Assembly (NCBI GenBank): GCA_009772895.1 | Contig: WOUP01000005.1 | Coordinates: forward strand, 124,001 to 188,000 | Origin: Puniceicoccaceae bacterium 5H | GTDB lineage: Bacteria; Verrucomicrobiota; Verrucomicrobiia; Opitutales; Oceanipulchritudinaceae | DNA length: 64,000 bases | Direction of reading: 5' to 3' | In this document: positions 1 to 64,000 of the stretch, piece by piece | Position numbering within the stretch: the first letter of the stretch is position 1 | How the letters are laid out: each line of letters starts with the position of its first letter | Position numbers and translations under genes: made by a program | The notes under the pieces: model-generated | What the model saw: the letters and a program-made list of their open reading frames with translations, nothing else | Database searches by the model: none | Told to the model about the DNA's origin: nothing

Positions 1-1051
1 CGACAAGAAGCGCCGCCCGGCCTACCTCAACCCGCGCAATACGTTCGACAACTTCATCGTCGGGCCGTCCAACCAGTTGGCCCACGCCGCCGCCCTCGCG
101 GTGGCCGCCCAACCGGGCAACGCCTACAACCCGCTCTTCCTCTATGGAGACACCGGGCTGGGCAAGACGCACCTCATGCACGCCGTCGCCCACGCCATCC
201 AGGCCAACGACCCGGACGCGCACGTCGTCTACGTCTCGTGCGAGAAGTTTACCAACAAGTTCCTCAAGGCGATCCGCGAAAACACGCTCGACGAGTTCCG
301 CAAGTTTTACCGCAAGGTGGACGTGCTGCTGATCGACGACGTGCAGTTCCTCGAGGGCAAGGAGCGCACCCAGGAGGAATTCTTCCACACCTTTAACGAG
401 CTGTTCGAGAGCCAGCGCCAGATCTGCCTCTCCAGCGACCGCCCGGCCAGCGAGATCTCCCGCCTCGAGAGCCGCCTCGTCTCCCGCTTCCAGTGGGGTA
501 TGATCACGGATATCCAGGCGCCGGACCTCGAAACCCGCGCCGCGATTCTGCGCAAGAAGGCCCAGGCCCTCGGTTACACCAACCTGACGGAGGAGATCTT
601 CAACTTTCTCGCCATGCGGGTGACGCGTAACGTGCGGCGGCTCGAAGGCGCGCTGCTAAAGGTCGCCGCCTACGCCAAGCTGACCAAGCACCCGCTCGAC
701 CTGACCATGGCCGAGCACTTGATCAAGGACATCCTGCAGGAAGAACAAAGCCAGCAGGTAACGATCGAGAAGATCCAGCGCAAGGTGGCCGACTACTACG
801 ACCTGCGCATGGGCGACATGTCCAGCCGCCGCCGCCCCAGCAACATCGCCTTCCCGCGCCAGATCGCCATGTATCTGAGCCGCATCCTCACCAGCCACCC
901 GCTGAAGGAAATCGGCGACTCGTTTGGCGGTCGCGACCACGGCACCGTCATCCACGCCTGCCGCCAGGTGGAAAACATCATGGAGCAGGACCCCGAGGTG
1001 AAGCGCGCCGTCGAATACCTCACGCGCCAGATCAACGGCCAGCAGCCGTAG
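1..1051 (+). CDS. dnaA: Chromosomal replication initiator DnaA (5' truncated by window start)
   Basis: DnaA is the AAA+ ATPase that binds DnaA boxes and opens the replication origin. The frame is open from base 2, so the N-terminal domain I and part of the linker lie outside the window; the visible part begins with the [16 protein letters not shown] motif that starts domain III. The Walker A motif GDTGLGKT, the Walker B stretch [10 protein letters not shown] and the DnaA signature RDHGTVIHA of the C-terminal helix-turn-helix domain are all present, and the C-terminus is complete. A strong terminator follows 20 bp after the stop. The identification is secure; only the start is missing. DnaA-box matches occur 21 kb away upstream of nrdD. 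Confidence 0.97.
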
Positions 1052-1071
1052 CCCTCGCCCCCCCTTTTACG

Positions 1072-1107
1072 CAAAAGCCCCGACTCAGACCGAGCCGGGG
1101 CTTTTTG
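1072..1107 (+). terminator. Rho-independent terminator after dnaA
   Basis: AAAAGCCCCG pairs with CGGGGCTTTT around an 11-nt loop and ends in a T run. It lies directly after dnaA and before the convergent minus-strand gene, and its A-rich left flank means it may work in both directions. Confidence 0.85.
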
Positions 1108-1136
1108 CTGGGTCGAAAAATCGCTTCGACGCGTAC

Positions 1137-1571
1137 CTACAGTGCGTCCGGGCGGAAGATCATCAAAAGCTCCGCGCGCGCCACCGTCTCGGGCTGGCGC
1201 TGCAGCCACTGGGCAATCGCGCGCTCCTTGGGGGCCGAGAGCGCATCGGCCAGCCGACGCCCGCGGTATTCGCGCGTCACGGGATCGGCCACCAACAGAT
1301 CCTTCAGCAGCACCTCCACCTGCTCCGGCAGGCGGTCATGACGCGCGATGGACTTCAGGGCCGCGATGTCCGGCGCATCGCCGGTCACCTCCGTCAACCA
1401 CAGGCCTACCTCGCGCTCCGCCGGTGAAATCTCCGGTGCGTCGAACGGCACGGCCTCCGGTGCCTTGTGCATGGCCAGCGAGGCGAGAAAGCCCAGCAGA
1501 AAGGCGATGCCGATGGAGGCCAGCCAGGAGAGGCCGTACATCAACGTGCCGAGGTAGCGCGCGCTCTTCAC
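1137..1571 (-). CDS. Small single-span membrane protein, unknown function
   Basis: No family is recognised. The chosen GTG start at 1571 overlaps the stop of the upstream DUF5069 gene as GTGA, which suggests translational coupling and gives 144 residues; an ATG at 1541 (134 residues) is an alternative. A hydrophobic segment (LSWLASIGIAFLLGFLAS) near the N-terminus is followed by an acidic/basic soluble domain of about 100 residues. A longer reading back to 2189 would run antisense-like through the DUF5069 gene and is rejected. The protein probably anchors a soluble domain at the inner membrane and is co-expressed with the DUF5069 protein. Confidence 0.6.
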   Translation of the reverse strand: MKSARYLGTLMYGLSWLASIGIAFLLGFLASLAMHKAPEAVPFDAPEISPAEREVGLWLTEVTGDAPDIAALKSIARHDRLPEQVEVLLKDLLVADPVTREYRGRRLADALSAPKERAIAQWLQRQPETVARAELLMIFRPDAL

Positions 1572-2134
1572 TGTTGCTGCTGTTGCTGGTTTTGCCGGGA
1601 GGCCTGCTGGTGCTGGGGCGTGCGCGACTGGAACTGGCGCTGCCCCTGCAGCTCGGCTGCCCGCACGGGATCGTAACCGGGGATGCGTCCTTCGTCGAAG
1701 TCGATCAGGTCGCACACGCACACGATATCGCGCACCCGCTCGGGTGTGCCCATCTCGGTCAAGGCCTCGGCCAGGAACTCGCGCCCTGCCTCGGTCTGGC
1801 CCTTGTGCGTCACCTCGCGATTCCACTGGGCGGCCTCGACGTTTTCCGGAAAGAGCTCCTGCAGGCGGGTAAACAGCGCCGTTTCGTCCGGATCGTGCGC
1901 CTTCACCGCCGCCACCACATCCTGCGGATCGACGCCCAGGTGCATGCAGAGGAAGCGGTCGAAGCCGCGGCAAAAATTCTTCTGGTAGCTCTTGGGCAGT
2001 TCGCCGCGCAGGTGTTTGCGGATCTTGGCCAGGAAGCGCGGCAGGTGCATCAGGCCGAAGGTGAGGTCGGGCTGGTAGGGAGACGGCAGGTCGCGGCAGA
2101 TGGCGCCGGTGGGGCCGAGAGGTTGTTCGCTCAT
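1568..2134 (-). CDS. DUF5069-family protein with glutamine-rich tail
   Basis: A 188-residue soluble protein. The part from LTFGLMHLPRFLAKIRKHLRGELP to GTPERVRDIVCVCDLIDFDEGRIPG matches my memory of the DUF5069 family, which is common in Verrucomicrobiota and has no assigned function. The start MSEQPLG at 2134 was chosen over an in-frame upstream ATG at 2221, because the extra residues look like non-coding translation. The C-terminus ends in a run of glutamines (CAACAG repeats), an odd low-complexity tail that could vary in length between strains. The stop overlaps the start of the next minus-strand gene. Confidence 0.7.
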   Translation of the reverse strand: MSEQPLGPTGAICRDLPSPYQPDLTFGLMHLPRFLAKIRKHLRGELPKSYQKNFCRGFDRFLCMHLGVDPQDVVAAVKAHDPDETALFTRLQELFPENVEAAQWNREVTHKGQTEAGREFLAEALTEMGTPERVRDIVCVCDLIDFDEGRIPGYDPVRAAELQGQRQFQSRTPQHQQASRQNQQQQQQ

Positions 2135-2367
2135 GCCCCTCACTCTGTTGCGGGCAGGGGCCGGAGTAAAGCCACAAGCAGCCGTGCACGGACCATCGAC
2201 CGGGCAGAATGCGCTCTGCAACGTCCGCGCCAGTTGATTGATGCTGAAGGAATTGCGCGAATGGCCGTTTTTACCGGCCGCAGATCAAGAATCACATCGC
2301 GGATTGCAAGCTGGTATCAACCCTGCATATTTTGACCCAAGTTACGACCTTACGCTGACCTATCCAC

Positions 2368-3711
2368 ATGCGCGTTCTGCTCACTTCCCACGGTTCTACC
2401 GGTGACATCTACCCGATGATTCGCCTCGGCCGGGCCTTGCTGGATGCCGGCCACGAATGCCGCTTTGCCACCACGCCCTTCTTTCGCGAGGAAGTCGAGC
2501 GCGCGGGCATCTCCTTTGTCCGCCTCCCACCGGACTGGAACCAGGCGGGCTTTGCCGAGGCCATGCGGGAGCTGACCCACGCCAAGAACGGCCTCGAGAC
2601 CCTGCAGAAGATCTACGATGAGGCCCTGCCCTACGCCGACGAGATCTTCCAGATCCTGCTGGATAACCTGCCGTGGGCCGACGTCTTTTGCCTCAGCTAC
2701 GTGTTCGGGCCCATGGGGCAGCTCGCGCGCATGTGTGACGTGCCGGTGGCAACGGCCAACTTCGCCCACCACGTCATCCCATCCTCCCAATACCCGCCGG
2801 AGCCCCTGCCCCGCCTGCTGGTGTGGCCCAAGATCATCCGCCGCCCGTGGAACAAGATCCTCTGGAAGGTCGTCGACAAGTTTATCATCTGGCGCATCCA
2901 TCAGGCCATTCACCCGGCCTACGAGCGCAACGACGTGCCGCTGCCCCGCAGCTTTCTGCTCGAGCCGGCCGATCTCTCGCTCGTGATGGTCTCGAAGGCG
3001 CTCTTCGAGCCCAAGACGCTGTGGAGCGACCGTTTTGTCTTCACCGGCTACCTGCGTTGGCAGAGTGAGGAAAATCCGGAGATCGAGGCTGCGGTCAACG
3101 CCTTCTGCGAAGGTCAGCGCGTGCCGGTGCTCACCTTCGGCAGCGTCACCTTTGAGCAGGCGCGCCACGTGATGCACCGCTTCATGAGTAACTGGCCGCG
3201 CGGCAAGAAGATCATCGTGCAGGCCGGGTGGGCCAACCTGAGTTTCGAAACGCCGCGGCCCGACGTGAAGTTTATCGGCAAAGTTGCGCACGATCAGCTC
3301 TTCCGCCACGCCTCGTGCGTGATCCACCACGGCGGGGCCGGCACCACCGGCACCGTCCTGCACGCCGGTGTGCCCCAGATCATCATCCCCCATATCGGCG
3401 ACCAGTGGTTTTTCGCCGACGAGATCGAGCGCCTGGGCGTGGGCATCGAGCTGAAGCGCAAGAAGTGGCCGGAAAACCTCGCGCGCAGCGTGCGCAAGGT
3501 CGAGGGCAGCAAGCGCATGAACCGCCGGGCGGCGAAAATGGCCGAAGTGCTCGAGCAGGAAGACGGGCCGGGCAACGCCGTTGCCGCGCTGGAGCGCCTC
3601 GCTCGCGAAGGCCGCAAGCCCGAGGTGATGGACATCGACACCGGCGCGATCCCCGTGACGGAGATGCCCCTGCACGTGCCGCCGCGCGAGGGGCAGGCGT
3701 CGCCGCGCTAA
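2368..3711 (+). CDS. Glycosyltransferase, GT1/MGT-like (UDP-sugar dependent)
   Basis: 447 residues with a GT-B fold layout. The N-terminus MRVLLTSHGSTGDIYPMIRLG is the acceptor-domain start typical of GT1/GT28 enzymes. Near residue 320 the nucleotide-sugar signature HHGGAGTTGTVLHAGVPQ is followed by a GDQWFFA segment, as in sterol and macrolide glucosyltransferases. No transmembrane segment is obvious, so it is probably cytosolic or peripheral. The acceptor (lipid, carotenoid or secondary metabolite) cannot be told from sequence. It stands alone, with about 145 bp of upstream non-coding DNA, and the GH9 gene follows after 93 bp. Confidence 0.85.
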   Translation: MRVLLTSHGSTGDIYPMIRLGRALLDAGHECRFATTPFFREEVERAGISFVRLPPDWNQAGFAEAMRELTHAKNGLETLQKIYDEALPYADEIFQILLDNLPWADVFCLSYVFGPMGQLARMCDVPVATANFAHHVIPSSQYPPEPLPRLLVWPKIIRRPWNKILWKVVDKFIIWRIHQAIHPAYERNDVPLPRSFLLEPADLSLVMVSKALFEPKTLWSDRFVFTGYLRWQSEENPEIEAAVNAFCEGQRVPVLTFGSVTFEQARHVMHRFMSNWPRGKKIIVQAGWANLSFETPRPDVKFIGKVAHDQLFRHASCVIHHGGAGTTGTVLHAGVPQIIIPHIGDQWFFADEIERLGVGIELKRKKWPENLARSVRKVEGSKRMNRRAAKMAEVLEQEDGPGNAVAALERLAREGRKPEVMDIDTGAIPVTEMPLHVPPREGQASPR

Positions 3712-3804
3712 CGGGCCCACGTTGCAGGCTTGCGCAACAGGATTCGGACGGTAGGATAGGGCACAACCGGCTCCCCCGCCCTATCACCCCAATCCCCTAC
3801 GCAT

Positions 3805-6360
3805 ATGTCCGTGTTTCCGCGCCTGCTGCCGGTTCTCACGCTGGGCCTTGCTGTGTCCAGCGCCAGCGCCACCCAACTCGTCGAGCTGAAGGTGCTCGAC
3901 GAAGGCTACCTGATGGTCCACTTCCGCGATGGCGAAGTCACCCACCGCGACGACGCTACCGGGCCGTGCGCCTATCGTGGCGCCTGCAATGACAGCAATT
4001 CCGATACGGTCATCCGCTATGAGCCGGAGCTCGACCTCGCGACGGCCGATGCCGCCGCCAGTTGGACCCTGCAATCCAGCGACGATGCCCGCTATGGTTC
4101 ATCGGGCCAGCCCGTCAGCGCCGTCTACCGCAAGTCCAAGCTCAACGGCATGGCCCAGCAAGGCTGGGACAGCCAGGCCAACGACTTTCACTACGAGTAC
4201 ACGATGGAGCACTACCTCTACCTGCGCCTGCCCGAGGCACTGGAAGAGGGCAAAAGCTACTCCCTCGCGATCGCCAGCGGCACCGGCACCGACGTGACCC
4301 AGGAAGCGTTTACCTTCGACCCCTTCCACAACCGCAGCGAAGCGATCCACATCAACCTCGCCGGTTACTCCACCCTCGAGGGCGTCAAGGCGGCCGACCT
4401 CTACCAGTGGATGGGCAGCGGCGGCCCCCGCGATTACACCGCCTTCGAAGGCAACGACGTCTATCTCTACAACGTGGAGACCGGGCAGCACCAGCGCGTG
4501 GGGGAAGTGACCTTCTGGAAAGATGAGGCGGCTGAGATGTCCGGCTATCACATGGTCCGCTCGCCCGTCTGGAACGTCGACTTTACCGGCTTCAACCAAC
4601 CCGGCACCTACCGGCTCGCGGTCGAAGGCGTCGGCTGCAGCGAAGACTTTACGATCGAGCCGACCGCCTTCGAGGCCCCCTACACCGTCTCCGTGCGCGG
4701 CTTTTACTACATGCGCATCGGGCAGGCCGACGTGGGCCTGGTGCCTGTTCCACGTCAACCGCTCTATATCCCCGGCGAAAGCCCCGCCGACACCAAGGTC
4801 TACCTGACCACGATGCAACCTTACCACCCGGACTGGGACAGCTTCTCCAGTGGCGACGTCTGGGATCGCCCGGAAGACTGGGACGCCTACCGCCAGGACG
4901 GCGACCCCACCAACCCCAATGCCTGGGGCGGCCACTCGGACGCGCTGGATTGGGACCGCCACCTCGGCCACGTCTCCATCATTTACGATTTGCTGCTGCC
5001 CTACGTGCTGACCGGCGGGGCGCTGAACGACGACGACCTCGGCATCGCCGAGAGCGGCAACGGCATCCCGGACCTGCTGGATGAAGCGCGCAACGAGGTC
5101 GACTTCTGGCTGCGGCTGCGCGATGGCGACGGCTATTCCCACGGCCTCACCAACCCCACCGGCAGCAACGTGTTCTATCAGGCCGGCGCCACTCCCATTG
5201 CCGCCTGGGCCAACGCCGCCAACGCCGCCATGCTTGCCGACTGCTTCCGCCTCGCCGGGTTGAGCGACCTGCAGGCGCAATACCGCGCCGCGGCCGAAGA
5301 AGCCTACCACTATGCCGACCAGTTGCCGGACCCAATGCTCGATACGCTCCAGAACGTGGGTGAAGCCGACCTGCGCGGGCGCGACTTCAAGCAGCTTGCC
5401 GCGGCCTACCTCTACAACGTGACCGGCGAGACGGCTTACGAAAACGTGGTGCAGGCCGAAAGCCGCGCCACCAGCGATACGGCCGAACTCGCCCACGTCG
5501 GCGCCTTCAACCAGATCTGGGCCACCGCCGGCTATCTGCAGACGCCCCAACCAGTCCACTACCCAGACCTCCAGGCCCACATGCGCGCCGCCGTGGTCTA
5601 TCAGGCCCAGCAGAAGGAGGTCGCCTACAGCCAATCGCGTCCCTCGCGCCGCGCCACGGACAACACCACCGGCTATTTCCACACCATCCAGTTTGTGCAC
5701 CGCACCCTGGTCGCACACGCCGTCACGACCGACTCGGATCAGCGCGCCGCCTTCCTCGACGCCCTGACTCTTGAGGCCGACTGGGGGCTCGGGCGCAACC
5801 CGCTCAACCTCATCCAGATGACCACCGCCACCACTAGCCTGGCGGACAAACGCAGCGTGACCGACGCCTACACCTCCGGGCGCGACGACGGCACCCCCGG
5901 CATGCACCCGGGCCACACGCCCTACATGAACACCGATGACTGGGCGCCGGCCATGATCATGGGCCGCCCGAGCTGGATGACGAGCAAGGCCTACCCGAGC
6001 TTCGACCAATGGCCGCGCGCAGAGGGCTACTTCCCCACCCGCTACGTCTGGTCGCACACGGAGTTCACGCCCCAGCAGACCATGCGCGGCAAGATGGCGC
6101 TCTACGGCTACCTCTACGGCCTGGAAAAGCAAAACGCGCCCGCCGCAGCACCCGAGGTGACGGCAGTCGAGATCATCGACGGCCAGCCTGCGGCCACCCT
6201 GCAAACCGAGCCCGACCACGCCTACCAGCTCCAGTCGTCCACTGATTTACAAACCTGGCAGCCCGTCGGGGCGGCGATCACCGGCACGGGCTCTGCCCAA
6301 CAGCTCCCCCTGCCACTACAGGGCAGCGGCCCGACCTTCTGGCGCGTGCTCGAGCAGTAG
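3805..6360 (+). CDS. Secreted glycoside hydrolase family 9 (endoglucanase-like)
   Basis: 851 residues with an N-terminal signal peptide (LLPVLTLGLAVSSASA). An immunoglobulin-like CelD N-terminal domain (roughly residues 170-280) precedes the (alpha/alpha)6 catalytic domain. GH9 hallmarks are visible: GGHSDALDWDRHL near residue 378 (catalytic Asp pair), GNGIPDLLDEARNEVDFWL near 418, GRNPLN near 662 and the putative acid Glu in WSHTEFT near 749. The last 65 residues form a short beta domain (YQLQSSTDLQTWQPVG) seen at the end of many verrucomicrobial secreted enzymes. It probably cleaves beta-1,4-glucan or related glycans outside the cell. The exact substrate is unproven. Confidence 0.88.
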   Translation: MSVFPRLLPVLTLGLAVSSASATQLVELKVLDEGYLMVHFRDGEVTHRDDATGPCAYRGACNDSNSDTVIRYEPELDLATADAAASWTLQSSDDARYGSSGQPVSAVYRKSKLNGMAQQGWDSQANDFHYEYTMEHYLYLRLPEALEEGKSYSLAIASGTGTDVTQEAFTFDPFHNRSEAIHINLAGYSTLEGVKAADLYQWMGSGGPRDYTAFEGNDVYLYNVETGQHQRVGEVTFWKDEAAEMSGYHMVRSPVWNVDFTGFNQPGTYRLAVEGVGCSEDFTIEPTAFEAPYTVSVRGFYYMRIGQADVGLVPVPRQPLYIPGESPADTKVYLTTMQPYHPDWDSFSSGDVWDRPEDWDAYRQDGDPTNPNAWGGHSDALDWDRHLGHVSIIYDLLLPYVLTGGALNDDDLGIAESGNGIPDLLDEARNEVDFWLRLRDGDGYSHGLTNPTGSNVFYQAGATPIAAWANAANAAMLADCFRLAGLSDLQAQYRAAAEEAYHYADQLPDPMLDTLQNVGEADLRGRDFKQLAAAYLYNVTGETAYENVVQAESRATSDTAELAHVGAFNQIWATAGYLQTPQPVHYPDLQAHMRAAVVYQAQQKEVAYSQSRPSRRATDNTTGYFHTIQFVHRTLVAHAVTTDSDQRAAFLDALTLEADWGLGRNPLNLIQMTTATTSLADKRSVTDAYTSGRDDGTPGMHPGHTPYMNTDDWAPAMIMGRPSWMTSKAYPSFDQWPRAEGYFPTRYVWSHTEFTPQQTMRGKMALYGYLYGLEKQNAPAAAPEVTAVEIIDGQPAATLQTEPDHAYQLQSSTDLQTWQPVGAAITGTGSAQQLPLPLQGSGPTFWRVLEQ

Positions 6361-6366
6361 GCTCCC

Positions 6367-6729
6367 CTACCGGTGCTTGCCGGCGAGCATGTCGAAGAAG
6401 AAGCCCAGGCGATCATCGTCGGGTGAATCCCGGTGGCCAAACCAGAAACCGGACACCGTGCCGATGAAAACGTAGAGGAAGTCGCTCGCGGCCAGATTCT
6501 CGCGCCACATCTGACCGTAGAACACCAGGTCGAAGCTCAGCATGCCAGCCACTGGATCCAGCCCGTGGCTGGCCGCATAGTAGTAGGCAAACGGGAATGT
6601 GAGCGACAACACGCAGGCGAGGCAGCTTCCTAGGCCGCTGATCAGCCCGAACTTCCAGTCGAGGCCTCGCCCGCAGTCTTTCTTCGGGCGATACGTCCGC
6701 ATCCTCATATAGACTGAACTAGTGCCCAT
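6367..6729 (-). CDS. Small two-span membrane protein, unknown
   Basis: No family recognised. From the ATG at 6729 the product has 120 residues; ATGs at 6708 and 6702 are alternatives and may be preferable, because a perfect hairpin lies over the 6729 codon. Two hydrophobic segments are clear (LISGLGSCLACVLSLTFPFA and FLYVFIGTVSGFWFG), ending in a charged tail. The gene is convergent with the GH9 gene (6-bp gap) and divergent from the ABC exporter. A longer reading to 6921 would overlap the exporter start and is rejected. Confidence 0.6.
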   Translation of the reverse strand: MGTSSVYMRMRTYRPKKDCGRGLDWKFGLISGLGSCLACVLSLTFPFAYYYAASHGLDPVAGMLSFDLVFYGQMWRENLAASDFLYVFIGTVSGFWFGHRDSPDDDRLGFFFDMLAGKHR

Positions 6730-6757
6730 GGACCGGATTCGACCGGTCCATTTTTTT
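6728..6757 (+). terminator. Perfect hairpin plus T run
   Basis: ATGGACCGG pairs with CCGGTCCAT around a 6-nt loop and is followed by seven T. In the plus direction this is a textbook intrinsic terminator, but the nearest plus-strand gene ends 370 bp upstream. It overlaps the possible start codon of the minus-strand membrane-protein gene. Confidence 0.7.
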
Positions 6758-6868
6758 GTGCTCCGGACACACCTTTTGCCGAGACTATAGCACCCTTTTC
6801 CTTGCCAGATGCACGCAAAACCCTCCCCGCTCTTGCCAAGGAAGCCATGTGATGGTTGAGGTACTGGC

Positions 6869-8653
6869 ATGGAAGAGGCTGAGCAAAAGAAGCCCGACAA
6901 TGTCATCTGGCGGGTTTCCAAATACCTGTTTCGCTACCCCAAGCTTTTTTGGATCACGCAGGCGCTGGCCATCAGCATGGTCTTGTTGATGATCGCCGTG
7001 CCCAAGGTGGTCGAGGCCATCCTGGAGAATATCGCGTCGACCGGTGAATACAGTGCGCTGTGGGGCGGCACCGCCATTATCGTCGCCCTGTATGTCGGCA
7101 GCGAGGTGTGCAACGGCCTGCGCATCGCCGTCAACAACACGCTCGAGCAAAAGGTGCTGTTGGACATGCGGCGAGACCTGCACCACAAGCTGCTGCACCT
7201 GCCCGTCTCGTTCTTCGACCAGCGCAAGAGCGGCGACGTCTCCAATCGCGTGACCGAAGACGTGATGGCGGTTGAGCGCGCGCTGCTCGACGGCACGGAG
7301 CAAGGCGGGCGGGCGATCGTCATGCTCGTGGGCGTCACAATCATGCTCTTCATCACCAATCCCTTTCTGGCCTGGTTCGTGTTCCTGCCCATTCCCATCC
7401 TGCTCGTCGTCGGCTACTTTTACGCCAAAGGGTCGCGCAAGATCTGGAAAAAGGTGCGCGACTCCTCCGGCGACCTCAACAGCTTGCTGATTGAGGACAT
7501 CCAGGGCAACCGCCTGATCCAGACCTTCTCCCTGCAGGACCGCGAGAGCCGTCGCTTTGAGCATCAGGCGGGCGAGGTGAAGAAAAACACGCTGCGCGCC
7601 ATGTACCGCTGGGCGAAGTACAACCCCTTTACCAGCGTGATGACCAAGCTCGGCACGGGCAGCGTCATCGCGGTCGGCGGCTACCTCATCATCAGCGGCC
7701 AGGGCAACTTCGAGATGCCGCAACTGGTCGGCTTCCTCATGTATGCCTACATGATTTACGAACCGCTGGGTCAACTGCACGGCATCAACCACCTCGTGGC
7801 GGCAGGTCGGGCGAGCGGCACGCGCGTCTTCGAGATCCTCGATGCGCCGATCGAGGTGCAGGACCCGGCACAGCCCAAGCCCTTCCCGCAGGGCATGGTG
7901 AAGGTGCACTACGACCACGTTTCCTTCGGCTATCCGGGGCGCCCCGAAGTGCTGGAAGATTTCAACCTGACCATCCCGGCGGGCAAGGTCACCGCCCTGG
8001 TCGGCCACACCGGCGCCGGCAAGAGCACCGTCGCCAACCTCTCGATGCGCGCCTACGACGTGACGGACGGGCGCATCCTGCTTAACGGCATCGACCTGCG
8101 CGAGCTCTCCCTGCACGACATCCATGCCAAGATCGGCCACGTCGCCCAGGACCCGTTCCTCTTTGAGGGCACGGTGCGCGACAACCTGGGGCTGGCCCGC
8201 GCCGACGCGACCGAGGCAGACATGCGGGCCGCGCTGGAGGGCGCCGCCGCGTGGGACTTCGTGCATCGCCTGCCGCAGGGCCTCGACACCAACATCGGCG
8301 AAAAGGGCATCCGCCTCTCCCAGGGGGAAAAGCAGCGGCTGACCATTGCGCGCGTGCTGCTGAAGAATCCTCCCTTCGTAATCCTCGACGAGGCCACGGC
8401 CTCCGTGGATACGCTGACGGAGCGCCTGATCCAGGAAGCGCTGGAGAACCTGATGAACGAGCGCACGGTGCTCGTTATCGCCCACCGCCTCTCCACCGTG
8501 CGCAAGGCCGACCAGATCGTGGTGCTCGAGCGCGGGCGCATGATCGAACGCGGCACGCATGACGAATTGTGCGGGCAGGGCGGCCACTATGCGCGCCTCT
8601 GGTCCTACCAGCAGGACATCATTCCTGAGGCAGAGCCCGTGCTCGAAGACTGA
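6869..8653 (+). CDS. ABC exporter, MsbA-type fused permease/ATPase
   Basis: 594 residues. The N-terminal half has about six membrane helices with the exporter-type coupling segment (FFDQRKSGDVSNRVTEDV). The C-terminal nucleotide-binding domain carries Walker A GHTGAGKST near 380, Walker B FVILDEATA near 505 and the H-loop IAHRLST near 536. The signature motif is LSQGE (near 482) rather than LSGGQ. It forms a homodimer or pairs with a second half-transporter; none is next to it, so a homodimer is likelier. The substrate may be a lipid or glycolipid (MsbA-like), peptide or drug. Start chosen at 6869 (MEEAEQKK). Confidence 0.9.
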   Translation: MEEAEQKKPDNVIWRVSKYLFRYPKLFWITQALAISMVLLMIAVPKVVEAILENIASTGEYSALWGGTAIIVALYVGSEVCNGLRIAVNNTLEQKVLLDMRRDLHHKLLHLPVSFFDQRKSGDVSNRVTEDVMAVERALLDGTEQGGRAIVMLVGVTIMLFITNPFLAWFVFLPIPILLVVGYFYAKGSRKIWKKVRDSSGDLNSLLIEDIQGNRLIQTFSLQDRESRRFEHQAGEVKKNTLRAMYRWAKYNPFTSVMTKLGTGSVIAVGGYLIISGQGNFEMPQLVGFLMYAYMIYEPLGQLHGINHLVAAGRASGTRVFEILDAPIEVQDPAQPKPFPQGMVKVHYDHVSFGYPGRPEVLEDFNLTIPAGKVTALVGHTGAGKSTVANLSMRAYDVTDGRILLNGIDLRELSLHDIHAKIGHVAQDPFLFEGTVRDNLGLARADATEADMRAALEGAAAWDFVHRLPQGLDTNIGEKGIRLSQGEKQRLTIARVLLKNPPFVILDEATASVDTLTERLIQEALENLMNERTVLVIAHRLSTVRKADQIVVLERGRMIERGTHDELCGQGGHYARLWSYQQDIIPEAEPVLED

Positions 8654-8746
8654 GGCGCGCAGCCCCTGCCTTGTGAATTTGACGTTGCTAAAGCCCCATC
8701 GTCATGCAGGCTATCCCCTTGAGATCCCCCTTTTCTCGGTCATTCC

Positions 8747-9016
8747 ATGGAGCATACCATCACACTAACGGTAAAAAACAAGATGGGCATTCACGCCCGA
8801 CCCGCAGCGATGATTGTCCGGATCGCAAACAAGTATCCGGCCGAGGTCTATGTCGAGAAAGACGACGAGCAAGTAAACGGCAAGAGCATCATGGGCCTGA
8901 TGATGCTCGCAGCAGGGCAAGGCTCCAACTTGCGTTTTACCGCTTCGGGTGAAGGCGCCGAGCAAATGTTGGAGGATCTTTCCGGCTTGTTTGAGCGCAA
9001 ATTCGAGGAAGCCTGA
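8747..9016 (+). CDS. ptsH: Phosphocarrier protein HPr
   Basis: 89 residues, the normal family length. The phosphorylated histidine is His16 in GIHARPAA, and the regulatory serine is Ser47 in NGKSIMGLMMLAA, the site used by HPr kinase. No ptsI or EII gene is adjacent, so it may serve regulation (HPrK-type) or a phosphotransfer chain encoded elsewhere. A strong terminator follows 33 bp after the stop, so it is probably a single-gene unit or the end of the ABC exporter transcript (93-bp gap). Confidence 0.95.
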   Translation: MEHTITLTVKNKMGIHARPAAMIVRIANKYPAEVYVEKDDEQVNGKSIMGLMMLAAGQGSNLRFTASGEGAEQMLEDLSGLFERKFEEA

Positions 9017-9048
9017 CGCGGCCGTATAGACGACTTTTTTACCCTATG

Positions 9049-9079
9049 GCGTCACCTTGCACGAAGGTGACGCTTTTTT
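9049..9079 (+). terminator. Rho-independent terminator after HPr gene
   Basis: GCGTCACCTT pairs perfectly with AAGGTGACGC around a 5-nt loop, followed by six T. Confidence 0.92.
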
Positions 9080-9531
9080 GTGTACCACTACTTGCAACTG
9101 CACGATCCTCTTAGATGCCATTGGCGTCAGGCATGCAATTCGCCTGCATATATTGTCAAACTGGGGTACGTATTTCCGCGTATTTTGCACTTTTTTTGCG
9201 CTTTGCCCGGTGTTGGGCAACATGCAGCCAGGGAAACCCCTTAATTTTGCTAAAAATGCATAAGGCCCGATTTGGCTACTTCGGTGCAGGTGCATAAAAA
9301 GCATACTGCAACGTAATGCTCCGTACTTTTGCTTACGCCAAACCCTACTATTCTTTCTGTTTACAAATTATAAACATTTCGCCACTGCATCCTGCATTTA
9401 CGTGCCATTTGCCATGGCTATCTGCGCGGATTCAGGCTCTTTAAGGGACTCTGGGGGTGACGAATCAAGAGGGACACCGCGGTCGGACCGACCGTTGACA
9501 GCTTTTAATCAATCGACCACGACACACCACA
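9080..9531 (+). promoter_or_regulatory. 452-bp AT-rich upstream region of the large secreted protein
   Basis: No convincing gene; short minus-strand frames here look spurious. The DNA is clearly more AT-rich than its surroundings. A 15-bp perfect palindrome, CGGTCGGACCGACCG (9480-9494), touches a consensus -35 hexamer TTGACA (9495-9500), about 32 bp before the start codon at 9532. No good -10 is seen at the usual spacing. The palindrome is a candidate operator. Confidence 0.4.
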
Positions 9532-12500
9532 ATGATTTCGCGCACCGTAGCGTCACTTTCCACCCTTCTCTGCCTGTCACTGACTCCCGCATATAGTGCC
9601 ACGACAGGGATCGACGCTCAACAGCTGACGGCAGATTCCGCCGACCAAGTTTCCTGGACGACCAGCAATCTGGAAACTTGCCAGCCGGATCTGCAAGCAC
9701 TCCAGGGAAACGGCTACGCCCTCAGCTCGCCGGACTTCGGGACAAACTACCTGTCCACGCAGTTCAGCGCGCGGAAGGTGGGCAAGCTGTCCGTCGAAAT
9801 CCGCCTTTCCCGTGCGGTTGACGTGCCCTACCGCGGCACCAGCCCGGGCATGCGGTTGAACTTCGGCGGTGACGACCTGATCGTCGCTTTCTCGCCTGAC
9901 GGCCAACGCATCCAACACGCGGGCGACCTCGGCAACAACTACGGCGGCCCCGGCTTCGTGCCCGGACAATGGTACCGCGTGGAGCTGACCTGGCAGAGCG
10001 ACGGCCTGCAGCTGCAGTATTTCAACGCCAACGGCCAGGCCCTGACCAGCCCGCAGTCCCTGCCTTTCAAGGACGAAGAACAGGCCGCCCGCTGGCTCGG
10101 CACCGGCGAAGTCCGCCTCGGCTCCTTCAATCACCTGGCCTCCTGCGACGGCACCGACAGCACGGTGGACGTGCGCAACTTCAAGCTCGAAGGCCTGCCC
10201 GAAGTGAGCAGCGAAGAGCAAGTCAGCGATATCGCCTACACGCACCCGGATCTCGTGGGCCTCGACGGCATGATCCACGAGTATGCCGACTTTGGCGCCA
10301 AGACCAAGGTGACCTACGACGCCGCGGACGGCGTGATCGGCCTCTACAATCCGCGCTACGCCACCAGCCACTTCGAAATCGAAGCCGACGGGGCCGCCAT
10401 CAAGACTTTCAGCACCGAGTTCCGCCTCTCCCACCCCGTGGCTGCCGGCAGCCGCGTGGATGGCCCGGGCCTGATCGCCCGCTTCGGCTCGCGCTACATC
10501 TGGGTCCGCTTCACCAGCGACGGCCAGCGCATCCAATGGGGCGGCACCGACGGCGCCCACTACGGCGGCCTTCCCTTCCAGCCGGGCGTGTGGTATCGCA
10601 TCACCCTCAATTTCTTCGGTGATCGCATCGAGATCGTCTACCACGACAAGGACGGCAACCAGCTCGCCAGCTTCTCTATGCCCTACAAGCAAGGCAGCGG
10701 CATCGAAGATTGGCGCGGCCCAGGCTTCATCCAGGTCGGCAACTTTAACGACAAGGCCACCGAGTCCGACAGCTTGACGCGCCTGGAAATGCGCAAGATC
10801 GAGCTCGAGAACGGCACCAAGGTCACCTTCGGCACCAGCTGGCTCACCCGCCACGTCTACAGCCGCAACGAAGGCGAGCAGAAGATCAAGTTCCAGTACG
10901 ACAACCTGTCGCTCAGCCGCCGCGCCGGCAAGCTGACGCCGATGCTGGACGGGGTCGCGCTCTCCGAGCCGGTCGACTTCGACCTGCCCGCCCTCTCCTC
11001 GGGCCAACTCGAGCTGCCCTTCGCCCCCAAAGACTTCAAGCCCGGCGAATATGACCTGGAGCTGGTCATGCACATCGACGGCAGCGACGACGAAGTGCTC
11101 AAACTCCCGCTGACCGTGGCCAAGCGCCGCAGCGCCGACGAGCTGCCCTATGAGACCTGGAACCGCTTTGACGTGGAACAGCTCGACCAGACCGCCACCT
11201 GGGGCTTCAACCAAAACAAGATGTGGTCCAGCCTGCTCGGCCTGCCGACCCGTGAACAGCTCGACGCCCACCTGGCCAAGGGCTTCACCCACGGCGGCCA
11301 CCTCGGCTCCACCACCTGGCTTTACGAAGAAAAGCGCCCGACGCTCGGCCAAAACGAGAACGACCGCACGATCGACTACTACGGTAACGAACAGGAGCGC
11401 GTGGACCCGTTCTCCAAGAGCTACCACGAAGTCATCATCAACTACGTGCTCGACGAACTCGGCAGCGTGGCCGATCACCAAGCCTTCACCAACCTGCTCG
11501 TCAACACCGAGAAGAAGGAAGGCCCCATCGCCTTTAACGCCGACGCGCTCGCCAATGCCCGCGAAACCGGCTACCTCGGGTCCAACGAAAACTTCCCCGA
11601 AGGCTTCATCACCCAGGATGTGCCCGAGCTCGACCTGAGCAACGACACGGTGGAACAACCGGTCAACGGCCTGATCTCGGCCGACAACCTGCATTACCGC
11701 ACCTGGCTGTGGTGGAAGCGTCACGGCGGCTACCAACCGATCCACAAGGCCCTCGGCGAGGCGATCGACCGCGAATACCCGGAGGTTGAGATGACCGTCG
11801 AATTCGCCCCCGAAGGCGCCGATTGGCTCGAGTTCTGGTATCGCACCGGCGGCGACGGCGAGAACGACCCGGTCTTCTATAACGGCCACATGGCGGACAT
11901 GCGTTACAGCGCCCGCAAGTTCGGCCACAAGATCTCCGCTCTCTTCCAGTTTGTAGCGGGCGAACAACCGCTCTCGCCCGCCATCTTCCGCGAGTCCTTC
12001 TGGACGGTCTTCTCCAATCGCCCGGACCGCATGGGCCACTGGGGCACCGACCGCGCCCTGAGCGAAAACAACGACGCCGAGCGCGCCGCCGACTTCGCGG
12101 CCCAGACGGCCGAGATGACCCGCCTGCACAACCAGCTTTCCGAACCGCTCTACCCGGCCCTGCGCCACTCCGAGCGCCCCCGCGCCAAGGTCGCCTTCCT
12201 CAAGAGCGAAGCCTCCTGGCTCTACCAGGGCACCAACGCCTCCAACTACATGCACGACTGGCGCAGCGCCGGCGTCCTGAAGTATCGCGAACGCGCCCTG
12301 AGCCTCGCCGGCATCGACTTCGAGCCCGTGCACGACGTGGATGTGCGTGAGGGCACCCTCGAGCGCTACGACTCGGTCTTCGTGCTCGCCACCGATGTGC
12401 TGCCCGACGACGTCTTCGCAGGCCTGAAGGAGTTTGCCCGCAATGGCGGCACCGTCTTCATGGACCAGAAGGCCGCCCAAACCTTCCCCTCCGTGCCCAA

Positions 12501-13224
12501 CACGGTGGTGGTCGATCCGGACTTCTTCATCATCGACAACCAGTCGCGCTGGTGGGACACGCCCTATGACGCCCGCATCATCTCCGACTACTACGAGTGC
12601 GCCCAGGTGCTGCGCGACGCCTACTTCAAGGCCGGCTTCAGCCCCGACGCCTGGGTCGACTCCACCAGCGCAGTCGTGAATGAACTTCGCGGTGGCGACG
12701 CCCGCTACGTCTTTGTGATCAACGACCTCCGCACCGACACCACGGCTCAGGCCGACGGCATCGAGCAGACGACCGACCTGCACCTCAAGGTCGACGGCAA
12801 CGTGAAGGTCTACGACTTGCTCAACCAGCAGGAGCTCTCCTACAAGAAGGGCAAGAACGGCACCATCACGATCGAAAACCTGAAACTGGGCAAGTGCGAC
12901 GGCCGCGCACTGCTCGTGGTGCCGCACAGCCTGGAGCGCCCCCGCATGGCCTCCCCCTACGTCACCCGCCGCGGCGAGCAAAACTACCTCTACCTCGCTG
13001 CCCAAAGCGGCCGCTACATGGTGGAAGGCAGCATCCCGGTGGAAGTGAAAGTCATCAACCCGCAGCAAGAATCGCTCGATGTCTCCGGCTACTACACCAT
13101 GGAAGACGGCGAGCTGATGATCCCCTTTACCGTGCCGGAAAATGAAAAGAACCGGGTGGTGCAAGTGATGGTCCGCTACATCCACTCCGACACCTGGACC
13201 CGACGCGCGCTCTTTTTGTGGTAA
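9532..13224 (+). CDS. Large secreted protein: two lectin-like domains plus glycosidase-like core
   Basis: 1230 residues with a signal peptide (STLLCLSLTPAYSA). Residues about 45-200 and 250-430 are internal duplicates with matching motifs (PDGQRIQHAG / SDGQRIQWGG; PGQWYRVELT / PGVWYRITLN), a LamG/concanavalin-like beta sandwich. A central region (about 540-880) looks like a TIM-barrel glycosidase. After it, a segment with VFVLATDVLPDDVFAGLKEFARNGGTVF resembles the glutamine-amidotransferase-like trimerisation domain of GH42 beta-galactosidases. A beta domain closes the protein. Family assignment is inference from layout; no catalytic residues are named. It is probably exported for polysaccharide breakdown, like the GH9 enzyme 3 kb upstream. 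Confidence 0.65.
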   Translation: MISRTVASLSTLLCLSLTPAYSATTGIDAQQLTADSADQVSWTTSNLETCQPDLQALQGNGYALSSPDFGTNYLSTQFSARKVGKLSVEIRLSRAVDVPYRGTSPGMRLNFGGDDLIVAFSPDGQRIQHAGDLGNNYGGPGFVPGQWYRVELTWQSDGLQLQYFNANGQALTSPQSLPFKDEEQAARWLGTGEVRLGSFNHLASCDGTDSTVDVRNFKLEGLPEVSSEEQVSDIAYTHPDLVGLDGMIHEYADFGAKTKVTYDAADGVIGLYNPRYATSHFEIEADGAAIKTFSTEFRLSHPVAAGSRVDGPGLIARFGSRYIWVRFTSDGQRIQWGGTDGAHYGGLPFQPGVWYRITLNFFGDRIEIVYHDKDGNQLASFSMPYKQGSGIEDWRGPGFIQVGNFNDKATESDSLTRLEMRKIELENGTKVTFGTSWLTRHVYSRNEGEQKIKFQYDNLSLSRRAGKLTPMLDGVALSEPVDFDLPALSSGQLELPFAPKDFKPGEYDLELVMHIDGSDDEVLKLPLTVAKRRSADELPYETWNRFDVEQLDQTATWGFNQNKMWSSLLGLPTREQLDAHLAKGFTHGGHLGSTTWLYEEKRPTLGQNENDRTIDYYGNEQERVDPFSKSYHEVIINYVLDELGSVADHQAFTNLLVNTEKKEGPIAFNADALANARETGYLGSNENFPEGFITQDVPELDLSNDTVEQPVNGLISADNLHYRTWLWWKRHGGYQPIHKALGEAIDREYPEVEMTVEFAPEGADWLEFWYRTGGDGENDPVFYNGHMADMRYSARKFGHKISALFQFVAGEQPLSPAIFRESFWTVFSNRPDRMGHWGTDRALSENNDAERAADFAAQTAEMTRLHNQLSEPLYPALRHSERPRAKVAFLKSEASWLYQGTNASNYMHDWRSAGVLKYRERALSLAGIDFEPVHDVDVREGTLERYDSVFVLATDVLPDDVFAGLKEFARNGGTVFMDQKAAQTFPSVPNTVVVDPDFFIIDNQSRWWDTPYDARIISDYYECAQVLRDAYFKAGFSPDAWVDSTSAVVNELRGGDARYVFVINDLRTDTTAQADGIEQTTDLHLKVDGNVKVYDLLNQQELSYKKGKNGTITIENLKLGKCDGRALLVVPHSLERPRMASPYVTRRGEQNYLYLAAQSGRYMVEGSIPVEVKVINPQQESLDVSGYYTMEDGELMIPFTVPENEKNRVVQVMVRYIHSDTWTRRALFLW

Positions 13225-13253
13225 GAGTAGTCGTAAAAAGCAGCTAAAGTGAG

Positions 13254-13288
13254 ACCCGCCTGATGGAAACGTCCGGCGGGTTCTTCAT
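13254..13288 (+). terminator. Probable terminator between convergent genes
   Basis: ACCCGCC pairs with GGCGGGT around a 14-nt loop, then TCTTCAT. The T run is weak. It sits between the large secreted gene and the convergent kinase gene. Confidence 0.5.
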
Positions 13289-13331
13289 GCCCGGGCTCAG
13301 CGCCGACATGAAGATCGTGGAGCCTACCCCT

Positions 13332-16300
13332 TCAATCCCTGCGCCCCAGCTGGGCGAGCACGCGGATGAGTCGGCGGGCATCGATCGGCTTGGAGAGATG
13401 TTCGTCGCAACCCGCCGCCAGGCACTTTTCCCGTTCACCCTGCATGGCGTGGGCGGTCAACGCCACCACAGGACGTTTGAAGCCCCGCTCCCGTAGCTTT
13501 TGCGTCGCAAGATAGCCGTCCATCACGGGCATCTGCATGTCCATCACCACGATGTCCGGCGCTTGATCTGTCGCCGCGGTCACCGCCTCTTCGCCGTTGG
13601 TCGCCAGGCGCACGGACGCCGCCGCCCGTTGCAACAGGCGGTGCACCAGTTCGCGCGTCTCACGGCGGTCGTCGACCAGCAGCACCTCGATCCCTTTGAG
13701 CGAAGGGCCCGTTTCGTCGCCGACGCCCTCTACCGCTCTCGGCTCCCTGCTCTTGCCAACCAGATCTACCGGTAACGGCACACAAACAGTGAAGACGCTG
13801 CCTTCGCCCGGCTCGCTACGAAGCTGCATTTCTGCCCCGAGCAAGCTGGCCAGGCGACGCGAAATAACCAGGCCAAGGCCGGTCCCACCGTATTTGCGCG
13901 TGACGGATGCGTCACCCTGCGAGAAGGGCTGGAAGAGGCGTTTTTGCTGCTCTTCCGTAATGCCGATGCCGGTATCGACGATCTCGAAGCAAAGCTGGTG
14001 CCGCACCGCGTCCAGCCGCAGCCGCATGACCACTTCACCTTCCTCGGTAAACTTGATCGCGTTGCTCACCAGGTTGACGAGGATCTGCCGCAAGCGTGTC
14101 GGATCGGTATGGAGGTTGAACGGCAGGGTCTCGGGCTCTTCCAGACGCAGGTCGAGCCCCTTTTCAATCGCCGCCGGGTTCATCAAGGTGAGCACGCCCT
14201 CCACAATCTCATGGGGCGAAGTCGTACGCATATGCAGTTCCACCCGGCCGGCCTCGATCCGCGAAAGGTCCAGAATGTCGTTGATGACCTGCACCAGGTG
14301 CTCGCCCTCGGTCTGGATCGTCTGCAGAAACTCCTGCTCTGTCTCCCCCTCGACCATCTGGGTCAACAGTTCGGCATAGCCCAGGATAGCGGTCATGGGG
14401 CTACGGATCTCGTGACTCATGTGGGCCAGAAATTCGCTCTTCGCCCGATTCGCACGGTCCGCTTCCTCCGACTTACGCCGCAAATCTCCCTCCGTCTCCT
14501 TCAACGCGGTAATATCGACGGCGGTGAGGGCAAAGCGTACGGCGTCACCACCACGCTCGGGCAAGCGATTGAGCGTGCACTGCAGCCAGTTTATGCGATC
14601 GAGACGCTTGAGATCGTACTCAAAGGTCAAGGGTTCATCGCGCTCGACGCATTCGTGCAAGATGTCGACCCACCGCTGGCGCACCGCATCCGGCAGACCT
14701 ACTTCGCGGCTGGTCGAGCCGTTGATTTTTTCGATCGAGCAGTTGTGGTAATCCGCGATGTGCTGGTTGACCCGCACGAAGACAAAATCGTCGTCCCGCA
14801 ACTCGAGCACGGCCAGATAGACTTCGTTGCCGTCAAAAAAGCCGTGCAGTGCGTCCTGCGTCTCACGCAGATCCTGAATATCCGTCGCCGTGCCGTACCA
14901 GGTCACCTCACTCGTCTCCTGGTCCAGCTTGGGCAGGGCACGGCTCAAATGCCAGCGGTAGCTACCGTCGCGCATACGGATGCGGTGCTCGTACTGGTAG
15001 ACTGTCCGGCGGCGCAGGGCATTATTCCAGGCGCTGAATGTGGGCTCCGAATCATCAGGGTGCAGCACGGGCGCCCAGGACCATTCGGCCGTCTCGTCGC
15101 GTGTCAGTCCGTCGTATTCCTTGGCGCGAACGTTGTAGTAGTGCACCCGGCCGGAAGCGTCTGCCCCCCAGACCAACTGAGGCATGGCATCTGCCAGCTG
15201 CCGATAACGCTCTTCACTCGTTCGCATCGCCTCCTCCGCCAGCTTGCGCTCCGTCACGTCGATATTGATGCCCACCATCCGGATCGGGCGCTGATCGTCG
15301 TCATACAAGACGAAGAGACGGGCTGCCAGCCAGCGCTCCCCGCCATCGGGCAGCATGACACGCCACTCCGCCTCGGTCTCCCCATGCCGCACGGCCTCCT
15401 CGATCGCCGCCTTGCCCGCCTCTCGATCGTCAGGGTGCAGACAGACCTCCCAATCCTTGAAGGTGCCGGGAAAGGTACCAGGCTCAAAACCGTATAACTG
15501 CTCCAGCTCGGGCGACCATTGATTATCGTCTTCGACGATATCCCAGATAAAGCTGCCGATGCGGGCCAGTTCGTGCGCCATACGCATCATCGCCTCCCGG
15601 CTGCGCAGGGCTTCGAGGCTGCGGATGCGTTCCGTCACATCCACCTCTACGCTCACGCCGCCCACGATGTCACCCGCCGGAGCACGGACCGGGGCCGCGC
15701 AGTTGAGAATGACGCGTTCCTCACCCCCTTTGGCCTCAATCTCGATCAGGTCGTTGATGACGGAGCGCTCTTCGCTCAAGGCCCGCGCCAGCGCCCACTG
15801 GTCGGGATGTACCGGCTGACCGGAGTCGGCGAAACGACCGCGCATGCGCGCGAAATCCACCGCGCCATTACCTTTGAGCAGCGAAACGCCCCAGATTTCC
15901 TCCGCTGCACGGTTGTGGCGTAAAACGCTCATATCATGACTCACCAGCACGGTGGAAACCGGCAAGACGTCGAGCAGAGCGTCCAGGCGTGCCTCCGTCT
16001 CCTGCAGCTCCCGATCTCGCTGGCGCTCGATCGTCTGATCGTGAAACACCCCCAGAATACTGCCGTCTCGCTGCATCCGGGCCCGCAGCAGAATCCACTT
16101 TTCCACGCCCTGTTCACGATAGCAGCAAGTGCGCTCCACCAAAGCCCCCGGATGCTCCTCCCGAGCATAGGCCAGCCAGTGGAGGAAGCCGGGGCGCTCA
16201 TCCTCGGGGCAGTGCTCGACCCACTCCGCCGTCGTCATGGTCGGACGCCCGCCCACCACCGCCATCGCCTGCGCATCAAAAAGCCACTTTTCCTCGTCCG

Positions 16301-16391
16301 GCCGGTAACGAAACACCGGTACCCGGGCCAACGAGAGCAATTCCTTGGCAGAGCCAAAATCAGGGGATGAGAAGTTACGAAGCGGGGACAT
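13332..16391 (-). CDS. Hybrid sensor histidine kinase with about five PAS domains and a receiver
   Basis: 1019 residues with no obvious membrane segment, so probably a cytosolic sensor. About five PAS/PAC modules occupy residues 15-640 (repeated VDVTER / DVTERK / TDIQDL linkers mark their ends). The dimerisation/phosphoacceptor helix has SHEIRSPM (His near 654). The ATPase domain has an N box (LVSNAIKF near 777), DTGIGI near 802 and GGTGLGL. The C-terminal receiver has the phosphoacceptor Asp in VVMDMQMPVMDG near 948. The stimulus is unknown; stacked PAS domains suggest redox, light or small-ligand sensing. It ends the minus-strand run of three kinases, with an 83-bp gap to the next one. Confidence 0.92.
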   Translation of the reverse strand: MSPLRNFSSPDFGSAKELLSLARVPVFRYRPDEEKWLFDAQAMAVVGGRPTMTTAEWVEHCPEDERPGFLHWLAYAREEHPGALVERTCCYREQGVEKWILLRARMQRDGSILGVFHDQTIERQRDRELQETEARLDALLDVLPVSTVLVSHDMSVLRHNRAAEEIWGVSLLKGNGAVDFARMRGRFADSGQPVHPDQWALARALSEERSVINDLIEIEAKGGEERVILNCAAPVRAPAGDIVGGVSVEVDVTERIRSLEALRSREAMMRMAHELARIGSFIWDIVEDDNQWSPELEQLYGFEPGTFPGTFKDWEVCLHPDDREAGKAAIEEAVRHGETEAEWRVMLPDGGERWLAARLFVLYDDDQRPIRMVGINIDVTERKLAEEAMRTSEERYRQLADAMPQLVWGADASGRVHYYNVRAKEYDGLTRDETAEWSWAPVLHPDDSEPTFSAWNNALRRRTVYQYEHRIRMRDGSYRWHLSRALPKLDQETSEVTWYGTATDIQDLRETQDALHGFFDGNEVYLAVLELRDDDFVFVRVNQHIADYHNCSIEKINGSTSREVGLPDAVRQRWVDILHECVERDEPLTFEYDLKRLDRINWLQCTLNRLPERGGDAVRFALTAVDITALKETEGDLRRKSEEADRANRAKSEFLAHMSHEIRSPMTAILGYAELLTQMVEGETEQEFLQTIQTEGEHLVQVINDILDLSRIEAGRVELHMRTTSPHEIVEGVLTLMNPAAIEKGLDLRLEEPETLPFNLHTDPTRLRQILVNLVSNAIKFTEEGEVVMRLRLDAVRHQLCFEIVDTGIGITEEQQKRLFQPFSQGDASVTRKYGGTGLGLVISRRLASLLGAEMQLRSEPGEGSVFTVCVPLPVDLVGKSREPRAVEGVGDETGPSLKGIEVLLVDDRRETRELVHRLLQRAAASVRLATNGEEAVTAATDQAPDIVVMDMQMPVMDGYLATQKLRERGFKRPVVALTAHAMQGEREKCLAAGCDEHLSKPIDARRLIRVLAQLGRRD

Positions 16392-16474
16392 TAAGAATTG
16401 CTAATTATGCCCTACGAATCAGGCCAAATCAAGCCGCGGCCAAACGATATAGGTCTATTTTTTCGTAAATAGGA

Positions 16475-17596
16475 TCACACCTGAGGTGTGTCTTCATCCG
16501 CCTGGGGAAGACAAAGAACAAACGTACTTCCCTTACCTTGAATGGACTCAACCTGAATCTCGCCCCCCATACGCTCCGCGAACTGCTTGCTCAAACGCAG
16601 GCCGAAGCCGCTGCTCGCACGCTCCTGCGTATCCTGCGGCATCACCGATTGGGCGTTTCGCACCTTCTCCAACTGCTCGTGCGTCATGCCGTCTCCTTCA
16701 TCGCGCACGCTCACGCGCAATTGCCCGTCCGCAACGTCGCCCTCGATCCAGATGCGCCCCCCGGGCCGGCTGAACTTCTGCGCATTGTCCAGAAAGTTGC
16801 GCACGATCGTCTGCACCAGGTCGAAGTCGCCCCAGATAGCGAGATCTTCCGGCACCTCGTTAATCAACTTCAGGTCACGTTGCTCCAGCTGCATCGCCAC
16901 AAAGAGGCGCAGCTTCGCCAGCAAATCACCAAAGGTAAAGCGGGTCCACTGCAGATCGGCCTGCTGCATCTGGCGCATCCCCCAGGAGAGCAGGTTGTCC
17001 AAAAAAACGTGAGTGCCTCTCAACTCACCGCGCGCATGCTGACAGACGTCCAGATAGCGGGGGTTCGTCTGGGCATCGTGGGCCAGCACGTCGACAATGC
17101 TGATGCAGCCGCCCAGACGGTTACGTAGATCGTGGGCCAGCACCGAGAAGAAGGTCTGCTGGTTTTCATTCATCTGACGCAGGGAAGCGTTGAGTTGATC
17201 ACGCTCCATCACGCTATGCCGCACCAACAGCTCCTTGTTGACCCGAGCCAATAGCTCACGCCCGATAATAGGCTTGGAGACGTAGTCGTTGGCGCCCATG
17301 TCGAACGAGCGCACGATGTCGTTGAGGCCCGTTTTGGCCGAAAGCATGATGATGGGCAACTCGACTGCCGCATGCATCTCACGCATCCGCCGACAAGTCT
17401 CCCAACCGTCGATCCCGGGCATCATGATGTCGAGCAGTACGAGATCCGGTCGCTCGTCGCGCACCACCTCCAGCGCATCGAAGCCATTGGCCGCGAACAA
17501 GGGCGAATGGCCGTTCTCCACCAGATGGCCAGCGATGACACGCTGATTCTCAAGATTGTCGTCCACAATCAGGACATGGCTGGGGGGCACATTCAT
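16475..17596 (-). CDS. Receiver-histidine kinase (REC-HisKA-HATPase)
   Basis: 373 residues in reverse-hybrid order. The N-terminal receiver has acidic residues DD, the phosphoacceptor Asp in DLVLLDIMMPGIDG near 56 and Lys in SKPI. A helical dimerisation segment has VLAHDLRNRLG (His near 153), which differs from the SHE-type H box. The ATPase domain has N box NFLDNAQKF near 266, DEGDGM and GFGLRLS. Its start ATG overlaps the stop of the upstream kinase gene by 4 bp (ATGA), so the two are co-translated and the receiver here is a likely target of that kinase. Confidence 0.92.
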   Translation of the reverse strand: MNVPPSHVLIVDDNLENQRVIAGHLVENGHSPLFAANGFDALEVVRDERPDLVLLDIMMPGIDGWETCRRMREMHAAVELPIIMLSAKTGLNDIVRSFDMGANDYVSKPIIGRELLARVNKELLVRHSVMERDQLNASLRQMNENQQTFFSVLAHDLRNRLGGCISIVDVLAHDAQTNPRYLDVCQHARGELRGTHVFLDNLLSWGMRQMQQADLQWTRFTFGDLLAKLRLFVAMQLEQRDLKLINEVPEDLAIWGDFDLVQTIVRNFLDNAQKFSRPGGRIWIEGDVADGQLRVSVRDEGDGMTHEQLEKVRNAQSVMPQDTQERASSGFGLRLSKQFAERMGGEIQVESIQGKGSTFVLCLPQADEDTPQV

Positions 17597-19950
17597 GATT
17601 TCGCAGGGTCGTTCAGTTCATTTTTCAGCCAGCTCAAAACGCCGCGGATTTCTTCCAGATCCAGGCGCTCCTTGCCCTGCGTCAGCTCGTCCGCCAGACG
17701 CTTCAAGTCGATATGTACGTGCTGCAGCCCGTGCAATACCCGGATCAGCGCATCCAGTTGACGGAAGTCGAGCGTCTTGGCGAGGCGCTCGAGATCGGGT
17801 AAATCGCGGGCATGGATGAGCAACTGCCGTGCGGTAGGGGTGAGGCTGCGGCGTTGGTCGGCCGACAGCATGGTGGGAGAACCGCCTTTGTGTTGTGCAA
17901 AATACTGCCGCAATATCTCCGCCACCTGATCCAGCGCAACCGGTTTGGGGATCTTGGCGATCACGTTCGTCAGCGTCTGCGTCGAAACATCCTCGATCTG
18001 GTAGGTGGCACTGTTGATGACCACAGGACAAGTGGGCACATCGGCCCGTTGCAGCATGGTCGCGCAAAAGGTCACGCCATCCATTTCAGGCATCGAGATA
18101 TCCATGAAAATCAGATCGGGCGTCACCTGCATCACTTTTTCGAGCGCGTCGCGTCCATTGACCGCCTCACTGGGCGCGTAGCCCAGCTGCACGAGGAAAT
18201 TGACCAGCAGGGAGCGGTTTTCGATATCGTCGTCGACCACCAGAATCCGCTCGCCATGCCCCTGACGTTCGAAGCGGTGACGGTGCTTGCGCGGTGGCGG
18301 CGGCTTCTTCATCGCCACACGCAGTTGCGGCAATTCCACCGTAAAGAGGCTGCCCTGCCCCGCCGTGCTCTTGAGCGAGATACCGCCGCCCATCAAATCG
18401 ATCAGACGCTGGCAGATGGCAAGGCCCAGCCCAGTGCCGCTCTGCTCTCGGTCTTCCTTGCGGTGGACCTGCACGAAGGGGGAGAAAATCAGCGCACGCT
18501 TTTCTTCGGCAATACCGATCCCCGAATCCTCGACCTCCAGCTTCAAATGGGCAATCTCGGAGGTCTCGGTCGGGCCGAAAGACAGCCTGACCCGCACAAA
18601 GCCCTTTTCGGTGTATTTGAGCGAATTGCCCACCAGGTTGACCAGCACCTGCTGAAAGCGTGCCCGATCGAGGAAGACGATCGGCATGGAGTCGGGCGTC
18701 TCGATCGAGAAACGCAGGCCCTTGTTTGTCATCTGGATCGCAAAGATGCTGTCGATCTCCGCCATCACCTCCCTCAAGTCCACCGGCGCAGCATTGATCT
18801 CGATCTTGCCGGCCTCCGCCTTCGACAGGTCCAACAGGTCGTTGATCAGACTCAGCAAGATACGCCCGCTGTTGGTGATCGACTGGAGGTAGCGGCGCGC
18901 AATGGGCTCATTCACCCGTTGTGAAAGCAGTTCGCTAAAGCCGAGGATGGAGTTCATCGGCGTGCGGATCTCGTGGCTCACGTTGGCGAGGAAGTCACTC
19001 TTGGCGCGGTTCGCTTCTTCGGCGCGCTTGCGGGCGGCGGAGAGGTCTTCTTCGATCTCCTGGCGCTCAAGCGTGCTGCTGACCCAACGGCTCATCAGGT
19101 TGATGAATTCCACCTCCAGCGCGGTAAAGGGGGTCGTTCGTGGCTCTGCGCTCGAAAAGTTGAGGGTACCCACGATTTTGCCGCGCCGCCGGATCGGCAC
19201 GCCCACGTAGGATTCCAGGCCGAAGTTCTGATAACACGGGTGCCCCTTGAAGATGCTGTTCCGGGCGTCTTCGGTGTAGGTGATCGTGCCGCGGTCGAGC
19301 GTGAGGTCGCAATAGGTGTTCTGCAGCTCGAATTCCGTGCCCGGCTGCAGCTGCCCATTTTCGTCAAAACAATAGAGCACGCGGTAGGACTGCCCCCGGA
19401 TCTCACTGATAATGCCGATCGAAAGCCCCAGCGAGCGCGTGCCGACCCGCAACGTTTCCGTCAGTTGCGCGCCCAGATTTTCGGCGTCCTGAGACGCCGC
19501 CTGATACAGCAACTGCATGCGCTCCACCTGCTTCTGCCACGCCAACCGCTGTTCCACCTGAGCCGTAATGACCTCGGTGTACATGATCATGCCACCGATG
19601 CTGTCTTCGGCGTCATACCAGGGATCGAGATCGTATTTGACCCATTCCGTCTTGCCGTCCTCGCGTATGAACCAGTCTTCTTCCTGGCGAAACGGCTTTC
19701 CCGCCAGCACTTCCTGGTGGATCTGGCGCCAACGCTCCGGGATCTCCGGAAAGACCTCGTAATGGCTCAGGCCCGTAATATCGCGATCCAGCGGCAGTCC
19801 GTAGTCCCGCAACCAGCGCTCGGTGTAGACAATATAACGCAGCTGCCGGTCGAACACCGCAACGGCAGCCGGGATCCGCCGAACGAAACGAATCAGCTGA
19901 TCGTGATTGAGAAGCGAAAATGGCATGGGGAGTGTGCCAGAATGGAACAA
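17593..19950 (-). CDS. Hybrid sensor histidine kinase PAS-GAF-HK-REC
   Basis: 785 residues, soluble. An N-terminal PAS domain (to about 130), a GAF domain (about 150-310), then SHEIRTPM (His near 330), an ATPase domain with VNLVGNSLKY and GTGLGL, and a receiver with DLIFMDISMPEMDG near 615. A helical tail of about 90 residues follows the receiver; it could be a degenerate phosphotransfer domain but no HPt histidine motif is evident. Start is either 19950 (MFHSG) or 19926 (MPFSLLN); the latter looks more like a PAS N-terminus. It is the first gene of the kinase pair and no DNA-binding regulator is encoded nearby. Confidence 0.9.
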   Translation of the reverse strand: MFHSGTLPMPFSLLNHDQLIRFVRRIPAAVAVFDRQLRYIVYTERWLRDYGLPLDRDITGLSHYEVFPEIPERWRQIHQEVLAGKPFRQEEDWFIREDGKTEWVKYDLDPWYDAEDSIGGMIMYTEVITAQVEQRLAWQKQVERMQLLYQAASQDAENLGAQLTETLRVGTRSLGLSIGIISEIRGQSYRVLYCFDENGQLQPGTEFELQNTYCDLTLDRGTITYTEDARNSIFKGHPCYQNFGLESYVGVPIRRRGKIVGTLNFSSAEPRTTPFTALEVEFINLMSRWVSSTLERQEIEEDLSAARKRAEEANRAKSDFLANVSHEIRTPMNSILGFSELLSQRVNEPIARRYLQSITNSGRILLSLINDLLDLSKAEAGKIEINAAPVDLREVMAEIDSIFAIQMTNKGLRFSIETPDSMPIVFLDRARFQQVLVNLVGNSLKYTEKGFVRVRLSFGPTETSEIAHLKLEVEDSGIGIAEEKRALIFSPFVQVHRKEDREQSGTGLGLAICQRLIDLMGGGISLKSTAGQGSLFTVELPQLRVAMKKPPPPRKHRHRFERQGHGERILVVDDDIENRSLLVNFLVQLGYAPSEAVNGRDALEKVMQVTPDLIFMDISMPEMDGVTFCATMLQRADVPTCPVVINSATYQIEDVSTQTLTNVIAKIPKPVALDQVAEILRQYFAQHKGGSPTMLSADQRRSLTPTARQLLIHARDLPDLERLAKTLDFRQLDALIRVLHGLQHVHIDLKRLADELTQGKERLDLEEIRGVLSWLKNELNDPAKS

Positions 19951-20036
19951 AGACTAGAGACAAAAATAGCGCTAATCCATTTGGCACACCTCGTCAACGA
20001 AAGCCGTTTGCCTGTGAAGAATTTTGTTTAAGCGGT

Positions 20037-22241
20037 CTATCCAGCAGCCTGCCGGTTCCTGGCCAACGTTGCATCCTTCGCCGGCGCCTCCTCCGCAGCC
20101 ACGTATTCGCGGCGCACGTCAAATTCGGCCTGCTTACCCGCGTTCCACTGTTCCACCGGGCGCAAATAGCCCACCACGCGGCTGTAGATCTCCGTCTCGC
20201 CCCCGCAGTGGGGGCATTGGTGGTGTTCGCCCGTCAGGTAGCCATGCTCCGCACAGACGCTGAAGGTGGGCGTGAGCGAGAAGTAAGGCAGCCGGTAGCT
20301 CTCGGCCACACGGCGGATCAGGCGCTTCGTCACCTCCAGATCCCGGATACGCTCGCCAAGGAAGAGGTGTAGCACAGTGCCGCCGGTATAGCGCGTTTGC
20401 AGCTCGTCCTGCAGGTCCAGCGCCTCGAAGAGATCGTCGGTATAGTTGACCGGCAGGTGCGTGCTGTTGGTGTAAAAGGGCTCGGCCCCGCGCTCGCGCA
20501 CCGCGCGGGCGTTGGCAAAGACGATATCGGGGAAGCGGGCCTGATCGGCTTTCGCGAAACGGTAGGTCGTCGACTCACCCGGCGTAGCCTCCAGGTTGTA
20601 GAGGTGCCCCGTCTCTTGCTGGTAGCTCACCAGCCGCTCGCGCATGAAGTCGAGCACCGCCTGGGCAAAGGCTTGCCCCTCCGGTTGACCGATGTCCTTG
20701 CCCAGCAGGTTCAGGCAGGCCTCGTTCATGCCCAGCAGGCCGATGGTGCTGAAGTGGTTGGCCCAATACGTGCCGCGCCGCTCCTTCACATCTCGCAGGT
20801 AAAAATTGGTGTAGGGATAAAGGCCGCCGTCGGTCAGGCGCTCAAGCAGCTTGCGCTTCACCTCGAGGCTGTCCCGCGCGATGTCCATCAGCCGGCCGAG
20901 GCGCGCGTAAAAGTCCGCCTCGGTGGTCGCCAGGTAGCCGAGGCGCGGCAGGTTGATCGTCACCACGCCCACGGAGCCCGTCAGCGGATGGGCGCCAAAA
21001 AGGCCCCCGCCCCGCTTGTCCAGCTGCGTATTGTCGATGCGCAGGCGGCAGCACATGCTGCGCGCATCCTCGGGGTCCATGTCGCTGTTGATGAAGTTAC
21101 TGAAATAGGGCACGCCATACTTCGCCGTCATTTCCCACAGGGGGGCATGCTCGGGGTTCTCCCAGTCGAAGTCCTTCGTGAGGTTGATCGTCGGGATGGG
21201 GAAAGTCAGGATACGGCCGCGCGCATCGCCGTCGGCATACAGCTCGAAGAGCGCCTTGTTGAAGCGGTCCATTTCGGGCTGGAACTCGCCGTAGGTCTCC
21301 GGCTGCAGCTCGCCGCCGCGGATCACCGGGTGGTCTCGGTAGTGACTGGGGCACTTCAAATCCAGCGTGATGTTCGTGAAAGGCGTCTGAAAGCCCACCC
21401 GCGTCGGCACGTTGACGTTGAACATGAACTCCTGCAGGGCCTGCTTCAGCTCGGCATCGGTCAACTTGTCGTAGCGGATAAAGGGCGCCAGCAGCGTATC
21501 GAAGCTGCTGAAGGCCTGCGCCCCCGCCGCCTCCCCCTGCAGCGTATAGAAGAAGTTGACCACTTGCCCCAGCGCCGCACGGAAGTGCTTGGCCGGGCGG
21601 CTTTCCAGCTTGCCCGTGACACCGCGGAAGCCTTCCTTGAGCAGGTCGAACAAGTCCCAACCGACACAGTAGACACTGATCAGGTTGAGGTCGTGCAGGT
21701 GGAAATCGCCGTGCTCGTGGGCTTCCTGGACCTCCGCACTGTAGACCTTGCGCAACCAGTAGCTCTTGCTGAGGCTGCTGGAGAGGTAGTGGTTGAGCCC
21801 CTGTAGCGAAAAGCTCATGTTGCTGTTTTCCTTCACCTCCCAGTCCAGCCGGCTGAGGTATTGGTCGACCTTGTCCACGTCGGCCGCCTGCTGGATCTCA
21901 CGCAACCGGGCGTGCTGCTCGCGATACACGATATAGGCGCGGGCGGTCGCACGGAAGGGCGACATCAGCAGTACCTCCTCCGTCACGTCCTGGATCTGCT
22001 CCACCGTCGGCACGTCGACCGTCAGCGTCGACAGCGAGAGTTCGACCACGCGCACTGCCAGGCGCAACGCCACGTCTTGCTTGAACTCGCCGGTCGCCTC
22101 GCCGGCCTTGGCGATGGAGGCGGCGATCTTCTTCGTATCGAAGGGCACGATGCGGCCGTTCCGTTTCTTCACCTGAGAGAACAGACCGGTCTTACTGGCG
22201 ATGTAGGCGTCGAGGTGGGCGTTGGGAGAAAGCTCTAGCAT
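20037..22241 (-). CDS. nrdD: Anaerobic (class III) ribonucleoside-triphosphate reductase
   Basis: 734 residues. Reduces ribonucleotides to deoxyribonucleotides without oxygen, using a glycyl radical. An N-terminal ATP cone (KRNGRIVPFDTKKIAASI) gives allosteric control. The active-site region includes MCCRLRIDN, and the C-terminal RVVGYL (near 688) carries the radical glycine. A zinc site is formed by CAEHGY and CPHCGG just before it. The activase NrdG is not in the window, so it must lie elsewhere. Upstream are NrdR-like boxes and DnaA-box matches. The presence of this gene indicates anaerobic or microaerobic growth capacity. Confidence 0.95.
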   Translation of the reverse strand: MLELSPNAHLDAYIASKTGLFSQVKKRNGRIVPFDTKKIAASIAKAGEATGEFKQDVALRLAVRVVELSLSTLTVDVPTVEQIQDVTEEVLLMSPFRATARAYIVYREQHARLREIQQAADVDKVDQYLSRLDWEVKENSNMSFSLQGLNHYLSSSLSKSYWLRKVYSAEVQEAHEHGDFHLHDLNLISVYCVGWDLFDLLKEGFRGVTGKLESRPAKHFRAALGQVVNFFYTLQGEAAGAQAFSSFDTLLAPFIRYDKLTDAELKQALQEFMFNVNVPTRVGFQTPFTNITLDLKCPSHYRDHPVIRGGELQPETYGEFQPEMDRFNKALFELYADGDARGRILTFPIPTINLTKDFDWENPEHAPLWEMTAKYGVPYFSNFINSDMDPEDARSMCCRLRIDNTQLDKRGGGLFGAHPLTGSVGVVTINLPRLGYLATTEADFYARLGRLMDIARDSLEVKRKLLERLTDGGLYPYTNFYLRDVKERRGTYWANHFSTIGLLGMNEACLNLLGKDIGQPEGQAFAQAVLDFMRERLVSYQQETGHLYNLEATPGESTTYRFAKADQARFPDIVFANARAVRERGAEPFYTNSTHLPVNYTDDLFEALDLQDELQTRYTGGTVLHLFLGERIRDLEVTKRLIRRVAESYRLPYFSLTPTFSVCAEHGYLTGEHHQCPHCGGETEIYSRVVGYLRPVEQWNAGKQAEFDVRREYVAAEEAPAKDATLARNRQAAG

Positions 22242-22270
22242 GACAGCGGTAGATAAGGGGTTAGGGAAAC

Positions 22271-22329
22271 AGTGGATAAAATGTGAACAAGCCTGTGAAT
22301 AAACTACATTTAGTGGCTAGTTATTCACA
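22271..22329. promoter_or_regulatory. DnaA-box cluster, nrdD-proximal
   Basis: TGTGAATAA at 22294-22302 and TTATTCACA at 22321-22329 both fit the DnaA-box consensus TTWTNCACA perfectly, in opposite orientation. AGTGGATAA at 22271-22279 is an 8/9 match. The inverted pair flanks one NrdR-like box and could also form a hairpin in the nrdD leader. Confidence 0.5.
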
Positions 22330-22348
22330 TACCTACAACATATAGTGC
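22301..22348 (-). promoter_or_regulatory. Tandem NrdR-like boxes upstream of nrdD
   Basis: Box 1 (22333-22348, read on the minus strand) is GCACTATATGTTGTAG; box 2 (22301-22316) is CCACTAAATGTAGTTT. Each fits about 12 of 16 positions of the known NrdR consensus acaCwAtATaTwGtgt. Their starts are exactly 32 bp apart, three helical turns, which is the spacing known for functional NrdR box pairs. This implies repression of nrdD by NrdR when dATP is plentiful. Confidence 0.75.
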
Positions 22349-22370
22349 CTAATCCCTTTTCTCCAAAGTC

Positions 22371-22477
22371 AAAAAAGACACACCAGACCTCCTTTCAGAT
22401 GACCTGAACGCAGCGATAAGGAGGGGTGCAAAGACGCTAGGGAGGGTGCCTCAGGCCGGCTCCCGCCGCTCGTGTCT
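22371..22477 (-). ncRNA. Candidate structured small RNA (three-way junction with T tract)
   Basis: On the minus strand AGACAC (22477-22472) pairs with GTGTCT (22381-22376), closing about 107 nt, and is followed by six T. Inside are two side-by-side stems: GGGAG/CTCCC (22464-22460 with 22444-22440) and CCTCCTT/AAGGAGG (22424-22418 with 22394-22388). The second is capped by TTCAG/CTGAA. It ends before the NrdR boxes, so it is more likely an independent small RNA than an nrdD riboswitch. No known class was matched with confidence. Confidence 0.4.
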
Positions 22478-22492
22478 GCCACCACTCAGGGA

Positions 22493-22540
22493 TGTGAATA
22501 ACTCTGTGAATTAAGGCCATTAAGCATCCTGTTATTCACA
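22493..22540. promoter_or_regulatory. DnaA-box pair, valS-proximal
   Basis: TGTGAATAA at 22493-22501 and TTATTCACA at 22532-22540 are again an inverted pair of perfect matches, with an 8/9 match TGTGAATTA at 22505-22513 between them. Confidence 0.5.
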
Positions 22541-22603
22541 AATTCCCCGTTTCACGGCCTCCGGCGCCCCCGTCCATGCAGGTGACGGGGCACAAGCGTC
22601 CGT

Positions 22604-22645
22604 ACAAAAACGCACGGCCGCAGGCATGACATCCTGACGGCCGTG
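22604..22645 (-). terminator. Rho-independent terminator after valS
   Basis: On the minus strand CACGGCCG pairs with CGGCCGTG, extended by an inner CAGG/CCTG stem, and is followed by CGTTTTTG. It lies 43 bp after the valS stop. Confidence 0.8.
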
Positions 22646-22687
22646 GAAAGGTATCTGGCGGCCCTGAGCCGCTGTTGAGCGGGAAGC

Positions 22688-25525
22688 CTAGCCCAGGCTG
22701 GCCAGCAGACGCTCGATCTCTTCCTTTTTGGCCTTGGTCTCGGCGAGCTGGGCACGGGCGCCTTCGACCACGTTGGCCGGGGCCTGGTTGACGAACTTGT
22801 CGTTGCTCAGTTTGGCCTCGCCCGACTTGATGCCCTTTTCGAGCTTGGCCAACTCCTTGCCCAGGCGCTCCTTTTCCGCTGCCACGTCGATCGCGCTGGC
22901 GAGGTCGAGGAAGATCGTGCCGAGGCTCGTAACCGTGGCGGGCATGCCGTCCGGGCGCTGCTCGATGGTCGGCATCTCGCCCGCCGGGATCAGGTTGAGG
23001 ATCGTGGGCAGGTTTTCTTCCACGATGGCGCGCATCGCCGCGTCATCGGCCAGGTAGCGCAGCGCGACGTCCTTGCGATTGGCCACGTTGTAATTGGCCT
23101 TGAGCGCGCGGGCCTGGGTGATGAGTTCCTTGACTTGCTCCACCTGATGGGCCACTGCGGCATCGAGCGCGATGCCCATGCCGGCCAGCTCACGACGCAG
23201 CTGCGCGGCGGTGCAGAGGCGGCTGTCTTGCAGGAATTCCTGCCCCTCGCCCACGTAACCCAGCTCCTGCCACAGCTCTTCGGCGATGAAGGGCATCAGC
23301 GGCTCGGCGAGCTGCAAGGTCTGGCGCAGGCACAGGTCGAGGATCGCCAGCACGGTGTCGCGCGTCGACTCGTCGCGCAGCTTGGTCTTGGAAGCCTCGA
23401 CATACCAGTCGCAATAGTCGCTCCAGAAAAAGGCGTAGAGCTCCTGTGGGTACGGGTGCATCTCGAAGCGCGCGAAGGCGTCGGCGATGCCCTGGGTGGA
23501 CTCGATCAGGCGGTGCAGGATCCAGTGGTCGTAGCGGTCGAGCTTCGAGGCGTCGATGCGGCGCAGGATCTGGCCCAGCCCGGAGTTGTCCCCGGCCGGA
23601 CCGCTCATCTGGCGGAAGCGGCAGGCGTTCCACAGCTTGTTGCAGAAGTTGCGGCCCAGCTCCACCGAGGGCGACTGGATGGCCTGGTCTCCCTTGGCCG
23701 GCTGGAACTCGAAGCGGATGTCCTGGCCCTTGGGGGCGATGCTGACGATGCCGTAGCGCAAGGCGTCGGCCCCGTAGGCGGCGATCAGGTCGAGCGGATC
23801 GGGCGAGTTGCCGAGGCTCTTGGACATCTTGCGGCCCAGGCCGTCGCGGATCAAACCGGTGATGTAGACGTCGCGGAACGGCAGGCGCGCAGCGATCTCG
23901 GCATCGGTCAGCTCACGCTTGTCGCCGCCGCTGAACTCGAGGCCAGCCATGACCATGCGGGCCACCCAGAGGAAAATGATGTCGAAGCCCGTCACGAGCG
24001 TGCTCGTGGGGTAGAAGTATTCCAGCTCCTGCTTCTGCCCGTCCTGCGGGTTGGGCCAGCCGAAGTTGGCCAGCGGCCAGAGCCAGGACGAGGCCCAGGT
24101 ATCGAGCACGTCTTCTTCCTGCTCCCAGTTTTCGGGGTCGGCCGGCCCCTCGACCGACACGTGCACGAGCTCCGGATTCTGGTAGTCCGCCTCCGTTAAC
24201 GCGCTGCGGTCGACGCCCTTCTTGTACCACACGGGGATGCGGTGGCCCCACCAGAGCTGACGGCTGACGCACCAGTCGATGTTGTCGCGCTCCATCGTGT
24301 CGAGCCAGTGGCGGTAGGTCTTGGCCCAGCGCTGCGGGTGGAAGCGCAGCAGCGGCTCGCCCTTGGCGTCCTTGGCCTCGATCGCGCGCTTGGCCTCGGC
24401 CACCTTGGGGTAGCGCAGCCACCATTGCATGGTCAGGCGCGGCTCGATCGGCACATCCGCGCGCTCGGAAAAGCCCACATTGTTCTCGTAGGGCTCCTTC
24501 TCGATCAGCAGGCCCAGCTCGTCCAGCTTTTGCGCCGCCGCCTTGCGCGCCTCGAAGCGGTCCATGCCCACAAAGACCTGGGCGCGCTCGTGGATCGTGC
24601 CATCGGGGTTGAGCACGTCCAGGATCGGCAGGTTGTGGCGCTGACCGATGTCAAAGTCCACCGTATCGTGGGCGGGCGTCACCTTCAGCGCGCCGGTGCC
24701 GAATTCCTTGTCCACCGCGGCGTCGGCCACGATCGGAATCGGTTCGCGCGGGAAGGGGCGCCAGATCATCTTGCCCACCAGGTGCTGGTAGCGCTCGTCC
24801 TCCGGGTGCACGGCCACGGCCGTATCGCCCATGATCGTTTCCGGGCGGGTGGTCGAAATCTCCAGGTGTGTGCGCGTCACGCCGTCGGCGCCGGTGGCCG
24901 GCTCGACCAACTCATAGCGCATCTTGTAGAAGAAGCCCTTTTGCGGCTTCATGATCACCTCTTCATTGGAGAGGGCCGTCTGGCTGACGGGGCACCAGTT
25001 GCTCATGCGCAGGCCGCGGTAGATGTAGCCGCGGCGGTAGAGCTCCACAAAGGCGGTCAGCACGGCCTGGGAATAGCCCTCGTCGAGCGTGAAGCTCGTA
25101 CGGCTCCAGTCGCAGGACGCGCCCAGCTTGCGCAGCTGGTTGAGGATGATGCCCCCGTGCTCTTCCTTCCACTGCCACACCTCTTCGAGGAATTTCTCGC
25201 GACCGAGGTCGCGGCGGTGCTGGCCACGCTCGCGCAGCTTGCGCTCCACCCGCGTCTGGGTGGCGATGCCCGCGTGGTCGGTGCCGGGGAACCACAGCGC
25301 CTCCTTGCCCTCCAGCCGTGCGCGACGGGTAAAGATGTCCTGCAACGTGTTGTTGAGGATGTGCCCCATGTGGAGCATGCCCGTGACGTTGGGGGGCGGG
25401 ATCATGATGGTATGCGGCTGCTTCTCGGGAGCCACGTGCGCCGCGAAGGCACCGTGCTGCTCCCAGGCAGCATACCATTTATCTTCCACCTGCGATGGGT
25501 CGTAAGCTTTGGCGAGGTCAGGCAT
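22688..25525 (-). CDS. valS: Valyl-tRNA synthetase
   Basis: 945 residues, typical for the family. Class I signature HMGH near residue 52 (PPPNVTGMLHMGH), the editing domain with STTRPETIMGDTA, the KMSKS loop GRKMSKSLGNSPDPLD near 565, and the C-terminal coiled-coil arm (KEELGKELAKLEKGIKSGEAKL type). The start MPDLAKAYDPSQVEDKW aligns with the normal N-terminus. It has its own terminator, so it is probably transcribed alone. Confidence 0.97.
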   Translation of the reverse strand: MPDLAKAYDPSQVEDKWYAAWEQHGAFAAHVAPEKQPHTIMIPPPNVTGMLHMGHILNNTLQDIFTRRARLEGKEALWFPGTDHAGIATQTRVERKLRERGQHRRDLGREKFLEEVWQWKEEHGGIILNQLRKLGASCDWSRTSFTLDEGYSQAVLTAFVELYRRGYIYRGLRMSNWCPVSQTALSNEEVIMKPQKGFFYKMRYELVEPATGADGVTRTHLEISTTRPETIMGDTAVAVHPEDERYQHLVGKMIWRPFPREPIPIVADAAVDKEFGTGALKVTPAHDTVDFDIGQRHNLPILDVLNPDGTIHERAQVFVGMDRFEARKAAAQKLDELGLLIEKEPYENNVGFSERADVPIEPRLTMQWWLRYPKVAEAKRAIEAKDAKGEPLLRFHPQRWAKTYRHWLDTMERDNIDWCVSRQLWWGHRIPVWYKKGVDRSALTEADYQNPELVHVSVEGPADPENWEQEEDVLDTWASSWLWPLANFGWPNPQDGQKQELEYFYPTSTLVTGFDIIFLWVARMVMAGLEFSGGDKRELTDAEIAARLPFRDVYITGLIRDGLGRKMSKSLGNSPDPLDLIAAYGADALRYGIVSIAPKGQDIRFEFQPAKGDQAIQSPSVELGRNFCNKLWNACRFRQMSGPAGDNSGLGQILRRIDASKLDRYDHWILHRLIESTQGIADAFARFEMHPYPQELYAFFWSDYCDWYVEASKTKLRDESTRDTVLAILDLCLRQTLQLAEPLMPFIAEELWQELGYVGEGQEFLQDSRLCTAAQLRRELAGMGIALDAAVAHQVEQVKELITQARALKANYNVANRKDVALRYLADDAAMRAIVEENLPTILNLIPAGEMPTIEQRPDGMPATVTSLGTIFLDLASAIDVAAEKERLGKELAKLEKGIKSGEAKLSNDKFVNQAPANVVEGARAQLAETKAKKEEIERLLASLG

Positions 25526-25833
25526 GGCCGTCGGAACTGTAGAAAATCCACGCGCGCGAAGCCCCAGCGGCCCCGCAACGCAAAAGATTAGAAATCACCA
25601 AGCCGCGCCGGGGTAGTCAAAGGGAAAAGCGGCGCAGGCAAAACGTAGAACGGCGAAAAGGCGTCGGCGATACGAATGCTCAGACGCTTCCATACGCTTG
25701 CCATCGCCCTCCTTCACCTGAGGCCATCGCTGGAAAAACCTTAGATGCCGACCTTTTACCCGCATGCGATCTCTCGCGGGCTTTCGCCATTGACATGAGC
25801 TAACCGTGCACCTCGATTAGCACACGTCAATCT
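25526..25833. other. Divergent intergenic region valS / PEP-CTERM gene
   Basis: 308 bp with no gene or RNA recognised. It must hold both promoters; no clear -10/-35 pair stands out. Confidence 0.4.
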
Positions 25834-26538
25834 ATGCATAAACTCCCCTTACTCTTCCTGATGGTCGCCACTGGTGCGGCCTCCACCCATGCGGCCGTAT
25901 CGACTTCGATCGAAACCGTTACCGGCACGGTGGCCGTCGACGGCTCCGCGACCGACTTCATTGTCTTCAATAGCGACAATTACATCACCAAGGACGGCGG
26001 CGGCAGCCTCTTCTCTGCCTCGGCCGACGGTGCGATCTTTCAGGGTGGCAACGGTGCCTACGACGCCATCACCTGGACCAACGGCACTCCAATTGCCAGC
26101 GGCAGTACCAACACCAGCGCCTATGTGGGCTTCGGCTCCGGATTCGCCGCAGACCAATCGAGCTACTTCGAGCTGGATGTCACGCTGCCGACGGGCAATG
26201 CCAACGTGAACATCTGGCTGCTCCCCAACAGCAACGGCGGCACTTTGACCTATGAGTTTTCCATGGGTACGGGCACCGACTCGTATCAGTCCAGCACGAT
26301 CTCCGATCCCGATAGTAGCGACATGACGCTCTACTCCTTCGAGTTGACGGGCTTTGCGCCGGGCGAAACCGCCACCTTCCGCTTCGACAACGTGTCCGGT
26401 AGTAACAACTGGCACAACGTCGGCCTGCTCGCCGCCGAGATCAATTCGACGGCCGCCGTGCCCGAGCCCTCAACCTACGCTTTTGCCGCCGGCATCGCCG
26501 CCCTCCTGGGCCTGTGTGTCGTGCGCCGCAAGCGCTAG
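25834..26538 (+). CDS. PEP-CTERM sorted secreted protein
   Basis: 234 residues. An N-terminal signal peptide (PLLFLMVATGAASTHA) and a Ser/Thr/Gly/Asn-rich beta-type middle. The C-terminus has the full sorting signal: VPEPSTYA, a hydrophobic helix (FAAGIAALLGLCVV) and RRKR. PEP-CTERM proteins are processed by exosortase and usually end in the extracellular matrix or outer surface; no exosortase gene is in the window. The ligand or role is unknown. A strong terminator follows. Confidence 0.88.
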   Translation: MHKLPLLFLMVATGAASTHAAVSTSIETVTGTVAVDGSATDFIVFNSDNYITKDGGGSLFSASADGAIFQGGNGAYDAITWTNGTPIASGSTNTSAYVGFGSGFAADQSSYFELDVTLPTGNANVNIWLLPNSNGGTLTYEFSMGTGTDSYQSSTISDPDSSDMTLYSFELTGFAPGETATFRFDNVSGSNNWHNVGLLAAEINSTAAVPEPSTYAFAAGIAALLGLCVVRRKR

Positions 26539-26565
26539 CACGCCCCACCGCAGGCATTTGCCTGG

Positions 26566-26597
26566 CGCCCCGCTGTTTTAGCAGTGGGGCTTTTTTG
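26566..26597 (+). terminator. Rho-independent terminator after PEP-CTERM gene
   Basis: GCCCCGCTG pairs with CAGTGGGGC (one G-T pair) around a TTTTAG loop, followed by six T. A small CAGGCA/TGCCTG palindrome lies just upstream (26551-26564). Confidence 0.9.
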
Positions 26598-26679
26598 TGT
26601 CCGCTTCGCCCTCCTTCACCTGGGGGCTTGGCCGGAAAACGCTTCCCTTTCAGGAAATCTGATCTAACCTGCCCTCGCG

Positions 26680-28035
26680 ATGAAGATTGTGATTGTCGGC
26701 GCAGGCGAGGTGGGGACCTTTCTCAGCTGGACCCTCAGTAACGATGGTCACGATGTGACGGTCATCGAGTCCAGCCCGGAGCGCGCGACCTCGATCGACG
26801 AGGAGCACAACGTGAAGGTGATCCAGGGCAACGGCAGCAGCGCGCAGATCCTCAAGAAGGCGGGGGTCGACCGCAGCGACTGCTTCCTCGCCATGACGCG
26901 CGACGACAAGACCAACCTCATCGCCAGCTCACTCGCCAAGGTCATGGGCGCCCGTCTCGTGGTGACCCGTAACCACGACCAGACCTATCAGGACAACTCG
27001 CTGGTCAACTACCGCCTGCACTTCGGCATCGACGTGATGATCAACCCGGAGGCGCTCAGCGCGGTGGAGCTGGCCAAGACGATCCGCAACCCCGCCCGCG
27101 TGGCGGTAGAGAACTTTGCGCGCGGGCAGATCGAGGCCCAGCGCGTGCGCGTCGACAAGAGCGCCAAGTGGCGGGGCAAGAGCCTGCGCGACATCCACCT
27201 GCCCCAAGACATCCGCATCGGCTTCATCCGGCGCGGCGAGCAAGAGGACGTGCCCCATGCCGAAACGGTCTTGCAGGAGGGCGATATCGTGACGGTTTTC
27301 GGTCCGCCGCACGATGTGAGCCGCATCCGCGGCAAGCTGGATCCGCACAGCGAGGTGTCGGCTGCCCGCGTCGTGATCCTCGGCGGCGGGGAAACGGCCG
27401 TGGCCCTGATCCGCCTGCTCAACAGCACGCGCTTCAAGATCCGCATCATCGAGAAAAACCCCGAAAAGTGCCACTACCTGGCGGAGAACTTCCCCCACGT
27501 GACCATCATCAAGGGCGACGGCACCAAGCTGCGCCTGATGGAAGAAGAGCAGGTGGGCGATGCCGACTACTTCGTCGCAACGACCGGGGACGATGAAAAC
27601 AACATCATGGCCAGCATCCAGGCCTCCAAGCTGGGCGCAAAGCACGTACAGGTGGTGCTCAACAAGAGCGACTACGAAGAAATGCTCAACCACCTGCGCC
27701 CCACCCTCGGCATCGAATCTCTCGTCTCGCCCCGCCTGGTGACGGTCAACGAGGTCCAGCGCTACCTGAGCAAGGAGCCCTACATCGAGCTTTTCCAGTT
27801 CCCACGCCAGCAGGTACGCATCCTCGAGGTGGGCGTCAAGGACAGCTCACCCGCCGCCGGCAAGGTGCTGCGCGACATCTCGTGGCCCCACGGTGCGGTG
27901 GCCGTCGCCCTGCTGCACAAATACAGTGTAAAGGTGCCCGGCGCCGACGACCAGATCCTCGGCGGTGACCGCGTCGTCGTGATCACGCGCGAAGAGACCA
28001 TCCCCCACCTGCTGCGCCTGCTGGGCCACTCGTAG
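26680..28035 (+). CDS. trkA: Trk potassium uptake regulatory protein TrkA
   Basis: 451 residues with two tandem RCK units. The first nucleotide-binding fold begins MKIVIVGAGEVGTFL (GxGxxG). The second begins VVILGGGETAV near 229. Each is followed by an RCK-C ligand-binding domain. The protein is the cytosolic NAD(H)/ATP-sensing gate of the TrkH channel. trkH starts 3 bp after its stop, so the two form one operon. Confidence 0.95.
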   Translation: MKIVIVGAGEVGTFLSWTLSNDGHDVTVIESSPERATSIDEEHNVKVIQGNGSSAQILKKAGVDRSDCFLAMTRDDKTNLIASSLAKVMGARLVVTRNHDQTYQDNSLVNYRLHFGIDVMINPEALSAVELAKTIRNPARVAVENFARGQIEAQRVRVDKSAKWRGKSLRDIHLPQDIRIGFIRRGEQEDVPHAETVLQEGDIVTVFGPPHDVSRIRGKLDPHSEVSAARVVILGGGETAVALIRLLNSTRFKIRIIEKNPEKCHYLAENFPHVTIIKGDGTKLRLMEEEQVGDADYFVATTGDDENNIMASIQASKLGAKHVQVVLNKSDYEEMLNHLRPTLGIESLVSPRLVTVNEVQRYLSKEPYIELFQFPRQQVRILEVGVKDSSPAAGKVLRDISWPHGAVAVALLHKYSVKVPGADDQILGGDRVVVITREETIPHLLRLLGHS

Positions 28036-28038
28036 GCT

Positions 28039-29514
28039 ATGAATTACTCCATCGTCCTCCGCCTGCTCGGCACCATTGCGATCTCGATCTTTCTGGCCTT
28101 CCTGCTCAGCTGGGGCATGGCCTGGCTGCTCGACGACGGCAGCCACTGGGCCGGGCCGGCCCGCTGGGGCTTCGGCATCAGCTCGGCCATCGCCGGGGTG
28201 GTGGGCGTGGGCCTGCACATCCTGGGGCGGTCGGACAACAACAAGATGTTTCGCAAGGAGGCGCTGGCCACGATCGGCCTCGGCTGGATCTTCGCCAGCG
28301 TGCTCGGCGCCATCCCCTATTTTCTGATCATCGACGGCATCCCGTTTGCGGACTGCGTCTTCGAGGCCGCCTCCGGCTTCACCACCACTGGCGCCTCCGT
28401 GCTCTCCGACATCGAGCACCTGCCCCTGAGCCTGCTCTTCTGGCGCAGCCTCAGCCAATGGATCGGCGGCCTGGGCGTGGTGGTCTTCTTCGTGGCGCTG
28501 CTCAGCTTTCTCGGCGCGGGCGCCAAGGTGCTCTATTCGCGCGAGTCGAGCGCCCAGGCGGCCGACCTCGATGCCTCGCGCGTGCAACAAGGCGTGCTCA
28601 AGATCCTGTTGCTCTACCTCGGGCTCTCCGCGCTCTGCACGCTCGTCTACTGGCTCTGCGGGCTCAGCTGGTACGACTCGCTCAACCACATGTTCACGAC
28701 GCTGAGCACCGGCGGGTTCAGCACGCGCTCGACCAGCGTGGCCAGCTTCGACAACCCGGCCTTCGAGTGGGCGGTGATCCTGTTCATGACCATCGGCGGC
28801 GCCAGCTTTCTCGTCATCCTGCGCATGCTCAAGGGCGACTGGCACATGGTGCGCCGTTCGACCGAGATGAAGGCCTACCTCGCGATCATCGTCGGCGCAA
28901 CGGCCCTCGTCACGCTCTTCCTCTACGTTGGCCTCGATGCCACGACCTTTGAAAATACCGTGCGCGACGCCGCCTTCCAGGTCGTTTCGATCATGACGAC
29001 CACCGGCTATGCCACCAAGGACTACGATGCCTGGCTGCCGGCGACGCACATCATGTTGCTCGCCCTGATGGTGATCGGTGGCTGCTCGGGCTCGACCGCC
29101 GGCGGCATCAAGGTCATCCGACTCTGCGCGGCCTGGAAGATCGCCCGGCACCACGTGGAGCGCGCCTACCGGGCCCGCGTCGTGCGTCCGATGAAGATCA
29201 ACGACCAGAACCTCGACCAGAATACGCAGGAGTCGATCGTCGTCTTTCTCATGCAGATGAGCATGATCGTCATGGTCGCCAGCATCATCGTCGGCGTGCT
29301 CGAGCCCCAGCTCAGCGTGCCGGGCAACATCTCTGCTGTCGCGGCCACGCTCTTCAACATCGGCCCCGGGCTGGCGGAAGTCGGCCCCACGCGCAATTTC
29401 GCGTTTTTCCACAGCGGCACCAAGCTCTTCCTCTCGCTGCTGATGATTCTTGGTCGCCTCGAGCTCTACGCGGTCCTCGCCCTGTTTTCCCCCGCCCTCT
29501 GGAAGAAGTATTGA
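28039..29514 (+). CDS. trkH: Trk potassium uptake membrane protein TrkH
   Basis: 491 residues, about ten or more membrane helices. The four pore-loop repeats show the expected glycines, for example ASGFTTTGASVL near 110, TLSTGGFSTRST near 225, IMTTTGYATKDYD near 320 and NIGPGLAEVGPT near 440. It imports K+ together with TrkA. Followed by an unusually long repeat-filled gap rather than a simple terminator. Confidence 0.95.
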   Translation: MNYSIVLRLLGTIAISIFLAFLLSWGMAWLLDDGSHWAGPARWGFGISSAIAGVVGVGLHILGRSDNNKMFRKEALATIGLGWIFASVLGAIPYFLIIDGIPFADCVFEAASGFTTTGASVLSDIEHLPLSLLFWRSLSQWIGGLGVVVFFVALLSFLGAGAKVLYSRESSAQAADLDASRVQQGVLKILLLYLGLSALCTLVYWLCGLSWYDSLNHMFTTLSTGGFSTRSTSVASFDNPAFEWAVILFMTIGGASFLVILRMLKGDWHMVRRSTEMKAYLAIIVGATALVTLFLYVGLDATTFENTVRDAAFQVVSIMTTTGYATKDYDAWLPATHIMLLALMVIGGCSGSTAGGIKVIRLCAAWKIARHHVERAYRARVVRPMKINDQNLDQNTQESIVVFLMQMSMIVMVASIIVGVLEPQLSVPGNISAVAATLFNIGPGLAEVGPTRNFAFFHSGTKLFLSLLMILGRLELYAVLALFSPALWKKY

Positions 29515-29546
29515 GGCGCTGCGGTCAAACGCAGCGGACCACGATG

Positions 29547-29648
29547 GCACCCCTCCAGGGTGCGAAGCGGCGAGATTCCTCCCCCCGGTGGTGTCGGGCG
29601 CGGTTGCGCCCTCAACCACCGGCTACGCTATGTGACCCCTTCGGGGTT
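29547..29648 (+). repeat. Three-hairpin repeat, copy 1
   Basis: Hairpin A: GCACCC-CTCCA-GGGTGC (29547-29563). Hairpin B: CCGGTGGT...ACCACCGG (29585-29622), enclosing GGGCGC-GGTT-GCGCCC with 3-nt internal loops on each side. Then CTACGCTATG, and hairpin C: ACCCC/GGGGT with a TTC(G) loop (29635-29647). Bases 29585-29648 recur nearly unchanged in copy 2. Confidence 0.8.
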
Positions 29649-29773
29649 GAGGGCCAGATTACCATCTATGCGCGTGAGGAGCCACAAGGAACCGCTCCCG
29701 CGATTCACCGGCGCGCCAACCCCCGGCACTTCCAAGAAACGTTAAACGGGCACGAGGCGCCCCCACGGTGACG

Positions 29774-29872
29774 GCATCCCTTCTGGTGCGGATTTTACGC
29801 GGCTCTTTCCGGTGGTGTCGGGCGCGGTTGCGCCCTCAACCACCGGCTACAGGCTGTGACCCCTTCGGGGCC
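29774..29872 (+). repeat. Three-hairpin repeat, copy 2
   Basis: Hairpin A is GCATCC-CTTCT-GGTGC with one bulged base (29774-29789). Hairpin B (29809-29846) is identical to copy 1 over 38 bp. The spacer is changed (CTACAGGC), and hairpin C again has CCCC/GGGG. It lies 224 bp after copy 1 in the same orientation. Confidence 0.8.
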
Positions 29873-30103
29873 GGCGATCACACCATGCATGCACGGGAGC
29901 AGCTGCCGGTCAGGCACCGTCTCCAGACACGCCGTTGCCGTGATGCTCAGGCGCTCCCTTGAATGGCTTACGGAATCCGGGCGCAGGGGCCAACGCCAGA
30001 CTACATGATCCTTCGCCTGATCGGAGGCGTCAATCCGTGGCCATGCGGCTGCAGCAAACAAAGCGCGTCCCTCCGCCCGGCGACACGCGCCATATCTGGC
30101 CGT

Positions 30104-30202
30104 GCAAGCTGAAAGCTTGCCATAACGTAGCCGGTGGTCGAGTCCGCCTAGCGGACGATACCACCGGGACCGCCCGATGAAAGAAGCACCTTGGAGAGGT
30201 GC
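30104..30202 (-). repeat. Three-hairpin repeat, copy 3 (inverted, diverged, structure kept)
   Basis: Read on the minus strand: hairpin A GCACCT-CTCCA-AGGTGC (30202-30186). Hairpin B CCGGTGGT...ACCACCGG (30167-30131) encloses GTCCGC-TAG-GCGGAC. Then CTACGTTATG and hairpin C GCAAGC/GCTTGC (30120-30104). The stems differ in sequence from copies 1 and 2, but every change keeps pairing. Confidence 0.8.
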
Positions 30203-30248
30203 CAGAGCTCGCGCGACACCAACCTCCTCCGGATTTCCAACCGGACAA

Positions 30249-30283
30249 CAAAAAGCCCGAGCAGGGACTGACTGCTCAGGCTT
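30249..30283 (-). terminator. Rho-independent terminator after ferredoxin gene
   Basis: On the minus strand AAGCCTGAGCAG pairs with CTGCTCGGGCTT (one G-T pair) and is followed by a T run. Confidence 0.88.
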
Positions 30284-30317
30284 CCGTCGAATCTGATGTG
30301 AGTTTGGGCGCCTCGAC

Positions 30318-30554
30318 TTATTCGTCGCCGTCGTCGCCGATGGCCTCCACCGGACAACCTTCGAGAGCCTCCATGCAGAGGTCCATATCCTCTGGAGTCT
30401 TCGGCTGGTTGTAGACGTAGGAGTACCCACCGTCTTCGTTGCGCGTGAAGAAGTCGGGCGCAGTTTCGCGGCAAAGGTCGCAGTCGATGCATTGTTCATC
30501 GACGTAGAACTTGCCAGCAACGTTTTCGGGCCACTTGTCAGCTTTGTCCGCCAT
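30318..30554 (-). CDS. Ferredoxin, single [4Fe-4S]
   Basis: 78 residues from the ATG at 30554 (MADKADKWPENV); a TTG 33 bp upstream is less likely. Cluster ligands are CIDCDLC near residues 23-29 and the Cys of GCP near 68, one cluster rather than two. An extra Cys (DLCMEA) could form a disulphide, as in Bacillus-type single-cluster ferredoxins. It is acidic (EAIGDDGDE tail), as expected for a small electron carrier. Partner not evident; single-gene unit with its own terminator. Confidence 0.88.
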   Translation of the reverse strand: MADKADKWPENVAGKFYVDEQCIDCDLCRETAPDFFTRNEDGGYSYVYNQPKTPEDMDLCMEALEGCPVEAIGDDGDE

Positions 30555-30702
30555 ACTGCTTGCCAAGCTAGCAGGAAATTCACTCAAGTAAAGCCGCTTC
30601 GGGGCCCTTGCAGGATTCGGTTTGTTCGTGCAGTTGCTCGGACAAGTGCGTCCCTGTCTTGCACCCCGGTAGAGAATGTGCCTTAGTGGAGGCTTCCGAA
30701 CG

Positions 30703-31623
30703 ATGGGGATCTACAATCGGAACTATATGCAGCCGGAACCCGGCTATGGTGGATTTGATGCGCTGAAGGGGCTACTGATTAGCCTGGGCGTCATCTTCAT
30801 CCTGCAAGCTATCCTGACGCACTGGGTGCACCTGCCGCTCCTGACGGAGTTTGGGTCTCTCAGCCTGCCCAACCTGCTGCGCGGCTACGTGTGGACGCCG
30901 ATCACCTACGGCTTCCTGCACGACCCGAATGGCCTGATGCACATCCTGTTCAACGGGATCGGCCTCTACTTCATCGGGCGCTATCTGCAGGGAGTCCTGG
31001 GGCCGGTGCGCTTCCTGGAGGTGTTCTTCTTCACCGTGCTGATGGGGGCCGTGGTGTTTTTGCTCACGCGCCTCATCGCCTTCCCGGCGATTCCGGTCAT
31101 CGGGGCATCCGCAGGCGTGCTGGGCATGCTGACCATCCTCTGCCTCATGCTGTGGGATCAGGAACTGCGGCTCCTCTTCCCGCCCATTGCGATCAAGGCG
31201 AAGTATATTCTCTACTTCACCATGGTGCTGGAGGGCTTCAACTTTCTCTTCAATGAGTTGCCCGGTACCTCGTTGACGGCCGATTCGGCTTCGGCGCACG
31301 TAGGCGGCATGGTCGGCGGTTACCTCTACTACCGCTACCTGATGAACCGCCCGACCCTCACCTCGCGGTTCCAGAAATCCACCACCAGCGAGCCACCGCG
31401 CTTCGGGCAACGCTTTGGCAACGCCACTCGTAGCCCGGCAACCGCCCGCACCAAAAAGACGGCCAAGGCGGGCAAGTACAAGGTCAATCTGAGCAAGGAC
31501 ACGCCCAAGGACGTGCGCAAGGAGGTAGACCGCATCCTGGACAAGATCAACACCCAGGGCTTCGGCTCGCTGACGGACGAGGAAAAGCGCACGCTGGACA
31601 ACGCGCGCGACGCCCTGAGGTAA
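30703..31623 (+). CDS. Rhomboid-family intramembrane serine protease with C-terminal helical domain
   Basis: 306 residues. The start at 30703 (MGIYNRNY) is preferred over 30676 because TGGAGG sits 11 bp upstream of it. About six membrane helices carry the catalytic Ser in GASAG near 135 and the catalytic His in SAHVGG near 200, with an HILFN segment in helix 2 as usual. The last 50 residues (KYKVNLSKDTPKDVRKEVDRIL, LTDEEKRTLD) form a small helical domain often attached to rhomboids of this phylum. The substrate is unknown. Confidence 0.88.
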   Translation: MGIYNRNYMQPEPGYGGFDALKGLLISLGVIFILQAILTHWVHLPLLTEFGSLSLPNLLRGYVWTPITYGFLHDPNGLMHILFNGIGLYFIGRYLQGVLGPVRFLEVFFFTVLMGAVVFLLTRLIAFPAIPVIGASAGVLGMLTILCLMLWDQELRLLFPPIAIKAKYILYFTMVLEGFNFLFNELPGTSLTADSASAHVGGMVGGYLYYRYLMNRPTLTSRFQKSTTSEPPRFGQRFGNATRSPATARTKKTAKAGKYKVNLSKDTPKDVRKEVDRILDKINTQGFGSLTDEEKRTLDNARDALR

Positions 31624-31647
31624 GGAAGAGGCCCGCCCCTCCTCGGC

Positions 31648-32421
31648 TCAGGACAGGCCGCGCTTGCTGGCGCGGATGAAGCCGACAAGGTTTTGCACGA
31701 TCGGGTCGTCCCCCAGCTCGCCCGACTCCATGCGTTCGAGCGCCTGGCGGCGGTTGAGGCCTTCGCGGTAGAGCAGCTTGTAGAGCCGCATGGCGAGGTT
31801 GACCTGTTCGGGCGTGTGACCGGTGCGCTGCATGCCCACCTTGTTGATCAGCTTGATCTCGGCCGGGTTGCCCTCCGCGATCATGTAAGGCGGGATGTCT
31901 TGCGTGACCTTCGTCATGCCGCCCACGTAGGAGTGGCGGCCCAGGCGCACGAAGGGGTGCAGGGCGCTATGCCCGCCCACGACGGCGTGGTCCTCGGCCT
32001 CGATATGACCACCGAAGGTGCTGTTGTGGCCCAGCAACACCTGGTTGCCGATGATGCACTCATGGGCCACGTGGCTGTAGGCCAGAAAATAGCAGTCGTC
32101 GCCGATGACCGTCTCATCCCCCTCCGTCGTCGCCGTATGCACGGTGCTGTATTCGCGGAAGACGTTGCGATCGCCGATGCGCAGCCCGGGGTTGCCGCCC
32201 CGGTATTTCAGGTCCTGCGTCTGCCCGCCGACAAAGGCATAAGGGAAGACGGTGTTGTCGCGGCCCATCGTCGTGCGCCCCTCCACCGTCGCATGGTGGT
32301 GGATCACGGAACCCGTCTGGATGCGCACCCGCGGCCCGATATAGGCATGTGCGCCGACAACGACGCCTTCATCCAGCTCCGCAGTGGGTTCGACAATGGC
32401 CGTGGGGTGAACCTGAGGCAT
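31648..32421 (-). CDS. lpxA: UDP-N-acetylglucosamine acyltransferase LpxA
   Basis: 257 residues from the ATG at 32421 (MPQVHPTAIVEPTAELDEGV); upstream codons read non-coding DNA. Left-handed beta-helix hexapeptide repeats fill residues 1-190 and a helical C-terminal domain follows (TPEQVNLAMRLYKLLYREG). The catalytic His lies in the AYSHVAHECIIG segment. It catalyses the first step of lipid A synthesis. It is downstream of lpxC-fabZ on the same strand (143-bp gap). Confidence 0.95.
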   Translation of the reverse strand: MPQVHPTAIVEPTAELDEGVVVGAHAYIGPRVRIQTGSVIHHHATVEGRTTMGRDNTVFPYAFVGGQTQDLKYRGGNPGLRIGDRNVFREYSTVHTATTEGDETVIGDDCYFLAYSHVAHECIIGNQVLLGHNSTFGGHIEAEDHAVVGGHSALHPFVRLGRHSYVGGMTKVTQDIPPYMIAEGNPAEIKLINKVGMQRTGHTPEQVNLAMRLYKLLYREGLNRRQALERMESGELGDDPIVQNLVGFIRASKRGLS

Positions 32422-32564
32422 GAGAAAAAGGGAAAAATACGATTCTACAGGAGGACACCAAGAACACAAAAGAGAAGGTCCAAGAATCTAGAACGATCGT
32501 TTACCTTCTTTTTTTAGGACCTTGTGTGCTTGGTGCTCTTCTGTTCGTTCAAAAGCCTGCGGGG

Positions 32565-33947
32565 TTAAAGTCCTTCTTCCGGGACGTCGACGACCATGAA
32601 GCTGAGCTCGGCAGCGGAGACCACCTTGCCGTCGACGCGGCACTCGCAGGCGGCCTGAGCCATGCGCTCGCCGCGGACCTTCACGATCTTGGCCACGATC
32701 TCGAGCTGGTCGCCGGGGATGACGGCGCGGCGGAACTTGACCTTGTCCGCACTCATGAAGAGGGCCACCTTGCCGTCGGCCGCCATATGGCGCAGCATGA
32801 CGAGCCCCGACGCCTGGGCCATGGCCTCGATCTGCAGCACGGCGGGCATGACGGGATTGCCCGGATAGTGGCCGGTAAAGTAGGGCTCGTTGATCGTGAC
32901 GTTCTTGATCGCGCGCAGCTCGTACTCGCTGACGAATTCCACCACCCGGTCCACCATCACGAACGGGTAGGCATGGGGCAGCATGTCGAGGATGCGGCGG
33001 ATGCGCAGCTCCGTCTCGTGCGGCAGGATCGTCTTGGGGCGCGAGGGCGGCATCGGCGCCGTGGTCGGCTTGGACACCTTGGGCTCCTCGGGAGCCGTTG
33101 CGGGCGGCGTCTCGGTCGCCTTCATCTGCTGGTAAATCTTCTTCGTCAGGTCCGCGTTCAGCTTGTGCCCCGTGCGCACGGCGATGATGTGGGCCTTCAG
33201 GCGCTTGCCCAGCAGGGCCATGTCGCCGACGATATCGAGGATCTTGTGCCGCACGAACTCGTCTTCGAAGCGCAGCCCCTCCTTCGAAAGGATCTGGTTG
33301 CCCTTGATCACGATGGCCGAGTCGAGGCTGCCACCCTGGATCTTGCCCATCTTGAGCAACGGCTCAATATCTTCGTAGATCGTAAACGTGCGCGAGGCTG
33401 CGACCTCCCGGCGGTAGGCCTCCGGGTCGATGTCGAGCGTCAGGTGCTGCGTATGGATGCCGCGATCGTCCGTGCTGGTGCAGGTGATGCGGTAGCCGTC
33501 GTGCGGCAGGGCAATGATCGAGCGGTTGCCGTCGGAGATGGAGATCGGCTCCTTCACCTCGTAATACTCGCGCGGGGCCTCCTGCTCCACGATCTCGGCC
33601 TTGTCGATCAGCTCCACGAAGTGCCGGGCCGAACCGTCGAGGATGGGGGGCTCGGAGGCGTCGAGCTCCACGATGCAGTTGTCGACGCCGCACCCGACCA
33701 GGGCGCTCATGACGTGCTCGATCGTGTGGAGCTTGGCGTGCCCGGCAGAGATATCCGTGCTGCGGACCAGTTGATCCGCCACGAACTCGATCCGGGGCTT
33801 CACCTCCGGCTTACCGTACAGGTCTACCCGCCGAAACGTGATGCCGTGCCCCTCGGGAGCCGGCTTCAGCGTCAGGTGCACTTCCTGTCCCGTGTGCAAT
33901 GACTTGCCGTGGGTGGAGACTTCCCGAAGAATCGTGCGCTGCTTCAT
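32565..33947 (-). CDS. lpxC-fabZ: Bifunctional LpxC deacetylase / FabZ dehydratase fusion
   Basis: 460 residues from the ATG at 33947 ([20 protein letters not shown]). The LpxC part (1-290) has zinc ligands in [10 protein letters not shown] near 78 and [10 protein letters not shown] near 232. A Pro/Thr-rich linker (about 285-320) leads to FabZ (320-460), with the catalytic His in [10 protein letters not shown] near 360 and the catalytic Glu in LQIEAMAQ. LpxC performs the committed step of lipid A synthesis and FabZ the dehydration step of fatty-acid elongation. The fusion is known from Bacteroidetes and relatives; it physically couples both uses of hydroxyacyl-ACP. Confidence 0.95.
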
Positions 33948-34174
33948 GCTGCAAAACCAGAACACCCCGGCGTCGGGGCCAAAGGTGTATGTGACGGCAG
34001 GACGGCACTTTTGTAAAGTCTGGAATAGCTTCCGTCCTTGCCGAACGCGGCAGATAACGCGCCGGAGAGCCCGAATTTGCCGTTGACGCCGCTGAAATGG
34101 CTGATTGCCTATAGCGTCTTTAATCCCTGCGCAACCCGCAGGCAAAGACCCTTTCTTTCCACCCACCGTTTCCC

Positions 34175-34738
34175 ATGGCCAACCCGAACGACGTCCGCAA
34201 GGGCAACTGCATCCTTTACAACAACGTGCCGCACCTCGTGCTCGGGGTCGACCACCGTACGCCGGGCCGCCGCATGGCCTTTGTGCAGTTGACCATGCGC
34301 AACCTCAACACGGGCTCCAGCACCGTCACCAAGCTCTTCTCCAACGACTCCGTCGATATCCTGACCACGGACACGAAGAAGATGGAGTTCAGCTACATCG
34401 ACCCGATGGGCTACCACTTCCTCGACCCGGAGACCTTTGAAGACGTGGTGATGCAGGAGAGCGACGTGGAAAACGCCAAGGATTTCCTCGTCGAAGGCGG
34501 CATGATCGACATCCTCTTCGTGGACGGCAAGGCCGTGCAGATCCAGCTGCCCGCCAGCGTGGAAATGGACGTGGAAGAGGCCCCCGACGCCGTGCGCGGC
34601 GACACTTCCGGCAACGTGCTCAAGCCGGTCGTCACCGCCACCGGTGTCACCGTCATGACCCCGCTCTTCATCAAGAAGGGCGACCGCATCAAGGTCTCGA
34701 CCGAAGACAAGAGCTACCTCGGCCGCGTCAACAGCTAG
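34175..34738 (+). CDS. efp: Elongation factor P
   Basis: 187 residues, three beta-barrel domains. It relieves ribosome stalling at proline runs. The tip loop of domain I reads [10 protein letters not shown]: where modified EF-Ps carry Lys34 this protein has an arginine (Arg32 here). C-terminal domain motifs ([26 protein letters not shown]) are normal. The start [13 protein letters not shown] fits the family. No modification enzyme (EpmA/EarP type) is in the window. A strong terminator follows. Confidence 0.93.
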
Positions 34739-34767
34739 ATTTTCCCCAAGTTCATACCCGAACAACC

Positions 34768-34802
34768 GAAAGCCGACTGGAGAATCCCGGTCGGCTTTTT
34801 TG
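34768..34802 (+). terminator. Rho-independent terminator after efp
   Basis: AAAGCCGAC pairs with GTCGGCTTT around a 12-nt loop, ending in six T. Confidence 0.88.
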
Positions 34803-34905
34803 TGCGTAAATGGTTAAAACTGCTCAACCACAACAATGCAGCTTGCAATGAGCCTTTTACCCCATCAGTGCTGCTACAGATCCACTTCAAACCTTCTTTC
34901 TGACC

Positions 34906-35238
34906 ATGTCTGCCACACCTCCCAAGTTGTCCGACCAAAAATACTGCAAAGACTGCGGCTCCATGATCGACGCGCGCGCCGAAATCTGCCCCCACTGCGG
35001 CGTGCGCCAGATGCAGGTGCCTGCCTCCGGCGGCAAATCCCGGATCGCGGCCGCCTTGCTCGCCTTTTTCCTCGGCGGATTCGGCGCGCACAAGTTTTAC
35101 CTCGGGCAGGTGGGCCTCGGCATCCTCTACGTGATCTTCTGCTGGACCTTTGTGCCCGCGATTGTCGCCTTCATCGAGTTCATCCTCTACCTCGTCATGA
35201 GCGACGACGCCTTCGACCGGAAATACAACCAGGCGTAA
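34906..35238 (+). CDS. TM2-domain protein with N-terminal zinc ribbon
   Basis: 110 residues. CKDCGSMID...CPHCGVRQ forms a four-cysteine zinc ribbon (residues 14-35). It is followed by the TM2 domain: two helices (AALLAFFLGGFGAHKFYLGQ and LGILYVIFCWTFVPAIVAFIEFILYLV) joined by the short DRF-like turn. Such proteins are common, small and functionally uncharacterised. Start MSATPPKLSDQKYC at 34906. Confidence 0.85.
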   Translation: MSATPPKLSDQKYCKDCGSMIDARAEICPHCGVRQMQVPASGGKSRIAAALLAFFLGGFGAHKFYLGQVGLGILYVIFCWTFVPAIVAFIEFILYLVMSDDAFDRKYNQA

Positions 35239-35270
35239 GCGGCAGAATCTCTGCCTTTTGATGCGATAGA

Positions 35271-35303
35271 AAAAGCGGAACCCGAAAGGATTCCGCTTTT
35301 GTT
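35271..35303. terminator. Bidirectional terminator between TM2 gene and phosphorylase gene
   Basis: AAAAGCGGAA pairs with TTCCGCTTTT around CCCGAAAGGA (with inner CC/GG pairs). A and T runs on both sides suit both convergent genes. Confidence 0.85.
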
Positions 35304-35326
35304 GTAAATAGATATCAGCTGCGTCC

Positions 35327-36664
35327 TCAGGCCACGCGCTCGACGATGAGTTCGGGCGGGGTCGGGCGCTTGGGGGCGAGGCGGTAGGCCTGCTTGAGGT
35401 AATCCAGCGCCGAGTCGAGCTTGGACTCGTCGTTGTAGTGGATCATCATCAGCGGTTCGCCTTGCTTGACCTGAGTGCCGACCTTCTTGATCTCGCTCAC
35501 GCCGACGGCTGGGTCCAGCTTGCCCTTCTTCTCGCCCTCGGCGAGGATCTGCACCCCGCGGGCGATCATGCCGGCATTGATGGTGTGCACATAGCCGCGC
35601 TTCGGAGCGGGCAGCTTGCGCACATACTTGGCTTCCGGGAACTTGCTCGGGTCGTCCAGCACGGTAGTGTCGCCGCCCTGGGCCGCGATCATCTCCTTGA
35701 ACTTCTCAAAGGCAGTGCCCTCCTTCAGCGCGCGCTGCACGGATTGCTTGGCGCTGAGGGTGGAACCCGCGACGCCGGCCAGGCGCACGATTTCCATACC
35801 CATCTTGAGCACCAGCTCCTGCAGGTCTTCCGGGCCTTCGCCCTTCAGCAGCTGGATGGCTTCCTTGATCTCAAGGGCCGTGCCCACGGTGTCACCCAAC
35901 GGCTGGTTCATGTCCGTCACCAGCGCCACGCAACGGCGCTTCATGGAGCGACCGACCCGGGTGATGAAGCGGGCGAGTTGCTTGGCCTGCTCGACATCCT
36001 TGATGAAGGAGCCGTTGCCCCATTTGACGTCCACCACGAGGCCTTCGGCGCCCTGGGCCAGCTTGCGGCTCAGGACGGAGGCGGTGATCAGCGGCAGGCT
36101 CGGCACGGTGGCGGTCGCCTGGCGCATGTGGTAGAGAATGTCGTCGACCGGCGCGATCTCCTTGTTCTGCTCGGCAATGACGCAGCCCACGCTGTTGAGC
36201 TGCTCGATGAACGTGTCGAGCTCGAGCTTGGGGTTGAACTTCGGCACCGAAGACAGCTTGTCCAGCGTGCTGATGACAAAGTCTTCGTCCTGCCCGTTCA
36301 TATTGGGCATGACGACGCCGCAGGCCGCCGCGAGGGGCAGCAGCACGAGGCTCGTCTTGTCGCCCACCCCACCGGTGGAATAGCGGTCGATCTTCGGTTT
36401 GGTGATCCGCGACAGGTCCACCACTTCACCGGAAAGCATCATCTCTTCTGCCAGGGTCGCCGTCTCTTGGGCGCTCATGGGCTGGAAGTAGATGGCCATG
36501 CACAACGCGGCGAGCTGGTGCTCGGGCATTTCCTTGTCGATAATCGAATCGACAATGTAGCGGATCTCTTCCTCCGAAAATTCCCCGCCATCACGTTTTT
36601 TCTCGATCAGGTAGGAAAAGGACGGCGGGATAAACTTGCGCGCGGATACGATTTTTTTTCTCAT
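35327..36664 (-). CDS. Pyrimidine-nucleoside (thymidine) phosphorylase, divergent active-site loop
   Basis: 445 residues. The three-domain layout of the family is clear: KIDRYSTGGVGDKTSLVLLP (phosphate-binding loop), RQATATVPSLPLITASVLSRKLA (base-binding Arg, Ser, Lys), LVVDVKWGNGSF, and the C-terminal barrel-sandwich domain. The enzyme normally splits thymidine or uridine with phosphate. The usual loop SGRGLGHTGGTxDKLE is replaced by NGQDEDFVISTLDKLS, so the phosphate-binding Ser is Asn and the GHTGG stretch is missing, while the Thr is kept. Activity or specificity may therefore differ. Start 36664 (MRKKIVSARKF). Confidence 0.85.
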   Translation of the reverse strand: MRKKIVSARKFIPPSFSYLIEKKRDGGEFSEEEIRYIVDSIIDKEMPEHQLAALCMAIYFQPMSAQETATLAEEMMLSGEVVDLSRITKPKIDRYSTGGVGDKTSLVLLPLAAACGVVMPNMNGQDEDFVISTLDKLSSVPKFNPKLELDTFIEQLNSVGCVIAEQNKEIAPVDDILYHMRQATATVPSLPLITASVLSRKLAQGAEGLVVDVKWGNGSFIKDVEQAKQLARFITRVGRSMKRRCVALVTDMNQPLGDTVGTALEIKEAIQLLKGEGPEDLQELVLKMGMEIVRLAGVAGSTLSAKQSVQRALKEGTAFEKFKEMIAAQGGDTTVLDDPSKFPEAKYVRKLPAPKRGYVHTINAGMIARGVQILAEGEKKGKLDPAVGVSEIKKVGTQVKQGEPLMMIHYNDESKLDSALDYLKQAYRLAPKRPTPPELIVERVA

Positions 36665-37203
36665 GCTTACGTCAGACGGCTTATCCGTTTTGGAGGCTAC
36701 TCCGTAAGCCTCTTACTCTTAGAGTATTACAGGCCAACTTGTCGAGCTTATTCTGCAGGAGCCCCCTATTTACGGGCAAAAAACGCACCGGCAAGGGTAT
36801 GACGGGTCTCTATGTCGGGGTGCGGGCTCTGCCGGCAAAGCGGGAAGATCCTGACATTATAACACGGTTTTGCCGGAATGCACCTCCATCCGATCATCTA
36901 ACCGATAGGCTAGTGCGAGATCGCTGAATTCATTTTTACCTGCGCTCATGCCGCCCTGCGCTCATGCCGCCCTTCGCTCAGTTTGCTCTACGCGCTGCTA
37001 TCCAGCGTCATCGTACTCAACGTCGCCACGCCGGAATAAGGATCGAGGGCAGGGTCGACGGCAAGTCGCTACTGATCGACCACCAAAGCCACACTGACGG
37101 TCACAGGTGAGTGGCAAAAAACGGCCAGAAGCGTCGATGGGGTTTGACGAATAACGATCAGGGCGTCTTGCTCCGACGCTTCCCAAGTCAAACCATTCAT
37201 ATA
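36665..37203. other. 539-bp intergenic region with a 16-bp tandem duplication
   Basis: No gene or RNA recognised. TGCGCTCATGCCGCCC occurs twice in tandem at 36941-36956 and 36957-36972. The left part is AT-rich just before the phosphorylase start. The region must contain divergent promoters, but none is clear. Confidence 0.5.
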
Positions 37204-37743
37204 ATGCTCAAAAAGATCCTTATCCTGGGCTTACTCGCGGCTTCGAGCACCCTGTCCGCCGAAGTCATCACCGGGGCCTCCATCGGCTACCTTTCGGATG
37301 CCGAGGGGCCTTATGTAGCCGCGCAGGCAGGCTACCGCTTCGGCTCTGGGCGGCCGCTGACGCATGTGGTCGCAGCTGAAGTCGGCTATTACTCCGACCA
37401 TTGGAATGGAGGAGACGCCAAGACCGTGCCCATGCTGATGAACTACCGCCTCAATTACGCTCAAGGCACATCCGGCCTCTCCTACTACGCTGGCGGCGGC
37501 GCGGGGGTCTCCTGGGTCGAAGAGCGCGTTTATCCTCTCGGCTACTGGGGAGGCGGCTGGACTGACGATGACTATGCCTTTACCTGGCAGGGCTTTCTCG
37601 GCGTCCAGTATGCGATGGCCGACAACGTCGATGTTCGCCTTGGTTATCGCTACCTGAAGGTCGAGAACGTCCAACTCTTCAATTTTGGTTTCGAGTGGGA
37701 TCAGGAGCATATTATCGAGTTTGGCGTCGACTTCAGCTTCTAG
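37204..37743 (+). CDS. Outer-membrane beta-barrel protein (OmpA/OmpW-like size)
   Basis: 179 residues starting at 37204 (MLKKILILGLLAASSTLSA, signal peptide); an upstream in-frame ATG at 37111 adds implausible sequence. Alternating aromatic strands (YVAAQAGYRFG, AGGGAGVSWVEE, WQGFLGVQYAM, VDVRLGYRYLKV) end in a terminal Phe (GVDFSF), the BAM recognition signature. It probably folds as an 8-stranded barrel. Function unknown. It precedes argS by 123 bp on the same strand, probably independently expressed. Confidence 0.8.
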   Translation: MLKKILILGLLAASSTLSAEVITGASIGYLSDAEGPYVAAQAGYRFGSGRPLTHVVAAEVGYYSDHWNGGDAKTVPMLMNYRLNYAQGTSGLSYYAGGGAGVSWVEERVYPLGYWGGGWTDDDYAFTWQGFLGVQYAMADNVDVRLGYRYLKVENVQLFNFGFEWDQEHIIEFGVDFSF

Positions 37744-37866
37744 GCTGGCACACCCGGAATTTCTACCTACGGCACCCGTAAAGAGGGCGACGTTTCTTTT
37801 TGAGACGCTGGCCGGCGGGCTTCCAAACTTGCCCTTTGCGCCACGGTCCCTTGTATTGCACCGCTT

Positions 37867-39651
37867 ATGGAGCAAATCGCGTTTTCACCCGCGCAAGTGA
37901 TCGACATGGCCCTGCGCCAGGTCGCGGCAGGTCTGGAGAACTTCGGAGCGGAGTTCGATCCCCAAGTGCGCCCCGCCGACCCGCGCCATGGCGACTTTCA
38001 GGCCAATGGCGTGCTGCCCTGGGCCAAGCAAGCGCGCAAGAATCCGCGTCAACTCGGCCAGGAGCTGATCGACGCGCTCGCGACCTCCAATGAACTGAAC
38101 CCGCTCACCGTGCAGTGGGAGCTGGCCGGCCCGGGCTTCATCAATTTCCGCCTCACCCCCGAGTTTCTCCTGCGCTGGCTGGAAACCTACCGCAGCGACA
38201 ACGCCCTGCGCGAAGGCGCCGGCAGCAGCGACCAGGGCCGCACGGTGATGGTCGACTACTCCTCTCCCAACACGGCCAAGGAAATGCACGTGGGGCACAT
38301 CCGCTCCACCGTGATCGGCGAGGCCGTCGCCCGCCTACTGGAGTTCTGCGGCGCCAAGGTCATCCGCGACAACCACATCGGTGACTGGGGCACGCAGTTC
38401 GGCATGCTCATCTGGGCGGTGAAACACCACCAGACCGATCTGACCAAGATCGAGGAAGTGGCCGAACTGGAGGCGCTCTATCGCCAGGGCAGCGCCCACT
38501 ACAAGAGCAGCCCCGAGGCCGAGGACGAATGCCGTATGGAGCTGGTGAAGCTGCAGCAGGGCGATCCTGAAAACCAGCAGATCTGGCAGCAGATCACCGA
38601 CGCCAGCTGGCGCAGCTTCCAGCAGATTTACGACTCCCTCGACGTGCATTTCGACGAGGTGCTGGGCGAGAGCTTTTACCGGGACAAGGTGGATCGCATC
38701 TACGCGGAGCTGATCGAGCTGAACCTCGCCCAGGAAGACCAGGGCGCGCTCGTCGTCTTCCACCCGGAGCACCAGCGCTTCAAGACCCAGCCCTTCCTCG
38801 TGCGCAAGAAGGACGGCGCCAGCAACTACGCCAGCACCGACCTCGCCACCATTCTTTACCGCGTCGAGCACTTCAAGGCCGACGAGCTGCTCTACGTCGT
38901 GGGGCTGCCGCAGAGCGACCACTTCGAGCAGCTGTTCCTGACCGTGCAGAAGTGGTTTGCCGCCAAGAACTATCCGGTGCCCGAGATGCGCCACCTGGGC
39001 TTCGGCACCGTGCTGGGCGAAGACGGCAAGGCCATCCGCACCCGCTCCGGCGAAAGCGTGAAGCTGCGCGACCTGCTGAACGAGGCCATCGAACGTGCCC
39101 GCGCCACCGTGGATGCCAAGCAGGAGGAGCGGCCGGAAGGCGAGCGCCTGAGCGATGAGGAGCGTGCCGAAGTGGCCCGCGTCGTCGGCCTGGGCGCCAT
39201 TCGCTACGCCGACCTGTCCCAAAACCGCACCAGCGATTACAAGTTCAGCTGGGAGCAAATGCTGTCCCTCGAAGGCAACACCGCCCCGTACCTGCTCTAC
39301 GCCGTGGCCCGCCTGCACAGCATCTTCCGCCGCGCGGGCTACACCCCCGGCGATGCGAGCGCCGAGCAGGGCGCCAGCGCCCCGGAAGCGGACGAGGAAA
39401 TCGCCCTCGCGCGCAAGCTACTGGCTTTCCCGGCCGTAATCGAGCAGACGCGCAGCGATTTGCGCCCACATTTTCTCTGCACCTATCTTTTCGACTTGGC
39501 AGGCGTGTTCAGCACTTTCTATAACGCTTGTCGTGTGATCGTCGACGAACCCGACGTCCGGGCGCGTCGTCTTATGCTTGCCAGCCGCACCCTCACAGTG
39601 CTGGAAACGGGCTTGCACTTGCTTGGGCTGGAAACGCTCGAGCGCATGTAA
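37867..39651 (+). CDS. argS: Arginyl-tRNA synthetase
   Basis: 594 residues. An N-terminal additional domain (to about 120), then the class I signature HVGH near 142 (SSPNTAKEMHVGHIRST), the DNHIGDWGTQFG motif, and the C-terminal anticodon-binding helices with QNRTSDYKFSWEQML and the terminal ETLERM. As usual for ArgRS, there is no canonical KMSKS. Start MEQIAFSPAQ at 37867. The next small gene starts 17 bp downstream. Confidence 0.97.
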   Translation: MEQIAFSPAQVIDMALRQVAAGLENFGAEFDPQVRPADPRHGDFQANGVLPWAKQARKNPRQLGQELIDALATSNELNPLTVQWELAGPGFINFRLTPEFLLRWLETYRSDNALREGAGSSDQGRTVMVDYSSPNTAKEMHVGHIRSTVIGEAVARLLEFCGAKVIRDNHIGDWGTQFGMLIWAVKHHQTDLTKIEEVAELEALYRQGSAHYKSSPEAEDECRMELVKLQQGDPENQQIWQQITDASWRSFQQIYDSLDVHFDEVLGESFYRDKVDRIYAELIELNLAQEDQGALVVFHPEHQRFKTQPFLVRKKDGASNYASTDLATILYRVEHFKADELLYVVGLPQSDHFEQLFLTVQKWFAAKNYPVPEMRHLGFGTVLGEDGKAIRTRSGESVKLRDLLNEAIERARATVDAKQEERPEGERLSDEERAEVARVVGLGAIRYADLSQNRTSDYKFSWEQMLSLEGNTAPYLLYAVARLHSIFRRAGYTPGDASAEQGASAPEADEEIALARKLLAFPAVIEQTRSDLRPHFLCTYLFDLAGVFSTFYNACRVIVDEPDVRARRLMLASRTLTVLETGLHLLGLETLERM

Positions 39652-39668
39652 CTCAACCCCTCAACGTC

Positions 39669-40163
39669 ATGAAAGTCCTCCTGACCATCCTCGCGCTGCT
39701 CGCGAGCAGCTTGCATCTGATGGCTCGGACGGTGACCGAGACCCTCTCTCTGGGAGACAACGCCCTCGACGCCAAAGTCTCCATCGCAGATAACGGGGAC
39801 AGCGTCGCGCTGGAGCTCGACGTGCCCTCCTACGGCGTCGACGCCATGCTGCAAGTCGGCAATGCCGAGGCCAACATCGTCAGTGTTCCCGTGGAAACGC
39901 GGCACGGCGCCTTCACGATCAGCCGTAACTACCTGCGCAGCGCGCGCCTGGTGTTCGCAGATCAGGAAGGCAACTCGACTTCGGTCGCGCTGAGCAAGTT
40001 CTTCACCTCGGCGGAGCTACCCACGCCTACGCCCAAGCCGGCCGCCCCCACCCCGGTGGCTTCGAACACACCTGCCGCGATGCCCGCTTCGGTCGCGGCC
40101 GAAGACGAGCGCGAATTCGAGAGCTACACGCGCGGCAAGTCCCGCTTTCTGCGCGAACGTTAA
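39669..40163 (+). CDS. Small secreted protein, unknown
   Basis: 164 residues from the ATG at 39669, 17 bp after argS and likely co-transcribed. A signal peptide (VLLTILALLASSLHLMA) precedes a beta-type domain of about 90 residues, then a Pro/Ala/Thr linker (PTPTPKPAAPTPVA) and a charged tail (EDEREFESYTRGKSRFLRER). No family recognised. The linker and basic tail suggest a periplasmic protein with a C-terminal contact region. Confidence 0.65.
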   Translation: MKVLLTILALLASSLHLMARTVTETLSLGDNALDAKVSIADNGDSVALELDVPSYGVDAMLQVGNAEANIVSVPVETRHGAFTISRNYLRSARLVFADQEGNSTSVALSKFFTSAELPTPTPKPAAPTPVASNTPAAMPASVAAEDEREFESYTRGKSRFLRER

Positions 40164-40198
40164 ACCACAGGCGTCCTGATCCACGTCAGGGCGTAACC

Positions 40199-41335
40199 TC
40201 AGGCGATCTCCCATGCGTAGGGATGATCGCTGAGCAGTTCGGGCGCGCCCTCCTCACGGATACGGATGACGTCCTCGATCCGGCAGCCGCCCAGGCCCGG
40301 ATAATAGAGCCCCGGCTCCACCGTCACCACGTGGCCGGGCTGCAGGATGTCGTCTGCCCGACTGACACGCGGCGCCTCGTGCACCTCCAGGCCCAGGCCA
40401 TGCCCGAGGCCGTGGAAGAAGCCCACCGGCGTGCCGTCGCGATCCTCGGTCTTGTAGTCGCGTTCGTCGAAGAAGTCGCAAACCCATTGGTAGAGCTCGC
40501 GCCCGTTGACGCCGGCTCGGTGGCGTTCGATCACCTGCTGTTGGGCCTCAAAGACGGTTTGCACCAGCGTGCGCTGGGCCTCGCTGGCCTTGCCCTTGAG
40601 GTAGGTCCGCGTCATGTCGCCATGGTAGCCGCTGGCCAGGTCCTTGGGAAAGATGTCGACGATGATCAGCTCGTTGGGCCGCAGCGGCCCGGCGCCGCGG
40701 TGGTGCGGATCGCAGGCCTGATCGCCGCCCGCCGCAATGGTATCCCGCGACTCCGCGCCGCGTTCGAGGCACTGGATCTCGATCATGCGGTGCAGGCGCT
40801 CACTGGTCAGGTAGTCGCCCTCGTAGTAGAGCTTGCCGTCGCGCACCGAGCTTTCGCGTAGAGCCTTCTCGACCAGGCTGAAGCCGGCACAGGCGGCCGC
40901 ATTGCCCGCCCGGATACCCTCGGCTTCGTCGTCGCGCTTCAGCACGCGCTCCGGGAACAATGGGCCGTCGGCCACGCGCACCGTCATGCGGCGGTTACGC
41001 AGGTCGAAGGCCAGCCCGGCCGGAAAAGTCTCGGGGATCAAAAAGCCGGGCATCGACAGCTCGTCGGCGAGCACGCGCAGGATATCGGCGGGCAGCTTCG
41101 CCCGGCGCCCGTATTTTTGCCGCGCCTTTTCCACGCAGGCTTCCCAGCCCAGCACTTCGTCGAAGCGGCCGTCGCGCTTCACCCGCGCATATTCGAGCCG
41201 GTTGACGACGGCGACGGATTGGCCGTGGCAAACGAAGGCCAGAATGGGATCCGGCACGGACACGCGGCCCAGGTAAAAGAGGTCGGCGCTCTGGTGAGTA
41301 GAGGCGTAGAGGAGCGGGCAGAGCTCGGCAGGCAT
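40199..41335 (-). CDS. M24 metallopeptidase (Xaa-Pro aminopeptidase type)
   Basis: 378 residues. An N-terminal creatinase-like domain and a C-terminal pita-bread domain. The five metal ligands are visible: Asp in IIVDIFP, Asp in HGDMTRTY, His in GLGHGLGLEVHEAP, Glu in VTVEPGLYY and Glu in CRIEDVIRI. It probably removes N-terminal residues before proline in the cytosol. Start MPAELCPLLYAS at 41335. Transcribed divergently from the DUF192 gene (47-bp gap), so the two share a promoter region. Confidence 0.9.
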   Translation of the reverse strand: MPAELCPLLYASTHQSADLFYLGRVSVPDPILAFVCHGQSVAVVNRLEYARVKRDGRFDEVLGWEACVEKARQKYGRRAKLPADILRVLADELSMPGFLIPETFPAGLAFDLRNRRMTVRVADGPLFPERVLKRDDEAEGIRAGNAAACAGFSLVEKALRESSVRDGKLYYEGDYLTSERLHRMIEIQCLERGAESRDTIAAGGDQACDPHHRGAGPLRPNELIIVDIFPKDLASGYHGDMTRTYLKGKASEAQRTLVQTVFEAQQQVIERHRAGVNGRELYQWVCDFFDERDYKTEDRDGTPVGFFHGLGHGLGLEVHEAPRVSRADDILQPGHVVTVEPGLYYPGLGGCRIEDVIRIREEGAPELLSDHPYAWEIA

Positions 41336-41382
41336 ACAAAATAGGATTGTGATACCGCCACAAGTGTCTAGTCCTTTCGCCT

Positions 41383-41931
41383 ATGAAGCCCAAGCTCGTC
41401 GATTGGTTGCGCCTCTCCTTGATCGCCTTGCTGCTCACAGTCCTGACCGGCTGCGAACACGACCAACCCAAGGGCAAGGAGGTCGCCAAGGGCGACGAGG
41501 CCGCGCCGTTTGCGAAGCACTACCCCATCGAGTTGGGCGATCAGACCATCAACGTGCAGCTGGCCATCACGCCCCGCGAAAGCGAACACGGCCTGCAGTA
41601 CCGCCAGTCATTGGAGGAAAACGAGGGTATGCTGTTCCTCTATCAGGCCCCCCAGTCCATGAGCTTCTGGATGCCGAACGTGCCGATCAACCTGTCCATC
41701 GGCTTTTTCGGTCCGCAAGGCCGACTGAAGGAAATCTACACGATGTTTGCCTACGACACCAATTCGGTAGGCGGTCGCAGCAGCAACCTGCAGATGGCGC
41801 TGGAGATGCGCGAAGGCTGGTATCGCGACCATGGCATCGGGCGCGGTGCGCAATTGAATATGGAGCAGGTCAAGGCCGCCATGCGCGAACGCGGCGCCGA
41901 TCCGGCCGACTACGGCTGGGTCGAAGAATAG
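41383..41931 (+). CDS. DUF192-family lipoprotein
   Basis: 182 residues. A lipoprotein signal peptide with lipobox LTGC near residue 23. The rest is a DUF192 domain: ITPRESEHGLQYRQSLEENEGMLFLY, SFWMPNVPINLSIGFF, IYTMFAYDTNSV, LEMREGWYRDHGIGRG. DUF192 proteins are small periplasmic/outer-membrane beta proteins without a proven function. It starts 47 bp from the divergent M24 gene. Confidence 0.85.
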   Translation: MKPKLVDWLRLSLIALLLTVLTGCEHDQPKGKEVAKGDEAAPFAKHYPIELGDQTINVQLAITPRESEHGLQYRQSLEENEGMLFLYQAPQSMSFWMPNVPINLSIGFFGPQGRLKEIYTMFAYDTNSVGGRSSNLQMALEMREGWYRDHGIGRGAQLNMEQVKAAMRERGADPADYGWVEE

Positions 41932-41996
41932 CTGTGGCTAAATTTTGCTCGCAAGTTGCGGGCAGGGACTGTTTTCTCAGGTAACCCCAAAGAGTT

Positions 41997-43115
41997 ATGG
42001 CGCTGGTACTCGTTGTTGATCGTGAAGCAAAAGTGCAGGATGCGTTCCGCTTTATCCTGGAACCCCTCGGCCACGAAGTGCTGACGGTGGCACGGCCCGA
42101 CGAGGCCCTGCAATCCTTTGAAGAGCGCGCCCCAGCCGTGACCGTGCTCGAACAGGAAAACCAGGGGTTTGCCCTGCTCGAACGCATGCAACGCCAGCGT
42201 CAGGACGCGCCCATCCTGCTGACCAGCGCCCGCTCCCGCAAGGAAGACGCGTTACGCGCCTTGCGTGGCGGGGCCTGTGACTTTCTGGTTAAACCCATGC
42301 GCTCGGCCGAGTTTGCCCAGGCGGTTGCGCGCATCCTCGAAAGACAGGAGAAGGACGCCCGCTCCACCCAGGGCGCGACTGGGGACGGCGCGGACGGCGA
42401 TGCCCCCCTGCTGGGCCTTTATGGCGAAAATCCCTCGGTCGTGGCCATGCGGGAGCAAATCCGCGAATTGGTCGCCGACGACTACCATGGTTTCCTGCTG
42501 ATCCAGGGAGAATCGGGCACCTACAAGCGCGAAATCGTCTTTTACCTGCACGAGCAGCGTCCGACCTCCAAGGGAGACTTCATCCAGATGGACTGCTCGC
42601 TCGAAGATCCGGATGCCTTGCGCGAGCTCCTGATCGGGCCCGACGCCAAGGGCGGTTCCCTGCTGAAGAACCACCCCAGCGCGACATTGCTGCTGGAAAA
42701 GGTCGAGAGCCTGCCGACGGATATTCAGGACGAGCTGGACGAAGTGATCGACCTGTTCAAGGAGCAGATGCTGATCATCTTCCTGGCCGATCACGACCTG
42801 GAGATGGCGATGGCCGAAGATCGCTTCCAGATCTCCCTCTATTTCAAGATCAGCCAACACCTGATCGACCCGCCGCGCTTGCGCGAGCGCCTCGAAGATC
42901 TACCGGGCCTCTGCAACTACATCCTGCAGCATTCGCCCGAGTTGAGCGACGAGCAACGCGGCAGCTCCTTTACGCCCGAAGCGCTCCAGCAGATGGAGCA
43001 ATACCGCTGGCCAGGCAATCTGGTGGAACTCGAGAGCGTCGTGGTGCTCGCCGCGCTCGAAGCCGAGGGCGCCGCGATTACGGACGACATGATCCGCCGC
43101 CACCTGGGCATGTAA
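41997..43115 (+). CDS. Degenerate NtrC-like protein: pseudo-receiver plus inactive-looking AAA domain
   Basis: 372 residues. Residues 1-120 fold like a receiver, but the phosphoacceptor Asp position reads VTVLEQEN, while the conserved Lys (LVKPM) is kept. Residues 135-350 match the sigma-54 activator AAA+ domain and its helical lid (RWPGNLVELESVV). However, Walker A is GESGTYKRE instead of GETGTGKE, Walker B is TLLLEKVES without Asp-Glu, and no GAFTGA loop is visible. The DNA-binding helix-turn-helix is absent. It is therefore unlikely to activate sigma-54 polymerase and may be a scaffold or binding protein. The next gene downstream (convergent) also carries a pseudo-receiver. Confidence 0.75.
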   Translation: MALVLVVDREAKVQDAFRFILEPLGHEVLTVARPDEALQSFEERAPAVTVLEQENQGFALLERMQRQRQDAPILLTSARSRKEDALRALRGGACDFLVKPMRSAEFAQAVARILERQEKDARSTQGATGDGADGDAPLLGLYGENPSVVAMREQIRELVADDYHGFLLIQGESGTYKREIVFYLHEQRPTSKGDFIQMDCSLEDPDALRELLIGPDAKGGSLLKNHPSATLLLEKVESLPTDIQDELDEVIDLFKEQMLIIFLADHDLEMAMAEDRFQISLYFKISQHLIDPPRLRERLEDLPGLCNYILQHSPELSDEQRGSSFTPEALQQMEQYRWPGNLVELESVVVLAALEAEGAAITDDMIRRHLGM

Positions 43116-43218
43116 GCGGCCACCCGCCCTGCATACGATAAAGCCGGGCGGCCATGCAGACACACCCGGCTGGGGATAAAGCAATCTGAATCTGGACGCG
43201 GCCCCAAAAGGCGCTGGC

Positions 43219-45561
43219 TCAGGCCGTATCGCGCTGCTGGCGTTGCGCCTCGAGCTCGGAGATGAGTTCCTGCTCCTTGTCCATGAACTCCTTCACAAGG
43301 CGGGCCTTTTCCTCGCGCAGCCAGCGTTCCTGCTCGGCCTTGCGCTGATAGATCTCCTTGTTTTTCTCGCGCACCTCGCGCAAGTGCTTGGAGATCATCT
43401 TCTTTTCTTCGAGCAGGTTCTGGGCTTCCTGCGAAACTTCGGCGCGCATCTTCTCGATCTCCGCCATCATCTGCTCGCGCTCCTTCTTCAAGGCCTCGCG
43501 CTCTTCCTGCAGCTCGTTCACTTCGAGGTCGAACTGGTGATAGCCGGCCTCCAGCTCCTGCTGCCGGTCGAAGAGCGCACCTTCGCGTAGCTCCAGGTCT
43601 TCGATCGTCGCAGCGAGATTGCGCTCGCGCTCCTCGATCTTCTGCTGGCTCGCGCGCACTTCCTCTTCAAATTCCTCGGACTGGGCTTGCAGGGCCGCTT
43701 CCAGGTCCTTCAGCTCACGACCGCGCTGCTCCGCGTAGGCCTGGAACTCCTCACGATCGGCATCGAAGCCCTGCTGCTGTTCCCGCAGCGTAGACTGCTC
43801 CTCGTTCAACTGCTGGCGCTTCTCGCTGATTTCGGTGGACTGGGTTTCGTATTCCTGCTGCCACTCCTGCTTGCGCTGCTCCAGCTCGGTTGCCTCTTCG
43901 CGGGCCACCTGCAGGCGCGCCTCGGCCTCGCGCATCATTTCCTGGTTCTTGCGGCTCAGCTCGGCCATCTCGGCCTCCTGGTCTTCCAGGTCGGCCAGAC
44001 GGACCTCGGCGCGCGCCTTTTCCGCCTCAAAAGTATCCCGGGCCTCGCGAAAGGCCTCCTCCTGCGATTGCACCTCGGCCGCACGCTTTTCGTTTTCCTC
44101 GCGCATGGCCGTCAGCATGTCCTCCTGCTCGCTGAGCTCGGCCTCGCGGACCTGCAGGCCGCTCTCGACGCTCTTGAGCTCTTCGGAGCGCTCGCGCAGC
44201 TCCTCTTCGTAGGACTGCAACTCGGCCTTGCGCGCTTCGAGGCCGGCTTCGGCGGCATTCACCGCTTCCTGCCGCTCCGCGAGCTCTTGCAGGCGCTCGT
44301 CGGCCTGCTCCAGTGCCCGTTCGCGATTGGCGATCTCGCGCTCACGCTCGTTCAGCTCTTCCTGCATCCCCTCCAGCTCTTCCGCGCGCTCGGAGGTTTC
44401 GAGCATGCGCTGGCGCAGATTGTCCAATGCGCCCGCGTTTTCCTTTTCAAATTCCTCCTGCAGGGTTTCCAGGCGCGCCTCGGCTTCCTGCACCTTCGCC
44501 TGGGCCTCTTCCAGCTGTTTTTCGCGGCTGGCCAGATCCACGCGCAACTGGTTCAGGCCAGCCTTGACCCGCGCATCTTCATCGCGGCTCATGGCGATCT
44601 CGCGCTCCAACCCCTGCTTTTGCTCCCGCGCGTCCTCGATCTCCTGCTCAAGCTGCTGCTTGGTCTCCATCTGGTTCTGCAGCGCGCTGTCCAGCTGGCT
44701 CCGTTGCTGCGTCAGCTCCTGCTCGATGCTCTGCAGCTCTTGCTCCCGGGCCAACAAAGAACGTGCCTTTTCCTGCTGTTCCTGGTCGCGCGCCGCCCAT
44801 TCCGCTTCGCGCTCCTGAAAGATTTCGTCCTGACTGGCGATCCGCTCCTCGCGCTCGCGCAGCTCCAGCTCGCGCTGGGCCAGGTCTGCCTCCTGGTGCT
44901 CGAGCGCTTCGGTCGCCTCGGTGACGTGCGTCCGCTCCTTGTTCAGCTTTTCCTGCTTGCCGTAGATCTCGGATTCGCGAAAGGCGAGGTCCTGCTCTTT
45001 TTCGGCCAACTCGGCCTGCCAGTCGCGCACGCGCTCTTCGACCTCCGCCATGCCGTCCCCTCCTGCTTCGGCGGAGACGACGACCGGGGCCGGCACCGAC
45101 TCACCTTCGGCCAGGCCCAGCCCGGGCAGACGCTGAAACGTGCGATTGCTCAACACGAGTTGGCGGCGCACGGGCGCGCTCAGCCCGGTCAGCTTGAGTA
45201 AACGCTCACGCAAGACGGCTTCCTCCAACGGCCATTCAAACAAATCGTCCAAACCGACTCGCATCGCCTCGACCACGTGCTCGAAACGCGCAGCAGGCGT
45301 CGCCACCACCACCGGGATGTCCGGATAGGCGTGCTTGACCTTGGCAGCTGCGGCCAGGGCATTCTCGGCCGACTCCCCACCCATCAAGACACCAGAAGAC
45401 GTCTCCTCGGGCAGCCGGATCATCAACTCGTCGGCTGAGTCCAGACAAAGGGAATCAAACCCGAGTTCGTAGAGACGCAGGATCAATCCACAGCGCAACG
45501 TCTCGTCCGGCTGGATAATAAACCATGGAGCCGGCAGTTTGGAAGGGGCTGAAGCAGGCAT
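43219..45561 (-). CDS. Pseudo-receiver protein with about 600-residue coiled coil
   Basis: 780 residues. The first 125 resemble a receiver fold (WFIIQPDETLRCGLILRLYELGF, IPVVVATPAA, AMRVGLDDLFEWPLEEAVLRERLLKL), but no phosphorylatable Asp motif is seen (SSGVLMGGES). From about 170 to the end is an almost unbroken heptad coiled coil rich in Glu, Gln, Arg and Lys. No membrane segment or signal peptide. It may form a cytoskeletal or polar scaffold, similar in build to filament-forming coiled-coil proteins. Divergent from the PilM/PEGA/TonB gene across a 336-bp shared promoter region. Confidence 0.75.
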   Translation of the reverse strand: MPASAPSKLPAPWFIIQPDETLRCGLILRLYELGFDSLCLDSADELMIRLPEETSSGVLMGGESAENALAAAAKVKHAYPDIPVVVATPAARFEHVVEAMRVGLDDLFEWPLEEAVLRERLLKLTGLSAPVRRQLVLSNRTFQRLPGLGLAEGESVPAPVVVSAEAGGDGMAEVEERVRDWQAELAEKEQDLAFRESEIYGKQEKLNKERTHVTEATEALEHQEADLAQRELELREREERIASQDEIFQEREAEWAARDQEQQEKARSLLAREQELQSIEQELTQQRSQLDSALQNQMETKQQLEQEIEDAREQKQGLEREIAMSRDEDARVKAGLNQLRVDLASREKQLEEAQAKVQEAEARLETLQEEFEKENAGALDNLRQRMLETSERAEELEGMQEELNEREREIANRERALEQADERLQELAERQEAVNAAEAGLEARKAELQSYEEELRERSEELKSVESGLQVREAELSEQEDMLTAMREENEKRAAEVQSQEEAFREARDTFEAEKARAEVRLADLEDQEAEMAELSRKNQEMMREAEARLQVAREEATELEQRKQEWQQEYETQSTEISEKRQQLNEEQSTLREQQQGFDADREEFQAYAEQRGRELKDLEAALQAQSEEFEEEVRASQQKIEERERNLAATIEDLELREGALFDRQQELEAGYHQFDLEVNELQEEREALKKEREQMMAEIEKMRAEVSQEAQNLLEEKKMISKHLREVREKNKEIYQRKAEQERWLREEKARLVKEFMDKEQELISELEAQRQQRDTA

Positions 45562-45897
45562 GACGGGCGAAGGATGGTAAACAAGCAGCAGTAAGCCTCA
45601 TTTACGGCATCGGCAGCGGTTCGAAAACCTTAAGCCGAATAGCGCAAATTGATGACACGCAAGCAGGACCTTATGAAGGTGGAAGAATAGAGACAAGTCG
45701 AAAGCCCCTTACAAAACTTTTACGTACGAATTACCTATTTAGCGTGAGGGAAGTTGGCCGATAGTACCTTTGACCTTTACAAGGCGTATCCGCGCCGCCA
45801 ATAAACGAATTACCCTGTCTTCTACCCCCACTTTCTAGTTTCAACTCGCTAACAATCTAACAGCTCGCGTCCTTCCCTCGAGCTTCAAGGCTGACCC
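45562..45897. promoter_or_regulatory. 336-bp divergent promoter region
   Basis: AT-richer than its flanks, no gene seen. It separates the coiled-coil gene (minus) from the PEGA/TonB gene (plus) and must hold both promoters; none is assigned confidently. Confidence 0.45.
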
Positions 45898-48489
45898 ATG
45901 GATTCACTGCCCCTAGGCATGGTTGCTGATCAGACAGACGCCCAGTTGGCGTTTGCCTTGGTCTCTGATTCGCCAAATCTCCGCTACAAAGCCCTCTATC
46001 GTAGCCCAAAGAACCGGGAGAGCTGGGAGCAACTGCTGCCCGAATTCCTCCCTGCGCCAGACGAAATCAATCTCCGCTACTACCTCGAGCCGAAGGACAC
46101 CATCACCCGTTTTCGGCTCGACCCGCCCGCCGCGTGGAAGAACGACCCGCGCGCGGTGTGGAACGACCTCAAGGATGCCGGCGTGCACGCCAACAGCCAC
46201 ATGTTGGGCCTGTTTCAAGCCTCGACCGGCGAACCCTATTCCGGCGATGGGCCGGCGCTAGCCGTGGCGCTGCCCCGACACTACGTCCGCCAGGTAGGCC
46301 GCATGCTGGACAACGCGGAGGTCAGTCTCGACCGCCGCCACTTGCTCGCCGGTCTGCCGGCCAACCTGAGCTACCTCACCCCCGTCGCGCGCCAACAGGA
46401 GCGGGGCGGCCCGGTGGCACTCGTCGAATTGCGGGATGACCGTTGCGACCTCTGGATCATGGGCGATCAGGGCCTGCGCCTGCACCGCCAGACCTCGAGC
46501 GGCCTGAACGATCTCGTGAGCCGCTTGCAGACCGAGTTGAACCTCAAGTTCCCCGGTTCTGCAGCCAAGCTCGTCTACGAAGGCCTTTACGATTTCAGCT
46601 CCACCGCCGAAACCCTGACGGAAGACATCGGCAAGCGTTTGGGACAAGATCTGCTCGCCGCGGAAGAGATCATCGGAGAGCCCGTCCGCAACCTCGCCTT
46701 TACCTTCCTCCCCCCGTCGGCTGACTGGATGGCCCAGGCCCTCGCGGCACACGCTGGCCGTGAAGTCCTGCAATGGCCCAGCGCCCAAGGCAATGCCGAG
46801 CCGGCAGATGAAGAGAGCAACCTGCCGCAGTGCTTCATCGCGCCCGCCGTGGCGGGAGACCTTGCGAAGGTGGAACGTGAAAGCGAAACCGCGTGGCGTT
46901 GGTATCTGGAAGACGATGAAAGCGCATTCCTCGTGCCGGCCGACGAGGCCGTGGCCACCGGGAAGGGCATGACCCGCTCGACCTTTGTCTCCATCGCGGG
47001 CAGCTCTGCCGAGGAGGAAGAGGAGGCCACCATGGCCGCCGACGAAGACTTTGATGTGGCCGATGAGGGCAGCCCGGCACCCGCCGAGGAAAAGGCCGCT
47101 GCTGCCGCCGCGCCCGCCCCGGCGACGCCCTCCCCTGCTCCGGCGCCCAAACCGGCGCACCGCCCGTCTGAAGCCGCGCCGCCGGCGAAAAAGAAGAGCA
47201 ATCCCGTGCCGATTATCGCGGCGGCCGTCGTGCTGCTATTGGCGGGAGGCGGAGCCTTCTTTGCCCTGGGCGGCAAGGACGAAGGTGCCAAGACAGTGCA
47301 GGCCCAGCCGAAACTGACCCCCGAGCAGCAAAAACAGGCGGACGCCGAAGCCAAGCGCAAGGCCGAAGAGGAAGCCCAACGCCAAGCCGAGGAAGAGGCC
47401 CGCCGCAAGGAAGAAGAGGAAGCCCGCATTACGGCCGAAGCCGCCGCTCTGGCCGAAAAGATGCGCGCCGAAGAGGAGGCCGAGCGTAAAGCCGCCGAAG
47501 AGGCCGCCGAACTGGAGCGCCTGGCCAAACAGGGCAGCCTGACGGTGACCGGCTTGCCGGAAGGCACCATCATTCGCGTGAACGGCAAGGAAATCGGCCG
47601 CAATGCGATTGAAGATTACGCCATCGACCCAGGCACGTACTATGTCGCGCTGGAAAATCCGGACTACGAAACCGCCGTCCAGGAAGTCACCATCGACGAA
47701 AAGGAAGACTTTGCCCTGGAATCGCCCACAATGTCTCACGTCGAAGGCCAGGTCGTGCTCAACAGCCAGCCGCGCGGCGCCACCTACACCCTTTACCTGC
47801 AGGATGACGACACCCCTGTGCAGGAAGGTGCCACGCCCGCTACCCTCAATCTGGCGATTGGCGACTACCGCGTCGAATTCAGCCGCCCGGGCTGGGAAAG
47901 CCGCTCGGAAACCTTCAGCATCGCCAAGGGCAACCTCAAGAATATCGATACGACCTTCGAGACCGGCACCATCGCCCTGACCTCCGAGCCCACGGGTGCC
48001 GACGTGCGCCTCAATGGCGAGAAGGTCGGCGTCACGCCGTATACCAGCACGGGCATGGCCCCCGGCATCTATCGCTATCAGGTCCACCGCCCCGGCTATG
48101 AAAGCGAAGACATCAGCATTGAGCTCAAGGAAGGCGGCGAAGTGGCGCAACAGCTGACGCTCAACGACATCAACCGCATCTACCGCGCGAGCGAGATCGA
48201 TGTGCCGCCCATGCCCCTCTATCAGCCGGAGCCCACCATCCCGGCGGTAAGCAAGATGGAAGAGATCATGGTCGAGTTCGTGATCGATCAGCAGGGCCAG
48301 CCGACGGACGTCACCATCGTCAAATCCACCAACGAAAAGCTGAACAAGGAGATCTTGCGCGCGTTGACGGAGTGGCGCTTCCAGCCGGCCATGCGCCGCG
48401 ACCACCCCGCCCGCATCAAAGTGCGCCTACCCCTGGTCTTCCAGCCGCAGGCAACCGACGAGACCGAACGCTGGACGGCAACCCGCTAA
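45898..48489 (+). CDS. PilM-like / TM / coiled coil / PEGA x3 / TonB C-terminus chimera
   Basis: 863 residues. The N-terminal 330 residues lack a signal and look like an ASKHA/PilM-type domain (VALVELRDDRCDLWIMGDQ, then LHRQTSSGLNDLVSRLQTEL). A Pro/Ala/Glu linker leads to one membrane helix (VPIIAAAVVLLLAGGGAFFA, about 437-458). A TolA-like Glu/Ala/Lys coiled coil follows (475-545). Three PEGA-type repeats come next (about 545-605, 620-690, 695-755; LTVTGLPEGTIIRVNGKEIG, ALTSEPTGADVRLNGEKVG). The TonB C-terminal domain closes the protein (VEFVIDQQGQPTDVTIVKS, ALTEWRFQPAMR). This suggests a cytoplasm-to-outer-membrane linker. Function is inferred only. Confidence 0.75.
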   Translation: MDSLPLGMVADQTDAQLAFALVSDSPNLRYKALYRSPKNRESWEQLLPEFLPAPDEINLRYYLEPKDTITRFRLDPPAAWKNDPRAVWNDLKDAGVHANSHMLGLFQASTGEPYSGDGPALAVALPRHYVRQVGRMLDNAEVSLDRRHLLAGLPANLSYLTPVARQQERGGPVALVELRDDRCDLWIMGDQGLRLHRQTSSGLNDLVSRLQTELNLKFPGSAAKLVYEGLYDFSSTAETLTEDIGKRLGQDLLAAEEIIGEPVRNLAFTFLPPSADWMAQALAAHAGREVLQWPSAQGNAEPADEESNLPQCFIAPAVAGDLAKVERESETAWRWYLEDDESAFLVPADEAVATGKGMTRSTFVSIAGSSAEEEEEATMAADEDFDVADEGSPAPAEEKAAAAAAPAPATPSPAPAPKPAHRPSEAAPPAKKKSNPVPIIAAAVVLLLAGGGAFFALGGKDEGAKTVQAQPKLTPEQQKQADAEAKRKAEEEAQRQAEEEARRKEEEEARITAEAAALAEKMRAEEEAERKAAEEAAELERLAKQGSLTVTGLPEGTIIRVNGKEIGRNAIEDYAIDPGTYYVALENPDYETAVQEVTIDEKEDFALESPTMSHVEGQVVLNSQPRGATYTLYLQDDDTPVQEGATPATLNLAIGDYRVEFSRPGWESRSETFSIAKGNLKNIDTTFETGTIALTSEPTGADVRLNGEKVGVTPYTSTGMAPGIYRYQVHRPGYESEDISIELKEGGEVAQQLTLNDINRIYRASEIDVPPMPLYQPEPTIPAVSKMEEIMVEFVIDQQGQPTDVTIVKSTNEKLNKEILRALTEWRFQPAMRRDHPARIKVRLPLVFQPQATDETERWTATR

Positions 48490-48513
48490 CGCTCACGCAG
48501 TGAATTTCAAACG

Positions 48514-48553
48514 AGGCGGCCTCCTCACCAACTGGGGAGCCGCCTTTCTTTAT
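48514..48553 (+). terminator. Terminator after the PEGA/TonB gene
   Basis: AGGCGGC pairs with GCCGCCT, with further inner pairing, and is followed by TTCTTTATT. It may also serve the convergent membrane-protein gene. Confidence 0.8.
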
Positions 48554-49164
48554 TCCTGATGGGAGCGGTGCTGGAATTGCTGGAACCACCAGCCGAGCAG
48601 ACCCAGCACCAGGAAGGCCGACAGCGCCAATCCGTAGCGGCCCAGGTCCCCCCAAGCCGGCGTCACGGGTTCCACGATACCCAACACGTCGGGGCCGCCC
48701 AGGATAAACCACGTGCCAAAGACAAAGCGGAACGCCCCCGTAAAGGCCGTCAGCAGCATGAGCGCCGGTTGGACGAGCAGAGCCGCCACGCCACCGGAAA
48801 CCAGTGCTGCCCCGGCCGTACTGAGCAGGCGCAGCCATTCCGCCTCCTGCTGCATCAGGCTGGCGGTCAACAGGCCCACCACGAAGGCCACGGACAGCGC
48901 GACGGCGGCCCGCAGCATCTGAAACGCGAGCAAACCGCCCAGTATCAGCCCTGCCACGGCGCCGACGATCGTCGCCGACATATTATCCGGCGCCCAGTGC
49001 AGCGCCAGCAGGCCGCCCGCCAGTGCGCCGACGAGCGCCAGCAGCATCGAGAGCGTCGCGCGGAAGATCTTGAAGCCAAAGAAGCAGTCAAACAGACCGC
49101 TGATCGCCAGCAAGGCATAGACCGCCAAGGCAGCGGGATAAGGCAGCAGGATGGGGCCCTCCAT
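48550..49164 (-). CDS. Polytopic membrane protein, DUF4203-like
   Basis: 204 residues from the ATG at 49164 (MEGPILLPYPAAL); residues upstream of it read antisense to a neighbouring gene. About six or seven hydrophobic helices rich in Ala, Gly and Leu (LSMLLALVGALAGGLLALHW, IVGAVAGLILGGLLAFQML, LALSAFLVLGLLGWWF). This resembles DUF4203/TMEM198-type proteins, with unknown function. It is the last gene of the minus-strand run that begins with fabG (47 bp after the zincin gene). Confidence 0.7.
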   Translation of the reverse strand: MEGPILLPYPAALAVYALLAISGLFDCFFGFKIFRATLSMLLALVGALAGGLLALHWAPDNMSATIVGAVAGLILGGLLAFQMLRAAVALSVAFVVGLLTASLMQQEAEWLRLLSTAGAALVSGGVAALLVQPALMLLTAFTGAFRFVFGTWFILGGPDVLGIVEPVTPAWGDLGRYGLALSAFLVLGLLGWWFQQFQHRSHQE

Positions 49165-49211
49165 AGAGCCGCATGCTAGCGTCCGGATCCCGTAGAACAA
49201 GCGCGAAGCGC

Positions 49212-49568
49212 TTAGTCCAGATCTCGCTCCGCCAGATCGTCTTCGCCCCAGCCAAACAGGTGCCCCAATTCGTGCAGGTAGGTGCGCTCCACCTCTTCGG
49301 CAAAGCCGGTCCCCTCTTCCGCGGCGTAGGCGGCGATGGGCTCCAGAAACAGGTAGATGCGGGAAACGGCGGGCACGTCGTCCCAATCCGTCGTCTCGCC
49401 ATCGAACAGGCCCAGCAGGTCGTCCCCAAACTCCGCCGCGATTTCCTCATCCGGTCGATCCGTCAGCAGCACGGGGGTGCGCTGGGCGCGCTCACGCAGC
49501 GCGTCGGGCAAGGAGGCGAGCGTCTCCGCGACGATACGTTCCGCCAACTGGAGACGCGTTTCGCTCAC
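49212..49568 (-). CDS. Zincin-like metallopeptidase family protein (PF06262-type)
   Basis: 118 residues. The single clear motif is HELGHLFGW near residue 99, an HExxH zinc site followed by Gly/Trp. The N-terminal part is acidic (DRPDEEIAAEFGDDLLGLFDGE), as in the short 'possible zinc metallopeptidase' family. The length fits. Substrate unknown. It starts 14 bp after fabF and is probably in the same transcript. Confidence 0.8.
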   Translation of the reverse strand: MSETRLQLAERIVAETLASLPDALRERAQRTPVLLTDRPDEEIAAEFGDDLLGLFDGETTDWDDVPAVSRIYLFLEPIAAYAAEEGTGFAEEVERTYLHELGHLFGWGEDDLAERDLD

Positions 49569-49581
49569 CGCCGAAAGGGCG

Positions 49582-50841
49582 CTAGTCTTCTAGCTTGCGG
49601 AAGACCACGACGCCGTTGTGGCCGCCGAAGCCGAGGTTGCTGGACATGGCCACGCGCACCGGCTGCTCGACCGCCTGGTTCGGCACATAGTCGAGATCGC
49701 AATCGGGATCGGGCGTGGTGTAATTGATCGTCGGCGGAATGATGCCGTCGGTGATCGTCTTGATGCAGGCAATGGCTTCGATGCCGCCTGCGGCGCCCAG
49801 CAAGTGGCCGGTCATGGACTTGGTGGAGCTGATCTTGAGACGCTTGGCGTCCTCACCCCACACTGCCTTGATGGCGAGCGTTTCGCCCTTGTCGTTGTAG
49901 GGGGTCGACGTGCCGTGGGCGTTGATGTAGTCCACCTCCTCCGGCTGGAGACCGGCGGATTTGAGCGCGTTCTGCAGGCACACCTTCAGCCCGGTGCCGT
50001 CCGGGTCGGGCGAGGTAATGTGGAACGCGTCGCATGTGGAGGCGTGGCCCAGCAGCTCACAGTAAATCTTCGCCCCGCGCTTCTGGGCGTGCTCGAGGGT
50101 CTCGAGCACGAGCACCCCGGAGCCCTCCCCCATCACAAAGCCGTCGCGGTCCTTGTCGAAGGGGCGGGACGCCTGCTGCGGCGTGTCGTTAAAGCTGGTG
50201 CTCATGGCCTTCATGCTGCAAAAGCCGCCAAAGCCGAGACGCGTCACGCTGGCTTCGGCTCCGCCGGCCAGCATCACGTCGGCTTCGCCGAGTTGCAGCA
50301 TACGCATGGCGTCCGCAATCGAGTGGGTAGCCGTCGCGCAGGCGCTGACGATGCCGTAGTTCGGCCCCTTGAGGTTGAGGTCGATCGCCACGATGCCGCT
50401 CGCCATGTTGGTGATGATCATCGGCACCATGAAGGGCGAGATCTTGCGAGCGCCGCCCTCGAACATGCGGAAATTCTGCTTCTCGATCGTGTCGATGCCG
50501 CCGATACCGCTGCCGACGAGGCAGCCGATGCGGAACGGATCGAGCCCGGCCGTATCGAGGCCGGCATCCACGTAGGCCTGCCGGGAGGCTGCCACGGCCA
50601 GCTGGGTATAGCGGTCGCGCTTGCGGGACTCCTTCACATCCATGTGGTCGGCGGGGTTGAAGCCTTTGACTTCGCCCCCCACCTGACACGGCATTTCGGA
50701 GACGTCGAAACCTTCGACCCGGCCGATGCCGGAGCGACCGGCCTTCAGCCCGTCCCAGTATTCATCAACGTTATTACCGAGCGGGGTCAATGCACCCAGC
50801 CCGGTCACCACAATACGTGAATGCTTCGACACAGTGGACAT
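49582..50841 (-). CDS. fabF: 3-oxoacyl-ACP synthase II (FabF)
   Basis: 419 residues. The condensing triad is visible: Cys in the ACATATHS segment near 165, His in NAHGTSTPYND near 305 and His in TGHLLGAAGG near 345. It elongates acyl-ACP with malonyl-ACP. Start MSTVSKHSRIVVTGLG at 50841. The start codon is preceded by a hairpin and T run instead of a clear Shine-Dalgarno. Order fabG-acpP-fabF is the normal fatty-acid cluster. Confidence 0.96.
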   Translation of the reverse strand: MSTVSKHSRIVVTGLGALTPLGNNVDEYWDGLKAGRSGIGRVEGFDVSEMPCQVGGEVKGFNPADHMDVKESRKRDRYTQLAVAASRQAYVDAGLDTAGLDPFRIGCLVGSGIGGIDTIEKQNFRMFEGGARKISPFMVPMIITNMASGIVAIDLNLKGPNYGIVSACATATHSIADAMRMLQLGEADVMLAGGAEASVTRLGFGGFCSMKAMSTSFNDTPQQASRPFDKDRDGFVMGEGSGVLVLETLEHAQKRGAKIYCELLGHASTCDAFHITSPDPDGTGLKVCLQNALKSAGLQPEEVDYINAHGTSTPYNDKGETLAIKAVWGEDAKRLKISSTKSMTGHLLGAAGGIEAIACIKTITDGIIPPTINYTTPDPDCDLDYVPNQAVEQPVRVAMSSNLGFGGHNGVVVFRKLED

Positions 50842-50842
50842 G

Positions 50843-50867
50843 CAAAAAGAGGCCTACTAGAGGCCTC
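50843..50867 (-). terminator. Hairpin plus T5 directly before fabF (possible attenuator)
   Basis: On the minus strand GAGGCCT pairs with AGGCCTC around CTAGT, followed by five T and then GC and the fabF ATG. It looks like an intrinsic terminator between acpP and fabF that also occupies the ribosome-binding position. Confidence 0.6.
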
Positions 50868-50913
50868 ATAAAGAAAGGGTTATGAGCGGTTTCCCATCCA
50901 GGAGGAGGGGAAA

Positions 50914-51168
50914 CTAGGCACTCTTGCTCTTGATGTAGTTGATCACGTCGCCGACGGTCTGCAGCTTTTCAGCTTCGGACTCCGGGATCTCACCACCAAG
51001 CTCATCACTGAATTCATCTTCGAAGGCCATCACCAGCTCGACGACGTCGAGCGAGTCCGCGCCCAGATCTTCAATGAAGGAAGCTTCAGGAGTGATTTGC
51101 TCCTCGTTAACATTCAGTTGCTTGACGATGATGTCTTTGACGCGATCTTCGATGCTCTGGTCTGCCAT
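50914..51168 (-). CDS. acpP: Acyl carrier protein
   Basis: 84 residues, acidic, four-helix ACP. The 4'-phosphopantetheine attachment site is Ser39 in [20 protein letters not shown]. It carries acyl chains for FabG, FabF, FabZ and LpxA, all encoded in this window. Between fabG (39-bp gap) and fabF (72-bp gap). Confidence 0.97.
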
Positions 51169-51207
51169 CTTGACTTGCGCTAGGGGTTAGAAAAAAGAAG
51201 GTTAATT

Positions 51208-51954
51208 TCACATCACCATACCACCGTCAACCGTAAAAGTTTGACCGGTGATATAGCCAGATTCCTCGGAGGAAAGATACGTAACGAGACGGGAGATATC
51301 CTCCACCTTGCCCAAACGGCGAAGCGGAACCTGCTGCACGATAACCTCTTTGGTCTTTTCGTCCAGCACGGACGTCATATCCGTCTCAATAAAGCCCGGG
51401 CACACCGCATTGGCGGTGATGCCGCGCTTGGCAAATTCGCGGGCGACAGTCTTGGTGAAGCCGAGCATGCCCGCCTTGGCGGCAGCGTAATTGGCCTGGC
51501 CGGCATTGCCCATCTGGCCGACCACGGAGCTGATGTTGATCACGCGGCCCCAGCGGTTGCGGCCCATGGCCGTCGTCAGCGCACGGGTCCAATAAAAGCA
51601 GGAATCGAGGTTGGTGCGGATCACATCGTGCCAGTCCTCGTCCTTCATGCGCATCAAGAGCGTGTCGCGCGTGATGCCGGCGTTGTTGACGAGGATGTCG
51701 ATCTTGCCGTGCTCCTTCAGCAGCTCTTCGGCCGCCTGGGCCACCGCTGCGCCGTCGGATACGTCCACCGCACGGGCCACGGCGTTGCCCCCGCTGGCGC
51801 GGATCGCTTCCGCCGCGCCGCCGCATGAAGATTCGCTCTTGCTGACGCAGATCACCTTCACGCCTTCGCGGGCCAGCTCTTCCGCAATGGCCTTGCCAAT
51901 GCCGCGGCCAGCTCCGGTGACCAGCGCCACCCGGTCGGTAAACGTCAAATTCAT
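51208..51954 (-). CDS. fabG: 3-oxoacyl-ACP reductase (FabG)
   Basis: 248 residues from the ATG at 51954 (MNLTFTDRVALVTGAGRGIG). A short-chain dehydrogenase with cofactor motif TGAGRGIG, NNAG near 88, catalytic Ser in INISSVVGQ, and Tyr/Lys in ANYAAAKAG. The C-terminus GYITGQTFTVDGGMVM is typical. It reduces 3-oxoacyl-ACP with NADPH. First fab gene of the cluster. Confidence 0.96.
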   Translation of the reverse strand: MNLTFTDRVALVTGAGRGIGKAIAEELAREGVKVICVSKSESSCGGAAEAIRASGGNAVARAVDVSDGAAVAQAAEELLKEHGKIDILVNNAGITRDTLLMRMKDEDWHDVIRTNLDSCFYWTRALTTAMGRNRWGRVINISSVVGQMGNAGQANYAAAKAGMLGFTKTVAREFAKRGITANAVCPGFIETDMTSVLDEKTKEVIVQQVPLRRLGKVEDISRLVTYLSSEESGYITGQTFTVDGGMVM

Positions 51955-52003
51955 GGGGCACACTGCGCCAAAGCCTGCGCAGCTTGGCAAGCCTTATTCC
52001 TGG

Positions 52004-52219
52004 CTACTCCTCGTACATCAGCAAGTGAATGTCTCCCGGAGAAAACGGTACCCCCTCCCCATAGTGCCGGGTCGCCGCGAGCATCAGGTTGTCGTGCAAT
52101 TCCTCCAGGCTGCTGCCCGAGGTCTTGATCCCGGCGTTGAGACAGTCGGCCTCGTATGTGCCGGCGTCGCGTTGGCAAACCACTTCGAAAAACAAAGGCG
52201 AAAGGGCGGTAGCTGCCAT
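52004..52219 (-). CDS. Small HicB-like domain protein, orphan
   Basis: 71 residues. The pattern FEVVCQRDAGTYEADCLNAGIKTSGSSLEELHDNLMLAATRHYG resembles the HicB RNase-H-like fold (beta-beta-beta-alpha-beta with the 'G x S x EE' helix). No HicA toxin and no DNA-binding extension are nearby, so it is probably not a working antitoxin. It lies 49 bp upstream of fabG on the same strand. Family call is tentative. Confidence 0.5.
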   Translation of the reverse strand: MAATALSPLFFEVVCQRDAGTYEADCLNAGIKTSGSSLEELHDNLMLAATRHYGEGVPFSPGDIHLLMYEE

Positions 52220-52352
52220 TTAGGTAGGGTTTTGGATCCACGCCCCAGACCAGGGGCATACAAGGAGAGACTGCCAGAATCGCAAAAATGTTCAATAGTG
52301 ATTGCGAATCTTGACACCGATCCTATTTTCCCGCCATTAAAACGGTCGTTTA

Positions 52353-53390
52353 ATGCTCGTGCTTCGTCGCCCATTCTCGTTGCTGATGTCGCTGCTGCCC
52401 TGGTGGGTGGCGGGCACACCTGTGCACGCTCAGGACAGCGCCCTGCATTCGCCCTCGCTGATCAGCTTTTACTTCGAAAACGACCTGTTTGCCCGCACGG
52501 ACAAGAACTACACCAATGGCGTGAAGCTGACCTGGGTCTCGCCCGACCTGCCTCCGCCCGAGGACAAGAGCCAGCCGGTCAACTGGGCGATCTGGATGAT
52601 GGATCACCTGCCGTGGATCGACCCGGAAGACGCTCTGGACCGGCATGTCGCCTTTTCCTTCGGGCAAAATATCTACACGCCGCAGGATATCGAAAGCACC
52701 GAAGTGCAGACCGACGACCGTCCCTATGCGGCCTGGCTCTACGGCTCCATCGGGCTGCACCACCGCACGGAACGCTGGCTGGACACCTTCGAGATGACCT
52801 TTGGCGTCGTCGGCCCGCTCGCCATGGGGGAACAGACGCAAAACCTCGTGCACCGCATCAAGGGCGCCCCGCGAGCCCGCGGCTGGGACAACCAGATCGA
52901 CAACGAACCGGGCTTCAACCTCGTATGGGAGCGCAAGTGGCGGCACCCGCTCTACGGCGATCCCGACCGGATGAGCATCGAGCTTTTCAACCACCTGGGG
53001 TGCTCCGTCGGCAACGTCTTCACCTACGCCAACACGGGCGGTGGCCTGCGAGTGGGCTGGAACATGACCGAAGACTACGGGGTCGCGATCATCCGCCCGG
53101 CGGGCGACGCCAGTGTGCCCGCCACCCGTGCGGACAACGAGCGCTTCAGCCTCTACGTGTTCGGCTCGTTCGACACGCGCGGGGTGTTCCGCGACATCAC
53201 GCTCGACGGCAATACCTTCGAAGAGAGCCACCGCGCCAACAAGGAGCCCGTCGTAACGGACTTCGTCGGCGGCGTCTCGATGGTCTACGACCAGTGGAAG
53301 CTCTCCTACACCCAGATCGTGCGCACCTCGCAGTTCAAGGAAGGCGGGCAGCACGCCTTCGGCTCCGTCAACCTGTCGTTTACGTATTGA
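52353..53390 (+). CDS. LpxR-family outer-membrane lipid A deacylase (DUF2219)
   Basis: 345 residues with a signal peptide (LLMSLLPWWVAGTPVHA). The LpxR hallmark FYFENDLFARTDKNYTNGVKLTW near residue 37 carries the conserved Asn-Asp pair, and DDRPYAAWLYGSIGLHH near 115 is the second conserved segment. A 12-stranded beta-barrel ending in FTY is expected. Known members remove the 3'-acyloxyacyl chain of lipid A. With lpxA and lpxC-fabZ nearby this fits envelope remodelling. A receiver protein follows directly. Confidence 0.85.
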   Translation: MLVLRRPFSLLMSLLPWWVAGTPVHAQDSALHSPSLISFYFENDLFARTDKNYTNGVKLTWVSPDLPPPEDKSQPVNWAIWMMDHLPWIDPEDALDRHVAFSFGQNIYTPQDIESTEVQTDDRPYAAWLYGSIGLHHRTERWLDTFEMTFGVVGPLAMGEQTQNLVHRIKGAPRARGWDNQIDNEPGFNLVWERKWRHPLYGDPDRMSIELFNHLGCSVGNVFTYANTGGGLRVGWNMTEDYGVAIIRPAGDASVPATRADNERFSLYVFGSFDTRGVFRDITLDGNTFEESHRANKEPVVTDFVGGVSMVYDQWKLSYTQIVRTSQFKEGGQHAFGSVNLSFTY

Positions 53391-53464
53391 AGATGGACCA
53401 AGACACCGCGACCGGGCCACACTCCGGCTTGACAAAGCCTCTGGGGCTTTCAGCCTGCCGGGCT

Positions 53465-53887
53465 ATGGCCATTCCCCTTCTGCTGGTCGATGACAACAAC
53501 CGCTACGCGAAGCTGCTGACGGATTACTTCGCGCCGCGCGGGTTTACCCTGGAACGGGCGACCAGTGGCGAAGAGGGCCTCGAGAAGTTCCGCGCCCACG
53601 CGCCCGACCACTTTGCCGCCGTCATCACGGACATCACGATGGAGACGCGCCTGGCGGGCTACTGGATGGTGCGCCGCCTGCGCCGCGCGGGCTACAAGGG
53701 CACGATCATGGTCGCCAGCACGGCCTTCAACGAGATCCCGATCATCGACCTGCACCGCGCCCTCTACCGAGGCCTGGACGTGCAGTTCCTCATCCCCAAG
53801 CGCGAGCTGAAGGAAGGGCGCCCCTACTTCTACCCGCTCGGCTTCTTCAAGGCCCCGCTGACCGAATGGCGTCCTGAAGACGCCTAG
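53465..53887 (+). CDS. Stand-alone receiver (response regulator) protein
   Basis: 140 residues from the ATG at 53465 (MAIPLLLVDDNNRYAKLL); an in-frame ATG at 53393 would add 24 unconvincing residues. Receiver features: acidic pair DD near 8, phosphoacceptor Asp in AVITDITMETR near 58, Thr/Ser in VASTAF, and Lys in IPKREL. No output domain, so it acts by protein contact or as a phosphate sink. It starts 74 bp after the LpxR gene, but the longer version would follow it by 2 bp, which would suggest coupling. Confidence 0.8.
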   Translation: MAIPLLLVDDNNRYAKLLTDYFAPRGFTLERATSGEEGLEKFRAHAPDHFAAVITDITMETRLAGYWMVRRLRRAGYKGTIMVASTAFNEIPIIDLHRALYRGLDVQFLIPKRELKEGRPYFYPLGFFKAPLTEWRPEDA

Positions 53888-53899
53888 CGAAAGACGCGA

Positions 53900-54370
53900 C
53901 TAGTTGCAGTCGCCCAGATACAGGGTCGGCACCTCGATGCCCTCGAGCGTAAAATACTGCTTGATCACCGCCGGATAAAACGGCACGGCCTGGATGTTTT
54001 CGAGCGCGAGCCAGGCCACCCCGATCTGGTGGTTGTCGCACTCGTGGCCGATGCAGACCGCATGCGGATCCGTAATGTGGCAGCGGAAGACGTGCTCGAG
54101 TTGGTGAAAGCCGGAGTGGCTCTTGGAAAAGCGGTGGTTACGGCCGATGTATTCGCGCACGTAGAGCAGGCGGTCGACCTCGACCTCCACGCCCACTTCT
54201 TCGAGGCATTCGCGCTTGACCGCATCTTCCAACGTTTCACCCGGCTGTTGGCCCCCGCCGGGCAGGATGTAATAGACGCCGCGCCAGTCCCGCATCTTGG
54301 TCGCCAGCAATTTGCCATCGTGGATGATGACGGCGCGGGCGGCGGAACGAATCTGTTTTATGCGGGACAT
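53900..54370 (-). CDS. Nudix hydrolase
   Basis: 156 residues from the ATG at 54370 (MSRIKQIRSAARAVII). The Nudix box is complete: GGGQQPGETLEDAVKRECLEEVGVEV, written here in parts as GETLEDAVKREC and EEVGVEV (Gly, REC, EE, G, V at the family spacing). It hydrolyses a nucleoside diphosphate linked to another group; the substrate cannot be told. The C-terminus has DNHQIGVAWLALENI. Convergent with the receiver gene (12-bp gap). Confidence 0.9.
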   Translation of the reverse strand: MSRIKQIRSAARAVIIHDGKLLATKMRDWRGVYYILPGGGQQPGETLEDAVKRECLEEVGVEVEVDRLLYVREYIGRNHRFSKSHSGFHQLEHVFRCHITDPHAVCIGHECDNHQIGVAWLALENIQAVPFYPAVIKQYFTLEGIEVPTLYLGDCN

Positions 54371-54489
54371 TAAGCGCACAATCCGTAAAGCAGCCGTGGC
54401 CCTGGTGGCAAGCTCCCAGATGAGGCAACTCCCGCAGCACAAGCGTAGGGCGCTGCTTGCACTGCGTCCGGTTCGGTGTTTGTTGCCCC

Positions 54490-55113
54490 ATGAGCGTGCA
54501 TTGGGAGAAACGCTACCAGGCAGGCCACCACCCATGGGACAAGGGCCAACCGGCACCGCCCCTGGTCGAAGCCCTGCAGACCTTGCGCCCAACGGGCCGT
54601 ATCCTCGTGCCGGGCTGCGGCAAGGGCCATGACGCGCGCGCCCTGGCAGGCCCCGGCAACCAGGTGTGGGGCGTGGACCTGGCCCCGTCGGCCGTACAGG
54701 CTGCCCGCCAGCAAACACGCCCCGGCGGCAGTCTCGCCTTTCACCAGGGTGACGTTTTGAACCAGACGCCGGGTGACCTGGGGCGCTTCGACTGGATCGT
54801 CGAGCATACGTGCTTCTGCGCCATCCCGCCCCGCGAGCGTTCCCATTACGTGCGCCAAATGGCCCACCTGTTGCGACCGGGCGGCTGCTTGCTCGGCATC
54901 TTTTTCCTCTATCCACCCGCGGTCTCCGGGCCGCCTTTCGGCGCACTGCCGCAGGAGGTGGATCAGCTCTTCCGTCCGTTTTTCCATCTCGAACGCCGAT
55001 GGTCTCCCGGCACCTCATTCGCCGGGCGCGAAGGCGCGGAGGAGGTACGCCTCTACCGGCGCCCCACTGCTTTTTTATCGCCGCACTACCGCTCCTGCGC
55101 CAAGCTACGGTGA
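54490..55113 (+). CDS. SAM-dependent methyltransferase, TPMT/thiol-type
   Basis: 207 residues from the ATG at 54490 (MSVHWEKRYQAGHHPWDKGQ). The N-terminal WEKRYQAGHHPWDKG segment and the SAM site ILVPGCGKGHDARAL are typical of the thiopurine S-methyltransferase family. The acidic SAM contact is in GVDLAPSA. Bacterial members methylate thiols, selenium or tellurium compounds. An ArsR-type metal-sensor gene starts 14 bp downstream, which supports a detoxification role. Confidence 0.8.
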   Translation: MSVHWEKRYQAGHHPWDKGQPAPPLVEALQTLRPTGRILVPGCGKGHDARALAGPGNQVWGVDLAPSAVQAARQQTRPGGSLAFHQGDVLNQTPGDLGRFDWIVEHTCFCAIPPRERSHYVRQMAHLLRPGGCLLGIFFLYPPAVSGPPFGALPQEVDQLFRPFFHLERRWSPGTSFAGREGAEEVRLYRRPTAFLSPHYRSCAKLR

Positions 55114-55127
55114 GGAATTGCTCGACC

Positions 55128-55532
55128 ATGCAGATCACCGGATATTTCCGCTGCTTCAGCGAACCCACCCGGCTGCGCATCCTCAACCTGCTGCGCCACG
55201 GGCCCCTGTGCGTCTGCCATATTCAGGAGATTCTGGGCGAGCCCCAGGCCAAGGTCTCCAAGCAACTCTCCTATCTCAAGCAATACGAACTCGTCGCCTC
55301 GCGGCGTCATTATAACTGGACGATTTACAGCTTGCCGGAGCCCCTGCCGCCCTGCGTGGAGCAAATCCTGGCCCTGCTGGAGCAGGAGCCCGACTGCGAG
55401 CGAGTGCTGTTGCCCGATACGCAGCAGCGTGAGGCGTTGCTGGAACGGCTTTCGGCGGCGGCCGAACCGGGCGAACCCCTGCAGTCTCTCATCTCCTGCG
55501 GCCTCATTGGCTGCGAGCGAGATGGGATTTGA
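55128..55532 (+). CDS. ArsR/SmtB-family transcriptional regulator
   Basis: 134 residues from the ATG at 55128 (MQITGYFRCFSEPTRLRIL). A winged helix-turn-helix with the ArsR metal-type motif LCVCHIQ (Cys pair near 29-31) in the position of ELCVCDL, and AKVSKQLSYLKQYELV as recognition region. A C-terminal extension with CERVLL and LISCGLIGCERD adds more cysteines. It likely represses its own transcript until metalloid or metal binds the cysteines. Confidence 0.85.
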   Translation: MQITGYFRCFSEPTRLRILNLLRHGPLCVCHIQEILGEPQAKVSKQLSYLKQYELVASRRHYNWTIYSLPEPLPPCVEQILALLEQEPDCERVLLPDTQQREALLERLSAAAEPGEPLQSLISCGLIGCERDGI

Positions 55533-55702
55533 TGCCTTTCCTTGCCTGGGGAGCCCAAATCCATGCCTGAAGCCACGATAAGCTTGCGCTTGAATACAAA
55601 CACACGTTTGATTTATCGAAGAAGTTGATCTATCTAGATGTCATGCGAACCGAATTGTCTACCACACCTGCCCCCTCCAGCCCATCGGCTGCCGGTGCAG
55701 GG

Positions 55703-56263
55703 CTAGAGGGCGCGTTCCCAAATGAACGCGTTGGGCTGGTCGCGCCCTTTGCCCAACTGGCGGCGCAGCTCCCAGCCCGGCCAACGCAGGTCCGTCTCGC
55801 CGGGCGCCTCCATGACGACTTGGGGGTCGTGCCCCTCCAGCATGCGCTCGAGCGCCTGCAGCACGGCGTCGGGCCGGTCGCGCCAGAGCGCGTAGGGCGG
55901 GTCGACAAAGACGAGGTCGATCCGGTCCGCCCCTTGAAAACCAAGGGCATCGCCTTCCACCACGACGCCAATTTCGGTTACCATGCGCTGGAGGCTGCGG
56001 GCAACGGCAGCCACATTGGCTTTGAGCATGCTACTGGTGCGACGATGACGCTCGACCCAATAGCAGAAGGCCGCCCCGCGCGAGACCGCCTCCAGGCCGT
56101 AAGCGCCGGAACCGGCAAAAAGGTCGAGCACGTGCGCGTCTTCCACCGCCGGGCCGAGGCTGGAGAAGACGGCCTCCCGCATCCGATCGGTCGCCGGTCG
56201 CAAACCTTCACCCTGCCCCACTTTGAGGGGGATTCCTCGCGCGATGCCTCCGGTAATCCGCAT
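55703..56263 (-). CDS. rsmD: 16S rRNA (guanine966-N2)-methyltransferase RsmD
   Basis: 186 residues. RsmD features: MRITGGIARGIPLKV at the N-terminus, LRPATDRMREAVFSSL, SAM site VLDLFAGSGAYGLEAVSRGA, and the catalytic VFVDPPYAL (DPPY) motif. It modifies G966 of 16S rRNA during 30S assembly. Convergent with the ArsR gene across 170 bp in which no terminator or gene was identified; 117 bp divergent from the next gene. Confidence 0.93.
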   Translation of the reverse strand: MRITGGIARGIPLKVGQGEGLRPATDRMREAVFSSLGPAVEDAHVLDLFAGSGAYGLEAVSRGAAFCYWVERHRRTSSMLKANVAAVARSLQRMVTEIGVVVEGDALGFQGADRIDLVFVDPPYALWRDRPDAVLQALERMLEGHDPQVVMEAPGETDLRWPGWELRRQLGKGRDQPNAFIWERAL

Positions 56264-56380
56264 GACCTCAACCTTACAGCGGAGGGCCCGGCCCCAGGCA
56301 AAGTAAATTCTGCTTTATCTGTGCTCCCTTCTGGTGTTTGTTCTCCCCTTCGTTTTTCGCTGAACGCTTCGCTCTAACTG

Positions 56381-57811
56381 ATGAGACTAGCCCGCACATG
56401 GAGCCGGCTCGGTCTGCTCTGCCTGTTGGCGGCACCCTTGATGGCCCAGGAAGAGGCTGATTCCTTCAACCTCTGGCCACTGCTTACCTACCGCCCGGAG
56501 GACCACTGGGGCCGGCCTGCCACCACGACCGCCGCCGGGCCCTTCTGGCTGGGCCAGCGGTGGGAGGATCGCCATGTCTATGGCTTCCGCCCCATCACGC
56601 TGACCTATCAGCCGCTCGACCTGCCGGAAGACATCGACTTTCACCTACTCTACCCGATCTTCAACTATCACGAGAGCGGAGACATGGTGTATTGGGACGT
56701 CTACAGCCTGATCCGCTACCGTCACGATAGCGGCAGCGACATCACCGATTTTCAGGCCTTCCCCTTCCTCTTTTACTTCGACAGTCCCAATCCGGAGGCC
56801 AATTACGCCGCCTTCTGGCCCGTCGGAGGCACGCTGAAGAATTTCTTCGGGCGCGACCGCGTCGACTTCGCGGCCTGGCCGCTCTACGTCCGCACGCGCA
56901 ACGAAGAGGCGGTGCGCTATTCGGTACCGTGGCCCTTCGTGCAGTATCTGACCGGCCCCGAAAGCCGCGGCGCCGCCCTCTGGCCCCTCTACGGGCACTT
57001 CGAGAAGGACGACGACTATGCGCGTACCTTCGCGGCCTGGCCGATCTATTACGACGTCTACCGGGATTTGGACGAGCCCCAGCCGCGCCATGACTTCGGC
57101 GTGCTGCCCTTTTACGCCCGCTCGACCGACGCGGGTCTCAAGAGCGAGACCTTCGGCTGGCCTTTCTTTGGCTACACCAAGGAGTGGGAGCCCCGCCCGA
57201 CCTACAACGAGACGCGCTACTTCTGGCCGCTCTTCGTACAGGGCGAAGGCGAAGAGAAATTCATCAACCGCTGGATGCCGTTCTACACCCACGAGGGCAA
57301 GGGCCTGCACAAAAAGAAGTGGTATATGTGGCCCATCCTCAAGCGCAGCGAGCGCTACGAGGAGCCCATGACGATCGACCGCGATCAGCTGCTCTACTTT
57401 CTCTGGTGGGACGAACGCCGCTCCACCGCCAGCTGGGAATCGCGCAAGACCTTCCTCTGGCCGCTCTTCGGCTATTGGGACGACGGGCAGGAAGCTCGCC
57501 AGATCCAGCTGCTCGACCCTCTGGGCGGCCTCTTCCCCAATAACTCCACCATGCGCGACGCGTGGGGTAACCTTTTCGCCATTTACCGCTACGACCGGCG
57601 GGGCGACAGCCAGGAGCACTCCGTGCTCTGGAATCTCGTGAACTGGAAACGGGCCGAGGGCGAGACCCTCAATCTCGAAATCGGCCCCCTCTTCGACTAT
57701 GAACGCGCGGAAGAACACGCGACGGGTGACTGGGAAGTGCTCTGGGGGCTGGTCGGCCGCCACGGCGCCGAAGAGGACCGCCGCTGGGAGTTTTTCTGGA
57801 AAGACTTCTAG
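56381..57811 (+). CDS. Secreted Trp-Pro-repeat protein, first gene of the mla cluster
   Basis: 476 residues with a signal peptide (LGLLCLLAAPLMA). The whole mature protein is made of irregular repeats of 20-40 residues around W-P-[LIF]-[YF] (WPLLTYRP, AFWPVGG, AAWPLYVR, ALWPLYGHFE, AAWPIYYDV, FGWPFFGYT, YFWPLFVQG, MWPILKRS, FLWPLFGYWD). The rest is rich in Tyr, Phe, Asp and Arg. No family recognised. A beta structure, possibly outer-membrane, is likely. It ends 6 bp before mlaE, so it is almost certainly co-transcribed with the lipid transporter. Confidence 0.7.
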   Translation: MRLARTWSRLGLLCLLAAPLMAQEEADSFNLWPLLTYRPEDHWGRPATTTAAGPFWLGQRWEDRHVYGFRPITLTYQPLDLPEDIDFHLLYPIFNYHESGDMVYWDVYSLIRYRHDSGSDITDFQAFPFLFYFDSPNPEANYAAFWPVGGTLKNFFGRDRVDFAAWPLYVRTRNEEAVRYSVPWPFVQYLTGPESRGAALWPLYGHFEKDDDYARTFAAWPIYYDVYRDLDEPQPRHDFGVLPFYARSTDAGLKSETFGWPFFGYTKEWEPRPTYNETRYFWPLFVQGEGEEKFINRWMPFYTHEGKGLHKKKWYMWPILKRSERYEEPMTIDRDQLLYFLWWDERRSTASWESRKTFLWPLFGYWDDGQEARQIQLLDPLGGLFPNNSTMRDAWGNLFAIYRYDRRGDSQEHSVLWNLVNWKRAEGETLNLEIGPLFDYERAEEHATGDWEVLWGLVGRHGAEEDRRWEFFWKDF

Positions 57812-57817
57812 AATGTC

Positions 57818-58570
57818 ATGTTTGCTTTGCTCAATGTCCTGAACCAGATCGGCAGTGGCCTCGTGCTCTTTTTGCGCACGCTGCGCTTCATCCCCTACAC
57901 CTTGCGCATGTTCCCGCGCATTGTGGACCAGTGCCTGTTCATCGGTTACGGCACCCTGCCCCTCACCGCCATCCTCAGCCTCTTTATCGGGGGCGTGCTG
58001 GCCCTGCAGTTTGGCTACAGCGCCAGCGCCTACGGGGCCACGGAGTATGTCGGCGGCGTCGTGGGGGTCTCACTGGTGCGCGAACTGGCCCCCGTCATGA
58101 CCGCGATCATGCTCACCGGGCGCGTCGGCTCGGCCGTCACCGCCGAACTTGCCTCCATGAAGGTCTACCAGGAGGTCGACGCGTTGCGGACGATGAACAT
58201 CCCGCCCGAGCGCTTTCTGGTGCTGCCACGCCTCATCGCCGTGGCCCTCACCATGCCGCTGCTCACCATGGCGGCCAACGTCACCGGCTGGATCGGCGGC
58301 CAACTGGTCGTGCGCTTCGTGCCGTGGCTCGACCAGACCACGCAAACCTACTACAATGCCCTACGCGCCCAGATCACCCTCAAGGACCTGACCGACGGCC
58401 TCGTGAAGGGCGAGATCTTCGCGCTCATGGTCATCATCGTCTGCTGCAACGTGGGCCTGCAGGCCGAGGGCGGCCCCCGCGAGATCGGCGCCGCCGTGAC
58501 CCGCGCCGTCGTCTCCTGCATTATCTTCATCCTCCTCTTGGACTACTTCGTCACCTACACCCAGCTCTAA
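57818..58570 (+). CDS. mlaE: MlaE-type ABC permease
   Basis: 250 residues, about five or six helices. MlaE/Ttg2B features: FIGYGTLPLTAILSLFIGGVLALQ, GVSLVRELAPVMTAIMLTGRVGSAVTAEL, MKVYQEVDALRTMNIPP. It is the membrane part of the phospholipid transporter that works with MlaF and MlaD. It starts 6 bp after the WP-repeat gene and ends 4 bp before mlaF. Confidence 0.93.
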   Translation: MFALLNVLNQIGSGLVLFLRTLRFIPYTLRMFPRIVDQCLFIGYGTLPLTAILSLFIGGVLALQFGYSASAYGATEYVGGVVGVSLVRELAPVMTAIMLTGRVGSAVTAELASMKVYQEVDALRTMNIPPERFLVLPRLIAVALTMPLLTMAANVTGWIGGQLVVRFVPWLDQTTQTYYNALRAQITLKDLTDGLVKGEIFALMVIIVCCNVGLQAEGGPREIGAAVTRAVVSCIIFILLLDYFVTYTQL

Positions 58571-58574
58571 GCCC

Positions 58575-59363
58575 ATGGAAGCGGAACAACAAACCGACCA
58601 GCCCCTGGCCGTCCAGGCCGAGGACCTGCACAAGAGCTACGGGGACAACCACGTGCTCAAGGGCGTGAGCTTTGAAGTGAAGCCGGGCGAAGTCTTCGTG
58701 CTGATGGGCCCCAGCGGCTCCGGCAAGAGCGTGTTGCTCAAGCAGATCATCGGCCTCGAAGCACCGGATCAGGGGCGCGTGCGCATCAACGGCCTCGACG
58801 CCGCCGACCAGGAGACGCACGAGAAGTTCAAGACCGCCCTCGTCTTCCAGGCCGGTGCGCTCTTCAACTCCATGTCCGTCTTCGACAACCTTGCGCTCTA
58901 CCTGCGCGAGCACCGGATGTACGACGAGAAGACGATCCGCGACAAGGTGAAGCGCGTGCTGCAGGTGCTCTCGATCGAGCAGACCGCCAAGCAATTCCCG
59001 GCCAGCCTCTCCGGCGGTATGCGCAAGCGTGTGGCCGTCGCCCGCGCGATTGTGATGGAGCCCCAGCTGATCCTCTACGACGAGCCGACCTCCGAGCTCG
59101 ACCCCATCCGCGCCGCCACCGTGAGCGAACTCATCGCCACCGTGCGCGACGAAACGAATGTAACCAGCATCGTCGTGAGCCACGACAAGGACCTCGCCAA
59201 AGGCATTGCCGATCGCGTGGGCCTGCTCTGGGACGGCGAACTCATCTTTAACGGAACCCGGGAGGAATTTACCTCCAGCGAGGACGACCGCGTGCGCGAC
59301 TTCCTCAACCCGACCATCAACCCGTCCAACCCGCGCTTTCGCCAACAACGCAACTCGGCATGA
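58575..59363 (+). CDS. mlaF: MlaF-type ABC ATPase
   Basis: 262 residues. Walker A GPSGSGKSV near 45, signature LSGGMRKRVA near 145 (the M-R-K-R form typical of MlaF), Walker B LILYDEPTSELDP near 165, H-loop SHD near 198. It powers MlaE. Overlaps mlaD by 4 bp (ATGA), showing translational coupling. Confidence 0.93.
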   Translation: MEAEQQTDQPLAVQAEDLHKSYGDNHVLKGVSFEVKPGEVFVLMGPSGSGKSVLLKQIIGLEAPDQGRVRINGLDAADQETHEKFKTALVFQAGALFNSMSVFDNLALYLREHRMYDEKTIRDKVKRVLQVLSIEQTAKQFPASLSGGMRKRVAVARAIVMEPQLILYDEPTSELDPIRAATVSELIATVRDETNVTSIVVSHDKDLAKGIADRVGLLWDGELIFNGTREEFTSSEDDRVRDFLNPTINPSNPRFRQQRNSA

Positions 59364-60343
59364 AACAAACGCTGCAATACGTCCGCGTGGGCCTCTTCTT
59401 TGTGCTGGGGCTCGCACTCATCTACGTCACCTACACGGTCATCGGCAACAACACCTTCGGCAAGAAGGAGGGCTACCAGCTCGTGGCCCAGTTCAACGAC
59501 CTGAAGACGCTCACCCCGGGCAGCGACGTCCGCATGGCCGGGGTGCGCATCGGCGAGGTCTCCGAGACCCGGCTGATCGAGGGCAAGGCCCAGGCTGTCC
59601 TCCGTATCGACCCCAAGTTCCAGATCCCCGACGACTCGGTGGCCGCCATCGGCGTGGCCAGCCTGCTGGGGCAAAACTACATCGCCGTGAACTATGGCGA
59701 GAGCCAGAGCATGGCCCACGACGGCATGCAGTTGAAGACCCGCCCCACCGCAGACTTCAACGACATCATGAATGAGGTGAGCCAGCTCAGCCAGAAGTTC
59801 AACCAGATCGCGGACAGCTTCTCCGGCTTTGGCGGCGACGATATGGGCAACCTCTTTACCAACCTCAACGCGATGGTCGAAGAGAATCGCCAACAGCTCG
59901 ACACCATCGTCGACCGCATCGACTCCATCACGATGAAGCTCGACGAGGGTGAAGGCACGCTCGGCAAGCTAATCAACGACGATACGGCTTACGCCCGGGC
60001 CGTGGAAGCGATCGATGAAATCAAGCTCGCCGCCTCCGACGCCCGCACCACGCTCGACGAAGCCCAAGGCATCATCGCCGACGTCAAGTCGGGCCAGGGC
60101 TCGATCGGTCGCCTGCTCTACGACGACACGGCCGCGCGCGAGCTGGAGGCCACCATCGCCAACTTCAACGAATTCTCAACCAAACTGAACAGCGGCGAGG
60201 GCACGCTCGGCAAACTCGTCAACGACGACGAGCTCTACGTGGAGCTGCGCTCGATGCTGCAAAAGGCCGAACAAACGCTCGACACCGTCGGCGACGCTGG
60301 CCCCGTCTCTGCCGTCGGGACGGCCGCGGGCGCGCTCTTTTAG
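59360..60343 (+). CDS. mlaD: MlaD-type MCE-domain protein
   Basis: 327 residues. One N-terminal membrane helix (VGLFFVLGLALIYVTYTVIG) anchors an MCE domain (about 38-120; QFNDLKTLTPGSDVRMAGVRIGEV). The C-terminal half is helical, with three repeats of the type GEGTLGKLINDD (also GQGSIGRLLYDD, GEGTLGKLVNDD), as in other long MlaD proteins. It forms the periplasmic hexameric lipid channel on MlaEF. No mlaB or mlaC follows. Confidence 0.92.
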   Translation: MKQTLQYVRVGLFFVLGLALIYVTYTVIGNNTFGKKEGYQLVAQFNDLKTLTPGSDVRMAGVRIGEVSETRLIEGKAQAVLRIDPKFQIPDDSVAAIGVASLLGQNYIAVNYGESQSMAHDGMQLKTRPTADFNDIMNEVSQLSQKFNQIADSFSGFGGDDMGNLFTNLNAMVEENRQQLDTIVDRIDSITMKLDEGEGTLGKLINDDTAYARAVEAIDEIKLAASDARTTLDEAQGIIADVKSGQGSIGRLLYDDTAARELEATIANFNEFSTKLNSGEGTLGKLVNDDELYVELRSMLQKAEQTLDTVGDAGPVSAVGTAAGALF

Positions 60344-60413
60344 GGGCTGCAGGAGCTGGTTGGCTACATTTTTACGCAATCGTCAACCAATCGGCACCTG
60401 CCGCCCACGCAGC

Positions 60414-60451
60414 TTTGCTTAGATGGTAGTGGAAAAAGCAAAATTTTCTTT
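60414..60451 (+). terminator. Weak candidate terminator of the mla cluster
   Basis: TTTGCTT pairs with AAGCAAA around a 15-nt loop, followed by ATTTTCTTT, about 70 bp after mlaD. Confidence 0.4.
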
Positions 60452-60531
60452 GAACGAAATAGCGCTTATGGCGATCTACCTTATTAAGCTAAGCAATGAA
60501 GCAGAGCGACTCAGCGAAATTGTTTCAGCCT

Positions 60532-60556
60532 AGTTTGTAGTTTGGTTAAGCACTTG
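60532..60556 (+). repeat. 25-bp direct repeat, copy 1
   Basis: AGTTTGTAGTTTGGTTAAGC plus ACTTG's last bases (60532-60556), identical to 60809-60833 and placed 5 bp before a strong terminator hairpin. Confidence 0.85.
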
Positions 60557-60561
60557 AGAGC

Positions 60562-60597
60562 GTCGCCGGGGTCGGTCAACCCCGGCGACAATTTTTT
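60562..60597 (+). terminator. Strong terminator after repeat copy 1
   Basis: GTCGCCGGGGT pairs perfectly with ACCCCGGCGAC around a 6-nt loop, followed by AA and six T. Confidence 0.88.
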
Positions 60598-60808
60598 AAA
60601 CGCCGCCAACGCCGCAAGGCATCTTGAGATTGAGTTGCCAGTAGCAACAGCAGGAAGAGGAACTCCAAGAAATTTCATGTCGCATACAACTACCCATCAA
60701 AGACTTAAATTTTTCGGGGAATTTTTCTCGATTGGATTGAACACTTCCGCCTTTGGTAGCGTCTTACTCAATGACAGGGACAGTATAGCAGTTTTCAAAA
60801 TTAGTTAG

Positions 60809-60833
60809 AGTTTGTAGTTTGGTTAAGCACTTG
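60809..60833 (+). repeat. 25-bp direct repeat, copy 2
   Basis: Exact second copy, 277 bp after the first, placed 6 bp before another terminator hairpin of different sequence. Confidence 0.85.
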
Positions 60834-60839
60834 GGGAAG

Positions 60840-60872
60840 CCGCCCGACCGGAATATGGTCGGGCGGTTTTTT
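60840..60872 (+). terminator. Strong terminator after repeat copy 2
   Basis: CCGCCCGACC pairs perfectly with GGTCGGGCGG around a 7-nt loop, followed by six T. Confidence 0.9.
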
Positions 60873-60948
60873 GTGCCGGGTCGGAAGCACATTCCAGGAC
60901 TTTGCGTTGCCAATCCACCGATTTGACCCTATTTTTTCTCGGTATCGG

Positions 60949-61155
60949 ATGATCATGCACGCTACCCAGACAACGCCACCGACCCCGGTGGGACGGATCA
61001 AGCGCTTCGGCGAGTTCGGCCCTGCTTATGAGGTAGGTGAGCCCGTCCGCCGCCTGGAGGATGACGACTGGCTCGTCCAGATCGTCGTGGTTGAGACGGG
61101 GGAGACGGCCGATTACCGGTTGTCCCGGCTGTTGAACGACCCAGACGCACGCTGA
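60949..61155 (+). CDS. DUF5397-family protein (VapX-like, probable antitoxin)
   Basis: 68 residues; start ATG at 60949 (MIMHATQ) or 60955. The core IKRFGEFGPAYEVGEPVRRL...VVVETGETADYRLSRLLNDP matches the small DUF5397 proteins that are encoded before VapD toxins. Its stop overlaps the vapD start by one base (TGATG), a typical toxin-antitoxin arrangement. The pair follows a strong terminator, so it has its own promoter within about 75 bp. Confidence 0.75.
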   Translation: MIMHATQTTPPTPVGRIKRFGEFGPAYEVGEPVRRLEDDDWLVQIVVVETGETADYRLSRLLNDPDAR

Positions 61156-61436
61156 TGTACGCCGTAGCATTCGACCTGGTGGTGGCTGAAACGGAGAAGC
61201 ACCACCCCAAGGGCGTTTCTCAAGCCTACGCCGACATTGCCGCGGAATTGGCCCAACGCGGGTTTTCTCGAGTTCAAGGCAGCCTCTACATCACCGAGAA
61301 TGAAGACATGGCCAACCTCTTTGTCGCGATCCAGGCTTTGCGTGCGTTACCGTGGTTTCCCGCCTCCGTTCGCGATATCCGCGCCTTCCGGATCGAGCAG
61401 TGGTCGGACTTCACCGCCGTCGTAAAGGCGCCTTGA
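61155..61436 (+). CDS. vapD: VapD-family endoribonuclease
   Basis: 93 residues. VapD features: MYAVAFDLV at the N-terminus (ferredoxin-like Cas2-type fold with an early Asp), then AYADIAAELAQRGFSRVQGSLYIT and LFVAIQALRALPWFPASVRDIRAFRIEQWSDFTAVV. Characterised VapDs cleave mRNA and are linked to persistence. Coupled to the DUF5397 gene by a one-base overlap. Confidence 0.88.
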   Translation: MYAVAFDLVVAETEKHHPKGVSQAYADIAAELAQRGFSRVQGSLYITENEDMANLFVAIQALRALPWFPASVRDIRAFRIEQWSDFTAVVKAP

Positions 61437-61467
61437 TCCTGACGCCGCTTCTGGCTGAAATACCGGC

Positions 61468-62223
61468 ATGGAAGATTGGCCCGACTTGCGCGTATACCAG
61501 ACCCGCCTGCCCGCCGAGGGCGGCCCGGAACGCTGGACGTTGAGCCCGGACGAAAGTCATCACCTGGTGAAGGTCCGCCGGGCGCATGAGGGCGAACCGG
61601 TCTTGCTGCTCGACGGCTCGGGCCATCGCTGGCAGGGCACGCTGGTAGTCGCGCACCCCAAGCACGCGGAGGTCGAAGCCCGCGCGTTGCCGCCCCGGCC
61701 CGCGTTGAAAACCCGGGTCGTGGTTGGCCAGGCACTGCCCAAGGGCAAGACGATGGACGCTGTGGTGCACCGCGCGGCCGAAATGGGCGTGGCCGAGCTC
61801 GCACCGCTCTCGACCGCCCACAGCGAGGTGTCGCTCGACGCCAAACGGGCCGACCAGAAAGTCGAAAAATGGACGGCCGTCGCGATCGAGGCGCTGAAGC
61901 AATGCGCCAATCCCCACCTGCCGCACATCCCGCCCGTGCAGCGCCTGCAGGCATTCTTGCAGGCGCATCACGATGCGGACGCCAAACTGGTCGCCGCCTT
62001 GACCCCGCAGACGCGCCCCTTGCTCAAAGTGATGAGCGCATTGCCGGAACCGCCCAAGAAGCTGGCGTTGCTGGTGGGGCCCGAGGGCGACTTTTCCGAC
62101 ACCGAGTATGCGCAGATTGAGGCGCACGGTTATCAGGCAGTCGGGCTCGGCCCCCGGATTCTGAAGGTGGAAACGGCTTTTGTGAGCGCGGTGGCGGTCA
62201 TCCAGGCAGCGTTGGGTCAATAA
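61468..62223 (+). CDS. rsmE: 16S rRNA (uracil1498-N3)-methyltransferase RsmE
   Basis: 251 residues. An N-terminal PUA-like domain (HHLVKVRRAHEGEPVLLLDG) and a SPOUT domain with ALPKGKTMDAVVHRAAEMGV, LLVGPEGDFSDTEYAQIEAHG and LGPRILKVETAFVSA, the knotted SAM site. It methylates U1498 of 16S rRNA. Start MEDWPDLRVYQTRLP at 61468. Confidence 0.95.
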   Translation: MEDWPDLRVYQTRLPAEGGPERWTLSPDESHHLVKVRRAHEGEPVLLLDGSGHRWQGTLVVAHPKHAEVEARALPPRPALKTRVVVGQALPKGKTMDAVVHRAAEMGVAELAPLSTAHSEVSLDAKRADQKVEKWTAVAIEALKQCANPHLPHIPPVQRLQAFLQAHHDADAKLVAALTPQTRPLLKVMSALPEPPKKLALLVGPEGDFSDTEYAQIEAHGYQAVGLGPRILKVETAFVSAVAVIQAALGQ

Positions 62224-62306
62224 GCATCATTTCTTTTCCACTTTCTGCGCATTAGCAGATCGAATTAAGTTGTGTCCCGTGGAAGGCCTACTTAGCCTGC
62301 CTGCAA

Positions 62307-63839
62307 ATGGCCAAGCCTGTCGTCTTCAACAACACTGTCCTGCGTGATGGCCACCAGAGTCTGGCGGCCACCCGGATGCGCACCGAACAAATGCTGCCTG
62401 CCCTGGCCGACCTCGATGCCCTCGGCTTCGGGGCGCTCGAGACCTGGGGTGGCGCCACGATCGATGCCGGTCTACGGTTCCTCGGCGAATTCCCGTTCGA
62501 CCGACTCGACCGTATCAAGGAAGGCACGCCCAACACGCCCCACATGATGCTCCTGCGCGGTCAGAACATCGTGCAGTACGCCAACTTCCCCGATGACGTG
62601 GTGGAAGCGTTCGTCGAGCGCTCCGCCGCGCACGGCATGGACATCTTCCGCGTGTTCGATGCCCTCAATGACCCGCGCAACCTTCAGGCCGCCGTTCGCG
62701 CGGTCAAAAAGGCCGGCAAGCACGCCCAGGGCACCATCTGCTACACCACCAGCCCGGTCCACACGGTCGAGAAGTTCATCGAGATGGGCCTCGAGCTCGA
62801 AAAGATCGGCTGCGATTCCATCTGCATCAAGGACATGGCGGGCCTCATCCCGCCCCACCGCGCGAGCCTAATCGTCGCCGGCCTGAAGAAAAACGTGAAG
62901 ATCCCCGTGTGGATTCACACGCACGAAACCGCCGGTCTCGGCGGCGCGACCTACCTCGCCGCGATCGAAGCCGGCGTCGATGCAGTCGATTGCTCCATCA
63001 CGCCTTTTGCCAACGGCACCGCCCAGCCGGACACCGTGCGCATGCTCGCCCTGCTGGAGGACCACCCGCGCAAGCCGGATTACGACCTCAAGCGCCTGAC
63101 CAAGCTGCGCGAGCACTTCACCAAGGTCTACGGCGAGCTGAGCGACTTCACCCAGCACAAGAATGAGGTGGTCGACAGCGATGCGCTCATCTACCAGGTG
63201 CCCGGCGGCATGCTTTCCAACTTCCGCAACCAGCTGAAGGAGCAGAAGATGGAGGACCGCTTCGAGGAAGTGTTTGCTGAAATCCCGCGCGTGCGCGAAG
63301 CGCTCGGCTGGATCCCGCTCGTCACGCCGACCTCCCAGATCGTGGGCGTACAGGCCATGCTCAACGTCAAGTTCGGCCGCTGGAAGAACTTCTCTCCGCA
63401 GGCAATGGACATCGCGCTCGGCTACTACGGCCAGACGCCCGCGCCGGTCGACCCCGAGGTGCAGAAGCTCGCCGCCGAGAAGGCCAAGAAGGAGCCCATC
63501 ACCGAACGCCCGGCCGACCTGCTGGAGCCGCGTATGGACAAGCTGCGCGAGGACCTGAAGAAGGAAGGCCTGCCGACGGACGACGAACATTGCGTGATCT
63601 ACGCCATGTTCCCGCAGGAGCTGAAGAAATACTACGCGGCCAAGAACGCCCCGAAGTCTTCCACCGTTGCCATGCCCAGCGCGCCGACGCAACAACCCGC
63701 GCCCGCGCCGCAACCGGCCGCGGCGCCGCAAGCCGCTACGGCTCCCGCCTCCGCCGCCCACGGCGCCTCCAAGTGGAAAAAGATGCACCTCAACATCAAC
63801 GGCCAGCAGCTCGAAGCCACAGTCGAAGAGGTCCACTAA
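62307..63839 (+). CDS. Oxaloacetate decarboxylase alpha / pyruvate carboxylase B-type carboxyltransferase
   Basis: 510 residues. The carboxyltransferase TIM barrel begins NNTVLRDGHQSLAATRM, with metal/substrate motifs ETWGGAT, CIKDMAGL (carbamylated Lys) and WIHTHETAGLG. The conserved helical domain follows (YQVPGGMLSNFRNQL; VTPTSQIVGVQAM). An Ala/Pro/Gln linker (about 455-485) leads only into the first strand of a biotinyl-type domain (KMHLNINGQQLEATVEEVH) and stops. The AMKM biotin site is absent, so biotin must be supplied by a separate protein. In known systems the enzyme transfers CO2 between oxaloacetate/pyruvate and biotin. Confidence 0.88.
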   Translation: MAKPVVFNNTVLRDGHQSLAATRMRTEQMLPALADLDALGFGALETWGGATIDAGLRFLGEFPFDRLDRIKEGTPNTPHMMLLRGQNIVQYANFPDDVVEAFVERSAAHGMDIFRVFDALNDPRNLQAAVRAVKKAGKHAQGTICYTTSPVHTVEKFIEMGLELEKIGCDSICIKDMAGLIPPHRASLIVAGLKKNVKIPVWIHTHETAGLGGATYLAAIEAGVDAVDCSITPFANGTAQPDTVRMLALLEDHPRKPDYDLKRLTKLREHFTKVYGELSDFTQHKNEVVDSDALIYQVPGGMLSNFRNQLKEQKMEDRFEEVFAEIPRVREALGWIPLVTPTSQIVGVQAMLNVKFGRWKNFSPQAMDIALGYYGQTPAPVDPEVQKLAAEKAKKEPITERPADLLEPRMDKLREDLKKEGLPTDDEHCVIYAMFPQELKKYYAAKNAPKSSTVAMPSAPTQQPAPAPQPAAAPQAATAPASAAHGASKWKKMHLNINGQQLEATVEEVH

Positions 63840-63864
63840 GTCAACGGCCCAACGGTTTTATTTC

Positions 63865-63897
63865 CCCCTCCCGGTTCGCCCGGAGGGGCTTTTTTGT
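63865..63897 (+). terminator. Rho-independent terminator after the carboxyltransferase gene
   Basis: CCCCTCCCGG pairs with CCCGGAGGGG (internal C/C mismatch) around TTCG, followed by CTTTTTT. Confidence 0.88.
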
Positions 63898-63954
63898 GCT
63901 CATCGCCAAAGTGCGGGAAGATGTATACCAAGAAGCGGCCGTTGAGGGCCGGGA

Positions 63955-64000
63955 GCACCCCTCCTGGGTGCATAGGTGGCTTATCGGTTTCCGGGGGTGT
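63955..64000 (+). repeat. Three-hairpin repeat, copy 4 (cut by window end)
   Basis: Hairpin A GCACCC-CTCCT-GGGTGC (63955-63971), a linker of similar length to the other copies, then CCGGGGGTGT at the window edge, which matches the start of hairpin B (CCGGTGGTGT) in copies 1 and 2. Confidence 0.65.

Follow-up and report, generated by a model that had tools for sequence, protein, structure and literature searches.

Three copies of a hairpin-rich element between trkH and a ferredoxin gene of Puniceicoccaceae bacterium 5H are very probably solo units of REP/REPIN-type non-autonomous DNA repeats, spread most likely as single-stranded DNA by a Y1 transposase of subclass 1.2. The window (the whole stretch of 64,000 nucleotides analysed) holds all three inside one intergenic gap, which opens after the trkH stop at 29514 and ends at the ferredoxin gene (30318–30587, minus strand; Table 1). 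An earlier note had read three copies here in the order hairpin A, hairpin B, CTAC, hairpin C, and the sequence agrees with it, as it does for the arm changes reported between copies: CCC/GGG to CCT/AGG in hairpin A, GGGCGC/GCGCCC to GTCCGC/GCGGAC in hairpin B, and full replacement of ACCCC/GGGGT by GCAAGC/GCTTGC in hairpin C. Near identity of copies 1 and 2 holds over 62 nt of hairpins B and C (94%) but not for hairpins A and the linkers, which differ. The spacer CTACGyTATG is found in copies 1 and 3, while copy 2 reads CTACAGGCTGTG; and where the note proposed a test on "four copies", the window has three, the number that the note itself described. Copy 3 is inverted, as had been said, and its difference from the other two is that of two subtypes of one family, type I for copy 3 and type II for copies 1 and 2.

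Table 1. Repeat copies and their parts in the trkH–ferredoxin gap (window coordinates)
Feature	Position	GTAG strand or match strand	Description and support
trkH–ferredoxin gap	29515–30317		803 bp, intergenic; holds all three copies
Copy 1, type II	29547–29647 from sequence; 29541–29656 by R1	minus	Complete three-hairpin unit; R1 96.1 bits, E=1.1e-19 (G000:C25:153541-153656); single-stranded DNA fold z = −2.8
Copy 1 hairpin A	29547–29563		GCACCC-CTCCA-GGGTGC; sequence and DNA fold
Copy 1 hairpin B	29585–29622		GTAG-tagged REP core, 8-bp outer stem CCGGTGGT/ACCACCGG, inner stem GGGCGC/GCGCCC; sequence, pattern and DNA fold
Copy 1 GTAG tag (plus strand CTAC)	29623–29626	minus	5' foot of hairpin B; GTAG, CTAG or ATAG in 91/93 units
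Copy 1 hairpin C	29635–29647		ACCCC-TTC-GGGGT; sequence and DNA fold
Copy 2, type II	29774–29870 from sequence; 29768–29880 by R1	minus	Three-hairpin unit; R1 87 bits, E=1.8e-17; single-stranded DNA fold z = −2.2
Copy 2 hairpin A	29774–29789		Weak: GCATCC..GGTGC, one T-G pair
Copy 2 hairpin B	29809–29846		
Copy 2 CTAC	29847–29850		
Copy 2 hairpin C	29860–29870		
Copy 3, type I	30202–30104 from sequence; 30097–30208 by R1	plus	Three-hairpin unit; R1 91.8 bits, E=1.2e-18; single-stranded DNA fold z = −5.6
Copy 3 hairpin C	30104–30120		
Copy 3 GTAG	30127–30130		
Copy 3 hairpin B	30131–30167		
Copy 3 hairpin A	30186–30202		
RF01687 match, hairpins B and C of copy 3	30105–30167	minus	27.1 bits, E=7e-4, below gathering threshold 37

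A dispersed family of three-hairpin units

On the GTAG strand each unit runs hairpin C, foot, (G)TAG, hairpin B, about 20 nt of linker and hairpin A. Hairpin B combines the 8-bp outer stem with a variable inner stem. Conservation across units starts ~30 nt before hairpin B, at hairpin C, and stops ~5 nt after hairpin A, which sets the unit at ~110 nt with all three hairpins included. A pattern for the hairpin B core matched 128 times in the bacterium's own genome and not once in the reversed control. The earlier note had expected a dispersed family, and a covariance model built from 91 units (R1) bears this out, recovering at least 150 full-length copies on 26 contigs, the weakest with E = 1.6e-6; a genome of the same genus (G001) has 72 copies. 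The tag at the 5' foot of hairpin B is GTAG in 51, CTAG in 22 and ATAG in 18 of 93 units, and its last three letters read TAG in all but one (92/93).

Covariation was assessed in the style of R-scape, with FastTree substitutions re-placed randomly along the branches in 100 replicates. Five of 5,995 column pairs reached E<0.05 in the 91 units, and four of these are base pairs, three in hairpin C and one in hairpin A (one of the hairpin C pairs is C-G 42, T-A 25 and A-T 24 times); compensatory change keeps the structure, as had been proposed from the window copies. Tested by alignment columns, the inner stem of hairpin B gave no significant covariation because its loop length varies. Counted inward from the stem, it covaries at pairs 2 and 3 only, where 28 and 29 of the 43 distinct stems have a Watson-Crick pair (expected 18.6 and 16.2). 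The loops of hairpins A and C are alike (GGA/GAA). Within a unit, the two hairpins also share their 3' foot in 42 of 84 cases, against a permuted mean of 23.3 and a maximum of 33. A TAG at a fixed offset 3' of hairpin A, as a second cleavage site would have it, was seen in at most 1 of 46 units at any offset from +4 to +20. The family stands at no fewer than 150 copies, with three DNA hairpins, beyond chance.

Units pair as inverted heterodimers

Neighbouring units within 500 bp of each other form 35 pairs that face one another with hairpin A, 32 of them across a gap of 17–20 nt. Another 43 pairs face with their C/GTAG sides, at gaps from 21 to 314, and only 7 neighbours stand in tandem. Each of the 21 A-facing pairs read from end to end combines a type I with a type II unit, with 104–111 nt from hairpin B to hairpin B and a recognisable common centre. 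Such an A-facing pair makes up a REPIN-like dimer that spans ~250 bp and contains six hairpins. Other genomes hold to a near-fixed hairpin B to hairpin B distance of their own (136–137 nt in four pairs of G238, for example), and the basic mobile-like unit is the inverted dimer of two three-hairpin units. The two subtypes usually partner in one dimer; the window copies are solo units, none of them in a dimer. Isolated units account for 30 of the 150 copies recovered by R1, others being without a former partner.

One 17.4-kb contig (G000:C27:1-17435, L034) is an unusually dense island, where over 30 units alternate in orientation and a single transposase gene is present. A match to 'Betaproteobacteria toxic sRNA' on it (L034:943-999) scored 30.5 bits against a gathering threshold of 50 and was taken as chance. 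Several contigs (C7, C10, C11, C21, C22, C32, C34 and C39) begin or end in a unit, so the assembly evidently breaks at these repeats.

Three transposase genes of subclass 1.2 type

The genome encodes exactly three Y1 (HUH-tyrosine) transposases. Two of the genes (C27:11369-11806 and C14:188-625) each occupy the middle of two units in inverted orientation, and hairpin B is 46–105 bp away. The third gene, on C2, is also surrounded by units with this layout, but their hairpin B is a different one (CCGGATGTC...GACTTCCGG). Such an arrangement conforms to the one-gene-one-REP pattern of REPtrons. The low-copy CCGGATGTC...GACTTCCGG family has five copies in the genome, three of them around the third transposase (G000:C2:174785-175721, L039); the single copies at C10:70227 and C18:80446 sit among copies of the main family.

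The proteins are 146–160 aa long and carry DHVH, WQ and Y---Q--HH. Across 32 such proteins, Y---Q--HH is present in 31, W93 and Q94 are invariant, and the Y---NP motif occurs in none. By their HUH, WQ and Y---Q--HH signature and a size of ~148 aa, the transposases are predicted members of TnpA_Y1 subclass 1.2. In the available part of the reference classification (Quentin 2018, PMC6006769), subclass 1.2 is defined by the Y---Q--HH signature, lacks IS200 ends, is entered as REP 'no', comes mostly from Cyanobacteria and Bacteroidetes, and is kept apart from mobile IS200.

Affinity to IS200/IS605 is evident in these proteins. The NCBIfam IS200/IS605 model matches all 32 (50–61 bits for the three own proteins), and in a structure prediction (pLDDT 88) the closest alignments are to ISDra2 and IS608 TnpA (Z 15–16.5, ISDra2 16.5), ahead of E. 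coli TnpA_REP (4er8, Z 10.1). The repeats could on these grounds be MITE-like offshoots of a standard IS200/IS605 element of subclass 1.1, an origin we regard as highly unlikely. Y---Q--HH is the mark of subclass 1.2, which the accessible portion of Quentin 2018 separates from mobile IS200; the second and third genes share only 51% and 53% identity with the first, not being multicopy, where an IS200/IS605 element is recognised by near-identical gene copies with subterminal hairpins; and GTAG-footed inverted REP dimers differ from IS200 ends.

The layout follows the transposase lineage

A scan of named genomes returned 33 related genes, mostly from Verrucomicrobia and Planctomycetes MAGs; a few are labelled Hydrogenedentota, Acidobacteriota, Armatimonadetes, Gammaproteobacteria or Bacteroidetes, and such labels on MAGs are not always correct. 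Many of the relatives' genes have inverted units of this layout on their flanks. In 123 flanks (200 nt) of 65 genes, a fixed detector found TAG-footed B hairpins 53 times and complete three-hairpin units 35 times, where dinucleotide shuffles gave 1.15 and 0.01; about half of the relatives' transposase flanks had no unit recognisable to the strict detector.

Classical RAYTs from the same phylum sample served as a control, with flanks of 350 nt. The 116 subclass 1.2 flanks of that length comprise 62 with hairpin B, 52 with hairpin C and 43 with full units, whereas the 48 classical RAYT flanks comprise 28 with a B-type hairpin and none with hairpin C or a full unit. The two sets differ in full units (43/116 versus 0/48, p=2.6e-8) and in hairpin C given hairpin B (52/62 versus 0/28, p=3e-15), although these p-values, like those that follow, are indicative only, the detectors having been written post hoc and the genomes not being independent. 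A subclass 1.2-type gene is present in 66 of 289 phylum genomes; the CCGGTGGT version of hairpin B occurs in 17, of which 16 have such a gene (p=1.6e-10), and in the other, G096, the pattern is present and no transposase was detected. The three-hairpin layout goes with the subclass 1.2 transposase lineage.

These counts bear on whether the elements are simply REPs of a classical RAYT (TnpA_REP, class 2) with incidental flanking hairpins. Hairpin B by itself matches the description of GTAG REPs, in which Opitutus terrae is rich, and classical RAYTs are common in the phylum (110/289 genomes). Our own genome has no classical RAYT, however; its three transposases score at most 19.8 bits or find no match on the REP-associated transposase model (cut-off 80), and hairpin C accompanies hairpin B beside subclass 1.2 genes but never beside classical ones, which leaves a classical RAYT origin improbable. 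The REP/RAYT-like mobility suggested in the earlier note is supported in kind, with a subclass 1.2 TnpA_Y1 as the partner in place of a classical RAYT.

Acido-Lenti-1 resembles part of the element

At gathering thresholds Rfam matched nothing in the window and, across 19 loci, tRNAs alone. A link to Acido-Lenti-1 (RF01687) appeared only at a relaxed E-value, with window copies at 27.1 and 17.6 bits and the gathering threshold of 37 not reached; the claim that no named family has this build has to be narrowed, since part of the motif matches Acido-Lenti-1, though below its threshold. The RF01687 consensus consists of a hairpin CCUAGCgC...GcGCUAGG, CUA, ~9 bases and a hairpin around CCUUCGG, which are hairpin B, the complement of the TAG tag, the foot and hairpin C of our element on the opposite strand. 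RF01687 matches lie on both flanks of transposase genes in two loci (L076 and L078). Ninety of the 289 phylum genomes have matches, 57 of the 289 above gathering; a transposase is present in 57 of the 90 versus 9 of the 199 others (p=3e-27), and 33 genomes have RF01687 matches and no detected transposase. Among the best 150 matches, 11 lie 47–165 bp from a transposase gene (~0.05 expected), and around 9 of 24 top-scoring loci hairpin A is present as well, at its usual spacing (0 in shuffles). Judged by structure, place and co-occurrence, Acido-Lenti-1 appears to be the hairpin B–hairpin C part of such DNA elements, read on the opposite strand.

Acido-Lenti-1 was itself proposed as a probable RNA, with no function given (Weinberg 2010, PMC2864571), and a 2026 paper treats it as a regulatory RNA and suggests control of nearby proteases (PMC13298647). 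The elements would then be structured RNAs whose hairpins act in transcripts, for instance as 3'-end stabilisers or regulators, and copy 1 does begin 33 bp past the trkH stop. Compensatory changes fit RNA and single-stranded DNA equally; they cannot separate the two and are therefore no proof of RNA. We consider an RNA role unlikely, because fixed inverted dimers, arrays, units at both ends of transposase genes and the phylum-wide co-occurrence are what a transposition substrate predicts. Terminator-like sites number three in the gap region (0.8 in shuffles), and a single one overlaps an element, at hairpin A of copy 3; intrinsic terminators were rejected as an explanation on this count. The genomic context favours a DNA element for Acido-Lenti-1. 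In another genome of the phylum, RF01687 matches stand in regular tandem, ~124 and 72 bp apart (G211:C1:1701174-1701838 and 769620-769882).

Proposed mechanism and related systems

The single-stranded DNA biochemistry of IS200/IS605 and TnpA_REP is established for IS608, ISDra2 and E. coli. By analogy with it, and with REP cleavage by TnpA_REP (PMC8266576), we infer that the elements may move as follows. The HUH and Tyr113 protein would bind hairpin B with its GTAG foot in single-stranded form, as on the lagging-strand template, and the tyrosine would cut next to the unit; the REPIN would then be excised or copied via a single-stranded intermediate and, with its ends joined, reach another intergenic position. 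Hairpins A and C might be docked by the same part of the protein or by a second subunit of a TnpA dimer, or might mark two cleavage sites; their alike loops and agreeing 3' feet suggest such a shared role, and this step is the weakest of the proposal. Solo units such as the window copies would be remnants or half-dimers. On balance we also favour, with less assurance than for the elements themselves, a separate lineage of REP transposases, in which subclass 1.2 TnpA proteins of Verrucomicrobia, Planctomycetes and other phyla have three-hairpin REPINs of their own and evolved separately from classical RAYTs, and in which Acido-Lenti-1 is part of these DNA elements and no RNA gene.

The elements work like REPINs with a RAYT; by tag and copy number they belong with the GTAG REPs, and by transposase class they do not belong with classical RAYT systems. 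Akin to the GTAG REPs and REPtrons described in the available text of Di Nocera 2013 (PMC3733652; O. terrae families included), they have a GTAG foot, a GC-rich palindrome, more than 100 copies, inverted HH dimers, clusters and a neighbouring Y1 transposase; unlike the REPs in that text, each REP here is flanked on either side by one more hairpin at a constant distance. REPINs with RAYT/TnpA_REP (Bertels and Rainey 2011, PMC3116915) likewise consist of two inverted REPs with a fixed centre and include flanked transposase genes, and the BIMEs of E. coli (Y/Z2 pairs) also pair two REP subtypes as heterodimers. Our elements differ from REPIN/RAYT systems in the class of transposase (no Y---NP, an IS200-like fold) and in a dimer of ~250 bp with six hairpins. 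The transposases share DH[VI]H, WQ, Y---Q--HH, a length of ~148 aa and low copy number with subclass 1.2 as given in the accessible part of PMC6006769; unlike the REP 'no' entry there, the genes here carry REP-like three-hairpin units and come from Verrucomicrobia and Planctomycetes. Acido-Lenti-1 (PMC2864571) has in common with the element hairpin B, CTA, a ~9-nt spacer, hairpin C with a CCTTCGG-type loop and a place beside transposase genes, but it is filed as RNA, without hairpin A and the dimer context, and the copies here fall below its gathering threshold.

In the available open-access full text we found no description of the three-hairpin unit, of its tie to subclass 1.2 or of the identity of Acido-Lenti-1; the O. 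terrae consensus sequences of PMC3733652 may include hairpin B. The elements supply a partner for a transposase subclass listed without one in the reference classification, and the hairpin architecture sets subclass 1.2 systems apart from classical RAYT systems. An Rfam RNA family without function since 2010 gains a testable identity. They also urge caution elsewhere, in that covariation in dispersed repeats may stem from single-stranded DNA transposition and not from RNA.

Occupied and short trkH–ferredoxin gaps

In a genome from another genus of the same family (G003), trkH and the ferredoxin gene are adjacent with ~76 bp between them, versus 803 bp in the window, and the gap is also short in G010; a pattern scan of the trkH–ferredoxin gap found no repeat in either. 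This repeat-free trkH gap belongs to another genus and not to a same-genus relative. In the same-genus G001 no border-exact empty site was found at the three sites tried (the trkH flank and two further loci), because G001 is rearranged at all three. Downstream of trkH in G001 (L093), two small ORFs stand in place of the trkH–ferredoxin neighbourhood; they resemble an inserted pair of genes, perhaps of toxin-antitoxin type.

A further arrangement lies upstream of a Bacteroidetes relative of the transposase, in a MAG labelled Arachidicoccus (L089:2912-2980). A C-like hairpin (ATGCTCC-ATA-GGAGCAT) is followed there by GGTAG, and an A-like hairpin (CGTTCC-TAA-GGAACG) is present with no hairpin B, perhaps representing a two-hairpin form.

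What the first reader, a model, noticed from the sequence alone, without database searches (positions are those of the whole stretch)
45898..48489. PilM-like domain fused through a membrane helix to PEGA repeats and a TonB C-terminus
A cytosolic ASKHA/PilM-like N-terminus, one TM helix, a TolA-like coiled coil, three PEGA-type repeats and a TonB C-terminal domain in one 863-residue chain would link cytoplasm, periplasm and outer membrane. TonB proteins normally have no large cytosolic domain and PilM normally has no periplasmic part. No ExbB/ExbD gene is beside it. I do not know a described system with this layout.
Basis: partly seen in the sequence, partly recalled or inferred. Interest (0 to 1): 0.7.

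Follow-up and report, generated by a model that had tools for sequence, protein, structure and literature searches.

The report
PilM-derived TonB envelope-spanning protein
This gene makes a single protein that joins an inside-the-cell pilus-machine part (a PilM-type actin-like fold) to an outer-membrane-reaching TonB tail, and in many related bacteria its neighbour is a receiver/coiled-coil scaffold gene, so it is probably a mechanical link through the cell envelope whose exact job is untested.

Summary
Window 45898-48489 encodes an 863-aa chain: residues 1-330 fold like PilM (Z 19.2 to the PilM-PilN structure), then a Pro/Ala-rich linker, one membrane helix (439-457), a 69-residue helix, three PEGA repeats and a TonB C-terminal domain (Pfam above cut-off; Z 12.9 to TonB). 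I found the same layout in 24 genomes. The N-domain family was seen only in the window's own order (named relatives: Opitutales, Verrucomicrobiota). Its nearest soluble relative is a PilM-like protein in operons with a secretin; all membrane-bound forms make one clade apart from it. New here: an adjacent, usually divergent, gene for a receiver plus long coiled coil (a pseudo-receiver in the window) in 11 of 24 genomes (coil only in 3 more); in one genus the protein ends a cluster with T2SSE, T2SSF, secretin and giant prepilin-like genes. Precedents exist for each half (GspL; Myxococcus GltG; FrzS for the partner), so "no described system" is right only for the combination. Best reading: a trans-envelope tether derived from a type IV filament machine that couples the coiled-coil scaffold to the outer membrane. 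Function is inferred only.

The parts
45898..48489 (+). Whole gene, 863 aa: PilM-like domain, linker, membrane helix, coil, PEGA x3, TonB C-terminal domain
45898..46887 (+). Residues 1-330, PilM/ASKHA-fold cytosolic domain
   Evidence: AF2 model pTM 0.77; PilM 2ych Z 19.2; hhalign to PilM-like family 99.7%, E 5.6e-27
46537..46596 (+). Residues 214-233, most conserved stretch (LxLKFxGSAxKLxYxxxYDF), probable partner-binding surface (role inferred)
   Evidence: invariant L214 L216 K217 F218 S221 A222 L225 Y227 D232 F233 in 11 sequences; L214 L216 K217 F218 A222 L225 D232 in 14
46888..47193 (+). Residues 331-432, Pro/Ala/acidic cytosolic linker, disordered in the model
   Evidence: pLDDT under 50 at 294-427
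47212..47268 (+). Residues 439-457, single membrane helix, Lys on the N-terminal side
47323..47529 (+). Residues 476-544, long charged helix (TolA-like composition)
   Evidence: DSSP of model; weak tolA_full match below cut-off
47533..47715 (+). PEGA repeat 1 (546-606)
47746..47934 (+). PEGA repeat 2 (617-679)
47965..48168 (+). PEGA repeat 3 (690-757)
48265..48444 (+). TonB C-terminal domain (790-849)
   Evidence: PF03544 E 1.7e-11; Z 12.9 to TonB CTD
48515..48553 (+). Hairpin followed by T-rich run, likely terminator; gene stands alone
   Evidence: read from sequence by eye
43219..45561 (-). Divergent partner gene, 780 aa: N-terminal pseudo-receiver lacking the phospho-acceptor Asp, then long coiled coil
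45562..45897 (.). 336-bp intergenic region between the divergent pair, presumably shared promoter region (inferred)

Best explanation
The protein is a bitopic trans-envelope tether that arose from a duplicated PilM-like alignment protein of a type IV filament machine and gained a membrane helix, periplasmic spacers (helix and PEGA) and a TonB C-terminal domain. Inside the cell the actin-fold domain is a docking platform, without conserved nucleotide-binding motifs, that most likely binds the product of the neighbouring gene, a receiver/coiled-coil scaffold. Outside, the PEGA repeats act as spacers and the TonB domain clasps an outer-membrane or periplasmic partner by strand addition. The pair would thus fix a cytosolic scaffold, and probably a type IV filament or secretion machine, to the outer membrane at a defined site, working like FrzS/PilM or AglZ/GltG-GltJ of Myxococcus. 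Shown: domains, fold, one-clade origin of the N-domain, gene pairing, the filament-machine cluster in one genus. Inferred: binding partners, tethering, location, link to motility or secretion.
For: Fold and domains. Homology to a PilM-like family (hhalign 99.7%, E 5.6e-27 over 317 columns) whose members in L031, L035 and L067 lie before PilN/PilO-like genes (so named by eye from size, helix and position) and a secretin (Pfam Secretin in L031); that family's best PDB sequence match is PilM, though weak (E 0.12). Membrane-bound forms are one clade against 20 soluble ones (SH-aLRT 100). Neighbour: in 11 of 24 genomes with the full layout a receiver+coil gene is adjacent (16-438 bp), in 3 more a coil without receiver, in 10 none. 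Searching 273 genomes of the order with the receiver alignment, 15 hits reach E <= 2.7e-39 and the next is 1.7e-26; 13 of the 15 lie within 2 kb of such a protein, but 11 of those 13 were in the query alignment; of the 4 not in it, 2 lie beside one and 2 do not. In 3 of 3 genomes of one genus the gene directly follows a PilC-like gene (T2SSF by Pfam in L038) and large prepilin-like genes; in G015 one contig also holds T2SSE and secretin; in G012 a receiver/coil gene sits at the far end of that cluster on the same contig. FrzS is a pseudo-receiver/coil regulator of type IV pili (PMC11580455, passage).
Against: Ten of 24 have no such neighbour, and in the window no filament-machine gene is nearby. 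The machine cluster is seen in one genus only. Two of four independent receiver/coil genes stand without a tether gene. No partner of the TonB domain was identified. No binding between the two proteins was tested; a complex could not be modelled here. The three genes between T2SSE and secretin in that cluster have no Pfam match, and the 305-aa one shows no similarity to either PilM-like profile.
Confidence: 0.5

Rival explanations
1. It is a structural part of a type IV pilus or type II secretion assembly: one chain replaces the PilM-N-O-P bridge, with the TonB domain contacting the secretin or its periplasmic collar.
For: PilM homology; cluster with T2SSF, T2SSE, secretin in one genus; GspL as a PilM-like domain with a membrane helix.
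Against: The window's genome keeps a separate soluble PilM-like gene with PilN/PilO-like and secretin genes, so the bridge is not missing; the gene is not near machine genes in most genomes; no PilN-like domain was matched.
Confidence: 0.22
2. It is an energised TonB protein with an added cytosolic control domain: ExbB/ExbD from elsewhere pull it to open receptors.
For: Good TonB domain; 13 MotA/ExbB matches in the genome; in G004 an ExbB-ExbD-TonB cluster lies about 3-5 kb away.
Against: No MotA/ExbB match on the window's contig, whereas several other TonB_C places of this genome lie within 3.5 kb of one. No His in the membrane helix in 24 of 24, though 3 of 4 TonB genes beside ExbB in this genome lack it too, so this is weak.
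Confidence: 0.15
3. It is a cell-shape or division scaffold like FtsA/MreB anchors, tying a coiled-coil cytoskeleton to the outer membrane.
For: FtsA is the next best fold (Z 16.4); coiled-coil partner; PEGA and TonB domains as envelope links.
Against: Sequence kinship is to a PilM-like operon protein; no division or shape genes were recognised among the neighbours scanned.
Confidence: 0.1

Closest known systems
PilM (type IV pilus) and the soluble PilM-like family of the same order
   Same: Fold and, for the latter, clear sequence homology of the N-domain
   Different: PilM is soluble and sits in pilMNOPQ; here a membrane helix and periplasmic half are fused and the gene stands apart
GspL/EpsL (type II secretion)
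   Same: Actin-fold cytosolic domain + one membrane helix + periplasmic part (cyto-EpsL 1yf5 Z 12.4, no better than other actin folds)
   Different: Periplasmic part of GspL is PilN-like; here PEGA repeats and TonB
Myxococcus GltG (and, from recall, GltJ) of the Agl-Glt gliding machine
   Same: Cytosolic domain + membrane helix + TonB C-terminus (PMC3169522 Table 1)
   Different: Cytosolic domain is FHA, not PilM-like; no PEGA listed; no glt genes recognised here
FrzS and AglZ of Myxococcus (for the neighbour gene)
   Same: Receiver domain lacking phosphorylation residues + long coiled coil (FrzS; AglZ layout from recall)
   Different: Kinship was not tested; resemblance of layout only
TonB/TolA
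   Same: C-terminal domain fold and Pfam match
   Different: Large N-terminal cytosolic domain, PEGA spacers, no ExbB beside it

Membership tests
PilM (T4P alignment protein) | Actin-like (ASKHA) PilM fold | tested here: met
   2ych Z 19.2, 305 residues, rmsd 4.4
PilM (T4P alignment protein) | Sequence match to PilM_2 (PF11104) | tested here: not met
   no match at E <= 0.1; but hhalign to the PilM-like operon family 99.7%
PilM (T4P alignment protein) | Soluble, no membrane helix | tested here: not met
   helix at 439-457; present in 24 of 24
PilM (T4P alignment protein) | Gene in a pilMNOPQ operon | tested here: not met
   no such genes beside it in the window; the soluble paralogue has them
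PilM (T4P alignment protein) | Nucleotide-binding motifs | tested here: inconclusive
   invariant columns hold no phosphate-loop pattern; judged by eye, no structure-based check
TonB | TonB C-terminal domain | tested here: met
   PF03544 above cut-off; Z 12.9
TonB | Membrane helix at the N-terminus, short cytosolic tail | tested here: not met
   438 residues precede the helix
TonB | ExbB/ExbD partner genes beside it | tested here: not met
   no MotA/ExbB match on the contig; ExbD not searched genome-wide
TonB | Motor-contact SHLS motif in the membrane helix (PMC12204202 passage) | tested here: not met
   0 of 24 have His; weak test, see report
GspL | Cytosolic actin-fold + one membrane helix + periplasmic part | tested here: met
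GspL | PilN-like ferredoxin-fold periplasmic domain | tested here: not met
   PEGA and TonB_C instead
Glt gliding proteins (GltG/GltJ) | Cytosolic domain, membrane helix, TonB C-terminus | tested here: met
   layout only
Glt gliding proteins (GltG/GltJ) | FHA domain (GltG) | tested here: not met
   no FHA match in the chain
FrzS/AglZ type (neighbour gene) | Receiver lacking phospho-acceptor, followed by coiled coil | tested here: met
   layout only; some relatives keep an Asp at that position
FrzS/AglZ type (neighbour gene) | Common descent with FrzS or AglZ | not tested
   no Myxococcus sequence was compared

The most novel reading that the evidence does not exclude
Opitutales have a two-protein trans-envelope machine, undescribed so far, in which a receiver/coiled-coil scaffold is hooked to the outer membrane by a fused PilM-TonB protein: a convergent counterpart of the Myxococcus Agl-Glt focal-adhesion linkage built from type IV pilus parts, serving surface movement, filament placement or secretion.
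Probability: 0.3. Interest if true: 0.85.

Novelty: new variant of a known kind. Interest (0 to 1): 0.6.

Why it matters
It shows a pilus alignment protein being rebuilt into a one-chain link from cytoplasm to outer membrane, and names a concrete partner gene. If the pair works as proposed, it gives Verrucomicrobiota a testable scaffold-to-outer-membrane linkage and a second, independent example of the logic known from Myxococcus motility.

Tried and rejected
PilM by sequence alone: Pfam gave nothing at E <= 0.1 and a profile of 11 N-domains found no PDB sequence at E <= 1; the fold search settled it. PF11104 matches elsewhere in the genome looked like canonical PilM, but the C18 one is MreB by its sequence (by eye); the C2 one was not read. 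ORFs 48559-49179 and 49173-49727 were first considered as PilN/PilO; they have no Pfam or NCBIfam match and look like low-complexity antisense frames (by eye). Tol-Pal linkage in genus g3 was considered from gene order and rejected by Pfam (HAD hydrolase, glycosidase, RNB exonuclease). The 305-aa gene beside T2SSE in genus g9 was considered as PilM and is not similar by profile. Membrane-helix His as a test of ExbB coupling was dropped as weak, because 3 of 4 ExbB-adjacent TonB genes of the same genome lack it too. PilM + PEGA domain + TonB: 0 papers hold all three terms; wider searches gave nothing on this layout (listings only). A search for a GltJ zinc-finger/GYF paper gave none, so GltJ details are from recall. 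Other paper listings were used only to pick papers or led nowhere.

L078, L079 and L081 are counted as genomes of their own because their contigs match none of the others.

Full report
Check of the observation. The ORF runs 45898-48489 on the + strand, ATG start, 863 aa; a hairpin with a T-rich run follows it (by eye) and a 336-bp gap separates it from the divergent gene 43219-45561. Pfam finds three PEGA stretches (E 6e-27) and TonB_C at 790-849 (44.9 bits, cut-off 24.6), and no PilM at E <= 0.1. One membrane segment at 439-457 is preceded by Lys. AlphaFold2 on the whole chain with 14 sequences gave mean pLDDT 69, with PEGA and TonB regions mostly 80-95, a helix 476-544, and low confidence over most of 294-475. 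The N-domain alone gave pTM 0.77, mean pLDDT 76.8.

Fold of the ends. The N-domain model aligns to PilM 2ych at Z 19.2 (305 residues, rmsd 4.4), other PilM entries 15.4-18.4 and FtsA 14.7-16.4; an actin-like protein of unknown function (3hrg) gives 14.2; cyto-EpsL/GspL gives 12.4, level with actins, pantothenate kinases and MreB at 11.6-12.8. In the whole-chain model the TonB part aligns to FoxA-bound TonB at Z 12.9 over 85 residues and to BtuB-bound TonB at 10.6. Foldseek agrees.

Relatives. A search of 55 related genomes with the N-domain found matches in 33; of 273 genomes of the order 98 have one at E <= 1e-8; of 387 genomes drawn from the phylum 44 have one at E <= 1e-10 and all 44 are of the same order. 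Named relatives from a separate collection are MAGs titled Opitutales, Opitutae, Opitutus, Puniceicoccales or Verrucomicrobia (taxonomy). Most matches are proteins of about 335-420 aa without the periplasmic half. The full layout (N-domain, membrane helix, three or four PEGA, TonB_C) was found in 24 genomes: 11 by Pfam and 13 by local profiles built from those 11. Ten further membrane-bound proteins from 7 genomes keep the N-domain but end in one PEGA repeat (3) or in other sequence (7). One genus also has three short forms without a strong membrane helix.

Origin. The soluble relative in the window's own genome (L031:8739-9797) is followed by PilN-like and PilO-like genes (so named by eye from size, N-terminal helix and position), a small gene and a secretin (Secretin by Pfam); the same order of genes recurs in L035 and L067. 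Profile comparison of 11 membrane-type N-domains with 20 soluble ones gives 99.7%, E 5.6e-27 over 317 columns. A tree of 57 N-domains puts the 20 soluble ones on one side of a branch with SH-aLRT 100 and the 37 others on the other side (quick method, no bootstrap, some long branches, 16 of 54 inner forks open). The simplest reading is one duplication of a PilM-like gene in this order, then fusion, with later change of the periplasmic end.

Conservation inside the domain. In 11 sequences the invariant residues concentrate at 214-233, and in 14 more divergent ones seven of these remain. No phosphate-loop pattern is invariant. I read this as a binding surface on an actin-fold platform, not an ATPase; this is inference.

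The neighbour. The divergent gene encodes 780 aa: an N-terminal receiver-like domain whose phospho-acceptor position is Gly in the window, then a long charged coiled coil. Several relatives keep an Asp at that position, so only part of the family are clear pseudo-receivers. Receiver matches by Pfam were found in 7 of 10 such genes scanned, of which only 3 exceed the curated cut-off; L039, L034 and the coil-only L062 gene gave none. A profile of nine of them finds the same type next to the tether gene, 16-438 bp away, in 11 of 24 genomes with the full layout (W, L034, L039, L041, L051, L052, L055, L076, L078, L079, L081); three (L040, L042, L043) have a coil without receiver; ten (L036, L037, L038, L044, L048, L049, L050, L059, L063, L091) have neither adjacent (some of these contigs are short). 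Four of the 11 (L076, L078, L079, L081) were not in the profile. Among the ten variant proteins, those of G064 (first copy), G168, G070 and G084 have it within 170 bp of one copy, G090 and G109 within 1.8 kb, G064's second copy not, and G120's contig ends just beyond.

Is the pairing specific? Searching 273 genomes of the order with an alignment of 13 receiver domains gave 15 hits at E <= 2.7e-39, then a gap to 1.7e-26. Thirteen of the 15 are within 2 kb of a membrane-bound N-domain protein, but 11 of these were in the alignment. Of the four that were not, G070 and G109 are beside one and G219 and G259 are not. So the pairing is real and spread over several families, but neither gene strictly requires the other next door.

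Link to a filament machine. In three genomes of one genus (G009, G012, G015) the gene directly follows a PilC-like gene and very long prepilin-like genes (T2SSF by Pfam in L038). In G015 the same 30-kb contig also holds secretin and T2SSE genes. In G012 a 1207-aa receiver/coil gene lies at the other end of the cluster on the same contig, one gene beyond a 748-aa gene of the T2SSE gene's length and place; in G009 a 1215-aa one lies in the same position, on another contig than the tether gene (those two 748-aa genes were not scanned with Pfam). The three genes between T2SSE and secretin have no Pfam match; two have one N-terminal membrane segment as PilN/PilO would (by eye), and the 305-aa one is not similar to PilM-like profiles. 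The window's genome has nine T2SSE matches of its own, none on the window's contig.

Energy source. The genome has 16 TonB_C places and 13 MotA/ExbB places; several TonB genes lie within 3.5 kb of an ExbB match, whereas the window's contig has none. None of 24 membrane helices holds His, but three of four ExbB-adjacent TonB genes in this genome lack it too, so this does not decide. In G004 an ExbB-ExbD-TonB cluster lies about 3-5 kb from the gene with unrelated genes between.

What is known. GspL combines a PilM-like cytosolic domain, a membrane helix and a PilN-like periplasmic part (PMC3815138, PMC3724824, passages). GltG of Myxococcus combines a cytosolic FHA domain, a membrane helix and PF03544 and was tested by two-hybrid against the AglR motor protein (PMC3169522, passages; the result sentence was cut off in what I saw). 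FrzS is a pseudo-receiver with a large coiled coil that regulates type IV pili, and PilB is stated to interact directly with PilM there (PMC11580455, passages). AglZ as a pseudo-receiver/coil protein is from recall; one passage seen describes AglZ differently, as a secreted vWA protein (PMC12204202), which I did not resolve. No paper in the library held PEGA domain, TonB and PilM together, and wider term searches showed nothing on this layout (listings).

Verdict. A real, conserved protein family, so far seen only in one order: a new variant of known envelope-linking designs, with a new partner gene. The mechanism (scaffold docking inside, TonB-type grip outside) is the best inference; machine, location and partner remain to be shown.

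Noticed in passing
L038:7676-10702, L036:14207-17221, L037:10184-12778: Very large proteins (864-1008 aa) with a type IV prepilin-like N-terminus, in two of the three loci with a further neighbour of over 1000 aa, near PilC-like genes in one genus; giant pseudopilins of unknown role.
   Followed up: partly
L056:6623-11245 and L057:7455-12047: Two membrane-bound PilM-like proteins in tandem whose C-terminal parts match neither the PEGA nor the TonB profile, beside a receiver-containing gene.
   Followed up: partly
L045:4461-5825, L046:9142-10548, L047:9132-10574: Short forms (454-480 aa) that group with the membrane-bound clade but show no strong membrane helix and end in copies of a YRGTPVYAD-like motif.
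   Followed up: no
window 51611-53887 (+): 758-aa frame with a TTG start and a receiver domain only at its C-terminus; the N-terminal 600 residues match no Pfam family.
   Followed up: no
window 9532-13224 (+): 1230-aa ORF with no Pfam match at E <= 0.001.
   Followed up: no
L044:13879-15809: ExbB, ExbD and TonB-type genes about 3-5 kb from the tether gene in one genome (G004).
   Followed up: partly
L062:10107-13731, L061:1-4941: A receiver-type gene about 1.7 kb from a one-PEGA variant, with a separate coil gene between them.
   Followed up: partly
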